48,498 nt of DNA from Lachnospiraceae bacterium (GTDB lineage Bacteria; Bacillota; Clostridia; Lachnospirales; Lachnospiraceae). The DNA is taken from the NCBI GenBank assembly GCA_024691125.1, contig JAILNV010000114.1:1-48498 (forward strand), in the 5' to 3' direction. Below are positions 1 through 48,498 of this stretch, piece after piece; within the stretch, counting starts at the first letter, position 1, and each line of letters opens with the position of its first letter. A model generated the notes under the pieces. That model was not told where the DNA came from, made no database searches, and saw only the letters and a program-made list of their open reading frames with translations. A program made the position numbers and the translations under genes.

Positions 1-156
1 GTAACAATTAAATAAGTTTGTGGTGACTCCCTGTAAGTTTTCTCTTGACAGGAGGTCATTACATATCAGTTATTATACATATTAATATACCCAATATGCA
101 GGTATATGGCAAGATACCAAAACACAGAAAAGCTTAAAGCCCCGAATAAAATGTAA

Positions 157-200
157 CAAAAAACGTCCCGCAGAATATTTTGATATCCAGACAGGACGTT
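157..200 (-). terminator. Rho-independent terminator of the 75-aa protein gene
   Basis: Read on the minus strand, the stem AACGTCC/GGACGTT is followed directly by a T run (plus-strand A run at 157-163). It lies just downstream of the small gene ending at 219. From 1 to 156 I see no gene and no convincing promoter. Confidence 0.8.
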
Positions 201-218
201 ATTCATTTTCCGGGTAAT

Positions 219-446
219 TCATGCCTTCGCTTCGAAGAAGCAGCCCATCTGCCTGAACCCTTCTTCCTCCTCCTTTTTCATTAATAATTCATCATATACG
301 GATCTTCTTTTCTTACCGCCGCCATCCTTATCTCTGCCCTTCTTACCATACAGGTTCTTATGCGGCATGGTCGCCACAACAGCCGGTATATCGGGCGGAG
401 CGGGCGGTGGCGGAAGTTCATAGGTCACACCAACCATATTGATCAT
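219..446 (-). CDS. Small proline-rich/basic hypothetical protein
   Basis: Function not recognised. The 75-aa product has a proline-rich N-terminal third (PPPPAPPDIP at about residues 11-20), a Lys/Arg/Gly-rich middle (GKKGRDKDGGGKKRR) and a charged tail with a run of Glu. It has no membrane segment and no signal peptide. The start at 446 is chosen because a near-perfect Shine-Dalgarno (GGGAGGTGAT) lies just before this ATG; the frame stays open to 470 without a second ribosome site. A strong terminator follows and no gene lies close upstream, so it is probably monocistronic. Reality as a gene is supported by the ribosome site and terminator, not by homology. A nucleic-acid-binding or scaffold role is possible from the charge pattern but is a guess. 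Confidence 0.65.
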   Translation of the reverse strand: MINMVGVTYELPPPPAPPDIPAVVATMPHKNLYGKKGRDKDGGGKKRRSVYDELLMKKEEEEGFRQMGCFFEAKA

Positions 447-584
447 AAGATCACCTCCCCTGTAATACACATCCGTTTCTTTTTCTATAATATATATCGG
501 CTCTTTCCGTGTATTATTAAAGTGAACGAATTTATTTCTTTTACTGTAAATCCGGTTAACATAATACCCTTATCGGACCTGTAT

Positions 585-619
585 CAAAAAAGCCGGGCCG
601 GAAGAAACATCTCCCGGCT
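585..619 (-). terminator. Terminator of the glmM-nagB operon
   Basis: On the minus strand AGCCGGG pairs with CCCGGCT and is followed by six T. It sits about 70 bases beyond the nagB stop codon and ends the amino-sugar operon. Confidence 0.85.
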
Positions 620-690
620 CAGACACATTACGTTTTCTGCTGAATACACTTTCTACAGCATGCCCTTAAGTTCATTGACATCAAGGGTTC

Positions 691-1422
691 TCAGCCCTTG
701 TAGCCGATCTCATCGGCAAGCTTCTTCTCGATAACCACAACGGCATCGCGGTGCAGACGCATGAAGGTTGCCGGGCACTGAGGATCGATCTTGTCATCAA
801 GGAGAAGCTTCCTTGCAGCGTCCTGCTTGTTTCCGTTTATTATCATAAGAAGGGTCTTAGCCTTCATGATGCTTCCCATTCCCATTGTTACGGCATACCT
901 CGGAACCTCGTCGCGGCTCTCGAAGAACCTTGTGTTGGCATCTATCGTGCTGTCCTCAAGCGTCTCCTTGTGAGCCTTCTCATAAAGGAAAGCACCGGGC
1001 TCATTAAAGCCAAGATGTCCGTCGGGGCCTACACCCAGAACCTGAAGATCGATATCAGTCTTATCAAGAATATCGTTGAACTCCTTAAGGTTGGCTTCCA
1101 CATCGCCCGTACCCTTGGCAACATAGGTATTGGCCTTGTCAATGTTTATGTGATTGAAAAGATTGTCATCCATAAAGAATCTGTAGCTCTGCGGATGATC
1201 CGGAGCAAGACCCACATACTCATCAAGATTAACAGAGTGAACCCTAGAGAAATCAAGTCCCTCCTCCTTACATCTTCTTGCAAGCTCCTTATACATGCCG
1301 ACAGGTGATGAACCTGTTGCCAGACCAAGCGTACACTCGGGGTTTTCCCTTACGAGCTTCTCGATAACATCTGCCGCCTTCTTAGCGCCTTCTTCATATG
1401 TATCTGCTACTATAACCTTCAT
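691..1422 (-). CDS. nagB: Glucosamine-6-phosphate deaminase
   Basis: NagB converts glucosamine 6-phosphate to fructose 6-phosphate plus ammonia, the cytosolic step that returns amino sugars to glycolysis. The 243-aa product has the usual family length. Visible signatures are the phosphate-binding loop GLATGSSPVGMYKEL near residue 35, VNLDEYVGL near residue 67 with the catalytic Asp, and GVGPDGHLGFNEPG near residue 130. The start at 1422 follows AAGGAG at good distance; the frame is open 17 codons further without a ribosome site. It lies 41 bases after the beta-helix gene and is the last gene of the glmM cluster. The pairing with glmM puts opposite fates of glucosamine phosphate (wall synthesis versus catabolism) in one transcript. 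Confidence 0.95.
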   Translation of the reverse strand: MKVIVADTYEEGAKKAADVIEKLVRENPECTLGLATGSSPVGMYKELARRCKEEGLDFSRVHSVNLDEYVGLAPDHPQSYRFFMDDNLFNHINIDKANTYVAKGTGDVEANLKEFNDILDKTDIDLQVLGVGPDGHLGFNEPGAFLYEKAHKETLEDSTIDANTRFFESRDEVPRYAVTMGMGSIMKAKTLLMIINGNKQDAARKLLLDDKIDPQCPATFMRLHRDAVVVIEKKLADEIGYKG

Positions 1423-1463
1423 ATTTTTTCTCCTTTTTAATCCTTTGTCCTCTGTCTTAAAAA

Positions 1464-2129
1464 TTACTTCCACTTAACCACTATCTTCTTGGCTTCCTTG
1501 TATATGCTGTTGTGCGGGATAACGCCGCGTACACACGAAACAGGATATACATTGGAATTCTTTCCGATGACCGTTCCGGGATTAAGGACCGTATTACAGC
1601 CGACCTCTACTTCGTCTCCAATCAGTGCTCCGACCTTCTTACGTCCCGTCTCCAGAAGCTCGCCTTCATTCTTGATCACAACAAGCTGTTTATCAGACTT
1701 AACATTACTTGTAATGGAGCCTGCTCCCATATGAGCCTTGTAACCAAGTATCGAATCACCTACGTAATTGTAATGGGGAACCTGAACATTATCAAACAGG
1801 ATAACATTCTTAAGCTCTGTGGAATTACCTACAACGCAATTGTCTCCAACCAGTGCCGAACCTCTTATGAAAGCGCCCGGACGTACCTCTGTCTTATGTC
1901 CTATTATACAGGGACCACCTATATAATTATTGGGATAACGCTTTGCATCCTTTGCTATCCAGACATCCTCCTCGGGATGATCGTATTCATCCGGATCAAG
2001 GTTTTTTCCGATCTCAAGTATCAGTTCCTTGATACCCTCAAGCGCCTCCCACGGATATGTGAACTGCTTAAGATAATCGGCAGCCTTTGTGTGTGTCAGA
2101 TCATACAGATCGTTTATTGTCAGTTTCAT
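1464..2129 (-). CDS. Left-handed beta-helix (GlmU C-terminal-like) sugar-phosphate acyltransferase family protein
   Basis: The 221-aa protein carries hexapeptide-repeat signatures of a left-handed beta helix from about residue 70 on (IGGPCIIG, VRPGAFIRG, ALVGDNCVVG, HMGAGSITSN, ALIGDEVEVGCNTVLNPGTVIG). The family is often annotated as UDP-N-acetylglucosamine pyrophosphorylase-like, but there is no N-terminal nucleotidyltransferase domain here: the first 60 residues are a short helical region. It therefore resembles only the acetyltransferase half of GlmU, including the HMGAGS segment comparable to the region binding acetyl-CoA and sugar in GlmU. It is encoded between glmM (11-base gap) and nagB, so glucosamine 1-phosphate acetylation is the natural inference. 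Exact activity is not shown by the sequence. Confidence 0.75.
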   Translation of the reverse strand: MKLTINDLYDLTHTKAADYLKQFTYPWEALEGIKELILEIGKNLDPDEYDHPEEDVWIAKDAKRYPNNYIGGPCIIGHKTEVRPGAFIRGSALVGDNCVVGNSTELKNVILFDNVQVPHYNYVGDSILGYKAHMGAGSITSNVKSDKQLVVIKNEGELLETGRKKVGALIGDEVEVGCNTVLNPGTVIGKNSNVYPVSCVRGVIPHNSIYKEAKKIVVKWK

Positions 2130-2140
2130 AATCGTTCCTC

Positions 2141-3706
2141 CTACCCACGAACCTTGATGAGATGTCCCGAAGCCTTCATTGCATCGATTATCTCATCAAC
2201 ACACTTCTCACAGTCCTTATAAGTCACAGCCTCCGACATAACGCGCAGCACAGGTTCTGTACCGGATGCACGCAGGAGCACACGTCCGTCGTTGCCAAGA
2301 TATGCCGTTGTATCATCCACAGACTTCTTAACCGCCGGATCGTCAAGTGTCTTCTCTTTGTCATCCACCTCTACATTCTTAAGCACCTGAGGATACATCT
2401 TAACCTCGGAAGCAAGCACGGAAAGCGGAAGCTGTGTTTCTACCATGACCGTCATAAGCATGATGGCAGTTACCAGACCGTCTCCCGTATGAGCGTATTT
2501 TCTGAAGATAACATGACCGGACTGCTCTCCGCCGAGCATATGGTTATTTTCCTTCATATTCTCATAAACATATCTGTCGCCTACCTTGGTCTTCTCATAA
2601 TTGATCCCGATATTGTCGAATGCCTTGTAAAGTCCGAAGTTAGACATAACCGTAGTTACCACGGTGTTGCTCGGAAGCATTCCCTTGTTCTTTAAATGCT
2701 TTGCGCAGATATACATTATCATGTCGCCGTTGACCACATCACCGTACTCGTCAACTGCAAGACATCTGTCCGCATCACCGTCAAACGCAAAGCCTACATC
2801 GACCTTGTTCTCACGAACGTATTTCTGAAGTCCCTCGATATGAGTCGATCCTGCGTTCATGTTGATGTTCACGCCGTCCGGAGTATTGTTCATAACATAG
2901 TTCTTGGCTCCGAGCGCGTCAAATACGGCACGTCCTATCATCCATGAGCTTCCGTTTGCACAGTCAAGAGCCACCTTACGGTTCTCAAAGGATACCGGAG
3001 CTATCGAGGTAAGATACCCTATGTATCTGTTACGCCCTGAGTAGAAATCAATGGTCTGGCCGATCTTGTCGTCAGTAGCTTCAGTGACACCTTCAAGCTC
3101 ACCGTCAATGTAGCGCTCTACCATGTCCTGAACCTCATCCTCCATCTTCTCACCTTCGCCGTTGAGAAGCTTGATACCGTTATCAAAGAAGGGATTATGG
3201 CTTGCGGAGATCATGATACCGCAGTCAAAGCCCTCTGTTCTTGTTATATAGCTTACGCAGGGAGTGGTCGTAACATGAAGCAGATATGAGAATCCGCCCG
3301 TTGATGTGATCCCGGCAGATAAAGCATTCTCATACATATATGACGAACGCCTTGTATCCTTGCCTATCACGATCTTAGCCGGTCTTTCCTTACTGTAATA
3401 CCATCCGAGGAACTGACCGATCTTGAATGCATGCTCCGCTGTAAGCACCACACCTGCCTTGCCGCGGAATCCATCTGTTCCAAAGTATTTTCCCATAGTT
3501 CTTTTCTCCTTTTTTCCCAAACCGGGATCACCGTTTCTTGCTTCCTTGGTCCTGCCGTCATATGGTCTTGCGGCATCTTCGGGGATCAGCCAGAGCTTCC
3601 CTTCCTTCTTCGCACCGCCTATCTTACCGTCGCGACACAGCATGGTGATGCGTCTTTCTGTCATATCCCATTTAACGGCAGCCTCATGAACGTCGACGTA
3701 TTTCAT
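2141..3706 (-). CDS. glmM: Phosphoglucosamine mutase with N-terminal helix-turn-helix domain
   Basis: GlmM interconverts glucosamine 6-phosphate and glucosamine 1-phosphate for peptidoglycan precursor synthesis. The canonical enzyme begins at residue 71 (MGKYFGTDGFRG, base 3496) and from there is 451 aa, the normal length. Signatures: phosphoserine loop ISASHNPFFDNG, metal site DGDADR, sugar site GGEQSGH and phosphate loop RASGTEP. The first 70 residues are a separate small helix-turn-helix domain (MKYVDVHEAAVKWDMTERRI, ending WLIPEDAARPYD), typical of short DNA-binding proteins of mobile elements. Both ATGs have ribosome sites: AAGGAG before 3706 and AAGGAG before 3496. So a fusion and a normal-length GlmM may both be made. 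First gene of the cluster with the beta-helix gene and nagB. Confidence 0.93.
   Translation of the reverse strand: MKYVDVHEAAVKWDMTERRITMLCRDGKIGGAKKEGKLWLIPEDAARPYDGRTKEARNGDPGLGKKEKRTMGKYFGTDGFRGKAGVVLTAEHAFKIGQFLGWYYSKERPAKIVIGKDTRRSSYMYENALSAGITSTGGFSYLLHVTTTPCVSYITRTEGFDCGIMISASHNPFFDNGIKLLNGEGEKMEDEVQDMVERYIDGELEGVTEATDDKIGQTIDFYSGRNRYIGYLTSIAPVSFENRKVALDCANGSSWMIGRAVFDALGAKNYVMNNTPDGVNINMNAGSTHIEGLQKYVRENKVDVGFAFDGDADRCLAVDEYGDVVNGDMIMYICAKHLKNKGMLPSNTVVTTVMSNFGLYKAFDNIGINYEKTKVGDRYVYENMKENNHMLGGEQSGHVIFRKYAHTGDGLVTAIMLMTVMVETQLPLSVLASEVKMYPQVLKNVEVDDKEKTLDDPAVKKSVDDTTAYLGNDGRVLLRASGTEPVLRVMSEAVTYKDCEKCVDEIIDAMKASGHLIKVRG
3497..3511 (-). promoter_or_regulatory. Internal ribosome-binding site for canonical GlmM
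   Basis: Minus-strand AAGGAG (plus 3506-3511) lies nine bases before the ATG at 3496, inside codons of the HTH-GlmM linker (GKKEKR). It is as strong as the site used by the upstream start and decides that a 451-aa GlmM can be made independently of the 70-aa extension. Confidence 0.75.
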
Positions 3707-3737
3707 TTAGCTCTCCTTTTTTATTACCGCAAATGAC

Positions 3738-3793
3738 AAAAAACGTCTGCGGTATATGAAACAATATGTCATGTTTCATTTGTACCGCAGACG
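3738..3793 (-). terminator. Long hairpin plus T run between the xylosidase gene and HTH-glmM
   Basis: On the minus strand CGTCTGCGGTA pairs perfectly with TACCGCAGACG, and the stem extends through a small asymmetric bulge with ATGAAAC/GTTTCAT, followed by six T. It has the form of a strong Rho-independent terminator for the xylan operon. It ends only about 30 bases before the HTH-glmM start and lies downstream of the TTGACA array, so it could equally be an attenuator in the glmM leader. Confidence 0.8.
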
Positions 3794-3801
3794 GTCTCAT
3801 T

Positions 3802-3874
3802 TGTCAAGATATATTTTATGTTTTATGTCAAATTATTCAATGTTTATGTCAAGATACATGCGCGCAAATGTCAA
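3802..3874 (-). promoter_or_regulatory. Array of four TTGACA boxes upstream of HTH-glmM
   Basis: Minus-strand TTGACA occurs at 3869-3874, 3847-3852, 3826-3831 and 3802-3807, with spacings of 22, 21 and 24 bases, about two helical turns each. Each is preceded by C or T and followed by T or A. They equal the -35 consensus, but none has a clear TATAAT 17 bases downstream. They could be operator repeats, possibly for the HTH domain encoded downstream, or clustered weak promoters. Confidence 0.5.
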
Positions 3875-3914
3875 GTTGTTATGTACTGCTTATGTCTTAC
3901 CTCTGTATTGCCTT

Positions 3915-5981
3915 CTATGCAAACGGTCCGGCAACAGGCGTTTCAGATCTCTTCACACCATAGAAATCGGCATCAAACACTATATCGCTTCCGTCGGGAT
4001 TCTCGAAGCGTTCCTCCGGTTCGAAGGCTTCACCGAGCGTATCCGAACATATAAGCTTAGCCCCGGGAAGATACTGTGCCACATTTGTCTCGACAGTATA
4101 TTTCCCGTCTTCATTCTTTAATTCGATACTGATCTCATGCTCGGTATCAACCGTATAATCCTCTTCAATATCACATGGCTTTGCGCCGTTAAAGAATACA
4201 TTTCCGCCGGTCCATACAGGGAGCGGTATGTAGAACCTTTCGCGCGACAGGGATGAACCTTCTCCGCCGTAGCCTTCAAAGCAGGACTTCCATTCATCCT
4301 CCTTCATATATCCGCTGTATCGTACCGTTCCCGCAACGAGGTTCATTTCATCCCACTCATACTTCCCTGTCACGTTAACCACCGGAAGCTTTTCCGATAT
4401 CCTGAATTCCTCGGGATCCGGGTTCTTTCCGTCCAGCCCTCCGCCATCACAGATATCTATCATTCCCTGTCTTACCTTCGGCTGTACAAATATGTTGTTA
4501 TAGAACCTGACATCTCCGTGAAGCACAGTCATTACACCTGTGATAGACGTACTGTGCGGCTTATGGATAGGAGTATATCTCGGCGACGGATATTCTACCG
4601 TCCCGTTTAGCACACCGCGTCCTACTCCGCAAACAGAGCCGTAGAACAGATTATGAACAAAGGCGACTCCCTGAGCAGGTATACGTACACAGCGCTCTGA
4701 CAGCATAATATTATTATCTACAAGAGTGGGACCGTGGGCTATCTCAATCCACAGATCCTCGCCCATTCCAAGGCCATCCATAAATTCGGGCTTAAGAAGG
4801 TGATCCCTTGACATACAGTTATCATGGAAGAGATTGGAAGAGACTCTGGTTCCCTGGCACTGCCAGTCAAGCCATATCCCCCTCACGCAGTCATGGAAAT
4901 GATTATTCCTTATTATCACATCAATCGCAGCATGGAACTTGATGCCGCCTATCTCGGCACCCGCGAGATTTCTCTTATTGTTTATATGATGTATATGGTT
5001 ATTCTCAATAACCGAAAATACGCATCCGAGATTGCCGACTATTCCCGTCTGGCCACAGTCATGAATGTTGCAGTTTCTTACGATATGGGAACCTATCGTC
5101 TCTTTGCTCCATCCGTCAAGCTGGGCTATGAAGGAGCAGTCACGCTGGGTCTGGGTTCCGTCCTTATATTTATACTTAAGCCACTTGTTATCATTGCCCT
5201 GCTGTCTGTACTTGCCAAGCGATATTCCCGAGCACTTTGACTCCGAAATATCACAGTCCTCGATGATCCAGCCCTTAGACCAGTGCGGACCAATCATTCC
5301 TTCCTGAAGCGCGGTGGGAGGCGCCCACTGCGTGGCAGCCTTGGTAACGGTAAAGCCGCTTAATGTAATGTAATCAACATGCTCACAAACTGGCCAGAAG
5401 CAATGCGGACGTACGTTTATCTCAACGCACTCCTTATTGGGATCCTTCCCCAGGAAATTGGCATATATCACTGTCTCATCCGAGTCTTCAGACTGACAGG
5501 TAAACCATGTATGCTTTGTATAATCACGATCCCATGAAGCATCAAAGAACTCAGGATCAAGCACCTTTTCAAGACTGTCCTTCTCATACATTGATTTCCC
5601 GTTCAGGAACACCTCACCCGTATGCACCGGAACGGTTATATCAAGCCAGTCACCGCTTACAAGGGTCGTATAAGGGTTATAAGCTCCGAAATATGAATTC
5701 GGAACCGTAAGCTTCCATGTATCACCTTCATAAAGCTCCCACGTATCGAACCTGTCCGCTCCGGTTATTACTGCCTCAAGCGGCTTCTCTGAACGGTATA
5801 CTATCCTGTTGTTTTCTTTTCCGGCATTAATGGGATTTACATCCTCCCTGTATATTCCGGGAGCAACAACGACCTCATCACCCGGCATAGCAATATCAGC
5901 CGCAGCTCCAATCCTCTTAAAGGGTTTCTCTTTGGTTCCGTCACCGTTTCTTACCGCATTGCAGTTTACATAAAGCTTCAT
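3915..5981 (-). CDS. Beta-helix glycoside hydrolase, probably GH120 beta-xylosidase
   Basis: The 688-aa protein has the make-up of a right-handed parallel beta helix: an N-terminal start typical of such enzymes (YVNCNAVRNGDGTKEKPFK, AAADIAMPGDEVVVAPGIYRED) and repeated Asn-rich turns (VIENNHIHHI, VIIRNNHFHD, VDNNIM). GH120 beta-xylosidases have this fold and use an Asp nucleophile and Glu acid/base in WLDWQ and (L/F)(W/F)IE..HGP contexts. Here these are D372 in GIWLDWQ and E413 in DLWIEIAHGP, with an extra stretch between them. There is no signal peptide, so it should act in the cytosol on imported xylo-oligosaccharides. It is last in the operon with the GH10 xylanase. The family assignment is from memory of GH120 motifs; another beta-helix carbohydrase is the alternative. 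Confidence 0.78.
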   Translation of the reverse strand: MKLYVNCNAVRNGDGTKEKPFKRIGAAADIAMPGDEVVVAPGIYREDVNPINAGKENNRIVYRSEKPLEAVITGADRFDTWELYEGDTWKLTVPNSYFGAYNPYTTLVSGDWLDITVPVHTGEVFLNGKSMYEKDSLEKVLDPEFFDASWDRDYTKHTWFTCQSEDSDETVIYANFLGKDPNKECVEINVRPHCFWPVCEHVDYITLSGFTVTKAATQWAPPTALQEGMIGPHWSKGWIIEDCDISESKCSGISLGKYRQQGNDNKWLKYKYKDGTQTQRDCSFIAQLDGWSKETIGSHIVRNCNIHDCGQTGIVGNLGCVFSVIENNHIHHINNKRNLAGAEIGGIKFHAAIDVIIRNNHFHDCVRGIWLDWQCQGTRVSSNLFHDNCMSRDHLLKPEFMDGLGMGEDLWIEIAHGPTLVDNNIMLSERCVRIPAQGVAFVHNLFYGSVCGVGRGVLNGTVEYPSPRYTPIHKPHSTSITGVMTVLHGDVRFYNNIFVQPKVRQGMIDICDGGGLDGKNPDPEEFRISEKLPVVNVTGKYEWDEMNLVAGTVRYSGYMKEDEWKSCFEGYGGEGSSLSRERFYIPLPVWTGGNVFFNGAKPCDIEEDYTVDTEHEISIELKNEDGKYTVETNVAQYLPGAKLICSDTLGEAFEPEERFENPDGSDIVFDADFYGVKRSETPVAGPFA

Positions 5982-6041
5982 ACCTGTACTCTCCTTCTTG
6001 TCTGTTTATTTGCCTTCATATCCTGATCACGATTTAACTCA

Positions 6042-7934
6042 CTATCCATAAAAACATACTTTTGTTCCCGGTTTACTCTTGCTTTCATAAGTACACTTAT
6101 CAGCTCTTTTATAGAGCTCATCAAAGCTGAAGGTATCATCGGGCTTATAGAAGGATACCCCCACACTGATATCTATCGCATTATCACCCATTTCCTCTAT
6201 CCGCACTGTTGCCAGACGTTCAAGGAAACGGTCCACTATTATGCCGCCTCCGCCGTCCCGGCTTAATACAAGAGGTATATAGGCTGCAAACTCATCTCCC
6301 CCAAGCCGCATTACTATATCATTTTCCCTGAATGTACTCTTCATACAGTTTGCTATGGCAATAAGCACCTTGTCGCCTACATCATGCCCGTAATTGTCGT
6401 TTATTGATTTGAACTTATCAACATCCAACAGCATGAACATGCCGCCTTCACCTTCTACAAGCATCTTACGTATCTTGCTTTCCCCGCATCCACGGTTATT
6501 TATCCCTGTCATTCTGTCGGTTTCGGACAGATATAACAGCCTGTCACGAGCCCGTTTCTCCTCGTCAATATACTCTATCAGCCATATGACGCTTATAAGA
6601 TCACCCTTTTCATCACGTTTATCAGCCACAAAATGCCCACGGCACCATATCCCCTTATGATTCATGAATTCAATCGCCAGAGATCCGGTATTCCTCATCC
6701 TGTCACTCAATGTATCCAGATTAGTGAATTCAAACAGTTCAGCCTTGGAACGCTCATCCGTAAGGTACGCCACAAGATTGTGAAGAGTATTTCTGGCATC
6801 AGATCGTTTTCCCGCTATCATCCCCCTTAGATCGCCGGAAAAACAGCTTATTTCCTCAAATGTATCTGCCACAAGATCCATCTTATACATACAGACATAT
6901 ATCCCTGCAACAGTCTGGAGATTGGAATTATAATTGTCCGCCTCGATCCGCCTCAGGGTCATCAACGTTAGCACGGCAAATATGATCAATATCCCGACAA
7001 TAGCAATGATTATGCTGTCACGTGCGGCCCTGAATACCCTTCCAAAGGTCTTTGTTGCATCCGCAACATTCAGCACATACCATCCCCCGCCTATTTCACG
7101 CGCAAATACATATTCATTATTCCCGTTTTTGTTTATCTCAAACTGGCCGCTTCCGTTTATAAGCAGCCCTTCCGCAATCCCCTTTCCTGCGCTGTTTTCA
7201 TCCTTAAGATAATTAAGTCCTTCCTGAGACGGATCGGAATGTGCTACCACCGTACCGTCCTCATCAAGGACAATAATACTGTATCCCTCCGTTTCGGAAG
7301 CTTCAAGGCCGTCCATGACCGCGTTAAGGTCATTCATTTTAAAATCAACCGAAATAACACTTTCACCATCCGAAAGCATCATGGCCATCGTCATTATCCT
7401 GTCGCCGGTCATCTCATCCACATACGGCGCAACATATGTCATTTCCCCATCTGCAGCCACCGCATCGATGTACCAGGGACGTTTCGTAGGAACGTAATCA
7501 TCATCAGGTATCCATCCCGAACCGTCAATATATTCTCCTCTTATGTATCCGTATATCCCTGTTGTGGCCGTATCGCTTTCATCTTCGTAGGTCTCGGATT
7601 CCTTGACAAAGAATTCATGTATATCATCATTGGATGCATCATCCTTGAACATATGCTCAACATTGTATGCCATATATTCCATGATATGCACGCCCGGTTT
7701 TAAACGGTCCTCGAACTTGAGAGCATACTGTCTTACTTCATACTCTCCGCTGTATTCTATATTGTCTCTGGCCAGTCTGAACACCATACGGAAATTAAGA
7801 AAGATTATCACCAAGAGAAAAACAGGCAGTAAAAGAAAGAGAAGAACCTGTCTTAAACCCAGTCTGCGTCTGAAATCCTTAAACGTTATACGATATTTAA
7901 TTTTTCCGCTATCATCATTGGTTTTCAAGATCAA
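6042..7934 (-). CDS. Membrane diguanylate cyclase with extracellular dCache sensor
   Basis: This 630-aa protein should make c-di-GMP from two GTP in response to an extracellular ligand. Order: cytosolic N-terminus, membrane helix near residues 30-50 (VLLFLLLPVFLLVIIFLNF), a large outer dCache-type sensor with KRPWYIDAV near residue 150, a second helix near 310-330 (IIIAIVGILIIFAVLTLMTL), a PAS-like linker, and GGDEF at the C-terminus (LDVDKFKSINDNYGHDVGD, then RLGGDEF). An REND four-residue RxxD inhibitory site precedes the active loop, so product inhibition is likely. The start is TTG at 7934, overlapping the EAL gene stop as TTGA; no ATG in frame is near. This overlap implies translational coupling with the phosphodiesterase, and the xylosidase follows 60 bases later. 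Confidence 0.9.
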   Translation of the reverse strand: MILKTNDDSGKIKYRITFKDFRRRLGLRQVLLFLLLPVFLLVIIFLNFRMVFRLARDNIEYSGEYEVRQYALKFEDRLKPGVHIMEYMAYNVEHMFKDDASNDDIHEFFVKESETYEDESDTATTGIYGYIRGEYIDGSGWIPDDDYVPTKRPWYIDAVAADGEMTYVAPYVDEMTGDRIMTMAMMLSDGESVISVDFKMNDLNAVMDGLEASETEGYSIIVLDEDGTVVAHSDPSQEGLNYLKDENSAGKGIAEGLLINGSGQFEINKNGNNEYVFAREIGGGWYVLNVADATKTFGRVFRAARDSIIIAIVGILIIFAVLTLMTLRRIEADNYNSNLQTVAGIYVCMYKMDLVADTFEEISCFSGDLRGMIAGKRSDARNTLHNLVAYLTDERSKAELFEFTNLDTLSDRMRNTGSLAIEFMNHKGIWCRGHFVADKRDEKGDLISVIWLIEYIDEEKRARDRLLYLSETDRMTGINNRGCGESKIRKMLVEGEGGMFMLLDVDKFKSINDNYGHDVGDKVLIAIANCMKSTFRENDIVMRLGGDEFAAYIPLVLSRDGGGGIIVDRFLERLATVRIEEMGDNAIDISVGVSFYKPDDTFSFDELYKRADKCTYESKSKPGTKVCFYG

Positions 7935-10387
7935 ACGTCCATTTGCTTCTCAATACATTTCTTAACACAGAATAAATATTCGTTTGCCCCGGTATCCGGG
8001 ATCATCATGATAAAGGCTTCACATTTTCTGTATACCCCGTCTGCCTGCTTAATATTGAAAACATCCGCTATATAACCTTCTCCGGACTCTTCTACCCTGC
8101 CGGCCAGTGTTGCAGATTTCAGGAATTCAACACATCTTTCTTTTTCCGGTTCGGGAACCATATTGTCAGCAAAATATGCAATACTCTTCTGCAGATCACG
8201 GGTTTCTATTGCATCCCTGTCCACATATTTGAAGCCTCCAAGCAAAGGCATAATAGTGTTCTCTCTTAAATTCACTGCCTGTACTGTTTCGAACAGAAGA
8301 TTCAGCTCCTTTAGCATTGTATCCATCTTAAGCCTGTCATCGGGCTTACTGTCAAGTGACAGATTTACGATCGATCCCTTAATGATGTGATGACCTCTGT
8401 TCTCAGCTATTGACTGAACGGTAAGACACAGATAGCTCCCGCCTACTGTATAATAGAAGGTTTCAGGGACACCCGAACTCTCTGTTATATGGGCAAATTC
8501 CTGATACTTCTTAATCAGCGGAGAGCCGCTCTTATATGTATATCTGTCTATTTCTTCAAGAGTCATGTTAGGATCTGTAAATACCTGTGCACGGTAGCTT
8601 TGGTTCATAAACAGTGTTTTAAACTCCGTACCGTCATCCTCAATTATCTCAAGCGGAACATCCGTAAGTCTTGCATGAAAACCCGCAATATCATAAAATT
8701 CCTGCCACTCGATACCCTCAGTTTCGATACCTTTCTTGCTGAGATGCTTAAATACATCATCAATGGGCTCAGGCTTGCCGTAATAATATCCCTGGATCCT
8801 TCCACAGCCGATATCCTTTAGGAATTCCAGCTGCTCCTTTGTCTCCACTCCCTCGGCAAGGGTCCGCATCCCTATATCCTTGGCCATGGATACAACAGAT
8901 CTCATTATGCTCTTGGACTTCTCGGTAAACGGAGACAGAAAGCTCATGTCCATCTTCAGCAGATCGAACTTGAAGCCCTTCAGAACTGTGAGCGATGAAT
9001 ATCCGCTTCCGAAGTCATCCATCCATATCTCATATCCGGCTCCCGTGAAATCCTCGATCACCTTCGTCATAAGCTTCTCATCGGATGCTATCATGCTCTC
9101 GGTTATCTCTATATGAATATGATCCTTCGGGATTCTGTATTTCGCAACTGCCGCTTCAACTACCTCAAGCATATCGCAGAGCACGAAATCAAGCCTTGAG
9201 AAGTTCACCGATACCGGTACGACCGGCTTCCCTTCATCCATTCTCTCCCGAAGGCATGCGCACACCTTGCGGACAACAAAGGAATCCAGCTTATGGATCG
9301 TTCTCGCATTCTCAAGCGCGCCTATAAATCTGTCCGGAGGCAGGAAGCCAAGCTCCGGATCTATCCACCTTATAAGTGATTCCATACCGCACAGCTTACC
9401 CGTAAGCGTTCTGACTACCGGCTGGAAATATACCTTCAGCCATTCCTTCTCTATTGCCTCGTCTATCTTCTCCGATACGTGTTCAACCGTCCTTATCTTC
9501 TCGGCAAGTTCGCTCGAATACTCTGCTATATCATTGTTCTTGTCATGCTTGATATGATCGCAGGCGATCTTGGCACATGACAGTGCCGATTCTACATCGA
9601 AATCATTGCTCTGCACAAACCTGTATATACCCATTTTACAGATAACACTGAATTCATTTCCAAAGGTATCATAGAAGATGTGTTCCGCATTGGATGCCTT
9701 GGTTACCACTCCGTCATATTCCGAAAAAACGGCAAAATGATCATCGGAAATCCTCGCCACGAAGGAATTCTCAAAGCATTTGGTCAATATCTTCGAGATA
9801 ACCCTTAAGCATTCATCTCCTTTTGCCACTCCGTTTTCAATATTAAAACGTTTGAAATTCACAAGATTAACATATATTATCGCATATTCGGTCCCATCCG
9901 AATCCGAACGTCCACGTCCAAGATCATTTGCATATCTGTCGAATCTTGACTTGCCCAAAAGCCCGGTGATACCGTCATAATCCACTCCTGCATTATCCCT
10001 GCTGTGAAGGAATAAATACGCATAAAAAATATCCCCCGCTTCATCATCATGAACAAGTGTCCAATGATTTACGACCCGGTGGATATTACCCTTGGCTGAT
10101 TTTATATTAAAGAAAACATATCCGGAGCCTGCAGGTGACTCCTTAAGATACATCTTTATTTCCCTGCCTATTACATCAGGAGAAGGATCATGGATAATGC
10201 CGTCAAAACTGCCTCCCGTATATGTCATGAATTCATCGATATCTGCACAATCAAACAGTCTGATCAGATTATCACTGACATACAGAAGCCTGTGATCCTT
10301 ATCGGCACTATAAACAAAAGCTCCGCCCAGAAAGTTCTGGACAAATGCTTCTTCAAACCTGTTGTCGGTGTTTTGGGGATCGGCCAT
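7931..10387 (-). CDS. c-di-GMP phosphodiesterase: PAS, degenerate GGDEF, EAL, C-terminal sensor
   Basis: The 818-aa protein probably hydrolyses c-di-GMP to pGpG. Order: PAS-like domain (about 10-130), a GGDEF domain whose signature is degraded to RISDDHF (so no cyclase activity), an EAL domain (about 310-560), and a second PAS-like region to the end. EAL catalytic features are retained: ESLIRW (EAL variant keeping the Glu), NFSRLD, EITES, MDDFGSGYSSL, the Lys in LLKMD, EGVET and the QGYYYGKP glutamine. No membrane segments, so cytosolic. The start at 10387 follows a perfect GGAGGTG; the longer frame to 10537 has no ribosome site and would overlap the xylanase. It sits 79 bases after the xylanase and overlaps the next cyclase gene, an opposing pair. 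Confidence 0.9.
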   Translation of the reverse strand: MADPQNTDNRFEEAFVQNFLGGAFVYSADKDHRLLYVSDNLIRLFDCADIDEFMTYTGGSFDGIIHDPSPDVIGREIKMYLKESPAGSGYVFFNIKSAKGNIHRVVNHWTLVHDDEAGDIFYAYLFLHSRDNAGVDYDGITGLLGKSRFDRYANDLGRGRSDSDGTEYAIIYVNLVNFKRFNIENGVAKGDECLRVISKILTKCFENSFVARISDDHFAVFSEYDGVVTKASNAEHIFYDTFGNEFSVICKMGIYRFVQSNDFDVESALSCAKIACDHIKHDKNNDIAEYSSELAEKIRTVEHVSEKIDEAIEKEWLKVYFQPVVRTLTGKLCGMESLIRWIDPELGFLPPDRFIGALENARTIHKLDSFVVRKVCACLRERMDEGKPVVPVSVNFSRLDFVLCDMLEVVEAAVAKYRIPKDHIHIEITESMIASDEKLMTKVIEDFTGAGYEIWMDDFGSGYSSLTVLKGFKFDLLKMDMSFLSPFTEKSKSIMRSVVSMAKDIGMRTLAEGVETKEQLEFLKDIGCGRIQGYYYGKPEPIDDVFKHLSKKGIETEGIEWQEFYDIAGFHARLTDVPLEIIEDDGTEFKTLFMNQSYRAQVFTDPNMTLEEIDRYTYKSGSPLIKKYQEFAHITESSGVPETFYYTVGGSYLCLTVQSIAENRGHHIIKGSIVNLSLDSKPDDRLKMDTMLKELNLLFETVQAVNLRENTIMPLLGGFKYVDRDAIETRDLQKSIAYFADNMVPEPEKERCVEFLKSATLAGRVEESGEGYIADVFNIKQADGVYRKCEAFIMMIPDTGANEYLFCVKKCIEKQMDV

Positions 10388-10466
10388 ACGCACCTCCTCT
10401 GTCCGGATTCTAAATGCCGCATTCACAGAGCATACCTGTTTCAAAACAGAGTCTGTGGGAATAATA

Positions 10467-12023
10467 TTATAACATATTCTGTGTTCGGTTGTCCATGAAC
10501 GAGTACAGTGCAGGCTTGGGTTCGTAATTACTGTCAAAAAGAAGCGGATACTGCTTAATCATTCCGTCCGCGCCCCCGCCTGCAGGATTAAATGTCTGGA
10601 GCCATGAATTTCTGTCAATAACTCCCCACGTTGTTATTCCGCCTGTCTTTATTCCATCCGCATGAGCCTTCTTAAGTACATCATATAATTCACCCAGATA
10701 CTCTGCCTGCTCATCATAGGCCTCTCTTATCTCTTCCTCCGAGTTCCCTGTCTCCTTCTCTGCCCTCAGATCAAGCTCGGTTAACATAACTTTATCCACA
10801 ATCCCGCCGTATGCCCTTACTGCCTTATCAAACTGTTCCGGAGTAGGCTTGTTCACACAATAGTGAGCCTGCATCCCGAATCCGTCTATCCTTGCACCCG
10901 GCGCATCCTTCACATCCTGTATGAGTCTGATTATGCCCCTCATCTTACTTTCCATGCATTCATTATAATCGTTGTAATAAAGATCCACTTCAGGCGATGC
11001 ATATTTATTGGCATATCTGAAAGCATTTATTATAAATTCATTGCTCTTATATACGTGCCACCAGCTTGATTTAATGGTATGGACCGGATCGGTAAGACTG
11101 TCGTTACCCGCTTCCGTATCCTTTCTGTATGTACCCGAAGCATCGCTTACAGCCTCATTGACAACATCCCATCCGTAGAAGAGTCCGTTATATCTGCTGC
11201 CCTCTCCCGTATAATACTCAAGCATGGACTTGATATACCATTCAAGACGCCTGTTCATGGTCTCCTTGGACACATAATCTTTCGATGCATCATAATCCTC
11301 ATGAAAGAACCATTCCGGAGCCATGGAATGCCACACAAGCACATGCCCCCTTACCTTAATAACCCTGTCGGGGTGTGCCGTGTTCCATTCAAGGATCATG
11401 TCGAGCATCGCATCCGGTTTCGAATGGTCAAGAGTAGGAACAGTAATCATTTCACCGTTTAGCTCCTCCTCATGAAGGCTTCCCGCAGGGCATACGGCGT
11501 TACTGTACCCGAACATGCAGTCCATCTTAAGTTCATTCTCGAGGGTTACCGCATTGAAATGTTTATGCACTATATCCATCAGACGCCCGTCATTTATGGT
11601 ATAAATATTTATTGCGGCACCTGCTATCGCACCGTCTCCCAGTCCGTTCTCAGACGAAAGCGCGGCATACAGAGAATCCTCTTCCTTATTTTTCTCAGGA
11701 TCCTGCTTTCCTTCATCTGTCACAGCCTCGGCTCCATCCGTGCCTGCTTTCTCACTCGTATTTGCAAATACTACTCCGTTATCCTGTGTGGATTCCCCAT
11801 TTCCGCCATCCGTATCAGTTCCCACAAAAGTATCCTCTGATTTCAGTCCATCGCTTTCTTTTCCCGAAAGAATATTTATACTTTCCTTAAGCTCAGAGCA
11901 TCCGGAGGTGATAAACAAAAAAGATAATATAATGGCACTGATGCATACCCTTATATACACCGGCTTTATCCGCTTATGACTTTTCTGTTTACTTTTATTG
12001 GCAGTCATTGTATCTTTTTTCAT
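10467..12023 (-). CDS. GH10 endo-1,4-beta-xylanase, surface lipoprotein
   Basis: This 518-aa enzyme cleaves internal beta-1,4 links in xylan at the cell surface. A basic N-terminus and hydrophobic segment (residues 22-41) end in a lipobox-like FITSGC with C42, so lipid anchoring is likely. A Ser/Glu/Asp-rich linker runs to about residue 115, then the GH10 barrel. Signatures: GHVLVWHSMAPEWFF, WDVVNEAV with acid/base E290, MLTELDLR with nucleophile E416, and GITTWGVIDRNSW at the C-terminal end. No carbohydrate-binding module is visible. The ATG at 12023 overlaps the queH stop (ATGA), with GGAG 8 bases upstream, so it is translationally coupled to queH. It heads the xylan/c-di-GMP block with the EAL, GGDEF and GH120 genes. 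Confidence 0.95.
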   Translation of the reverse strand: MKKDTMTANKSKQKSHKRIKPVYIRVCISAIILSFLFITSGCSELKESINILSGKESDGLKSEDTFVGTDTDGGNGESTQDNGVVFANTSEKAGTDGAEAVTDEGKQDPEKNKEEDSLYAALSSENGLGDGAIAGAAINIYTINDGRLMDIVHKHFNAVTLENELKMDCMFGYSNAVCPAGSLHEEELNGEMITVPTLDHSKPDAMLDMILEWNTAHPDRVIKVRGHVLVWHSMAPEWFFHEDYDASKDYVSKETMNRRLEWYIKSMLEYYTGEGSRYNGLFYGWDVVNEAVSDASGTYRKDTEAGNDSLTDPVHTIKSSWWHVYKSNEFIINAFRYANKYASPEVDLYYNDYNECMESKMRGIIRLIQDVKDAPGARIDGFGMQAHYCVNKPTPEQFDKAVRAYGGIVDKVMLTELDLRAEKETGNSEEEIREAYDEQAEYLGELYDVLKKAHADGIKTGGITTWGVIDRNSWLQTFNPAGGGADGMIKQYPLLFDSNYEPKPALYSFMDNRTQNML

Positions 12024-12715
12024 ATTCTCTTCTCCGGAGTCATCTCCTGCCTCTTCTGCCTCTCCTGCCTTGAATATACACAGCCGCAGTAGTCCTGCCT
12101 GTACAGGTCATATTCTTTGCTAAGTTCACAGGAAATTTTGTATCCGTTTCGTTTTTTGAAATCCGAAGAGAGATGCTTAACCCCGTATTCCACTGACAGC
12201 TTCTCCCCGATCTCATTTATTTTCTCCGCGTTCTTAAGAGGACTTATTGAAAGAGTGGTCGTAAAGTAATCATAACCTCCGTCATGTGCATATTCCGCCG
12301 CCTCACGCATCCTTAGCTCATAACACTTAAAGCATCTTTCCCCACCCTCGGGAACATCTTCGAGTCCTTTGGCCATATCATAAAAGATCCGCGGATCATA
12401 TTCACCGCATATAAACCTTATCATAGCGGCTTGTACATCCGGGGCATCCTCAGTTCCCCGGTCCGCCCGTTCATTCGAAGCTTTCCTGTTCAGGGCGTCT
12501 ATAAGCCGCTTCTGTTCCGCAGCTCTTTTATCCCATTCCTCCGGCGGATAGATATTAGGATTATAATACAGGACTGTGATATCAAAATACTGCTTTAAAT
12601 ATGTCAGCACATATGAGCTGCACGGTGCGCAACAGCTATGCAGAAGCAAAGAAGGTCTGTTAGTCAGACCTTCTATTACCTTATCAAGCTCTTTTTGATA
12701 ATTGCGTTTATTCAT
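12020..12715 (-). CDS. queH: Epoxyqueuosine reductase QueH
   Basis: QueH performs the last step of queuosine synthesis, reducing epoxyqueuosine in tRNA, using an iron-sulfur cluster and a metal site. The 231-aa protein shows the family's cysteines: LLHSCCAPCSSYV near residue 27, GGERCFKCYELRM near residue 135 and DYCGCVYS near residue 215. It also has NPNIYPPEEW, typical of the former DUF208 family. No other queuosine genes occur in the window. It lies 9 bases after trxA, and its stop overlaps the xylanase start by ATGA. A link of thioredoxin to the redox enzyme QueH is plausible; the link to xylanase looks like simple operon sharing. Confidence 0.93.
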   Translation of the reverse strand: MNKRNYQKELDKVIEGLTNRPSLLLHSCCAPCSSYVLTYLKQYFDITVLYYNPNIYPPEEWDKRAAEQKRLIDALNRKASNERADRGTEDAPDVQAAMIRFICGEYDPRIFYDMAKGLEDVPEGGERCFKCYELRMREAAEYAHDGGYDYFTTTLSISPLKNAEKINEIGEKLSVEYGVKHLSSDFKKRNGYKISCELSKEYDLYRQDYCGCVYSRQERQKRQEMTPEKRI

Positions 12716-12724
12716 TTCCGCTTC

Positions 12725-13039
12725 TTATCCCTTTACAAGCGCCACATATTCCTGCTTGCTCTTAAGGCCTATAGCCTTATTCTTTACCTGACCGTTCTCA
12801 AATGCTATGACAGTAGGGATACTCATTACACCATATTGTCCGGAAAGCTCATCTTCTTCATCAACATTTACCTTACCTACCTTGAACTGTCCGTCATATT
12901 CCTCTGCTATCTCGCTTATTATGGGGCCTGCCATCTTACAGGGACCGCACCATGGTGCCCAGAAATCCACCAGTACGGGTATATCCGATTTAATTACTTC
13001 TGCTTCAAAATTATCACTTGTTAATACCAGTTCAGCCAT
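12725..13039 (-). CDS. trxA: Thioredoxin
   Basis: The 104-aa protein is a standard thioredoxin, reducing disulfides of cytosolic proteins. It contains the active site WAPWCGPCK near residue 28 and the cis-proline region MSIPTVIAF. The start at 13039 is set by AGGAGG six bases upstream; seven codons of open frame lie before it. It is the first gene of the apparent operon trxA-queH-xylanase and is preceded by a TATAAT promoter about 100 bases upstream, with two small hairpins in the leader (GGTCC/GGACC and GGGATCA/TGATCCC). Confidence 0.96.
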   Translation of the reverse strand: MAELVLTSDNFEAEVIKSDIPVLVDFWAPWCGPCKMAGPIISEIAEEYDGQFKVGKVNVDEEDELSGQYGVMSIPTVIAFENGQVKNKAIGLKSKQEYVALVKG

Positions 13040-13137
13040 TTGATACCTCCTGTTAATCATTTTCTGTTAAGCGGGATCAATGATGATCCCCCGATCCGGT
13101 CCTGGTTTGGACCAACGGTACAGATACGTCTTGTTTG

Positions 13138-13167
13138 ATTATACCATCAGTCGGGCATATCGCACAA
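13138..13167 (-). promoter_or_regulatory. Sigma-A-type promoter of trxA
   Basis: Minus-strand -35 TTGTGC (13162-13167), 18-base spacer, -10 TATAAT (13138-13143). Transcription would begin near 13131 and read trxA, queH, the xylanase and probably everything through the GH120 gene. Confidence 0.65.
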
Positions 13168-13174
13168 CATAAAC

Positions 13175-14314
13175 TTATTTCGACATAAGCCGGCTTATAT
13201 TCTTGATCATGATCGATATGGTTCCATCCGGATTGGTTATAAACTCAACATTATCATTATTATTGTATTCATCCATCGGAATATTTATCTCAATACCCGT
13301 ATCTGTTTTAAGATACTGCTTCCTGAATTTCCTTACCGTGGCTTCAGCCTGCGGACGCACCTCTTCATCAGCCATATTGTACTTTTCAAGCTTCTGTGTG
13401 AATTCCTCTTTGACCGTCGGATATTCATCATATAATTTCTCACCGATAACAGAAGGAGTCACTGCCCCTTCTTCCCTTATCTGCTGTTCGATAACCGCCT
13501 TGGTCTCAAGCTGCTTCTCGATATTGTCCTCGAAGTACTTATGATTGATCTGATCTACGGCCTTCTCCACTATCTTCATCCTTGTCTTCTGCGACATACG
13601 CGCATGACAGTCAAGGTAAAGCTCGGAAAGATAATTGGTCTTAACGCCGTTAACCTCATACTTCTTCTCAACGATCCTTATCGAATAATCGGACAGATCT
13701 ATAATGATGGCCTCAGATAATCTGGATCCCGCAGCAGGCAGAGTTGCGCGCTGCATTATAATGGCATTGTAATTACTGCCGTCATCCGCATTCTGTGTCA
13801 TATGGATAAAGCTGTCCTTGTAATTCATCTTAAGCATCGCAAGATATTGATTCCCTTCATTCTGAAAAGTCACAACACAGAAATCCGCAGAAGGAATATC
13901 CGGATTCGCAAGCATTATATCATAAAGCCTTACAGCCGCTTCCTTGCTGAATCCGATAAAATCATTCTCATCGAAGTTCCTAACAAGGTCATACATTCCC
14001 TGATGTTCATAGTTTCTCCCGTCTTCATGTCCTGTTCCGTAATCCGGATCCTCAGCATAATCTATGCTGTTCCTGTCCGAAGCCTCATTGATATCCGTGC
14101 CGCTTCCATCCATGTGCGGCTCAGAATCGTTTCCTTCCCTGAATACACATGACTTAAGATCATCACCTGCTGCCACTCTGTAAATATGGCTTCGCAGCAG
14201 ATCATTAAGCTCCTCATGCCTTTCAAGTACGTACTCTGAGAGGATCGGCATGCCTACTTCCGTTTCCAGTATATGTACTATTGCATTTGTGATTATAATT
14301 TCGTCTTTTTGCAT
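13175..14314 (-). CDS. Nucleoid-associated protein, NdpA (PF04245) family
   Basis: The 379-aa product resembles the 37-kDa nucleoid-associated family as found in Firmicutes. The start (QKDEIIITNAIVHILETEVG, then MPILSEYVLE) and the central MLKMNYKDSFIHMTQ and ATLPAAGSRLSEAIIIDLSD segments are characteristic. A charged, low-complexity insert lies near residues 60-105. There is no membrane segment, so it is cytosolic and probably DNA-associated; precise function of the Firmicute members is unclear. The gene follows greA by 9 bases and is last in its operon. The ribosome site (TTAGGT) is weak, suggesting coupling to greA translation. I see no clear terminator behind it. Confidence 0.75.
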   Translation of the reverse strand: MQKDEIIITNAIVHILETEVGMPILSEYVLERHEELNDLLRSHIYRVAAGDDLKSCVFREGNDSEPHMDGSGTDINEASDRNSIDYAEDPDYGTGHEDGRNYEHQGMYDLVRNFDENDFIGFSKEAAVRLYDIMLANPDIPSADFCVVTFQNEGNQYLAMLKMNYKDSFIHMTQNADDGSNYNAIIMQRATLPAAGSRLSEAIIIDLSDYSIRIVEKKYEVNGVKTNYLSELYLDCHARMSQKTRMKIVEKAVDQINHKYFEDNIEKQLETKAVIEQQIREEGAVTPSVIGEKLYDEYPTVKEEFTQKLEKYNMADEEVRPQAEATVRKFRKQYLKTDTGIEINIPMDEYNNNDNVEFITNPDGTISIMIKNISRLMSK

Positions 14315-14323
14315 TATGTAAAC

Positions 14324-14827
14324 CTAATATGAATTCAGTTCGTCCTGACTGTCATCCGTTGTCTTATCAATATCCTTAACTATAACATAGTAAGATATGC
14401 TGTCATCCACCTGCACCAATATCCTGTCTCCGAGCTTGTGATGCATAAGCGCCTTTCCAAGCGGCGATTCTATGCTTATAAGTCCGTTAAGTGAATTGGC
14501 ACGTACGGTGGTTACGATCTTATACTTCTCCTGTGAATGATCGTCCTCGAATTCAACCGTCACCATATTATTGATACCTACTTCATCTTCTTTGGAACTG
14601 TCATCTATAACTACGGCTGATTTAATCATTCTCTCAAGATATCGTATACGGCTCTCATTCCTGTTCTTCTCCTGCTTTGCCGCCTTGTATTCAAAGTTCT
14701 CCGAAAGATCTCCGTGAGCTCTTGCTTCTTTAACATGTTCCAGTAACTGAGGACGCAGGGTTACCTTTCTGTATTCTGCTTCTTCCTCCATTTTCTTAAT
14801 ATCTGACTGTGTTAATCTGTCGTGCAT
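14324..14827 (-). CDS. greA: GreA-family transcript cleavage factor
   Basis: GreA enters the RNA polymerase secondary channel and stimulates cleavage of backtracked RNA. The 167-aa protein has an N-terminal coiled coil (residues 1-80) with the tip motif EARAHGDLSENFEYKAAKQE near residue 34, in which the acidic D and E coordinate catalytic magnesium, and a C-terminal FKBP-like globular domain (SPLGKALMHHKLGDRI). Length and layout fit GreA. The C-terminal tail is acidic (DDSQDELNSY). A second GreA paralogue elsewhere in the genome cannot be excluded, so the symbol is by family. It sits between a repeat protein gene and the nucleoid-associated gene. Confidence 0.88.
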   Translation of the reverse strand: MHDRLTQSDIKKMEEEAEYRKVTLRPQLLEHVKEARAHGDLSENFEYKAAKQEKNRNESRIRYLERMIKSAVVIDDSSKEDEVGINNMVTVEFEDDHSQEKYKIVTTVRANSLNGLISIESPLGKALMHHKLGDRILVQVDDSISYYVIVKDIDKTTDDSQDELNSY

Positions 14828-14849
14828 TTTTTATCCTGCCTTTGTATTT

Positions 14850-15389
14850 TTAATTTCCTTCTCTTGCTTTTGCCACAAGATCGTCCACTGCACTCTGCTT
14901 CGGTTTAAGAAGGGAAGCAAGCAGAGCCTCCTGATCGTCATCTGCAGAAGCGGTCCCCCCTGCACCGGGCTCTTCCGTTCCGTTTACCTCTGCTGCCATC
15001 ATGGCAAAAACATCATCTACATTGTTCTGCTTCGCCCCTGAAAACTGCGCCATGATACGGGCTACTTCATCATCCATGGAGGGATCCCCCGTTGGACTCG
15101 TACTGCTGCTATCCGTATTGGTGTCTGCACTGTTTTCCGCGGCCATTGCAGCAAATACATCATCCACACTGTTCTGTTTTGCATCTGCAAACTGCGCCAT
15201 GATGCGTGCTACCTCGTCATCCATAGCGGCATCACCCGTGGGACTGCCGGACGACTGTTCTGTACCGGCTGTCTCCGCAGCGCTTCCGTCTCCGGTCTCC
15301 TGTGTGCTTTCTTCTGACTCTGCGGTCTTATATAGCTTTGTATGATCATATTGATACCATTTTATTATAGGATTATGCCGATCGTACAT
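14850..15389 (-). CDS. Hypothetical protein with 49-residue acidic repeats
   Basis: Function not recognised. The 179-aa product begins with a short conserved-looking segment (YDRHNPIIKWYQYDHTKLYK), followed by a Ser/Thr/Glu-rich spacer and two near-identical repeats of 49 residues built on MDDEVARIMAQF, then AKQN.VDDVFA.MAAE. A third degenerate copy closes the protein (DDQEALLASLLKPKQSAVDD). No signal peptide or membrane segment. The start at 15389 is chosen because GGAGG lies five bases upstream, whereas the ATG at 15401 has none. It is first in the operon with the greA-type gene (22-base gap). The amphipathic repeats look like short helical docking motifs; role unknown. Confidence 0.75.
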   Translation of the reverse strand: MYDRHNPIIKWYQYDHTKLYKTAESEESTQETGDGSAAETAGTEQSSGSPTGDAAMDDEVARIMAQFADAKQNSVDDVFAAMAAENSADTNTDSSSTSPTGDPSMDDEVARIMAQFSGAKQNNVDDVFAMMAAEVNGTEEPGAGGTASADDDQEALLASLLKPKQSAVDDLVAKAREGN

Positions 15390-15441
15390 ATACGCCTCCA
15401 TGAAATCCGCGTCTTTGCGAAGATCACTCCCCTGTTACTAT

Positions 15442-15469
15442 AGTATATCATTTAATCCGGTCTTTGTAA
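15442..15469 (-). promoter_or_regulatory. Promoter of the repeat protein-greA operon
   Basis: Minus-strand -35 TTACAA (15464-15469), 16-base spacer and -10 TATACT (15442-15447), about 50 bases before the start codon at 15389. Confidence 0.55.
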
Positions 15470-15489
15470 TATATCTTTTTTGTTTCTTT

Positions 15490-15709
15490 CCTGTTTGCTT
15501 CTGTTCGTTACGACATCACACATCTGGAAGTCCGGGATGCAGAGGGGTTGACACGAAGCAGACACTATCTACGACATTTGACGAGCCTGTCAGGCTTCAC
15601 TTAGGCATGTCTTAGTGAAACGACAGGTGAGGAGCATGAGTAGATGTGGCTGATTCGGGGCAATCCCGGCGGCTGCTCAAATGAAGTGGCATGATCTCAT
15701 GAGCCATCC
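15490..15709. other. Structured gene-free region: candidate ncRNA or IS200/IS605 remnant
   Basis: About 220 bases between the divergent greA operon and thrH promoters hold dense inverted repeats. CCTGTC/GACAGG encloses TCACT-T-AG/CT-T-AGTGA around 15590-15630, and ATCTAC/GTAGAT lies outside it. CGGG-GCAAT-CCCG lies near 15655-15670 and GCTCA/TGAGC near 15675-15704. A short open frame ends at 15615 (FDEPVRLHLGMS) and could be the tail of a decayed transposon gene. No T-run terminator is visible on either strand. Known riboswitch classes were not recognised. Base composition is richer in GC than the flanks. Confidence 0.4.
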
Positions 15710-15738
15710 TTGACTATCAGACCCCCGTAAAGTAAAAT
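15710..15738 (+). promoter_or_regulatory. Promoter of thrH
   Basis: -35 TTGACT (15710-15715), 17-base spacer, -10 TAAAAT (15733-15738); transcription would begin about 30 bases before the thrH start. This places the structured region 15490-15709 upstream of, not within, the thrH leader. Confidence 0.65.
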
Positions 15739-15773
15739 AAACAGGAATCTCAACAAAACGGAGGACACACATA

Positions 15774-16376
15774 ATGGAAATCGTATGTTTGGATATGGAA
15801 GGTGTACTCGTTCCTGAAATATGGATCGCATTCTCGGAAGCCACCGGTATTCCGGAGCTGAGGAAAACAACAAGGGATGAACCCGATTACGATAAGCTGA
15901 TGAAATACCGCATAGGAATCCTTAAGGAACACAGCCTCGGGCTCAAAGAGATACAGGATACCATCGCAACTATAGACCCTTTCCCGGGAGCAAAGGAATT
16001 CCTCGACGAACTCAGAAGCCTGACACAGGTCATAATATTAAGCGATACCTTTACACAGTTCGCTTCGCCCCTCATGAAGAAGTTAGGCTGGCCCACACTA
16101 TTCTGCAATACTCTTGAAGTATCAGACAACGGTGAGATAACAGGCTACAGAATGCGTTGTGAAAAGTCCAAGCTCACAACAGTCAAAGCTCTTCAGTCAA
16201 TCGGTTATGAGACGATCGCAGCAGGAGACAGCTTCAATGACCTCGGGATGATACAGGCAGGAAAAGCAGGCTTTCTGTTCAGAAGCACGGAACAGATAAA
16301 AAAAGATTACCCTCAATATAAGGCCTTTGAAGAATACAACGACTTACTGAATGCAATAAAAGAAGAGCTGTCATAA
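15774..16376 (+). CDS. thrH: Bifunctional phosphoserine phosphatase/homoserine phosphotransferase
   Basis: ThrH is a HAD-superfamily enzyme that dephosphorylates phosphoserine and can transfer phosphate to homoserine. The 200-aa protein matches the family over its length: motif I LDMEGVLVPEIW with nucleophile D7 and D/E9, TTRDEPDYDKLMKYR, motif II VIILSDTF with Ser/Thr, and motif III AAGDSFNDLGM. The start follows GGAGG nine bases upstream. It is cytosolic, monocistronic, on the plus strand between two minus-strand operons, with its own promoter and a terminator overlapping its stop codon. Confidence 0.93.
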   Translation: MEIVCLDMEGVLVPEIWIAFSEATGIPELRKTTRDEPDYDKLMKYRIGILKEHSLGLKEIQDTIATIDPFPGAKEFLDELRSLTQVIILSDTFTQFASPLMKKLGWPTLFCNTLEVSDNGEITGYRMRCEKSKLTTVKALQSIGYETIAAGDSFNDLGMIQAGKAGFLFRSTEQIKKDYPQYKAFEEYNDLLNAIKEELS

Positions 16377-16392
16377 GGCAGCTCTTCTTCAT
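16360..16392 (+). terminator. Terminator of thrH
   Basis: AAGAAGAGCTG pairs with CAGCTCTTCTT around the stop codon, followed by a pyrimidine-rich tract. The last codons of thrH form the left stem. Confidence 0.75.
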
Positions 16393-16429
16393 CTCTATAT
16401 ACACTTAACCCGTAATAATGCTCCGCGCC

Positions 16430-17380
16430 TTAATCTTCAGCTTCATAAGCGGCTATGCCGTCCTTACCGGAATGCTTGATATTATACATGGCCTTATCGG
16501 CAAGTTCGACCATCTCCACAATATCTCCCGGATCCTTTACATCATGCACATTGACATAACCTATACTTACACTTATGGGAACACCTGCTTCTGCGGTCTT
16601 TTCGCCAATGCTTTTACTTATCTCTTCCAGTCTTTCCTTTGCGTCCTCCACTGATGCGGGGATGATACCTACGAATTCATCTCCTCCCCAGCGGCTCACC
16701 TGTGTTTCATACCTGACTGCATTTCTAAGCTCCTCAGCTATGATCTTAAGAGATTCATCTCCCGCATTATGACCTGCCACATCATTAACTCTCTTAAAAT
16801 CATCTACATCCAAAATAAAAAACACCGCTTCACGATAATCCTTATTATCTTTATTCTGACGCCACCATGCCGCAAAAGAATCACGATCGATAAGATCTGT
16901 CAGGTTATCCCTCGAGGCCTTTTGCAGATCTCTCCACATATGAATCCTCGGTTCTGTATTGGCATATACAAGTACTACCGACTGATCCCTGCCTTCATTA
17001 TCCGTCCATGGGATCACAAGCTCATCACCGTCTTTAAGTTCCACACTTTCATCCGGTCTGAGTTCCGTACCTTTATACTTGGTGGGATTGGTCGTGGACG
17101 CAGCTATGTAACACGTATCATTGTCTTCGGTCGTAAAAACGCCATGCTTCCTTGAAATGAACTGTGCATGTATCGGAATATCCGGCATCATGTCGCCCGA
17201 TGGCCTTCCCATAGTCTGGCATCCTGACAGTCTGTATTCGGAAATAGTACGTCCATAGCATGTAAACAGCGTGGGACGAAGCGCAATACTCCCGGGGCTT
17301 CCATCCTTAGAAGGCATAAGCGTTTCTGTATTTGATTGTGAACCGCTAATACTCTTAGCATCCATCAGGTTCGAAAACAC
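16430..17380 (-). CDS. FHA-GGDEF diguanylate cyclase
   Basis: The 316-aa soluble protein joins a forkhead-associated (FHA) phosphothreonine-binding domain to a GGDEF cyclase. FHA signatures: GRPSGDMMPDIPI near residue 58, FISRKHGVF near residue 75 and an Asn in STTNPTKYKG. The GGDEF half has FFILDVDDFKRVNDVAGHNAGDE and RWGGDEF, intact for catalysis; no RxxD inhibitory site is present (RYET instead). It should make c-di-GMP in the cytosol, controlled by Ser/Thr kinase signalling. The start is uncertain: GTG at 17380 or ATG at 17365 with GAGG upstream. It is monocistronic and convergent with thrH. Confidence 0.9.
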   Translation of the reverse strand: MFSNLMDAKSISGSQSNTETLMPSKDGSPGSIALRPTLFTCYGRTISEYRLSGCQTMGRPSGDMMPDIPIHAQFISRKHGVFTTEDNDTCYIAASTTNPTKYKGTELRPDESVELKDGDELVIPWTDNEGRDQSVVLVYANTEPRIHMWRDLQKASRDNLTDLIDRDSFAAWWRQNKDNKDYREAVFFILDVDDFKRVNDVAGHNAGDESLKIIAEELRNAVRYETQVSRWGGDEFVGIIPASVEDAKERLEEISKSIGEKTAEAGVPISVSIGYVNVHDVKDPGDIVEMVELADKAMYNIKHSGKDGIAAYEAED

Positions 17381-17414
17381 CTCATCTTTGTTATATTAAT
17401 AAGTTACATAGATA

Positions 17415-17444
17415 ATATTACTCTAAAACCCTTCTCAAAATCAA
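17415..17444 (-). promoter_or_regulatory. Promoter of the FHA-GGDEF gene
   Basis: Minus-strand -35 TTGATT (17439-17444), 18-base spacer, -10 TAATAT (17415-17420), about 35 bases before the start. Confidence 0.5.
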
Positions 17445-17484
17445 GTTATATTATTCATTCTCTTAAATATACGTCCTGATAATA

Positions 17485-17513
17485 TTTCTTTTTGTAAAAA
17501 ATATGTGTATAAT
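17485..17513 (+). promoter_or_regulatory. Promoter of the LacI-sensor GGDEF gene
   Basis: -10 TATAAT (17508-17513) with a weak -35 TTTCTT (17485-17490) and 17-base spacer, about 65 bases before the GTG start. Divergent from the FHA-GGDEF promoter. Confidence 0.55.
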
Positions 17514-17579
17514 ATAGTCTGTAAAGTTATATTTCGCTAAAAGGAAAGGGATGCAGCTCAACTGCTGACGGAGGTAACC

Positions 17580-19436
17580 GTGCAAACATACATACAGATG
17601 CTGACAAGCACATGGGATCTTAATTACCTTACTTCTTTGGTAAACGGAATAACCAAACGGCTTCAGAATGAGAATATCGGTCTTCACATATTTAATGCTT
17701 ATGATGAGATTTATGAAAAGGATTATTATGAGCAGGACCGTTCCATCTTCTCATTGCCGCACGTCGATAACTATATAGGTATGATAGCTGTGTTCAACAG
17801 CGTTGATTCTACTCACATCCTTGCGGATCAGGTTGCGGGCTTCAAGAAGAAAAACAGGCCTGTTGTAAGCATCGATCAGCATGCTCCCGATGCTCCTTTC
17901 TTCGGTCTTGATAATTATAAATCCATGTACAGTCTCGTTGAACATATGATAACCGTGCATGGCTGTCGTACTTTCAACTATGTCGGAGGTCCTGAGACCA
18001 ACGAAGAGAATCAGTTAAGATGCAGGGCTTTTAATGACTGTCTTTTGGCTCATGGTATTAAACCCGAACCCGAACGTATAAGGCATTACCGTTTTGTTGT
18101 TGAAGACGGTCAGATTGCCTATGAGCAATTCAAGTCATGCAATTTGCATCTTCCCGATGCTGTTATCTGCGCAAATGACGGAATGGCTTACGGTTACTGT
18201 CTGGCAGCTGCACAGGATGGTTTCCACGCTCCCATGGATTTTAAGATAACCGGATTTGATAATATAGAACAGGCACAGTTCTATCTGCCTTCCATAACAA
18301 GTATTAACAGAAGCTGGGAACAGCTTGGTTATGATGCTGCCGACGGTCTCATGAGCATGATAAATAAAGGGACAGAGCTAAGCGGCGAACACTTTACACA
18401 GGGATTCATTAAGATAAATGAAAGCTGCGGCTGTAATGAAGGCAAACGTAACCTTAATAATGATTATCTCGGACTTCTCAACAAATTAAGCTACGAAAGA
18501 CGTACCACGCAGCAGCTCTATGATCTGAGAAAGCAGCTGTTAAGCTCTCCCGGTATCAATAATTTCAGACAAAGCCTGCATAAAAGCTGCGAAGTACTTA
18601 ATATCCCCGAATACGCAGTATGTCTGAGCGAGAACTTCTACAAAGATGAATACGGAAATGTGGCCGAAAGATTTACAGGTAAGATGCGCGCTTATATGCC
18701 GGGAAGCCTCACAGACATAGATACGTCAGTCACTCTGCTTCCACCCGCTTATGAAGAGAATTGCAATATATACATTTTCTCTGCCCTGCATTTCGGACAG
18801 GAGACCTTTGGATACTGCGTAATGCCGTTTGACCATGAGCTGGTGTCAAGCGGTGCCCACAGGAGCCTTATGGACAGTCTGGCTCTTGCGCTTATAAACA
18901 TCAAGCAGCACATGTTCCTTGATATGATGAACGATAAGCTCAGAAGCCTGTATGTTCAGGATATGCTTACCGGTCTGTATAACCGTTTCGGATTCCGTGA
19001 CTTAAGCGCCTCATTCTTCGAAGAAAACAACGGTTGTATATTTGTTGTGTACGCAGATCTTGACAATCTCAAAACAATCAATGACAAATACGGGCATAAC
19101 TACGGTGATAAAGCGATCATTGCTCTGGCCGATGCACTTAAGGAAACCTTCAGAGATGAAGATATAAAGATCCGTATGGGCGGTGATGAGTTTATCGTGA
19201 TCGGAAGTTATCTCGGGGATTGGATGCTAAACAAATATCGGGATAATATAGAGAAATACCTGATAAGGTACAGTAAAGAAATTGATTTTCCCGTTCCCAT
19301 TAAGGCAAGCGTGGCTTATGTAAGCAATGATAATCCGGACAACGACATAAGCATTGAAATTCTTGTTCACGAAGCCGATCAACGTATGTATGAGATTAAG
19401 GAACAACACCATAAAGAGAAAAATGCAGATACTTAA
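17580..19436 (+). CDS. Diguanylate cyclase with LacI/GalR-type ligand-binding domain
   Basis: The 618-aa protein starts at once with a periplasmic-binding-protein-like sensor of the LacI/GalR repressor type (about 1-280): LTSTWDLNYLTSLVNGI, GLDNYKSMYSLVEHMI, FNYVGGPETN, DAVICANDGMAYG, ITGFDNIE, LPSITSINRSWEQLG. There is no helix-turn-helix and no signal peptide or membrane helix, so ligand sensing is cytosolic. A GAF-like middle (about 320-450) leads to a GGDEF domain (YADLDNLKTINDKYGHNYGD, RMGGDEF) with an RDED inhibitory RxxD site. GTG start with GGAGGTAACC before it. It should couple an intracellular small molecule, probably a sugar, to c-di-GMP synthesis. Strong terminator shared with the convergent gene follows. 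Confidence 0.9.
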   Translation: MQTYIQMLTSTWDLNYLTSLVNGITKRLQNENIGLHIFNAYDEIYEKDYYEQDRSIFSLPHVDNYIGMIAVFNSVDSTHILADQVAGFKKKNRPVVSIDQHAPDAPFFGLDNYKSMYSLVEHMITVHGCRTFNYVGGPETNEENQLRCRAFNDCLLAHGIKPEPERIRHYRFVVEDGQIAYEQFKSCNLHLPDAVICANDGMAYGYCLAAAQDGFHAPMDFKITGFDNIEQAQFYLPSITSINRSWEQLGYDAADGLMSMINKGTELSGEHFTQGFIKINESCGCNEGKRNLNNDYLGLLNKLSYERRTTQQLYDLRKQLLSSPGINNFRQSLHKSCEVLNIPEYAVCLSENFYKDEYGNVAERFTGKMRAYMPGSLTDIDTSVTLLPPAYEENCNIYIFSALHFGQETFGYCVMPFDHELVSSGAHRSLMDSLALALINIKQHMFLDMMNDKLRSLYVQDMLTGLYNRFGFRDLSASFFEENNGCIFVVYADLDNLKTINDKYGHNYGDKAIIALADALKETFRDEDIKIRMGGDEFIVIGSYLGDWMLNKYRDNIEKYLIRYSKEIDFPVPIKASVAYVSNDNPDNDISIEILVHEADQRMYEIKEQHHKEKNADT

Positions 19437-19461
19437 AAAGAGGGGAGATCATCTCCCCTCT
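19434..19461 (-). terminator. Terminator between convergent genes
   Basis: Near-perfect palindrome AGAGGGGAG/CTCCCCTCT; read on minus it runs into TTTTT, so it ends the small membrane protein operon, and it can also fold on the plus transcript of the GGDEF gene. Confidence 0.8.
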
Positions 19462-19832
19462 CAGTCTTCTATTGAGTCCCAGCCCTCTTCCCTTTCTTTC
19501 TTCAGTTCAAGCATAACGTCATACTGGGCATACATTCTTTGTGTCTCGTTTTCAAGCAGATAATAATGCATGATATACGGTACGAGAAGTACCAGCAATA
19601 TACCTATAAGTGCCAATACATACACTGCTCCCGTGATAAGATATATACCAACGGCCATAAATGTAAGCAGTGCAAAAAGCATTGTTACCAGCCAGTGAAT
19701 AAGACGTTCATGCTGAAAGAAACCAATCTGGATAAGGTGCTCTGCGATCACCTTATCCCAGTCGGTTTCTCTGCTGTTCATACTTATAAGATTGTCAATC
19801 CTGTTTCTGTAGTTAAGTATACGGTCTCTCAT
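19461..19832 (-). CDS. Small two-helix membrane protein
   Basis: Function not recognised. The 123-aa protein has a charged N-terminus (YRNRIDNLISMNSRETDWDK), two adjacent membrane helices near residues 45-90 (LVTMLFALLTFMAVGIYLI and VLALIGILLVLLVPYIM), and a charged C-terminal tail, so both ends are probably cytosolic. It is encoded 15 bases after the double-glycine/zinc-ribbon small protein and ends at a strong terminator. Size, topology and position are like immunity proteins of bacteriocin pairs, but this is inference. Ribosome site AAGG seven bases before the ATG. Confidence 0.75.
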   Translation of the reverse strand: MRDRILNYRNRIDNLISMNSRETDWDKVIAEHLIQIGFFQHERLIHWLVTMLFALLTFMAVGIYLITGAVYVLALIGILLVLLVPYIMHYYLLENETQRMYAQYDVMLELKKEREEGWDSIED

Positions 19833-19847
19833 ACTCCTGCCTTCGTT

Positions 19848-20108
19848 TTACGCAAGATTTATTTCATTGGGATTGATCATACTTCCCTTCTGGTTATACG
19901 AAAACTCTTCGCCGCAGACCTTACATCTGTACATTTCACCCTTTGTCAGGTCAATCCATTTCTCAAATTTGTCCTTGTCTGTGTTATGGCATCTGGGACA
20001 CTCAATGGTACATCCTGCTGCAATACCGTCTGTTTCACGGAATCCTCCGTTTACATCCTTCAGCTTCTCATCGGCAATCTTTGTTCCTTTGTTTTTCAAT
20101 TCTGACAT
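19848..20108 (-). CDS. Small zinc-ribbon protein with bacteriocin-like double-glycine leader
   Basis: The 86-aa product begins with a segment resembling a double-glycine leader peptide (KIADEKLKDVNGG at about residues 11-23, with hydrophobic residues at the usual places before GG). The remainder has two CxxC pairs about 30 residues apart (CPRC and CKVC), a zinc-ribbon arrangement, plus one more Cys shortly before the first pair. If cleaved after GG, a 63-aa peptide would be released. The start at 20108 follows GGAGG. It has its own promoter and shares a transcript with a two-helix membrane protein. No C39 peptidase exporter lies in the window. The alternative is an ordinary intracellular zinc-ribbon protein whose N-terminus resembles a leader by chance. 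Confidence 0.75.
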   Translation of the reverse strand: MSELKNKGTKIADEKLKDVNGGFRETDGIAAGCTIECPRCHNTDKDKFEKWIDLTKGEMYRCKVCGEEFSYNQKGSMINPNEINLA

Positions 20109-20184
20109 AATACTACCTCCTATATACACTAATGCTTTTTCTGTCTGTTTTCTTTAGAAGTCCTATACTTACATCTTCATATAT

Positions 20185-20214
20185 ATTATACGCAGCAGTC
20201 AGAGATTATGGCAA
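20185..20214 (-). promoter_or_regulatory. Promoter of the zinc-ribbon small protein operon
   Basis: Minus-strand -35 TTGCCA (20209-20214), 18-base spacer, -10 TATAAT (20185-20190), about 70 bases before the start codon. Confidence 0.7.
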
Positions 20215-20245
20215 TAAAACCTTTAAATATTTTACGGAAAGCTAT

Positions 20246-21625
20246 TTACAGAAAGTCAAGCGCTTCCTTCACGCTGTCTACATAAACAAGCTTCACTTCT
20301 TCTCCGATACCCGACATCTGCCCCGAGACACTCCTTGGAAGAATACAGGTGCCAAATCCCAGCTTATAAGCTTCCCTTACACGCTCTTTTGCCATGCTGA
20401 CGCTCCTCACCTCTCCGCTCAGTCCGACCTCTCCGAATGCTGCCACATCCTGCGGTATTGCTTTGTTCTTAAAGCTTGATACTATTGCCAGCACTATGCC
20501 AAGATCGACTGCAGGCTCATTCAGCTTCATCCCGCCCGCCACATTTACATAAGCATCGCATTCGCCAAGCTTAAGTCCAACGCGTTTCTCAAGAACCGCC
20601 ATAAGGAGATTAACTCTGTTAAGATCAGCGCCGGTGGTCTGTCGTCTGGGTATTCCAAAGCTTGTTCGGCATACCAGAGCCTGAAGCTCTATGAGAAGCG
20701 GCCTCGTCCCTTCCATCGCACATACGACCACAGACCCGCTGGCTCCACCCGGGCGGCCGTTAAGCATATATTCCGAAGGATTCCCAACCTCGACAAGACC
20801 TTCATTTCTCATTTCAAATACACCGATCTCATTGGTGGAACCAAACCTGTTCTTAACTCCCCTGAGTATTCTGTAAGAGGCATGGCGGTCACCTTCGAAA
20901 TACAGGACCGTATCCACCATATGTTCAAGCACTCTAGGCCCTGCCACAGTACCTTCTTTGGTCACGTGTCCCACAATGAATATCGCAACGGACAGGCTCT
21001 TGGCAAGACGAAGCAATATTCCTGTTGCCTCACGCACCTGGGATACGCTTCCGGGTGCCGATGAGACTTCTTCCGAAAACATAGTCTGGATCGAATCTAT
21101 TACCACAACACCTGGCTTCTCTTTTGTGATAGTATCTTCTATGATACCAAGATCCGTTTCACACAATAAGCTTAATGAATCGCCGAACTCACCGATCCTC
21201 TGAGCACGCATTTTTATCTGTTTGAGGGATTCCTCGCCGGAAATATATAATACAGGGATATTATCCTCTGTCAACTGTCTGCACACCTGTAGAAGAAGAG
21301 TGGATTTACCTATACCCGGATCACCTCCTACAAGCACAAGCGATCCTCTCACAATACCCCCTCCGAGGACACGGTTAAGCTCCTTAATATGTGTATCAAG
21401 CTTATCCTCATCATCAATCGTGATCCCGGAAAGCTTCATGGTTAATCCGCTTTTCCCATGCATAACGTTACCATAGCCTGTTTTCCCGCCGGCTGAAGTT
21501 CTCTTATTAACCGTCTCTTCTACCAGAGTATTCCATGCCCGGCAGGCCGGGCACTGTCCCATCCATTTGGATGATTCATATCCGCAGCTGCTGCAGAAGA
21601 ATACCGTTGTTTTACCTTTTGCCAT
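20246..21625 (-). CDS. radA: DNA repair protein RadA
   Basis: RadA is a hexameric DnaB-like motor that helps branch migration during recombinational repair. The 459-aa protein has the N-terminal zinc finger (FFCSSCGYESSKWMGQCPAC), Walker A GGDPGIGKSTLLLQ near residue 90, Walker B VVVIDSIQTM, the RadA-specific KNRFG motif, and a C-terminal Lon-like domain (VNVAGGMKLNEPAVDLGI). The start at 21625 follows GGAG; ten more codons are open upstream without a ribosome site. It is near clpC, as in other Firmicutes, but a small-protein gene lies between them. Confidence 0.96.
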   Translation of the reverse strand: MAKGKTTVFFCSSCGYESSKWMGQCPACRAWNTLVEETVNKRTSAGGKTGYGNVMHGKSGLTMKLSGITIDDEDKLDTHIKELNRVLGGGIVRGSLVLVGGDPGIGKSTLLLQVCRQLTEDNIPVLYISGEESLKQIKMRAQRIGEFGDSLSLLCETDLGIIEDTITKEKPGVVVIDSIQTMFSEEVSSAPGSVSQVREATGILLRLAKSLSVAIFIVGHVTKEGTVAGPRVLEHMVDTVLYFEGDRHASYRILRGVKNRFGSTNEIGVFEMRNEGLVEVGNPSEYMLNGRPGGASGSVVVCAMEGTRPLLIELQALVCRTSFGIPRRQTTGADLNRVNLLMAVLEKRVGLKLGECDAYVNVAGGMKLNEPAVDLGIVLAIVSSFKNKAIPQDVAAFGEVGLSGEVRSVSMAKERVREAYKLGFGTCILPRSVSGQMSGIGEEVKLVYVDSVKEALDFL

Positions 21626-21650
21626 TACTATCTCCTGTCTGTAAACCGCA

Positions 21651-21688
21651 AACACGGCTGCGTATCATTACTCTACGCGGCCGTGTTT
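21651..21688 (-). terminator. Hairpin between the 136-aa protein gene and radA
   Basis: AACACGGC..GCGTA pairs with TACGC..GCCGTGTT with one mismatched position; only three T follow on the minus strand. It lies between the upstream stop (21734) and the radA start, so it is a terminator or a radA leader hairpin. Confidence 0.55.
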
Positions 21689-21733
21689 TACTCATTTTCC
21701 TTTATCCGGCAAAAATGCCATTTTCATGACCGG

Positions 21734-22144
21734 TTACAGCTGAACTGCCACCATAACATATCCGTTCCCTTCCAGCTCTACACTAAAGCTTAATTTACCG
21801 CCCAGATTACTCTTCACCTTTCCAGTGCTTTTGCCGTCCAGCAGTACTTCATATTCAGTGTCTTCTTTTACGCCAACCGTGATCTGTGCATCCTCATTAC
21901 CGGATACCGTAAAAAACACACCTTCATTCGTGGCATGAAAGCCATGTACACTGGTTCCCGGAACAGATTCATATACAAACATTCCGTCACGTTCGAGCTT
22001 GGTTATTTCCCTGAATGTTTTAACCTTATAGATGTTACCTGCACATTCATGATCATCCTTCTTGGCTTTCTCATTAAGCTCATAATTTCCAAAGCTTAAC
22101 CCCCCGTCAGCCTCCGTCCTTATCAATTCCGTTACAACTGCCAT
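21734..22144 (-). CDS. Conserved Lachnospiraceae protein, often labelled 'endosialidase'
   Basis: The 136-aa protein (starting AVVTELIRTEADGGLSFGNY) belongs to a small cytosolic family common in Lachnospiraceae and usually called endosialidase without visible support: no sialidase Asp-box or catalytic set is present. The first half contains YKVKTFREITKLERDGMFVYESVPGT in two pieces, and the second half is beta-rich (AQITVGVKEDTEYEVLLDGK, then GKLSFSVELEG), like a small beta sandwich. It lies between clpC and radA with 150 bases of upstream spacer. Good AAGGAG ribosome site. Function unknown. Confidence 0.8.
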   Translation of the reverse strand: MAVVTELIRTEADGGLSFGNYELNEKAKKDDHECAGNIYKVKTFREITKLERDGMFVYESVPGTSVHGFHATNEGVFFTVSGNEDAQITVGVKEDTEYEVLLDGKSTGKVKSNLGGKLSFSVELEGNGYVMVAVQL

Positions 22145-22294
22145 CTTTCCTTCTCCTTATTAACATCTGTTAAATAGAAACCTGTTTCAAGGATTATTCA
22201 GAGCAATACAGGTCTGAACATTCCTAAGTTCAGTATACTAAATATGTGGCCTGTTTTCCACATAAATAAAACAACTTTCCGGGATAATTTAATG

Positions 22295-24745
22295 TTATTC
22301 CTGTGCTGTAATCTCTATTTCATTGTTCTTAAGGCTTACCTTCACCTTATTGTTCTCTTTTATCCTGCCGTCGAGCACCGCCTCGGCAAGCTTATCTTCA
22401 AGCATCGTCTGTATTGCTCTTTTAAGCGGTCTGGCTCCGAACTTCTTATCAGCACCCTTTAGAGCAATATGCTTCTTAACCTGATCCGTGACTGTCAGAG
22501 ATACATTCATCTCTTCCTTCATCCTTGAAGCGAGCTGCCCCGTAAGAAGAGTGACTATTTTCTTCATATCATCCTGGCCGAGAGCCCTGAAAACTATTAT
22601 CTCATCTATTCGGTTTATGAATTCGGGTTTAAAAATCCTCTTAACCTCTTCCATAACACCCGACTTCATCTTATTGTGGTCTGCCTCTTCATTCTCTTCT
22701 GTGACAAATCCAAGGTGCTTAGGCTCAATTATCCTGTTTGCGCCGGCATTTGAAGTCATTATGATAACGCAGTCTTTAAAGGATACCTTGCGCCCGTTAG
22801 AATCGGTTATATTACCCTCATCAAGTACCTGAAGCAATATATTGAAAACATCCGGATGCGCCTTCTCTATTTCGTCAAACAAAACGACCGAATACGGATT
22901 GCGTCTTACCTTCTCAGACAGCTGTCCTCCTTCTTCAAAGCCTACGTATCCCGGCGGAGAACCTATGAGCTTACTTACAGTATGCTTCTCCATATACTCG
23001 GACATATCCACTCTGATCATTGCATTCTCAGTACCGAACAGTACCTCTGTCAAAGCTTTGGACAGCTCCGTTTTACCTACACCGGTAGGACCCAGGAAAA
23101 GGAATGAACCTATAGGTCTGTTCTTCTCCTTAAGGCCTACTCTGCCCCTCTTGATCGCTCGTGATACAGCAGATACCGCTTCATCCTGCCCGATAACACG
23201 CTTCATAAGGGTCTTCTCCATACGATTAAGCTTGGCGCTCTCACCCTCTTTAAGCTTAGCAACGGGTATCCTCGTCCACTGCGCTACCACATCAGCTACC
23301 ATATCTGCCGTTACTGTCGCCTTATCTTCAGCTGCGCTTAAATATTTCTTCTGCTTACGTTTATACGTTTTCTCAAGCTTTGCCTGTTCCTTCTTGAGAT
23401 CTCCGAAAAGAGCAAGGTCATCATCTCTTAATGCCTCTTCCTTCTGCTCTTCTATCTCATCAAGCCTGTCCTTAAGCTCATCTATTGCAGCAGGTGACTC
23501 AAGTGTGCTTATTCTCAGCCTGGCCGCCGACTCATCCATAAGATCTATGGCCTTATCAGGAAGAAATCTGTCATTTATATATCTGTCCGACAGCCTTGCA
23601 CAGGCTTCAAGCGCTTCATCCTCATAGACAACACCGTGATGCCTCTCATATGCATTCTGTATTCCTTTTAGTATAGCTATCGTATCGTCAACCGAAGGAG
23701 GCTCAACGCTTATCGGCTGAAATCTCCTCTCAAGTGCCGCATCCTTCTCTATATACTTCCTGTACTCATCATGGGTTGTCGCTCCTATGATTTGTACTTC
23801 ACCTCTTGAAAGTGAGGGTTTAAGTATATTGGAGGCATCAAGAGACCCCTCTGCGCCTCCTGCTCCTATCAATGTATGGAGCTCATCTACGAATAAAATT
23901 ATATTCTTATTCTCGGTAACCTCATTTATAACCTTCTTAATCCGTTCCTCGAATTCTCCCCTGTACTTGGTTCCCGCTACCATCGATGCCATATCAAGAG
24001 TAAGCAGGCGCTTACCCCGGATAGTCTTTGGAACTGCCCCCTCCGCAATCCTTCTTGCCAATCCTTCAACAATAGCCGTCTTACCTACACCCGGTTCACC
24101 CACAAGACATGGATTGTTTTTTGTACGTCTGCTCAGAGTCTGGATAATACGCTGTATCTGAGTCTCCCTTCCTATCACAGGATCAAGCTTTCCCTGTTCA
24201 GCAAGTCTGGTAAGATCGCGGCTGTATTTATCTATGAGCATCTGGGATCCCGGCATTCTTGATGATCCCTGTCTCATATTCTGGATCTGTTCCTTGTATT
24301 TGTTTACATCCTCACCTATGGCCACAAGGATATCCACATACAGCTTCTGTATATTTACGCCCAGGGTATTGAGCAGCCTTACCGCAAGATTGTCATCATC
24401 CTGTATCATTGCGATCAGCAGATGTTCAGTACCCACTCTGTCCTCATCCATCGAAGCAGCAATATCCTCTGACATCTCAAGCAGCAAGGCAAAACGCGGA
24501 GTATAACCATCCCTGTCCAAAACCTTAACATCCGCTTCAGGCGCTATTTGCTGATCAATAAGCTCCCGTACCTTCTCGGACGTAACTTCATTCTTCTTAA
24601 GCACTTCATATGCAAGCGAAGTGCCCTCTGCCATAAAAGCAAGCAGAAGATGCTCGGATCCAACATACCCATGATGAAGATTCCTGGATAAAGCTGACGC
24701 GATATCCAGGATCATCCTTGCTTTTTCCGTATATTCCATTGCCAT
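22295..24745 (-). CDS. clpC: ClpC-type AAA+ protease ATPase
   Basis: ClpC unfolds proteins and feeds them to the ClpP peptidase. The 816-aa protein has the normal layout: two N-terminal Clp repeats (1-145), first AAA module with Walker A GEPGVGKTAIVEG near 210 and Walker B LFVDELHTLIG, a middle coiled-coil M domain (about 410-470), second AAA module with GPTGVGKTELSKAL near 545 and VLFDEIEKAHPDV, and the C-terminal D2-small domain. In Bacillus it is encoded after ctsR-mcsA-mcsB; here those genes are absent and the upstream neighbour, 15 bases away, is a large disordered membrane protein. A weak hairpin ATGTGG/CCACAT lies downstream near 22244-22263. Confidence 0.96.
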   Translation of the reverse strand: MAMEYTEKARMILDIASALSRNLHHGYVGSEHLLLAFMAEGTSLAYEVLKKNEVTSEKVRELIDQQIAPEADVKVLDRDGYTPRFALLLEMSEDIAASMDEDRVGTEHLLIAMIQDDDNLAVRLLNTLGVNIQKLYVDILVAIGEDVNKYKEQIQNMRQGSSRMPGSQMLIDKYSRDLTRLAEQGKLDPVIGRETQIQRIIQTLSRRTKNNPCLVGEPGVGKTAIVEGLARRIAEGAVPKTIRGKRLLTLDMASMVAGTKYRGEFEERIKKVINEVTENKNIILFVDELHTLIGAGGAEGSLDASNILKPSLSRGEVQIIGATTHDEYRKYIEKDAALERRFQPISVEPPSVDDTIAILKGIQNAYERHHGVVYEDEALEACARLSDRYINDRFLPDKAIDLMDESAARLRISTLESPAAIDELKDRLDEIEEQKEEALRDDDLALFGDLKKEQAKLEKTYKRKQKKYLSAAEDKATVTADMVADVVAQWTRIPVAKLKEGESAKLNRMEKTLMKRVIGQDEAVSAVSRAIKRGRVGLKEKNRPIGSFLFLGPTGVGKTELSKALTEVLFGTENAMIRVDMSEYMEKHTVSKLIGSPPGYVGFEEGGQLSEKVRRNPYSVVLFDEIEKAHPDVFNILLQVLDEGNITDSNGRKVSFKDCVIIMTSNAGANRIIEPKHLGFVTEENEEADHNKMKSGVMEEVKRIFKPEFINRIDEIIVFRALGQDDMKKIVTLLTGQLASRMKEEMNVSLTVTDQVKKHIALKGADKKFGARPLKRAIQTMLEDKLAEAVLDGRIKENNKVKVSLKNNEIEITAQE

Positions 24746-24760
24746 ATACAGTAATACCTC

Positions 24761-27634
24761 TTATTTTACATCAATAAAATTGAACTCAAAATCATCATCG
24801 AAATCAGCTGTGTTGTACATAGGCTGCTGAGAGTATTCCTGGTACTGCAATCCATCCTGCTGATAACCCTGGCCGTAACCATTCTGACCGTAGCCCTGAT
24901 TCATATATCCCTGCTGGCTCTGATTATAGCCTGCGCCCTGTGAATACTGCTGATAGCTCTGATCATAACCGCCCTGGCCGTAGCCCTGGTTCATATATCC
25001 CTGCTGACCCTGGTTATAGCCTGCATTCTGCGAATACTGCTGATACCCCTGATCATAACCACCCTGACCGTAGCCCTGATTCATATATCCCTGCTGACCC
25101 TGGTTATAGCCCATACTCTGTGAATACTGCTGATAGCCCTGATCATAACCGTTCTGCTCATAGCCCTGGTTCATATATCCCTGTCCGGCCGAAATATCCT
25201 GACCACGGTGGGATCTGCCTCTGCGTCTTTCATCAGCAGCAGGTGCTTCAGAGTACATATCCTCGTCTTCATCCATCATACCGCGTCGACCACGCCTGTC
25301 TTTCTTTTCTACTCTTCCCGGCACCTTTTTCTTACTTCTTCTGAAGAAACTGAAGCCTTCATCCTCATCTTCATCTTCTTCATCCTCATCTTCCATAATG
25401 TCATCCGGCTCGTACATTCCTCTACGTCTGCCATAGGAAGCCTTCCCGGCTCTTTCGTCCCTGATCTCCTCTCTCATTGTGGGAGCCGGTGCCTGTTCAT
25501 CGGCATAATACATCGGGGCTTCTCCCCTTCTCTGTCCGGAAACCGGTGTCTTCTTATCTTCATAATATGCCGGAATATCGCCCTTCTTCTGCATGGGCGG
25601 CTGCGTCTGTTTATCGGCATAATATGAAGGCACGTCATCTCTCTTCTGTACAGGAGCCGGAGCTTTAGCTGGCATATTGGAAGGAATCACCGGAGTAGCC
25701 TTCGGAATAGCTCTGTTCTTTGATGCAGCGGCCGCTTCTGCTATAGCCAGCGCACCTGTATTGCCTGTTCTTACCGATGCTGCAGCTGCCGTCTTCTTGA
25801 TAGACGCTGCTTCCTGCTTGGATATTGCTTCACCTGTTTTAGAACTTATCACAGGTGAATCCGTTTCTCCGATCACCGGTTTATCAATATTTTTATCCTT
25901 ATCCTTATTCTCAGATCCGTTCTTTGCTTCAATTTCACTGTTTATCCTGTATCTTGACGGAAGTGCGGATGTGTTGTTCCCTACCGGTCTTCGTGAATCG
26001 GAAGATGCATTCTTCACTACACTTTCCATTTCAGACCAGTCTATTGCCTGCGTCTGGGCGATCGGCTGGTTCTTGCCTTTTGATCTTTCCCTGCGGGCTC
26101 TGGGATTGAGGACTTCTGATGAATCCGTATTTTCCTGCTGTGCCGATGACTTAACACCCTTCTTTTCCGGAGTGGGTTTTACGTATTCCTTCACATCATC
26201 GTCGTCATCTTCATCTTCGTCTTCGTCATCTTCGTATTCTTCGTCTTCTTCGTCGTCATCCTCCTCATCCTCGTCCTCATCATCGTACTCATCGTCTTCT
26301 TCATCATCATCTTCATCGTACTCGTCATCTTCATCATCATCTTCATCTTCGTCTTCAACTTCAACGGATGCGATCCGACGTCTCTGCTGCTGGGCACTTC
26401 TTCGTATTTCTCTTGGATCTATCTGAATATCATCCTCTTCATCCTCATCATCGTCTCTTCCCGATCTTACAGCTAGGACAATAACTATTATAAGAAGGAT
26501 CAGGGAGATCACACCGAGTGCACATATAATAATAAGTCTCAAACGCATGGGCTTTTCATATTTTGCAGCCGCTGCTTCTGTTGCCGCTTCCGTGATCGGC
26601 ATCTGATTTCCTTCATCATCCACAGCCGTTCTTATAACCTGAAGATAACGCTGATATGTGCCTTCCTTCTGATCATACAGATACCATCCTTCATTTCCCT
26701 CAGAACTTATTGCATAAACAAGGAAGAAATCCTGCGCCGAAACATTACCGTCACTGTATGCAGGCTGTGCTTCTTCCGAGGCAGTGCCCTCACCCTGAGC
26801 GTTATCTGTGATCATATACGCTTCAAGTGTCTGATCATTCCACATAAGTGTGGCTTTTGTGAAATTAAGCGGAACCTCAACGTTTTTGGGTGCCTTGAGA
26901 ATTATTATGAACTTATTCTCTATTCCCCTTATCATCCTGAAATCGGTAAGTTCACCTGTATTTTGATCTATCACGCAGAAGCCGCCGGTATTGGTAGCTT
27001 CATCAGTAACATATACAAGCAGTATATCTCCCATATCAAACTGAGCGGCTTCTATGGTCGTACCACTGTAAGCAGCAGTTGTCTTATGGAACAGTTCCGG
27101 CATCATCTCATCGGGAAACACAGTGGATATTGTCTTGGAACCATCCAAAGAAGCAACAGTACCGGCTGCCACCCCTGTATCTGTGGTTCCGGTCGCAGTC
27201 GCAGATGCTGCTGCCGCCGCAGTATCTTCTCCTTCAACATTTATGGTTGCGCTTCCGGTAGCGGGATCTGCTCCGTCTCCGTCAAGAACCGCCGTTACAT
27301 ATACCTCTGCAGGACCGCCCGACAGTATTGTAAATGTTATGGTTGCTTCGGGATCCGTGAAAGTCAGCTTGCCTCCGCCTCCGCCATAGGTCTTATCACT
27401 CTCAACTACAGAAAGACGGTTCTCATCATATTCAACGGATATTTCCGGTGCTTCCGCACCATCGCCCGCCCCCTCTGTCTTATAGGCAATAATACAGGTA
27501 TCTCCCACAGCCGCGGTTTCTTTGTCTGCCGCCACAGTAACAGTCCCGGCAGCGAATACCTTAACAACCGGAAGAATAAGGAATAACCCTGTCATCAATG
27601 CCGTTCCCAATAATTTAACTCTCGTTCGTGCCAT
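24761..27634 (-). CDS. Membrane-anchored protein with acidic and prion-like cytosolic tail
   Basis: Not a recognised protein. Order in 957 aa: signal peptide (1-29, ending VFA-A); an outer beta sandwich of cohesin-like character (about 30-130); an Ala/Thr linker; a second extracellular region (about 155-345); one membrane helix (about 367-391, [21 protein letters not shown]). The long, apparently unfolded intracellular part has a tract of almost only Asp/Glu (about 425-482), a Ser/Ala/Lys-rich stretch, three copies of Q(K/R)(R/K)(D/G)(D/E).P.YYAD, another acidic patch, and a Gln/Tyr/Gly/Asn tail of 30-residue repeats containing [15 protein letters not shown] start. It lies 15 bases before clpC. 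The tail could form condensates, scaffold partners, or be a Clp adaptor or substrate; this is inference. Confidence 0.85.
24855..25183 (-). repeat. 90-bp tandem repeats encoding the prion-like tail
   Basis: The anchor TCATATATCCCTG recurs at 24901, 24991, 25081 and 25171, exactly 90 bases apart, giving about 3.7 copies. Each unit encodes 30 residues rich in Gln, Tyr, Gly and Asn. The copies differ at scattered codons, mostly third positions, so the array is not brand-new and the reading frame is under constraint. Confidence 0.9.
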
Positions 27635-27717
27635 ACAGCCCTCCTGATCCTTTGTTTCCTGTCATAAGCTAATTCCTTACGACCTTTTTAATGATCTTCT
27701 TTATGCTTCATCTACAG

Positions 27718-30507
27718 CTACTGATTTCGCTGTACATATATGGTATATGTCCTTAAGTTGCCATTCTGTGCCTTACATACCACAGTGATCGTATTCGTAC
27801 CTACGTTAAGCTCTACAGTTCCCAATCCGCCAATCGATGATGTGTTTGCAACAGCGGTGGCGCCAATATTGATCATGCCCACACTGTTGTCAACTGTCAG
27901 ATAATATGTATCCGTTGAAGGCGCGAATACAGGCGCAATCGTCAGTCCGTCTACCCAGAGACCTGACAGATAGTTGTTAGGATTCGATTCACTCGTAGGC
28001 TTCTCGCAAGGTGTATCAGGCATATTATAATAGTATGGAATCCTAAAAACAAGGGTTGAATTATCGTCAGTGTAAGCTTTTTTCATTCTGGCAGATTCAG
28101 ATGACGCTGCCTGGATATTACTCATATACTGATGTGAGTATATTCCGTTAGTCTTGTTGACAACATTAAACTTCTCGAAATACAGGGTATTCTGTCCTCT
28201 GTTTATATATCTGTCGGCAAGATATTTCGCACTTCCCAGTATAGACCTGTACCTTGTATTCCATGGTCTGCAGAACCCATCATCATTTCCTTTTGCATAT
28301 ATAAGACCGTTTATTATGGGAGTTCTTCCGTTCGCCGCAAAAGCTCCGATATTAAAATAGTTGAAATAGCCTTCATATCCCGGAACCGTGCCCGAAATGC
28401 TCTGCGAACGTCCGTACAGGCCCTGCTCCTGAATGATCCTTGTCGCAAGATGATATGGGCTTATTCCGGCTTCTCTTGCCGCATCTGTTATAGCATTTAT
28501 ATAATTTCTCTCCACTCCGTCGGTATCCATGAACGCAGAATCAATAAAAGTTCCTTCTGCTATATTCTTAACACCTTCTTCGTTCTGGTATTCGAGACAG
28601 TCAAGCTTTTCAAACTGATATATGCCGCTTTCTGTCAGGAAGTTCCTGGGATCCATATAGTATGCGATAAGCTCGGGCGAAGCGGATGCCCATGTACCTC
28701 CGTCGAAACCGTACCAGGTATTGTTACTCCAGTTATATGCCTGCGGTGCTGTTGATTTCCATGATGATATACTGTTCTTGGCGACCAGGTTCTTTCCTAC
28801 GGAGCACTCCGCAACAACAGCTTCCATCCACTCAAGTCCGGTTTCCACCGTTTCGAACTGCCAGTAAGGATGCTTCTCATGCAGTGCCCTCAGGTTTGCT
28901 TTGTAGGATTCGGGAAGCCTGCTTATGGAATCCTCAAAATCCTTATCCGAGGTAGGCTTCGTATTCTGTACGGTTGCTATTACATTTACAAAATCAGCAC
29001 ATACATATCCTTTCCTGTCATAACCTTTAACCGTAAAGCTTACATAATACCATTTGGCACCGTCGCTTCCGGTCACCTCTCCGAGAATGTTCAGCCTGTG
29101 TCCCGAATTAAGCTGTTCAACAACTGTTCCGTTCACTGCGCTTTCCCTGATCCTGACGCCGTATCCCTTAACCATCGCCGTCATGGCATCGGTGTAATCC
29201 GTCACATCATTTTTTTCCAGTTTGACATAATCGGCGATCATAAACCCTCTGGTTTCCGATCCGCCTACCTTGTAGCTTATTTCATACCACCATGTTCCGT
29301 CTTCAGTCTGTCTCTCATTAAGTACATGAACTGTGCTTCCCGTGCTCAGCCACGTGATTATCTGTCCGTTCCCCGGTGTTTTTCTCACATTTACATTTAT
29401 CCCGTTCACGGCACCGTTTTTATTAACTTCCGTGGGTTCACTCTGGATATCCTCTTTTTTATCCTTTTCTTCTACCTTATCCGTCTCTTTTGCGCTGTTC
29501 TCTGAAACAGAAACGGAGTTACCTGTTTCCGTCGCCTGCGCAGTGACGTTTTGGGTAACTCCTTCCACAAAGTCAGATCTTATATATCCCGTCTGTGGTG
29601 TCATGTCGCTGATGAAAGAAATCTTATACCATACATTCCCATCACTTCCGGCCATCTGTTCAGTAACCGTGACCGAACGTCCTGTAGATACAAGGCCTAT
29701 CACATTTCCGTCAACGGCCTTCTCTCTTACATTTACGCCGGTTCCCTTGACAACACCCACCTGAACGCCTGTCGATGTATTGTTCGCCACAGAGGTTGTG
29801 GTTTGGGCGGATGCGGCCGGTGCTTCGCTCTGCTGTTTGGAACCGACTTCCGCCGTCACGGTTCCTTTTGCCTTGATCAGATCCGACCGTATATATCCCT
29901 TATGTATGATGCCATCCCGGCTGTAGCTTACCGAATACCACACCTTTCCGTCATCCCCGGTTGACATGCTGAGAAGATCGACTTCGGCATCCTGCTTAAG
30001 GCACATCTGCAGATCCGATGTAGTAGACGGTGACTTACGCATTATCGCAACATCCACGATAACCGTTCCTGCAGCGCCGCTTCCCTTATTGCCCGCCGCA
30101 GATGCATCGCCTTTCTGCGTATTTGCCGCTGCATCCTTATCCTTCTTGTTATCGGTTGCACTTACCGCAACCTTCTCCTTGGATTTATTGACCAGATCCG
30201 ATCTTATATACCCGGTGCTGTCTCCTACCTTGATCTGATACCAAAGCTTGCCGTCGGCTCCCTTCTTCTCATCGACCACCGTAACCGGCTCGTCCTTTCG
30301 CACTCCGAAAGCAAAGGAAGAGTTTGTTGATGCCTCTTTCCTCACTTTCCCGCTCGAGCACGTTACAGTCCCCTTCACCGCAGTATATGCATATGTACAA
30401 TGTGAACCTGCCAAAACCATCGTTACAGTCAACGCAGGCAACATGAGATAGCGTAGCATGCGGCCACCCTCAGACCGCATTCTATTCGCACACGTATAAG
30501 AACGCAT
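27718..30507 (-). CDS. Secreted cell-wall N-acetylglucosaminidase with five SH3b repeats
   Basis: The 929-aa exported protein should cut peptidoglycan glycan strands. After a signal peptide (hydrophobic LMLPALTVTMVLAG) it has five bacterial SH3 repeats at roughly 44-105, 143-210, 248-313, 358-425 and 438-505, each with a (G/K)(L/V/T/K)WY and GYIRSD-like core, separated by Ser/Thr/Lys-rich linkers. A glucosaminidase domain of LytD/LytG type follows (about 540-830) with the presumed catalytic Glu in ATRIIQEQG and YFNYFNIGAF; a cadherin-like beta sandwich closes the protein (NYLSGLWVDGLTIAP, TYTIYVQR). Start 30507 has AGGGGA; an alternative ATG at 30459 has GAGG and gives a tidier signal peptide. 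A consensus promoter lies about 100 bases upstream. Confidence 0.88.
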   Translation of the reverse strand: MRSYTCANRMRSEGGRMLRYLMLPALTVTMVLAGSHCTYAYTAVKGTVTCSSGKVRKEASTNSSFAFGVRKDEPVTVVDEKKGADGKLWYQIKVGDSTGYIRSDLVNKSKEKVAVSATDNKKDKDAAANTQKGDASAAGNKGSGAAGTVIVDVAIMRKSPSTTSDLQMCLKQDAEVDLLSMSTGDDGKVWYSVSYSRDGIIHKGYIRSDLIKAKGTVTAEVGSKQQSEAPAASAQTTTSVANNTSTGVQVGVVKGTGVNVREKAVDGNVIGLVSTGRSVTVTEQMAGSDGNVWYKISFISDMTPQTGYIRSDFVEGVTQNVTAQATETGNSVSVSENSAKETDKVEEKDKKEDIQSEPTEVNKNGAVNGINVNVRKTPGNGQIITWLSTGSTVHVLNERQTEDGTWWYEISYKVGGSETRGFMIADYVKLEKNDVTDYTDAMTAMVKGYGVRIRESAVNGTVVEQLNSGHRLNILGEVTGSDGAKWYYVSFTVKGYDRKGYVCADFVNVIATVQNTKPTSDKDFEDSISRLPESYKANLRALHEKHPYWQFETVETGLEWMEAVVAECSVGKNLVAKNSISSWKSTAPQAYNWSNNTWYGFDGGTWASASPELIAYYMDPRNFLTESGIYQFEKLDCLEYQNEEGVKNIAEGTFIDSAFMDTDGVERNYINAITDAAREAGISPYHLATRIIQEQGLYGRSQSISGTVPGYEGYFNYFNIGAFAANGRTPIINGLIYAKGNDDGFCRPWNTRYRSILGSAKYLADRYINRGQNTLYFEKFNVVNKTNGIYSHQYMSNIQAASSESARMKKAYTDDNSTLVFRIPYYYNMPDTPCEKPTSESNPNNYLSGLWVDGLTIAPVFAPSTDTYYLTVDNSVGMINIGATAVANTSSIGGLGTVELNVGTNTITVVCKAQNGNLRTYTIYVQRNQ

Positions 30508-30605
30508 GATATACCGATTCCCCTTTCAGTATATATGTTTCGAATACTGTAGATTGACCAATTAAGTCATGGCCCCTTCTGCATTATTCATTTACCCTCG
30601 TTCAT

Positions 30606-30634
30606 ATAATACAACCAGACCTCGTTTATGTCAA
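30606..30634 (-). promoter_or_regulatory. Consensus promoter of the glucosaminidase gene
   Basis: Minus-strand -35 TTGACA (30629-30634), 17-base spacer, -10 TATTAT (30606-30611). This is the best sigma-A promoter in the window. The rest of the gene-free stretch 30508-30869 holds a terminator at 30692 and no other recognisable feature. Confidence 0.8.
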
Positions 30635-30691
30635 CCATTATCTTAAAATTGTTTCGTATTTATTACATTGGCAGTTCTGATCAACATCAAG

Positions 30692-30715
30692 AAAAGCCCG
30701 TAAATACGGGCTTTT
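30692..30715 (-). terminator. Terminator of the pur operon
   Basis: Perfect palindrome AAAAGCCCGTA/TACGGGCTTTT, with T residues at both outer ends, so it can act on either strand. It lies about 155 bases beyond the purD stop and separates the pur operon from the glucosaminidase promoter. Confidence 0.7.
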
Positions 30716-30869
30716 CCAACATATTTTATACTTGGATTTTTTTAAATATTTTTCTGTTTGACACGGTCGAAAACGAGGCTTTTTGCTGACTTCTTCAGTC
30801 AATTTCCTGCTTGCTCATATCGATCTTACTGATTACCCTAAGATGGTTTAAATACCCGGCATTACGATA

Positions 30870-32141
30870 CTACGCTTCATCGATAGCCTTTCCTATGTCG
30901 CTGCGATAATATTTATTATCAAAACCGACCCAGTTGACTGCCTCATATGCGTTACTCCTTGCCTGCTTAAGATCATCTCCCAATGCTGTAATTCCGAGTA
31001 CTCTTCCACCATTTGTTACAATATTTCCATCCTTGAACTTTGTTCCCGCATGGAAACAAAAATAGGAATCCTGACCCTCAAAACGTTCCAGGCCTCTTAT
31101 TTCAAAACCCTTATCATACTTAACCGGATAACCTTCAGAAGCAAGTACTACACATACAGCTGCATTATCATTAAAATCAAGCTCTGTTTCATCAAGCTTC
31201 CCGTCTATACAGGCCTCCATCACATCAATGATATCGTTGTTCATTCTCGGAAGCACTACCTGTGCCTCGGGATCTCCGAAACGCGCATTGTACTCAAGTA
31301 CCTTAGGTCCGTCTTTGGTTAACATAAGTCCAAAGAATATAACTCCTTTAAACGGTCTTCCCTCTGCTGCCATTGCATCCACCGTAGGCTGGTATATATT
31401 CTTTCTGCAGAATTCATCCACTTCCTTTGTATAGAAAGGACTGGGAGAGAAGGTTCCCATACCTCCGGTATTAAGACCTGTATCTCCATCACCGGCTCTC
31501 TTATGATCCTGAGCAGATGTCATGGGCCTGATCGTCTTGCCATCAACGAAGGTAAGCACAGATACTTCCCGGCCTGTCATAAATTCCTCTATAACCATCC
31601 TGTTACCGGCATTTCCAAACTGTTTATCAAGCATTATCGACTTAACGCCCGCCTTTGCTTCCTCAAGAGTATTGCATATCAGAACGCCTTTTCCAAGTGC
31701 TAGTCCATCAGCCTTAAGAACTATCGGCATTTTGGCTGTATCAAGATATTTAAGGGCATCCTCCGCATTATCGAAATTTTCGTAGGCAGCCGTAGGTATA
31801 TTATATTTCTTCATAAGATCCTTCGAGAATGCTTTGCTTCCCTCCAAAATGGCTGCGTTTGCGCGAGGTCCGAAAGCCCTGAGTCCCTTAGCCTCAAAAG
31901 CATCAACCGCGCCTGCAACAAGCGGGTCATCCGGAGCAACTACCGTCAGATCTATTCCCTTCTCAAGCGCAAATTCCGTAAGTCTGTCAAACTCCATAAC
32001 TCCTATATCCACGCATTCGGCAAGTTTAGCTATTCCGGCATTTCCCGGTGCGCAGTATATCTTATCCACGCGCGGACTCTTTGCTATGCTCGTTACAAGT
32101 GCATGCTCGCGTCCACCGCTTCCAACCACAAGTATCTTCAT
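30870..32141 (-). CDS. purD: Phosphoribosylamine-glycine ligase
   Basis: PurD joins glycine to phosphoribosylamine using ATP, step two of purine synthesis, in the cytosol. The 423-aa protein is of normal length, with N-terminal MKILVVGSGGREHALV, the ATP-grasp region (PIVLKADGLALGKGV), NTGGMGTFSPSPFY and the metal/ATP motif LEYNARFGDPEAQ. AAGGAG ribosome site. It is last of the purE-purM-purN-purD run, 59 bases after purN. Confidence 0.97.
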   Translation of the reverse strand: MKILVVGSGGREHALVTSIAKSPRVDKIYCAPGNAGIAKLAECVDIGVMEFDRLTEFALEKGIDLTVVAPDDPLVAGAVDAFEAKGLRAFGPRANAAILEGSKAFSKDLMKKYNIPTAAYENFDNAEDALKYLDTAKMPIVLKADGLALGKGVLICNTLEEAKAGVKSIMLDKQFGNAGNRMVIEEFMTGREVSVLTFVDGKTIRPMTSAQDHKRAGDGDTGLNTGGMGTFSPSPFYTKEVDEFCRKNIYQPTVDAMAAEGRPFKGVIFFGLMLTKDGPKVLEYNARFGDPEAQVVLPRMNNDIIDVMEACIDGKLDETELDFNDNAAVCVVLASEGYPVKYDKGFEIRGLERFEGQDSYFCFHAGTKFKDGNIVTNGGRVLGITALGDDLKQARSNAYEAVNWVGFDNKYYRSDIGKAIDEA

Positions 32142-32200
32142 TTCTATCTCCTTTTACTTTTGATATATCCAAGCCGGTATAATAAACAGCTGCATCTGTC

Positions 32201-32803
32201 TCAGCTTGTCTTAATACTCCCATCTGCTATCATACGGATAGCCCGTGGAAGAATTATCCATTCTGCCTGTTCCATCACTCTCTTCTGTAGGATCTCGGGC
32301 GTGTCGCCGTCCTCAACGTTTACTGCCTTCTGAAGGATTATAGGTCCCGTATCGGTTCCCTCATCTACAAAATGTACTGTGGCTCCGGTCACTTTAACAC
32401 CTCTTTCCAGTGCTTTTTCATGAACTCTCAGACCGTAATAGCCGTCACCGCAGAAGGAAGGAATAAGAGAAGGATGGATATTTATTATCCTTCCTCTCCA
32501 TTCTCTGACGAAATCAGATGACAAGACAACAAGGAAACCGGCAAGCACTATCAGTTCTGTTCCCGAATTCTTAAGTTCTTCGGAAAGCGCCTTAAAATAG
32601 TCTGCCCTTTCCCCGAAGGACTTAGGGCTTATGCAGATACCTTCGATCCCATGCTTTGCCGCTCTTTCCAATGCATATGCGCCTTCCTTATTGCTTATGA
32701 CCTTCACTATGCGGACATTGTCAAGCTTACCGCCCTCTATTGAATCTATTATCGCCTGGAGGTTTGTACCGCCTCCCGAAACGAGAACCGCTATTTTAAG
32801 CAT
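32201..32803 (-). CDS. purN: Phosphoribosylglycinamide formyltransferase
   Basis: PurN transfers a formyl group from 10-formyltetrahydrofolate to GAR. The 200-aa protein has the phosphate loop VLVSGGGTNLQAI near residue 6, the catalytic IINIHPSLIPSF (Asn and His) near 105, and the family's GATVHFVDEGTDTGPI with the catalytic Asp. GGAGG ribosome site ten bases upstream. Third gene in the pur run. Confidence 0.97.
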   Translation of the reverse strand: MLKIAVLVSGGGTNLQAIIDSIEGGKLDNVRIVKVISNKEGAYALERAAKHGIEGICISPKSFGERADYFKALSEELKNSGTELIVLAGFLVVLSSDFVREWRGRIINIHPSLIPSFCGDGYYGLRVHEKALERGVKVTGATVHFVDEGTDTGPIILQKAVNVEDGDTPEILQKRVMEQAEWIILPRAIRMIADGSIKTS

Positions 32804-32825
32804 ATCTGTTCATCCTCCGGACTGT

Positions 32826-33851
32826 CTAGATAAGGGTCACACCCTTCTCGCCTGCTTCCACATGCCCAACCTTATAAGGCGTTTCACCGGCCTTATCTAT
32901 CGCCTTCATCGCCTCATCGGCATCAGCCGGATCTACAACAAGCATCATACCGATACCCATGTTGTAAGTATTGTACATCATTTCCTCTGCTATGTTACCG
33001 CTTGTCTTTATAAGATTAAAAATCGGAGGCATGTCATAAGAATCCTTCTTAATGATCGCCCTCATACCCGCCGGCAGCATCCTCGGTATATTCTCATAGA
33101 AGCCGCCTCCGGTTATATGGCTGCAGCCTTTGATCGTAATTCCCGAATTCTTTACTTCATTAAGAGCTTTAACATATATCTTTGTCGGAGTAAGCAGCGC
33201 TTCTCCGAGTGTCATACCAAGAGATGAAACCTGTTCCATCATGCAGGACTCTCTCATCGGAAAGACCTTACGCACCAGAGAATAGCCATTACTGTGTACT
33301 CCGGACGAAGCCATTCCTATTATGATATCCCCATCCTTAATATCATCTCCCGATATAAGCTTCTTCCGGTCCACTATTCCTACCGCAAAACCCGCAAGAT
33401 CATACTCATCCTCCGGATAGAAGCCGGGCATTTCGGCAGTTTCTCCTCCTATCAATGCACACCCTGCCTGACGGCAGCCCTCTGCGACTCCCTTCACTAT
33501 GGAAGCTATTTTCTCAGGTTCATTCTTCCCGCATGCGATATAGTCCAGAAAAAACAGTGGCTCTCCACCCGCACATGCGATATCATTCACACACATAGCC
33601 ACACAGTCTATACCTATGGTGTCGTGTTTATCAAGAAGGAATGCAAGCTTAAGCTTTGTACCTACTCCGTCAGTTCCCGAAACAAGTGTAGGGCTTTCCA
33701 TATCCTTGAACCTGTCAAGCGAAAATGCACCGGAAAACCCTCCCAGGCCCGAAAGGACCTCCGGACGCATGGTCGTTTTAACATGCTCCTTCATAAGCTC
33801 AACTGCCTTGTAACCTGCTTCAATATCAACACCGGCGCTCTTATAATCCAT
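32826..33851 (-). CDS. purM: Phosphoribosylformylglycinamidine cyclo-ligase
   Basis: PurM closes the imidazole ring to form AIR, using ATP. The 341-aa length is standard. Signatures: [15 protein letters not shown] at the start, [48 protein letters not shown] and [22 protein letters not shown] ribosome site. It is 43 bases after purE and 22 before purN. Confidence 0.97.
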
Positions 33852-33894
33852 GTCTTTTCTCCTTTTTATTGATAAAGTTTTCTGATTTACAGAA

Positions 33895-34413
33895 TTATTT
33901 CTTCATTGAGGCAAGATACTCCCTGTAGCCTATCTTATCAAGCTTCTTGGCTTTCTCCTCAACCGCGTGCCCCAGATCCTCCCTGTAATCCTTGAGCTTT
34001 TCAAGCAGAACATTGTCAGACATCGCCAGCATCCTTATTGCCAGAAGTCCCGCATTGGCTCCGCCGTTTATCGCAACGGTCGCAACAGGAACACCTGCAG
34101 GCATCTGTACGATCGAATACAGTGAATCGCGGCCCCCAAGAGAAGACGTATACATTGGTATTCCGATTACCGGAAGCGGAAACAGTGATGCGCACATACC
34201 CGGAAGATGTGCAGCCATACCTGCGCCCGCTATAATTACCTTGAATCCTCTTTCTTCAGCCGTTTTCGCATACTCAAAGAACAGTTCAGCCTCCCTGTGT
34301 GCCGAAATGATAGTCATTTCGTAATCCACCCCGAACTGATCCAGGATTTCTGCTGCCTTGCTCATTACAGGCATGTCGGAATCGCTTCCCATTAATATAC
34401 CTACCTTTGCCAT
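33895..34413 (-). CDS. purE: N5-carboxyaminoimidazole ribonucleotide mutase
   Basis: PurE class I moves the carboxyl group of N5-CAIR to carbon 4 in purine synthesis. The 172-aa protein has [27 protein letters not shown] with the active His, [13 protein letters not shown] and PVIGIPM. The start at 34413 follows AGGAGG; seven more codons are open upstream. First gene of the pur run. No purR box or purine riboswitch was recognised in the 98 bases before it, though AT-rich -10-like TATATT sequences are present. Confidence 0.96.
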
Positions 34414-34511
34414 GATAGCCTCCTTATTATTCATATATAAATATACTATATACTACATCCATAATTTTCCTATGTAATTGTACCCCATAATCCCGCTCAT
34501 GAACAGAGCAA

Positions 34512-36584
34512 TCATTCAACAAGCGGTACATTCAGTTCGGAAAGACCCTCGAGAACGAACAATCCATCCTCTATTATCGCCGTCTGTCTGCCGTCCATTG
34601 TAATGGCATATATACCCTTAAGCTCATCATATGGTATGGTTATATCCGTATGGCAATGGAAATAAGCCTTGGACGGATCCGTTTTTCTAAGCTCGGAATA
34701 ATCATTCGAGCGCGCCACTATTGCCTTGCCGTCCGGATTATAGGTGATGATATCTTCTTCGTAACTGTAACAGGTATCCCCCACTGCGAAATGCGGCCCC
34801 GTCTTTTCTCCTATCAGGATCGGCAGCAGCTTCTCAATGCCGTAATTTCTTGCCATTCTGTATGCCGTCGTGTTGGTACCTATTGCAAATTCACCTACAG
34901 GAAGAGTCTTATGATGATACAGCAGATTGTCCTCTATATACTTCTTATTAAGAGCTTCATCAATAAAATTAGCGCATGAATACTTTTCGATCACACCTCC
35001 GGAGATCTCAAGCTTAAGGTCTACATATTTTAACCCGTTAAGATATACCTGAGGTACATGCAGGATACCTGCCGTACCCTTAAGCTTAGGTGTTGTAAAC
35101 ACCTCCCCGACCGGAATATTGACATCGGCAACGCAGTTCTCAAAGTTCGTTTCATGTTCCGGATCCTTAAGCTCATTAAGAGCAACTATCATCTCCGTCT
35201 CATTGCCGTTCTTCCCGGCAACCCTTATAAAGCTCGCCTTATCCAGTACATCAATGAGAATCTGCTGCATACTTTCATACCGTATATAGTCAAGCGTATT
35301 TAGCTTAACGGTCTCCCTGAATATTTCTTCAAAGTCCTTACCGATGTCCGGCTTCGGAAAAGCTATTATCGTAAAGCTCCGTTCTTTTCCTGGTATGAAT
35401 TCATTCGTCAGCCTGCCTGATCTTTCTTCGTATTTAACCATAAGCTTACGCTGTTTATCGGAAAAAGCACAGGCTTCCTTCTTTTCCTCAGGAAGGAAGG
35501 GTTCCTCTCCGAAATCCTCTACAACCGCCGGACCCGCATGTGTTCCGGCAAGCTCCCTGTTATCTTCATAAGCAGCTCTTAATACGCCAAGCTTTCGGTT
35601 GACATAATCATTATCGAGGTATATTGCCGCATCTTCTCTGTGATCATAATCGTATTGTCTGTTCGGTATTGCTCCGTAATACCCTATCCTGCTCTGGCCC
35701 CGCTTATTTATGGATAAAGTTGCCGCTCTATAGATAACAGGCTTAAGTCCGGCTTCCCCAAACAGATCGATAGCGCATCTGATCATCCTTTCGAAACCGA
35801 TCGGATATCTTATGTTGACTGTCCTCTTCTTGGAAACATCCTTTCCGGTTTTCTTAAATCCCAGGATATATCCCTGTGTATATGTCTTGGCCATGTTAAA
35901 TATATCTTCATCGGATAGGCTGTTCAGGAACTCTGCAAGCCTTATCTCCGTTTCAGTTATATACTCTCCAAAATAATACAGGTATCTCAGATCGGTAAGA
36001 TCACAACTCCTGATGATGTCTGTGGCAAAATCACAGGACGGATCCAGCTGTTCTCTCACCCTGTGCGATACGACTATCTCACAGTTATCCCTCTCAAACC
36101 AGTAAATACACTGTCTTATCTCACTGCTTTCCGGAACATCATCCCTCTTCTGCTCATATGCAAAAACAAAACAGCAGTATATCTCTACAAACAGCTCCAT
36201 ATAAATGGTAAGGATATCCTTATCTGCCTCAAACGCATATGGGATCAGACCCCTGATCTCCGTATACAGGAAGCTCAGATACTGAGCCAGTAACGTATCA
36301 TAACCGGCCTTATTTATGATCTTTGTAAAAAAGCCCGGATTCGAAAAGCTTCTTTCGTAATTATCTCTCAGAATTTCTTCATACAGAGCGGCATTCAGGT
36401 CTTTAAGCGCATTTAGATCCATCGCCCTTATTTCCCCGTTAACGGCTTTTTTGTATATATCATCCAGCATCACAAGAAATGAGGCAGCCCTCTTAAAAAA
36501 CGTACAGAAAGGCTCCCCCACCGCTTTTTCATCCTTTATCTCTTTTATCCTGGTGATAACAAGTTCGTATCTGGTATCTGTCAT
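34512..36584 (-). CDS. M29-family aminopeptidase with long N-terminal extension
   Basis: The C-terminal half of this 690-aa cytosolic protein is an M29 (thermophilic aminopeptidase) metallopeptidase. Its metal and catalytic segments are in order: VGEVFTTPKLKGTAGILHV, GEFAIGTNT, KTGPHFAVGDTCYSY and HCHTDITIPYDELKGI, which supply the Glu, Glu, His and His/Asp ligands. The family is normally about 370-410 aa; here about 300 extra residues precede it, mostly helical, with no motif I recognise. It probably removes N-terminal residues from peptides. The ribosome site is weak (GAG). It follows the small membrane protein gene by 75 bases. Confidence 0.82.
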   Translation of the reverse strand: MTDTRYELVITRIKEIKDEKAVGEPFCTFFKRAASFLVMLDDIYKKAVNGEIRAMDLNALKDLNAALYEEILRDNYERSFSNPGFFTKIINKAGYDTLLAQYLSFLYTEIRGLIPYAFEADKDILTIYMELFVEIYCCFVFAYEQKRDDVPESSEIRQCIYWFERDNCEIVVSHRVREQLDPSCDFATDIIRSCDLTDLRYLYYFGEYITETEIRLAEFLNSLSDEDIFNMAKTYTQGYILGFKKTGKDVSKKRTVNIRYPIGFERMIRCAIDLFGEAGLKPVIYRAATLSINKRGQSRIGYYGAIPNRQYDYDHREDAAIYLDNDYVNRKLGVLRAAYEDNRELAGTHAGPAVVEDFGEEPFLPEEKKEACAFSDKQRKLMVKYEERSGRLTNEFIPGKERSFTIIAFPKPDIGKDFEEIFRETVKLNTLDYIRYESMQQILIDVLDKASFIRVAGKNGNETEMIVALNELKDPEHETNFENCVADVNIPVGEVFTTPKLKGTAGILHVPQVYLNGLKYVDLKLEISGGVIEKYSCANFIDEALNKKYIEDNLLYHHKTLPVGEFAIGTNTTAYRMARNYGIEKLLPILIGEKTGPHFAVGDTCYSYEEDIITYNPDGKAIVARSNDYSELRKTDPSKAYFHCHTDITIPYDELKGIYAITMDGRQTAIIEDGLFVLEGLSELNVPLVE

Positions 36585-36659
36585 ACTGTCTGCTCATCTT
36601 CCCGTTTTTATTCCGATAATTCCGGATCCAATATGCTCCGTATAAATGTGTCATCCCCC

Positions 36660-36992
36660 TTATATACCCCAGAATATGGTAGCTGTCCATAAAATCATTC
36701 CGAGCATATTGATCCCCATGCCGGAATATGCAACCCACTTATAAATATCTCTTTCATTAAAACAGTTGAGCGCCGCAAGAGCACCGACAATGTTGCCAAG
36801 CATCCCAAACAGCCCAACACCTCCAAGATGTACGGGGGGCTTTCCTTTTTCACTGAAAGCAATAAATATTGCCCCTATAAATCCCGCCAGCGAACACAAT
36901 CCCACTGATACGGATAATATGCTCAGCATCGAATAATGCCTGGAAGTAAACATGAAGCTTTTTTTCTTCCTGATCTTTTTGGGTCTCGGCAT
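36660..36992 (-). CDS. Small membrane protein (DUF6142-like)
   Basis: The 110-aa protein has a very basic N-terminus (PRPKKIRKKKSF) and three membrane helices (about 20-45, 57-77 and 85-108). It resembles a family of small Lachnospiraceae membrane proteins (DUF6142, from memory) of unknown role. Its ATG overlaps the pyrE stop as TAATG, so translation is coupled to pyrE. No link to pyrimidine synthesis is evident. Confidence 0.75.
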   Translation of the reverse strand: MPRPKKIRKKKSFMFTSRHYSMLSILSVSVGLCSLAGFIGAIFIAFSEKGKPPVHLGGVGLFGMLGNIVGALAALNCFNERDIYKWVAYSGMGINMLGMILWTATIFWGI

Positions 36993-37669
36993 TACTTCAC
37001 TCCATACTCACTGTAATACCTGTCAAGGGCTTCCTTTAGCGTATCATCTATCACTACTTCTCCGCCGACGGACTTATTGTAAAGGCACTCAGTCACTTCA
37101 GCCATATTCACTATGGCCCTGGCTTCAATACCGTATTTTTCACGTATTTCATCAAGCGCGCTCAGCTTACCGCCAAGACCTACCTCCATACGGTTAAGTG
37201 AAACTATAAGTCCGCATATTTTAACATCTGCCTGCGCTTTAAGGATCGGATAAGTCTCCTCTATCGATTTACCGGATGTGGTAACGTCCTCTATCATGAT
37301 CACACGGTCTCCGTCATTTAACTTAGAACCCAGCAGTATCCCGGTATCGCCGTGATCTTTGATCTCCTTACGATTTGAGCAGTAACGGATATCCTTCCCA
37401 TAAAACTCACTGATAGCCATTGATGTTGCTACCGACAGCGGGATTCCCTTATATGCAGGTCCGAAGATCACATCGAAATCCAATCCGAAATTATCATGTA
37501 TTGCCCTTGCATAGTACTCTCCGAGCTTCCTTAACTGCGTTCCCGTAACATAAGCTCCCGCATTCATGAAAAAGGGTGATTTTCTTCCGCTTTTAAGAGT
37601 AAAATCACCGAATTTAAGAACCTTGCACGCCACCATGAACTCAATAAATTCCTGTTTGTACTGTTCCAT
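36992..37669 (-). CDS. pyrE: Orotate phosphoribosyltransferase
   Basis: PyrE makes orotidine 5'-monophosphate from orotate and PRPP in pyrimidine synthesis. The 225-aa protein shows FTLKSGRKSPFFMNAG near residue 23, DVIFGPAYKGIPL, the CSNRKEIKDHGDTG loop and the PRPP motif RVIMIEDVTTSGKSIEET. The start at 37669 is two codons inside the longest frame and is better placed behind AAGGA. Next gene overlaps its stop by one base. Confidence 0.96.
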   Translation of the reverse strand: MEQYKQEFIEFMVACKVLKFGDFTLKSGRKSPFFMNAGAYVTGTQLRKLGEYYARAIHDNFGLDFDVIFGPAYKGIPLSVATSMAISEFYGKDIRYCSNRKEIKDHGDTGILLGSKLNDGDRVIMIEDVTTSGKSIEETYPILKAQADVKICGLIVSLNRMEVGLGGKLSALDEIREKYGIEARAIVNMAEVTECLYNKSVGGEVVIDDTLKEALDRYYSEYGVK

Positions 37670-37695
37670 ACACATTTATCCTTTACATCATCTAT

Positions 37696-37723
37696 AAAGA
37701 GGAGAATATCCATCCTCCTCTTT
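37696..37723 (-). terminator. Hairpin between the anti-sigma gene and pyrE
   Basis: AAAGAGGAG pairs with CTCCTCTTT; the T residues are within the stem and no long T run follows. It could end the STAS/anti-sigma transcript or be a pyrE leader element. Confidence 0.5.
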
Positions 37724-37732
37724 AACGTTAAA

Positions 37733-38140
37733 TCACATCTTCTTTCTGACAGTCAGCACGTTCATGCCGTCCTCGTATCTGTACACTACCTCATCCATCA
37801 TTTTTTTAACCATGAAGATACCCAACCCGCCTATTTTCCTGTCTTCAACCGACAGTGTCACATCGGGATCCTCCCGGCTGAGCGGATCGAATGGCATCCC
37901 CTTGTCTTTAAAGGTTATCGAAATCACTTTGGGTTCATCACTGACATCAACACAGACTGTAGCATCTCCCCCACTTTCTCCGTATGCGTATAAGGCGATA
38001 TTGGCAAATACCTCATCCAATATCACATCGATCTGCATCTGCACCTTTATAGGGCATTCAGCTTCTTCCAATACTTCGTTAACGAAATCGGTAACTACAG
38101 GTATATTCTTAACATCAGCCTCTAGCGTTATTTCTTTCAC
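37733..38140 (-). CDS. RsbW/SpoIIAB-like serine kinase anti-sigma factor
   Basis: The 135-aa protein is a GHKL-type ATPase domain alone, as in anti-sigma serine kinases. Visible: the N box DEVFANIALYAYG near residue 43, the ATP-lid DKGMPFDPLSRED and the glycine box KIGGLGIFMVKKMMDEV. It should bind and phosphorylate the STAS protein encoded 58 bases upstream and, by family knowledge, sequester a regulator. No sigma factor gene is present in the window. Confidence 0.88.
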   Translation of the reverse strand: MKEITLEADVKNIPVVTDFVNEVLEEAECPIKVQMQIDVILDEVFANIALYAYGESGGDATVCVDVSDEPKVISITFKDKGMPFDPLSREDPDVTLSVEDRKIGGLGIFMVKKMMDEVVYRYEDGMNVLTVRKKM

Positions 38141-38197
38141 TCTGGCAGCTCTCCTGTAAGATTATTATCTGTCATACAGTTTGTATAGGCAGGCCAT

Positions 38198-38494
38198 TTA
38201 CGCAAAAGTCAGTATATCCGAGAAACCTGTAACCTCAAAAATCTCCATGATCTCGGGGCTTACGCCTGTAAGAGTCATCTTACCCACCTTATTCATCTGC
38301 TTCTGGGCTGACAGAAGAACCCTGAGTCCTGCTGATGAAATGTAGTCAAGCTTACTGAAATCAAGGACAAGATCCTCAACTCCTTCAAGAGAGTTCTTGA
38401 ATTCCTCTTCAAGCTGAGGAGCTGTTGTCGTATCAAGACGTCCCTCTACCGCTACTGTTAACTTGCTTCCCTCTGAATTCTTGTTGATCGTCAT
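38198..38494 (-). CDS. STAS-domain anti-sigma factor antagonist
   Basis: The 98-aa protein is a single STAS domain like RsbV/SpoIIAA. It contains VEGRLDTTTAPQLEEEF and the phosphoacceptor segment DYISSAGLRVLL, where one of the two serines is the likely kinase target. It is the partner of the GHKL kinase encoded just downstream: unphosphorylated STAS protein would release the kinase's target. It has its own promoter about 150 bases upstream. Confidence 0.92.
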   Translation of the reverse strand: MTINKNSEGSKLTVAVEGRLDTTTAPQLEEEFKNSLEGVEDLVLDFSKLDYISSAGLRVLLSAQKQMNKVGKMTLTGVSPEIMEIFEVTGFSDILTFA

Positions 38495-38641
38495 TTTCGT
38501 CTCTCCTTATTAAGTAAATTATTACTTTTATTACATTTTACAGTATCGCAGACATCTTCCATGCGCCCGGTTCATTGTCAGGCATTATTTAGCCCTACCG
38601 GGAATACCATACCCACATATCTGTCTCCACAATACATTCAC

Positions 38642-38669
38642 AGTATACCACAAGTTTGAAATAATTACA
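38642..38669 (-). promoter_or_regulatory. Probable promoter of the STAS/anti-sigma pair
   Basis: Minus-strand -35 TGTAAT (38664-38669), 16-base spacer and -10 TATACT (38642-38647), preceded by TGTGG (extended -10-like). It leaves a leader of about 140 bases. Confidence 0.45.
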
Positions 38670-38678
38670 CATAATTTT

Positions 38679-40607
38679 TTAGGCTATTTTATTTCCCGTA
38701 TAGAGATGATAGTATTTCCCTTTCCGGGCAAGCAGCTCGTCATGTGTTCCTCTCTCTATTATCCTGCCCTGTTCGAGCACCATTATGCAGTCGCTGTTCT
38801 TAATAGTAGACAGGCGGTGGGCGATAACAAAGGTGGTCCTTCCCTTCATGAGCTTATCCATACCCTGCTGTATCAGCTTCTCCGTTCTGGTATCGATGGA
38901 GCTCGTTGCCTCGTCCAGAATAAGCACGGGCGGATCGGCAATGGCAGCTCTTGCTATCGCAAGCAGCTGTCTCTGGCCCTGGCTTAACGAGCCTCCGTCG
39001 CCCGTTATCACAGTATCGTAGCCCTGAGGCAGATGACGTATGAACGTATGGGCATTCGCCAGCTTCGATGCCGCTATGATCTCCTCATCCGTTGCATCCA
39101 GCTTGCCGTATCTTATGTTGTCCCTGATGGTTCCGGTGAACAGATGGGTATCCTGGAGCACGATCCCGAGCGACCTTCTTAAATCCGCTTTCTTTATTTT
39201 GTTTATGTTAATACCGTCATATCTTATCTTTCCGTCCTGTATATCATAGAAGTGGTTTATCAGATTGGTTATCGTGGTCTTGCCTGCGCCCGTCGAACCG
39301 ACGAAGGCTATCTTCATGCCCGGAGTCGCCGAAATGTCCACGTTGTGCAGCACTATCTTTTCATCGGTATAACCGAAGTCCACATCATTGAATACGACAT
39401 CACCCTTAAGCTCAACATATGTTGTTGTATCATCAGCCTTATGATAGTGCTTCCATGCCCACATGCCCGTTCTCTTATCCGACTCGGTTATATTGCCCTG
39501 CTCATCCTTCCGTGCGTTGACAAGCATTACATATCCTTCATCGACCTCAGGCTCCTCGTCCATGAGCTTAAATACCCTGTCGGCTCCTGCAAGTGCCATC
39601 ACCACGGTGTTAAACTGCTGGCTTATCTGGTTAATGGGCATATTGAGATTCCGGTTAAAGGTAAGGAAGCTTGCAAGGCTTCCGAGCGTAAAGCCTCCGA
39701 TATTTCCTATAGCCAGTATCGCTCCTACTATCGCAACCAGCACATAGCTCACATTTCCGAGCTGAGCGTTTATCGGACCCATCACATTGACATATTTATT
39801 GGCATTGTCGGCGCTGTGGAACAGATTCTCATTAAGTCTGTTGAAATCTTCCTTCGCCTTGTTTTCATGACAGAATACCTTTATTACCTTCTGCCCCTCT
39901 ATCATTTCCTCAATGTAGCCGTTGAGCGCACCAAGCTCTCCCTGCTGCTTCACAAAGAACTGCGAACTCTTTCCCACAACCTTTCTGCTCGCAAACATCA
40001 TGACAGCTACCATCGAGAGTGTCACAAGTGTAAGCGGAAAGCTCAGGGCTATCATACTTACAAGGATACTTACAACCGTAATAAGTGAATTAAGAAGCTG
40101 AGGCATTGTCTGGCTGATAACCTGACGGAGAGTATCAACGTCATTGGTATATACCGACATGATATCACCGTGACTGTGCGTATCGAAATACTTTATCGGA
40201 AGGTTCTCCATACGCTCAAACAGGGTAGTCCTAATCCTGCGCAACGACCCCTGCGATACGTATATCATCAGTTTATTGTACATAAAGGTGGACAATATAC
40301 CGCATCCGTAGATAACTACCATCTTTGTAATCGCATTACGAAGCGGGATAAAATCAGGATCCGCGCTTCCTATAAGAGGCAGGATATATACATCAACGAG
40401 TTCCTTCATGAACAGGGTTCCGCGTACTGTACACAGAACGGATGTGATTATCCCGATCACAACAAACACGATATGGATCTTGTAATGTCCGAAACTTATG
40501 GCTATAAGGCGCTTAAAAATCTTTCCGGGATCATCAAGCTTTGGTTTGGGACCCAAGCCTCTTGCGCCTCTTCCCATCTTCACCTCACGGGGTTTTGATT
40601 CAGCCAT
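38679..40607 (-). CDS. ABC exporter half-transporter, canonical ATPase
   Basis: The 642-aa protein has an N-terminal six-helix type IV membrane domain (about 30-340) and a C-terminal ATPase: Walker A GSTGAGKTTITN, signature LSQGQRQL, Walker B LILDEATSSID with the catalytic Glu. About 25 unusual residues (NARKDEQGNITESDKRTG region) lie between the two domains. It pairs with the upstream transporter to form a heterodimer, in which this subunit supplies the intact catalytic Glu. ATG at 40607 overlaps the upstream gene. Substrate unknown; multidrug or peptide export is typical of the class. Confidence 0.93.
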   Translation of the reverse strand: MAESKPREVKMGRGARGLGPKPKLDDPGKIFKRLIAISFGHYKIHIVFVVIGIITSVLCTVRGTLFMKELVDVYILPLIGSADPDFIPLRNAITKMVVIYGCGILSTFMYNKLMIYVSQGSLRRIRTTLFERMENLPIKYFDTHSHGDIMSVYTNDVDTLRQVISQTMPQLLNSLITVVSILVSMIALSFPLTLVTLSMVAVMMFASRKVVGKSSQFFVKQQGELGALNGYIEEMIEGQKVIKVFCHENKAKEDFNRLNENLFHSADNANKYVNVMGPINAQLGNVSYVLVAIVGAILAIGNIGGFTLGSLASFLTFNRNLNMPINQISQQFNTVVMALAGADRVFKLMDEEPEVDEGYVMLVNARKDEQGNITESDKRTGMWAWKHYHKADDTTTYVELKGDVVFNDVDFGYTDEKIVLHNVDISATPGMKIAFVGSTGAGKTTITNLINHFYDIQDGKIRYDGININKIKKADLRRSLGIVLQDTHLFTGTIRDNIRYGKLDATDEEIIAASKLANAHTFIRHLPQGYDTVITGDGGSLSQGQRQLLAIARAAIADPPVLILDEATSSIDTRTEKLIQQGMDKLMKGRTTFVIAHRLSTIKNSDCIMVLEQGRIIERGTHDELLARKGKYYHLYTGNKIA

Positions 40608-42600
40608 TCTCACTCACCCCGCTTTCATTCTGCATTCCGGAATTCTTCTTATTATCATCCGCCTCAACGGATTCCTCATCCTCCCTGTAAGCCGCATAAG
40701 TCTCATCAATTATATCTGCTTCCCGGCTACCGTCGGGAGCATCCTCTTCAAGCTTATCAAAATCGCGCTCACCTGTCTGGCTCTCATATACGTCACGATA
40801 GATATCATTGTTATTTAACAGTTCCTCATGAGTTCCGATACCATTGATACGGCCGTCATCCATAACTATTATCCTGTCCGCATCCATTACAGATGATACA
40901 CGCTGGGCTATTATTATCCTGGTCGTATCGGGTATCTCTTCATAGAAAGCATGACGGATCCTCGCATCCGTTGCCGTATCCACGGCACTGGTGCTGTCAT
41001 CAAGTATCAGGATCTTCGGCTTCTTAAGCAGTGCTCTTGCGATACACAGCCTCTGCTTCTGGCCACCTGATACATTGGTACCGCCCTGTTCTATATAGGT
41101 GTCATATTTATCCGGCATTCGCTCTATGAATTCATCAGCACATGCCAGACGGCAGACACGGCGGCACTCTGCCTTCATTTCCTCGGTTACCGCGATACCG
41201 GGGGTACCGGGGGACGGTTCGGGGGTACCAGGGGACGGTTCTCTGGTACCCAAGGAACGAGGTACCAGAGAACCGTCCCCTGGTACCCCCGAACCGTCCC
41301 CCGGTATCCCCCAGCACAGATTCTCATAGATAGTCCCCGAGAACAGTACATTCTTCTGGAGAACCACCGCCACTTCATTTCGCAGTGTTTCAAGATCGTA
41401 ATCCTTTACGTTCCTTCCTCCGACCTTAACACTACCCTGAGTCACGTCATACAGACGGCAGATAAGGTTCACGAGCGTAGTCTTACCGCTTCCCGTTCCG
41501 CCTATGATACCTATGGTCTCACCTGATGCTATCTTTAAAGTTATATCCTTAAGCACGGGTGCTTCACTTTCCTTATAATACGAAAAATCAACATCCTCGA
41601 ACTCAATGCTTCCGTCACTTACCTTTGTAACCGGTGATTCGGGATTCACGATATCAGCCTTTTCATCAAGCACTTCCACTATCCTCTCACCGCTGGCCAT
41701 GCTTATCGATACCATGACAAAGATCATGGACAGCATCATGAGGTTCATGAGGATGTTCATGCAGTAGGTGAGCAGGGTCATAAGCTCTCCCGTGGTGAGC
41801 TCGCTGTCAACTATCATGTGAGCGCCCAGCCAGCTTATCACCAGTATACAGGTATAGATAGCAGTCATCATGACAGGCGCGTTTAACACAACCTTGCTCT
41901 CTGCGTTAACAAAGAGGTTATATATATTCTCACAGGCCTTATACATGCGGGTTTTTTCATAATCCTCGCGTACGTATGCCTTGACCACGCGGATCGCGTT
42001 TACATTTTCCTGAACGGTCTCGTTAAGCTCATCATATTTCTTAAAAACCTGTCGGAAGCTCTTCATCGCAGACAGCATGATCGTAATGATTATGGCTGCA
42101 AGAATAAGTACGGCGATCAGATAAACACGGGCTATTCGCGCCGACACAAGGAACGCCGCAGCCATTGCAAATATAAGCGAGAACGGCGCACGGAAGCTCA
42201 TTCTTATTATCATTTGGAAGGCATTCTGGACATTGGTCACATCGGTTGTCAGTCTGGTTATAAGACCGGCAGTCGAAAATTTGTCAATATTCGAGAACGA
42301 AAAGGTCTGTATGTTCTCATACATTGCCTTTCTTAAGTTCTTGGCAAACCCTGTGGATGCACGCGCTGCCGTAAAGCCTCCGAACAGACCTGCTGCCAGA
42401 CCAAAGAGGGCACACAGAAGCATAAGCAGGCCTATCCTGACTATATATCCGATATTTCCGGTCTCCACGCCATTATCCACAAGCAGTCCCATAAGCCGGG
42501 GTGTTATCGTTTCCGCAATAACCTCCAGTATCATACAGACAGGCGTTATAAGCGCTGCGGTCTTATATTCTTTTAAATGCGCTCCTAATTTCTTTACCAT
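40600..42600 (-). CDS. ABC exporter half-transporter, degenerate ATPase with palindromic insertion
   Basis: The 666-aa partner has six membrane helices (about 15-310) and an ATPase with Walker A GGTGSGKTTLVN and signature NVSGGQKQR. In Walker B the catalytic Glu is replaced by Asp (LILDDSTSAVD), as in heterodimeric exporters with one degenerate site. Between the Q-loop side (NVLFSGTIYENLCWG) and TEEMKAECRR, about 37 residues rich in Pro, Gly, Ser and Thr are inserted, encoded by the 41200-41311 palindrome; relatives have only a few residues here. The insertion keeps the frame and lies in the helical subdomain, a surface loop. The C-terminus has a charged 60-residue extension. First gene of the pair. 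Confidence 0.92.
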   Translation of the reverse strand: MVKKLGAHLKEYKTAALITPVCMILEVIAETITPRLMGLLVDNGVETGNIGYIVRIGLLMLLCALFGLAAGLFGGFTAARASTGFAKNLRKAMYENIQTFSFSNIDKFSTAGLITRLTTDVTNVQNAFQMIIRMSFRAPFSLIFAMAAAFLVSARIARVYLIAVLILAAIIITIMLSAMKSFRQVFKKYDELNETVQENVNAIRVVKAYVREDYEKTRMYKACENIYNLFVNAESKVVLNAPVMMTAIYTCILVISWLGAHMIVDSELTTGELMTLLTYCMNILMNLMMLSMIFVMVSISMASGERIVEVLDEKADIVNPESPVTKVSDGSIEFEDVDFSYYKESEAPVLKDITLKIASGETIGIIGGTGSGKTTLVNLICRLYDVTQGSVKVGGRNVKDYDLETLRNEVAVVLQKNVLFSGTIYENLCWGIPGDGSGVPGDGSLVPRSLGTREPSPGTPEPSPGTPGIAVTEEMKAECRRVCRLACADEFIERMPDKYDTYIEQGGTNVSGGQKQRLCIARALLKKPKILILDDSTSAVDTATDARIRHAFYEEIPDTTRIIIAQRVSSVMDADRIIVMDDGRINGIGTHEELLNNNDIYRDVYESQTGERDFDKLEEDAPDGSREADIIDETYAAYREDEESVEADDNKKNSGMQNESGVSENG
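41200..41311. repeat. REPIN-like palindromic element inside the ABC transporter gene
   Basis: Two 51-base arms (41200-41250 and 41261-41311), complementary with one mismatch, flank a 10-base loop (CAAGGAACGA). Each arm contains tandem units of GGGGTACC next to GGGGACGGTTC. GGGGACGGTTC-type palindromes are known from REP/REPIN families mobilised by RAYT (Y1-type) transposases. The unit length of 21 bases is a multiple of three, and the element is read in frame as a Pro/Gly/Ser-rich loop. No RAYT gene lies in the window. Confidence 0.88.
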
Positions 42601-42656
42601 AAATCCTCATCGGTGAGGCCGTAGCATCGGTGAAGCCATCATCCACAGTCTCATTC

Positions 42657-42685
42657 TTTACGTTTTCAATAAAGTATTATAAAAT
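42657..42685 (+). promoter_or_regulatory. Promoter of the TPR-GGDEF locus
   Basis: -35 TTTACG (42657-42662), 17-base spacer, -10 TAAAAT (42680-42685). Transcription would begin almost at the ATG at 42692, so the message may be leaderless; no Shine-Dalgarno is visible there. Confidence 0.45.
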
Positions 42686-42691
42686 ATTCTC

Positions 42692-42829
42692 ATGAAAAAT
42701 AAAAGAGTTATAAAGTTCTCAATAATGATCATATCGGTGATTGCTGCCATAACCGTTGTAATACTTGTTTACACAGGTTATTACAGGAATTCTGCCATCG
42801 TGCGCACTCATGAGCGTGTTTCAACTTAA
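42692..42829 (+). pseudogene. Out-of-frame N-terminal membrane anchor of the TPR-GGDEF protein
   Basis: Starting at ATG 42692 this frame encodes 45 residues: a basic start (MKNKRVIKF), a membrane helix (SIMIISVIAAITVVILVYTG) and RNSAIVRTHERVST, then stops. The downstream GGDEF protein continues in the +1 frame. Removing one T at 42819-42821 (GTTT to GTT) would join ...THERV to QLNINEALQY without a gap. It is therefore the displaced N-terminus of the next feature, by mutation, sequencing error or a programmed slip. Confidence 0.65.
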
Positions 42830-44327
42830 TATAAATGAAGCTCTGCAGTATAACGAAAGCGAGTATGATCTCTACCTTGCCCAGATGAACGAACTGCTAA
42901 GTCTGCCCTATATAAGTGATTCGGACAAAGGACATATATATGAGCGCATGGCTCAGATCCACAAATTCAAAGGCGATACCCTGAGCTTCTATCATACAAT
43001 GGGCAATGCCCTCTATTATCTCGAAAAAGGCGGCAACAAAAGCATCGCCGTAAATATCTATGAGGATATAGCCAATTACTATATCACAGACTGCAATTAC
43101 GAACAGGCTGATAAAATACTGCAGAATGTATACAGCATGGGTCCTCTCAGTGAAATAGACGATCCGCAGGTAAGGTCATATGCCTACAGGATAGAAGCCA
43201 TACTTGCAAGGCAGGCTGGAGATACCGTTTCTGCCATGGATAATATCGCGGAATCCGATAGGATCCTTGAAACTAATACCGAACAGTTCTGGTACGCCTC
43301 ATATGTTGCGATCAATGATGCTGTAAGAGCGGGAATCCTGCTTGATGACGGCAAGATCGCGGAAGCGCGGGATATAATTGAAATGTATAAGGACAGCGAT
43401 TTCTTTTCGGTTCCGATATATGCCGACATCATGACCCGCGATTTTGTTCTGCCCTATTATGAAACAGCCTGTAAGCTTGCTGCATATGAAGGAAATGATG
43501 CTTATCTCCTTAAACTTCTGGACAGGTGTTCCAAAGCCGGCTCGCAATACGGCTTCAAAAGAAAAGTACTGAGCATCATACTTGACATTCTGAACGGAGA
43601 TTACGATCTGTCGGCAGATACGCAGAAATTGCTTAATGAAAAAACCCTCCTTATCTATTCAGGGATAACAAAGGAACAGAGTGATGAATATGCCGCAATG
43701 ATAAATTCACCGCTCGAAAACGGAATTCAGGAACAGCGGGATATTGAGGAGAATCAGCATGAAAGGACAGTAGAGCTCAGGATATTTATTCTGGCAGCAT
43801 TTCTTTCGGTTATCATAATAATCGTTCTGGTTCTTGTCATAAGGCACAGCCTTACCGATCCTCTTACAGGTATCGGCAACCGCCGCGCACTGGATCATTA
43901 CCTGCTGTTACTGAGGCTGTTCGGCATAAACATACATGCTCTTATGATCGATGCGGACGATTTCAAGAATGTAAATGATACCTACGGACATGATCAGGGT
44001 GATGTCGTCCTCAAGCGGATAGGCGCGCTCCTTAAAGCCATGCAGACCGTCAGAAACCGGGGCTTCAGATATGGCGGCGAGGAATTTGTGATGGTCATAA
44101 AAAGTCTTGACAGGAATACCGCACTGCGAATAGCCGAGAATATACGGCGGGATATGGAATGGCAGACCTGGGATTTTCCGCGCAGGGTAACTGTAAGCAT
44201 AGGTGTTTCATCAGGAAATGCATCCATGGATACCGTCCGCCTTGCCGATGAATGTATGTATCATTCCAAGGCGAACGGAAAGAATGCCGTATCATACGAA
44301 TCAAACGGGAGAAAGATGAAGCTGTAA
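42765..44327 (+). CDS. TPR-GGDEF diguanylate cyclase, N-terminus frameshifted
   Basis: The open frame encodes helical tetratricopeptide-like repeats (about 20-330; for example GHIYERMAQIHKFKGDTLSF and ANYYITDCNYEQADKIL), one membrane helix (about 343-365, LRIFILAAFLSVIIIIVLVLV), and a cytosolic GGDEF domain with DADDFKNVNDTYGHDQGD and YGGEEF, a functional variant. No RxxD inhibitory site precedes it. The TPR part would lie outside the cell, as in similar Lachnospiraceae proteins, if the N-terminal helix from 42692 is restored. In this frame the start is unclear: TTG 42765 or ATG 42810, neither with a ribosome site. It meets mgtE tail to tail with a 6-base gap. Confidence 0.85.
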   Translation: MFTQVITGILPSCALMSVFQLNINEALQYNESEYDLYLAQMNELLSLPYISDSDKGHIYERMAQIHKFKGDTLSFYHTMGNALYYLEKGGNKSIAVNIYEDIANYYITDCNYEQADKILQNVYSMGPLSEIDDPQVRSYAYRIEAILARQAGDTVSAMDNIAESDRILETNTEQFWYASYVAINDAVRAGILLDDGKIAEARDIIEMYKDSDFFSVPIYADIMTRDFVLPYYETACKLAAYEGNDAYLLKLLDRCSKAGSQYGFKRKVLSIILDILNGDYDLSADTQKLLNEKTLLIYSGITKEQSDEYAAMINSPLENGIQEQRDIEENQHERTVELRIFILAAFLSVIIIIVLVLVIRHSLTDPLTGIGNRRALDHYLLLLRLFGINIHALMIDADDFKNVNDTYGHDQGDVVLKRIGALLKAMQTVRNRGFRYGGEEFVMVIKSLDRNTALRIAENIRRDMEWQTWDFPRRVTVSIGVSSGNASMDTVRLADECMYHSKANGKNAVSYESNGRKMKL

Positions 44328-44333
44328 AACCCT

Positions 44334-45671
44334 CTAAATATGCAGCAGATGCGTTGCTATCGTGAAATAGATGGCAAGAGACAGCGCATCGACGATCGTT
44401 GTAATAAAAGGCGAAGCCATAACCGCAGGGTCGAAGCCAATCTTCTGAGCGAACATAGGCAGGGTACAGCCTACGAGCTTGGCAAAAAGCACTGCAAGAA
44501 GAAGCGTGAGACATACGACCAGCGCAACAGGTACCGATACCCTGTCAATAAGCATTATCTTCACGAAATTGGCTACAGCAAGAGTGAGCCCGCACAGGGC
44601 TGCTACTCTGATCTCCTTCCATATAACCCTGAGCATATCTTCGAATTCTATCTCATTAAGCGACAGACCACGGATGATCGTAACCGAAGCCTGCCCTCCC
44701 GCATTTCCACCCGTATCCATAAGCATCGGAATAAAGGCCGTAAGTACGATATATGTCCCCAGCGCATCCTCGTAATGCGTGATTATCTTGCCTGTTACAG
44801 TGGCTGAGATCATGAGAAGCAGCAGCCACGGTATCCTCTTCTTCCACGTTTCGAATACACCGGTCTTCATATACGGCTTGTCCGTGGGAAGGATGGCCGC
44901 CATCTTCTCGATATCCTCCGTTGCCTCTTCCTGCATGATGTCGACAACGTCATCGATGGTGATGATACCGACAAGTCTGTTCTCATTATCCACAACCGGC
45001 ATGGCAGTGAAATCGTACTTGGAAAACAGCTTGGCAACCTCTTCCTGGTCGGTCATGGTATTTACGGAAATGATGTTATCGTTCATGAAGTCCCCGATAA
45101 CCTCATCCGACCTTCGAAGAAGCAGATATCTTAACGAAACGGTTCCGATAAGATGGCGTTCCGTATCCAGGACATAACAGATATTGATCGTTTCCTTGTC
45201 TATTCCGGTCCTGCGTATACGTTCTATCGCCTGAGCAACGGTCAGGTGCACCTTCAGGTCTACGAACTCGACCGTCATTATACTTCCGGCGGAATCCTCA
45301 GGATATCTTAACAGATGGTTTATATCCCTTCTTGTTTCCGCGCTGGCGTTGGCAAGCAGCTTCTTCACCACTCCTGCCGGCATCTCCTCCATAAGGTCTG
45401 TCGCATCATCGGCCATCAGGTTATTTATGATGTTCGCAGCCTCCCTGTCTGTCAGGGCAGTGATTATCATCTGCTCTGTTTCTATAGACAGGTACGCAAA
45501 TACATCTGCCGCCATCGTTTTGGGCAGAATCCTGAATACTCTTATCAGTTCATCCTTTGGTAATTCTTCTATTACGGCAGCTATATCGGCTTCCTGCAGT
45601 TCAGCCAGCTCCTGGCGAAGCTTGGTATACTGCCTGCTGTCAATAAGTTCCTTGATCTCTTCCATAGACAT
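44334..45671 (-). CDS. mgtE: Magnesium transporter MgtE
   Basis: MgtE is a magnesium-gated channel. The 445-aa protein has the N-terminal helical domain (1-130, TDREAANIINNLMADDATDL), two CBS domains (about 135-255; FTAMPVVDNENRLVGIITIDDVV), the plug helix, and five membrane helices with the selectivity motif PMLMDTGGNAGGQASVTIIRG. Start at 45671 behind AGGAGG. Its promoter is near 45990, leaving a leader of about 300 bases with duplicated hairpins and a leader frame; no M-box motif was recognised in it. Confidence 0.95.
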   Translation of the reverse strand: MSMEEIKELIDSRQYTKLRQELAELQEADIAAVIEELPKDELIRVFRILPKTMAADVFAYLSIETEQMIITALTDREAANIINNLMADDATDLMEEMPAGVVKKLLANASAETRRDINHLLRYPEDSAGSIMTVEFVDLKVHLTVAQAIERIRRTGIDKETINICYVLDTERHLIGTVSLRYLLLRRSDEVIGDFMNDNIISVNTMTDQEEVAKLFSKYDFTAMPVVDNENRLVGIITIDDVVDIMQEEATEDIEKMAAILPTDKPYMKTGVFETWKKRIPWLLLLMISATVTGKIITHYEDALGTYIVLTAFIPMLMDTGGNAGGQASVTIIRGLSLNEIEFEDMLRVIWKEIRVAALCGLTLAVANFVKIMLIDRVSVPVALVVCLTLLLAVLFAKLVGCTLPMFAQKIGFDPAVMASPFITTIVDALSLAIYFTIATHLLHI

Positions 45672-45778
45672 GACGATATCCTCCTTTTACTGTTCCCGAT
45701 ATAATGTCGCGGGATGGTAGTTTCTATTGGCGCGTGATGAGGCACATCAGATGTCTGTTTGACTTTACTCTTCTTCAT
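45581..45778 (-). CDS. Possible leader peptide overlapping the mgtE start
   Basis: An ATG at 45778 has a strong AGGAGG eight bases upstream and opens a 65-residue basic peptide (KKSKVKQTSDVPHHAPIETT, later SKRRISSCLWKRSRN). It runs through the mgtE ribosome site and ends 90 bases inside mgtE in another frame. It may be a translated leader that controls mgtE initiation, or only a chance frame behind a good ribosome site. No homologue is known to me. Confidence 0.4.
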   Translation of the reverse strand: MKKSKVKQTSDVPHHAPIETTIPRHYIGNSKRRISSCLWKRSRNLLTAGSIPSFARSWLNCRKPI

Positions 45779-45794
45779 AGAAACCACCTCCTTT

Positions 45795-45903
45795 CTCACT
45801 GCCCACGATTTTATATCGTGGGAGCCCGTCGGCTTTGAGACATCAAAGAAATCCGTCAGGATTTCCACATCTCACTGCCCACGACTTTATATCGTGGGAG
45901 CCC
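45795..45903. repeat. Twin hairpin repeats, IS200/IS605-like palindromes, in the mgtE leader
   Basis: Two 33-base direct repeats (45795-45827 and 45871-45903) differ at one base and are 76 bases apart. Each holds CCCACGA(T/C) with ATCGTGGG, an 8-base hairpin around TTTAT, flanked by CTCACTG and AGCCC. Between them is another perfect hairpin, GAAATCC-GTCA-GGATTTC (plus strand). Two like-oriented subterminal hairpins are typical of IS200/IS605 ends and of their non-autonomous derivatives. No transposase gene is present. Confidence 0.7.
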
Positions 45904-45975
45904 TTTTCTAAGCTAAAGGAAAATATCCTTGAAATGAAAATTCAGCGGACCGTCATTAACACAGCCCACTGAATC

Positions 45976-46004
45976 AGTTTATCAAACCAAAAAAATATCG
46001 TCAA
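45976..46004 (-). promoter_or_regulatory. Promoter of mgtE
   Basis: Minus-strand -35 TTGACG (45999-46004), 17-base spacer, -10 TAAACT (45976-45981). Start near 45969 gives a leader of about 300 bases. A hairpin TTCAGTGG/CCGCTGAA lies at the beginning of this leader. Between 46005 and 46130 I see no further feature. Confidence 0.65.
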
Positions 46005-46130
46005 CCGCAAAATCACAGCTTTCCTGCCAATCACCGGGACAGATTTCCATGCTTTCTCATGCAATCAGCTGTTCTATGCCTCTGCTATGTTTTCCGGATT
46101 AGCCGTATCATATAAAACCTGTGCATGCGA

Positions 46131-47567
46131 TCATCTCTTCCTTTCGGGATAACGCTCGTAGTACAGTCTCTTGTCCTCATACATATTCTCATCGGCATGC
46201 CGCAGCGCAGTCCTGACATTCCTGCTGTCCGGTTCATGGCTATATCCCAGCGCAAAAGAAACGCCCTCATACTTCGCTTCAGCCAATCTTACAAGCTCAA
46301 CCATGTTACGCAGTTCATCTTCTCCCATGCCTTCGACAATTATCGAGAATTCATCGCCTCCGGCTCTGAAGATCGTGCGTTCGTCAAATACCTCCCTCAG
46401 TGCATTGGCTGCATTTCTCAGAAGTTTATCTCCGGCGCTGTGTCCCTCACGGTCGTTCACTACTTTGAGTCCGTTCAGATCCGCGAATACCACTCCGACC
46501 GGATCCGGTTCTTCATTCTCACGGGTACACAGACTGTCTACATAATTATTCATCTCGTTACGGTTCATCACTCCCGTAAGCATATCCCTGGAACTTAAAA
46601 TCCTAAGCCTGTCGACAAGAAGATAGTTACCAAGCTCAGACCCCAGGATAAAAGTCGTAAGCTCAAGCGTTTCTTTAATATCCACAGCTTTATCCGCATT
46701 AAAATTCAGAGCCCAGATATATCCCAACAGCTGATCCTGTGATTTCAACGGAAACAGCGCAATAGAACCTGCTCCGGCACCTACAAGGGATGCATGCCAT
46801 ACAGGGTTGCGTTCCTTTACAACCTCCATATCCTGCTCATTCTTGGCAAGCAGGCAATTGCTCCCTGCTATCGTATCCTCCCAGGAATCCGCAATATCAT
46901 AGAAGCTTTCATCCAGATATGTTTCCATCGGAAGCAGTGTGGAGCCCTCCGCAAATGCCTCGCACATAACACTGCAGGTTCTTTCATACGCATCCATTGT
47001 CAGGATACAGCAGTGCTCAGCATCACACAGCTCACGAATATCCTCTATCACATCCTGTATTGTTCGTTTGAAATCTCCCGTACCTCTTAGTTTGATACAG
47101 GTCTCGAGTACTGCCGACGCCTTTTCCCCGGATATATTGGACATTCTTTCAGAACATGCCTCGAAATTGATCTCCATGATATACATACAGTGTTTTATAT
47201 TTCCCATATCGGGTTCCACCGGAAGAAAAGTCATATTGAACCAGACCGGGATTCTGTCAGGATGAACATATGAATGAAGGCATTTCTTCTTTACGGCTGC
47301 ATTATAGCATGCATCCTCAAAGTTAAGATCCCTTGTAAGATATTCGGTATACTCGGCATTGGGCGTAAATCTGTCGGTCAGCATCTCTGTACCCGGAGAA
47401 GGATGCTCAATTGAATCTATATATGCCTTATTGCCTGTTACTATTCTGAATTTACCCCTCTTTCCGTCACCCAGATCCTCCACAGATACAATACATGCCA
47501 TGACTCCTATGCCGTCAACCACCTTCTGATACTGCTCTATATCCACTTCTCGTAACACCTCTTTCAT
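46131..47567 (-). CDS. PAS-GAF-GGDEF diguanylate cyclase
   Basis: The 478-aa soluble protein has a PAS-like N-terminus (about 10-135), a GAF-like domain (about 150-305; DAEHCCILTMDAYERTCSVM) and a GGDEF domain (VVFADLNGLKVVNDREGHSAGD and RAGGDEF). The Cys pair in the GAF domain might matter for ligand or redox sensing. Catalytic residues are intact and no RxxD site is present (DERT instead). Start at 47567 follows GGAG. It appears monocistronic, transcribed in the same direction as mgtE and divergent from the secreted protein gene. Confidence 0.9.
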   Translation of the reverse strand: MKEVLREVDIEQYQKVVDGIGVMACIVSVEDLGDGKRGKFRIVTGNKAYIDSIEHPSPGTEMLTDRFTPNAEYTEYLTRDLNFEDACYNAAVKKKCLHSYVHPDRIPVWFNMTFLPVEPDMGNIKHCMYIMEINFEACSERMSNISGEKASAVLETCIKLRGTGDFKRTIQDVIEDIRELCDAEHCCILTMDAYERTCSVMCEAFAEGSTLLPMETYLDESFYDIADSWEDTIAGSNCLLAKNEQDMEVVKERNPVWHASLVGAGAGSIALFPLKSQDQLLGYIWALNFNADKAVDIKETLELTTFILGSELGNYLLVDRLRILSSRDMLTGVMNRNEMNNYVDSLCTRENEEPDPVGVVFADLNGLKVVNDREGHSAGDKLLRNAANALREVFDERTIFRAGGDEFSIIVEGMGEDELRNMVELVRLAEAKYEGVSFALGYSHEPDSRNVRTALRHADENMYEDKRLYYERYPERKR

Positions 47568-47737
47568 CGAAACTCCAATTTATCTGACTGATTTGAACAT
47601 GTTCATAATACACTGTATTTATTTAGTATATCATGATTAAAATGCCAATACTATCCTTTTAAGTAAATAAAAAAAGATCCCTGATGAACCGACCTTTTAT
47701 GGCTCATTCAAACAATCCCATCACATGACCTCAACAG

Positions 47738-47766
47738 ATGACAATATAAAAAACCTATGATATTAT
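47738..47766 (+). promoter_or_regulatory. Promoter of the secreted protein gene
   Basis: -35 ATGACA (47738-47743), 17-base spacer, -10 TATTAT (47761-47766), about 75 bases before the ATG. The remainder of 47568-47842 holds no recognisable feature. Confidence 0.55.
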
Positions 47767-47842
47767 GAAATAATACCACTACAATAACCATCCACCACAG
47801 TAAACATTTCCAGTGGATATATAACAAAATTCCGGGAGGTCT

Positions 47843-48498
47843 ATGATGAGCAAAAAACTTTATCTAAGAATTCTTGCGGTCTTTATGGCTGCAGCCATGG
47901 TTTCATCCTCTAATGTTTCTGTCGCTTACGCGGCAGCTTTGGATATGTATCCGGATGGACAGCCGGTACTGTCATCCGAAGACACGGACATACTTACAGA
48001 GGATACACTTATCACGGACGATCCTTTATATGAAGGGTCATCCGATAATCTACTGTCACCGGATGATCCGCAACCGTTAAAGGAAGTTGAAAATATCACC
48101 TCGGTAAATCCACAAGATGAAGGTGCTGCCTCTCCTGATACAGAAGAAGGTAATTCGCCTTCACCCGATACGGATGAAGAAAACGCCGGACCGGACAATG
48201 TCAGTACATCCGTTGTTTTTAATGGAATGCCGGAGGGCTTCTCTTTAAGTGATAAACAGCTAAAGGAGAAGGTCGGACTGCGTTCGCATAAGGTTCCGGA
48301 TACCTTAAGACAGTTGGAAGCCGGATATGACTATGTTGCGAATGAGTTCGTATATCTGACAGATACGGAGGAAGAGGCTGCCCTTATAGCCGCCGCTTAT
48401 AACTCTTCATTAATCGACTATAGTGACGGAGTAGCAGTGGCTAAGCTCCCCGAGGGTATCTCCGTCACAGATGTTATCGATGCAGCTGCATATGACGG
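47843..48498 (+). CDS. Secreted protein, 5' part (probable subtilase propeptide region)
   Basis: The gene runs off the right edge; 218 codons are present. GGGAGG precedes ATG-ATG at 47843. The product has a signal peptide (KKLYLRILAVFMAAAMVSSS, cleavage near AYA-A), an acidic Ser/Asp/Pro-rich linker (about 35-125), and then a region resembling the inhibitory propeptide of Lachnospiraceae S8 proteases (YDYVANEFVYLTDTEEEAAL, IAAAYNSSLIDYSDGVAVAK). The catalytic domain, if present, lies outside the window, so the subtilase assignment is inference. Orientation is divergent from the PAS-GAF-GGDEF gene. Confidence 0.8.
   Translation, partial: MMSKKLYLRILAVFMAAAMVSSSNVSVAYAAALDMYPDGQPVLSSEDTDILTEDTLITDDPLYEGSSDNLLSPDDPQPLKEVENITSVNPQDEGAASPDTEEGNSPSPDTDEENAGPDNVSTSVVFNGMPEGFSLSDKQLKEKVGLRSHKVPDTLRQLEAGYDYVANEFVYLTDTEEEAALIAAAYNSSLIDYSDGVAVAKLPEGISVTDVIDAAAYD

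Follow-up and report, generated by a model that had tools for sequence, protein, structure and literature searches.

A single-pass membrane protein family of Lachnospiraceae with a cohesin-like ectodomain, often encoded beside a GH73-type enzyme gene and clpC

Just ahead of clpC, the 48,498-nucleotide stretch of Lachnospiraceae DNA analysed here (the window; source genome in 300 contigs, 89% complete) encodes a transmembrane (TM) protein joining an outer cohesin-like domain to a long cytosolic tail of biased composition, and the question is which of these parts, or which neighbouring gene, betrays its role. The original prediction, made from the letters alone, placed the essence of the protein in its prion-like tail and held the whole to be unlike known signalling or wall proteins. 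The reading frame is real and its description holds with small corrections; the claim of unlikeness was too strong, as ectodomain and neighbour resemble anchoring scaffoldins and hydrolase complexes of the SagB-SpdC kind. What computation established are the domains, the signs of topology, the order of the genes, the conservation of the motif and the joint occurrence of cohesin, dockerin and GH73. The reading towards which we lean is that of Lachnospiraceae single-pass receptors, many of which would hold a GH73-type enzyme outside the cell by a cohesin-like catch, the tail docking a cytosolic partner.

Homologues occur in 32 of 36 genomes of the same genus, and of the 49 named loci that a profile retrieved, 43 carry the label Lachnospiraceae, mostly from rumen and gut assemblies, the others including Bacterium C-53, Robinsoniella, Roseburia and Agathobacter ruminis. 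Among the matches listed in the open-access literature, no paper describes this protein family and none reports a cohesin-dockerin-held GH73 enzyme from Lachnospiraceae.

Architecture of the protein and its outer half

The features of the locus are collected in Table 1. Past the signal peptide, presumably cleaved at its Ala-x-Ala pattern, residues 367-387 are the sole strongly hydrophobic segment by hydropathy, in agreement with the one helix foreseen originally. The signal peptide, the cohesin-like ectodomain and the single TM segment are signs of a type I topology and support the earlier placement of the tail in the cytosol.

Table 1. Features of the transmembrane-protein locus, in positions of the window
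Feature	Residues	Positions	Strand	Basis or remark
clpC		22295..24745	-	816 aa; AAA and Clp_N by Pfam; 15 nt downstream of the TM gene stop
Transmembrane-protein ORF		24761-27634	-	957 aa, ATG start
Conserved C-terminal motif	944-957	24764..24805	-	alignment and pattern counts
Q/G/Y/N prion-like block, four GYMNQGY units	819-940	24815..25180	-	30-residue period
Second acidic run	748-759	25358..25393	-	sequence
YYAD / YYED / YYAD units	671-712	25499..25624	-	sequence
Conserved mid-tail stretch	531-545	26000..26044	-	alignment of 26 genus members
Acidic tract, 54 residues (51 D/E and 3 Y)	427-480	26195..26356	-	sequence
Single transmembrane helix	367-387	26474..26536	-	hydropathy 3.55; helix in AlphaFold2 model
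Juxtamembrane domain D2 (FPDE...FDMGD...LxY...GTYQRY)	159-335	26630..27160	-	alignments and model
Cohesin-like beta-sandwich domain	about 30-135	27230..27547	-	AlphaFold2 and Foldseek; iterated local profile
Signal peptide (MARTRVK...VFAAG)	1-29	27548..27634	-	by eye from sequence
Upstream gene: SH3_3 repeats, GH73-type glucosaminidase domain, C-terminal cadherin-like domain		27718..30507	-	Pfam; profile match of 48-enzyme set

The extracellular cohesin-like domain of the original prediction was borne out by its fold. An AlphaFold2 model of ectodomain and TM segment (pLDDT 82, pTM 0.48) retrieved cohesin modules in the top four Foldseek rows (E 2.6e-6 to 2.8e-5), the C. perfringens modules 2w1n, 2jh2 and 2vo8 ranking first, with S-layer and antibody Ig-like chains close behind among 217 matches at E<=0.001. 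No Pfam family, PF00963 included, exceeds its cut-off over the ectodomain of the window, which is therefore called cohesin-like. The suggestion that this domain serves an outer ligand is supported as well. Among 88 TM proteins from outside the genus, Pfam matches cohesin in 25 (E<=0.001), and 16 contain SH3 wall-binding domains. For broader calls, an iterated local profile was seeded with the domains of the window and of loci L164 and L155, the last two of which match PF00963; this profile could also catch other Ig-like domains.

Between the cohesin-like domain and the membrane, alignment of 26 full-length genus members and 28 diverse homologues brought out a conserved domain, here named D2. 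Modelled by AlphaFold2 from a 66-row alignment (pLDDT 89.4, pTM 0.82), it matched no solved PDB structure at E<=0.001 in a fold search, and at E<=0.1 any one Pfam family reached at most 3 of the 66 members (lowest E 2.4e-4), any one NCBIfam family at most 2. Within the order, 90 of 392 genomes contain D2, and 85 of these 90 belong to the window's own family. Lying between catch and membrane, the domain probably serves to place the enzyme or tune its activity, or else to sense the wall; the TM family would contribute in it an undescribed protein domain. Three features had been overlooked in the first reading of this DNA: the upstream GH73-type gene, this conserved domain and the conserved C-terminal motif.

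The neighbouring glucosaminidase and the cohesin-dockerin pairing

The upstream GH73-type gene lies 83 nt from the TM gene, and a match to its SH3/GH73 protein (E<=1e-20) was found upstream in 29 of 34 genus loci, with only the SH3 part at L051 and L057. The enzymes were studied as a set of 48, comprising 10 of the 29 found in the genus and 38 from outside, which looked hydrolase-like by eye; upstream genes of other kinds, such as purD and LytR-CpsA-Psr, did not enter the set, and near-identical species were kept. Compared with autolysin structures, the profile of this set best matched 6u0o_B (3.2e-25), which we take to be a SagB chain, followed by 6fxo_A and Autolysin E 4pi7_A. The enzymes are called GH73 type because the Pfam Glucosaminidase model matches just one of the 48. 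The same profile also matches dockerins of known structure.

The first dockerin-bearing upstream enzyme was found at L164, after which twenty further proteins (upstream enzymes, TM proteins and one nearby gene) and then the 48 were scanned. Pfam places Dockerin_1 (type I) in 21 of the 48, and a local dockerin profile trained on eight of these also gives 21, every one of them belonging to the 38 enzymes from outside the genus. In these 21 of 38 the dockerin forms the C-terminal end, and the next gene encodes a cohesin-bearing TM protein. Genus g31 alone accounts for four of the 21. None of the 10 genus hydrolases scanned has a dockerin, the enzyme of the window has no Pfam dockerin match, no dockerin match turned up in the rest of its 89% complete genome, and only 5 of 37 genus genomes contain dockerins at all.

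The cohesin-dockerin catch is best known from cellulosomes, and an ordinary cellulosome-type anchoring scaffoldin, displaying plant-fibre enzymes, is one conceivable identity for the TM protein. Proteins with a single cohesin and a C-terminal TM helix are indeed listed among possible cell-associated scaffoldins in a genome survey (PMC11557425), and one dockerin genome, G088, yields 12 dockerin matches and two cohesins. The counts elsewhere make that identity very improbable. In 16 of the 19 genomes with a dockerin enzyme, the dockerin on the wall glucosaminidase is the only one matched; 13 of the 19 have no Pfam cohesin (E<=0.1) besides that of the TM protein, and in 12 a single dockerin and a single Pfam cohesin sit in genes adjacent by coordinates. 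Three more have a second, weak Pfam cohesin, and G344 and G414 have none at E<=0.1. Where sole cohesin and sole dockerin are neighbours, there is no other Pfam-visible partner for either to serve. The absence of a dockerin match from the genome of the window and a cytosolic tail of hundreds of residues, which has no obvious place in an anchor, also argue against a scaffoldin.

The TM family shares with non-cellulosomal, single-cohesin anchoring proteins (C. perfringens cohesins 2jh2, 2vo8, 2w1n) a surface cohesin fold, a membrane anchor and, in many relatives, a dockerin-bearing enzyme; it differs in having one dedicated neighbouring wall hydrolase rather than a set of fibre enzymes, and in adding D2 and a cytosolic tail of 21-661 residues (74 sequences). 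C. phytofermentans, probed with models of both modules, was reported to show no genomic evidence of cellulosomes (PMC4452783).

The cohesin-like domain also follows the enzyme across loci. By the iterated local profile it is present in 58 of 60 TM proteins whose gene directly follows a GH73 gene, against 32 of 67 others (Fisher 1.9e-10, a value that ignores shared ancestry). L099 and L111 are exceptions, with the GH73 gene but no cohesin-like domain. Within the genus, four members (L052-L055) are without the domain, and none of them has a GH73 gene upstream; L051 has the domain with no GH73 gene detected upstream. These sequence patterns favour reading the family as membrane receptors, each serving one dedicated wall hydrolase, with the neighbouring cohesin-like and dockerin proteins presumably binding each other. 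Since the genome of the window yields no dockerin match, the pairing is extended to its own two proteins from their relatives: the catch there would have to use another surface, such as the cadherin-like end of the enzyme, or would have lost its partner or drifted.

The cytosolic tail and its C-terminal motif

The repeats originally described in the tail are present, as three YYAD/YYED units starting at residues 671, 690 and 709 and as four 30-residue GYMNQGY units beginning at 819, 849, 879 and 909. A nearly pure acidic stretch exists too, shorter than the 58 residues first given and interrupted by tyrosines rather than made of D/E only. The codons across residues 422-489 (GAT 19, GAA 17, GAC 11, GAG 6, TAC 4) are mixed, so the region is not a plain trinucleotide run. 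Residues 821-940 contain 30% Q, 22.5% G, 20% Y and 8.3% N; with Q+N at 38% the block is prion-like by composition. Its DNA repeats with a period of 90 nt (3.6 copies, 85% matches). In the conserved mid-tail stretch D532 is invariant across 26 genus members. Judged by composition, the tail is probably disordered. The strongest PDB sequence hits of the full protein (nucleophosmin, query 386-506) fall on the acidic stretch and were set aside. Lachnospiraceae figure among the sources of prion-like sequences in a survey of gut bacteria, in whose available part the TM protein was not seen (PMC12322145).

How far these features are shared decides their weight. A survey of homologues for the same tail showed that the prion-like region is not conserved in the family: among 26 intact genus members, 15 have the Q/G/Y block, 10 a Q-rich coiled coil (by eye) in its place and one, with a short tail block, neither. 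The highest 80-residue Q/N/G/Y/S fraction is 0.68-0.93 in the 15 block-bearing members and reaches at most 0.51 in 47 unique sequences counted as lying outside the genus. The prion-like stretch is an extra in only part of one genus, and the first proposal, that it is the essence of the protein, is not supported. In a ClpC tree the 15 block-bearing members form three supported clades and the 10 coiled-coil members one. Repeats differ among the clades (by eye) and the Tyr/Gln/Gly composition is retained in three; composition kept while the sequence changed hints at selection on composition.

That the Tyr/Gln/Gly block phase-separates under the membrane and gathers partners there, as the original prediction had it, we regard as rather unlikely. 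The bias in composition extends over 120 residues and recurs with differing repeats in three clades, each tail having 13-23 Tyr in its richest 80 residues, and the coiled coil of the fourth clade is likewise a self-association module. Eleven of the 26 intact genus members nevertheless lack the block, as do the members from outside that were examined, and 90-nt repeats at this level of matching look like a recent duplication.

Neutral growth has a somewhat better claim, doubtful as it is: the acidic and Q/G/Y tracts would then be products of slippage in a disordered linker of which length alone matters. Tail lengths in the genus do span 238-661 residues, and the tracts diverge strongly between close relatives. 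The highest 40-residue D/E fraction, 0.35-0.97 over the genus, is 0.95 in the window and 0.53 in L032, 91% identical to it over residues 1-372. The mixed codons of the acidic tract and the persistence of Tyr/Gln/Gly composition over deep branches speak against slippage. The comparison shows how an eye-catching low-complexity tail can be a decoration of local reach, the conserved core beside it telling more.

The C-terminal end is more widely shared. The motif D-[DE]-D-F-x-F-x-[FY]-[IL] is found in 26 of 26 genus tails, and the strict pattern, written after the sequences had been seen, fits 25 of 47 outside tails, shuffled tails giving 0.03 on average; 22 of the 47 do not fit it, and L153, L156, L157, L161, L162 and L167 show nothing alike. 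When 37 genus genomes were searched with a DNA pattern for the motif, 32 had one match each, and the control pattern had a single match altogether; within the genus the motif is thus no widespread tag. In some of these genomes the gene is cut and the match lies on a different contig from its start. At the scale of the order the pattern alone is unselective (30 of 392 genomes, against 34 of 392 for the reversed control); 13 of those hits read DDDFEFEF, all in genus g26.

Three roles for this end were considered and rejected. It is not a fixed end tag, such as a ClpCP end-degron, because 2-11 further residues follow the motif in the 51 strict matches; the degron idea survives only as part of the ClpC reading discussed below. 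An arrest peptide, which a conserved C-terminus right before clpC might suggest, is disfavoured by the acidic-aromatic nature of the motif and by similar ends in L144 and L155, where clpC is not among the neighbours listed. As for an FtsZ-like tail peptide, the FtsZ-like gene beside the relative L182 ends otherwise (ELNIKMPDFMSSIKK).

Four genes missed by the D2 profile (L172, L173, L176 and L178) have clpC on one side and the pur region or a contig end on the other. Their products combine an SH3 ectodomain with one TM segment and a similar C-terminal end and are probable kin of the family, with L168, a weak D2 match (E 3.6e-5), as a bridge. The motif is a new candidate for cytosolic docking.

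Gene order around clpC and a candidate mechanism

The remark that the gene lies 15 bases before clpC was accurate, counted from its stop to the clpC start. In all 27 genus loci that reach so far clpC is directly next (gap 0-223 nt, 26 at <=86 nt); the remaining 7 end inside the TM gene at a contig end. In the window and nine other genus loci, the order is purD, most often the SH3/GH73 gene, the TM gene and clpC, then a gene of 136-159 aa and radA, with small departures and with pur genes and radA recognised by eye. Across the order, the D2 match lies upstream of clpC, at <=8 kb and on the same strand, in 47 of 70 rows; in 21 clpC is on a different contig, and in 2 it is far off on the same one; this tally excludes 17 rows without a listed clpC place, the window's own row and three rows of family f8. 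ClpC itself is present in 344 of the 392 order genomes (E<=1e-200), the same draw as in the D2 search. Elsewhere the neighbours of D2 genes include LytR-CpsA-Psr proteins (one confirmed by Pfam, the rest by eye) and glmS-like genes (by eye).

Such proximity invites the idea that the protein is a membrane adaptor or substrate of ClpC, whose motif or tail recruits ClpCP so that wall or protein stress outside controls proteolysis inside. It is the order of genes that links the two proteins, and with clpC on another contig in 21 of 70 rows and far away in 2, the link is suggestive only. The run purN-purD-[GH73]-TM-clpC-radA contains housekeeping genes, so the synteny may be passive; the motif also occurs where the neighbouring genes listed include no clpC (L144, L155), and no CtsR box was found within the window by its consensus. 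In C. thermocellum, most of the released RsgI fragments tested were cleaved by ClpXP, and ClpCP cleaved none (PMC12203970). A ClpC adaptor or substrate is, on balance, improbable. Its extension into two-way control, in which the catch loads the glucosaminidase while motif and Tyr-rich block tie the state of the wall to ClpC-like machinery, is a speculation to which we give still less credence; if true, one transmembrane device widespread in Lachnospiraceae would control both wall cutting and proteolysis.

The receptor reading would work as follows. The N-terminal cohesin-like domain would act as the catch, for which the upstream enzyme of many relatives carries a matching dockerin. The receptor would keep the glucosaminidase near the membrane, where new glycan strands appear, and may thereby position glycan cleavage. 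Inside, the tail would be a disordered tether of variable length, often ending in an acidic-aromatic motif that docks a cytosolic partner, and a genus-specific self-association module, the Tyr/Gln/Gly block or the coiled coil, may cluster receptors. We hold the outer half of this mechanism with moderate confidence; for the inner half, docking of a partner and clustering alike, our confidence is low.

Parallels for both halves exist. In comparing control across the membrane, FtsEX-PcsB is a type in which a signal or position is relayed to a peptidoglycan hydrolase; the TM family would resemble it in that respect and differs in having no ABC transporter, being single-pass with a disordered tail. 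FtsZ has a length-variable disordered C-terminal linker followed by a short conserved docking peptide, and the variable tail here often ends similarly in a conserved, putative docking peptide, with a different motif, in a membrane protein, and unlike the end of the FtsZ-like protein at L182. The closest parallel for the outer half is in S. aureus, where SpdC (LyrA), according to two reports, scaffolds the glucosaminidase SagB and sets the site at which glycan strands are cut (PMC10581084, PMC12272431). Here too a glucosaminidase of the same structural type is encoded together with a membrane partner. The proposed likeness is one of function, and the partners differ: SpdC is a CAAX-protease-like integral membrane protein, whereas the TM family would consist of single-pass cohesin-like receptors with a long cytosolic tail and a catch of the cohesin-dockerin type. 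The protein of the window has a single TM segment and no CAAX-protease-family hit in the Pfam scan. RsgI anti-sigma factors are likewise single-pass clostridial proteins joining an outer domain to a cytosolic part; their N-terminal part lies inside and most released fragments tested are degraded by ClpXP (PMC12203970), whereas the cohesin-like N-terminal domain of the TM family would lie outside.

A single dockerin and a single Pfam cohesin in adjacent genes point to a use of this catch other than the cellulosome, namely the placing of a peptidoglycan hydrolase. The family would offer a testable candidate for the control of wall glucosaminidases in a major gut family.

Gene neighbours of the transmembrane protein

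The short gene separating clpC from radA in the window keeps its position in most relatives whose gene neighbourhoods were examined, and its 136 aa product returned no Pfam matches at E<=0.001. In one genome of genus g34 (G266, locus L182), the transmembrane protein gene is flanked by ftsZ and clpC and preceded by an ftsW-like and a divIB-like gene, as identified by eye. In several genera (L145, L146, L149, L151, L152, L159, and L160), the preceding gene encodes a LytR-CpsA-Psr protein, assigned by Pfam for L145 and by eye for the remaining six, with a glmS-like gene coming next at some of these loci.

Coordinates of the small clpC-radA gene and the tandem D2 genes
Feature	Location	Strand	Length
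Gene between clpC and radA	window 21734-22144	-	136 aa
Tandem pair of genes matching D2, the conserved juxtamembrane domain	L160 (G342) 6656-7807		

Tandem and remote family members

The downstream gene of the tandem pair has a cohesin match slightly below the cut-off. Two remote members in family f8 (L161, L162) terminate in EYKPLTPDEFFL-type tails, and a gene judged rhomboid-like by eye follows each.

Hydrolase and putative receptor domains

A single genome (G088, locus L156) holds 12 dockerin matches spread over several contigs, possibly constituting a small multi-enzyme system. At L037, L041, and L047, the SH3/GH73 glucosaminidase gene upstream of the transmembrane protein gene reads as two ORFs, which may reflect a frameshift or an assembly error. 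The transmembrane proteins of L168, L172, L173, L176, and L178 possess their own SH3 domains, and the upstream gene is purD rather than a hydrolase gene at all of these loci except L173; the wall-binding domains of the hydrolase seem to have been fused onto the receptor.
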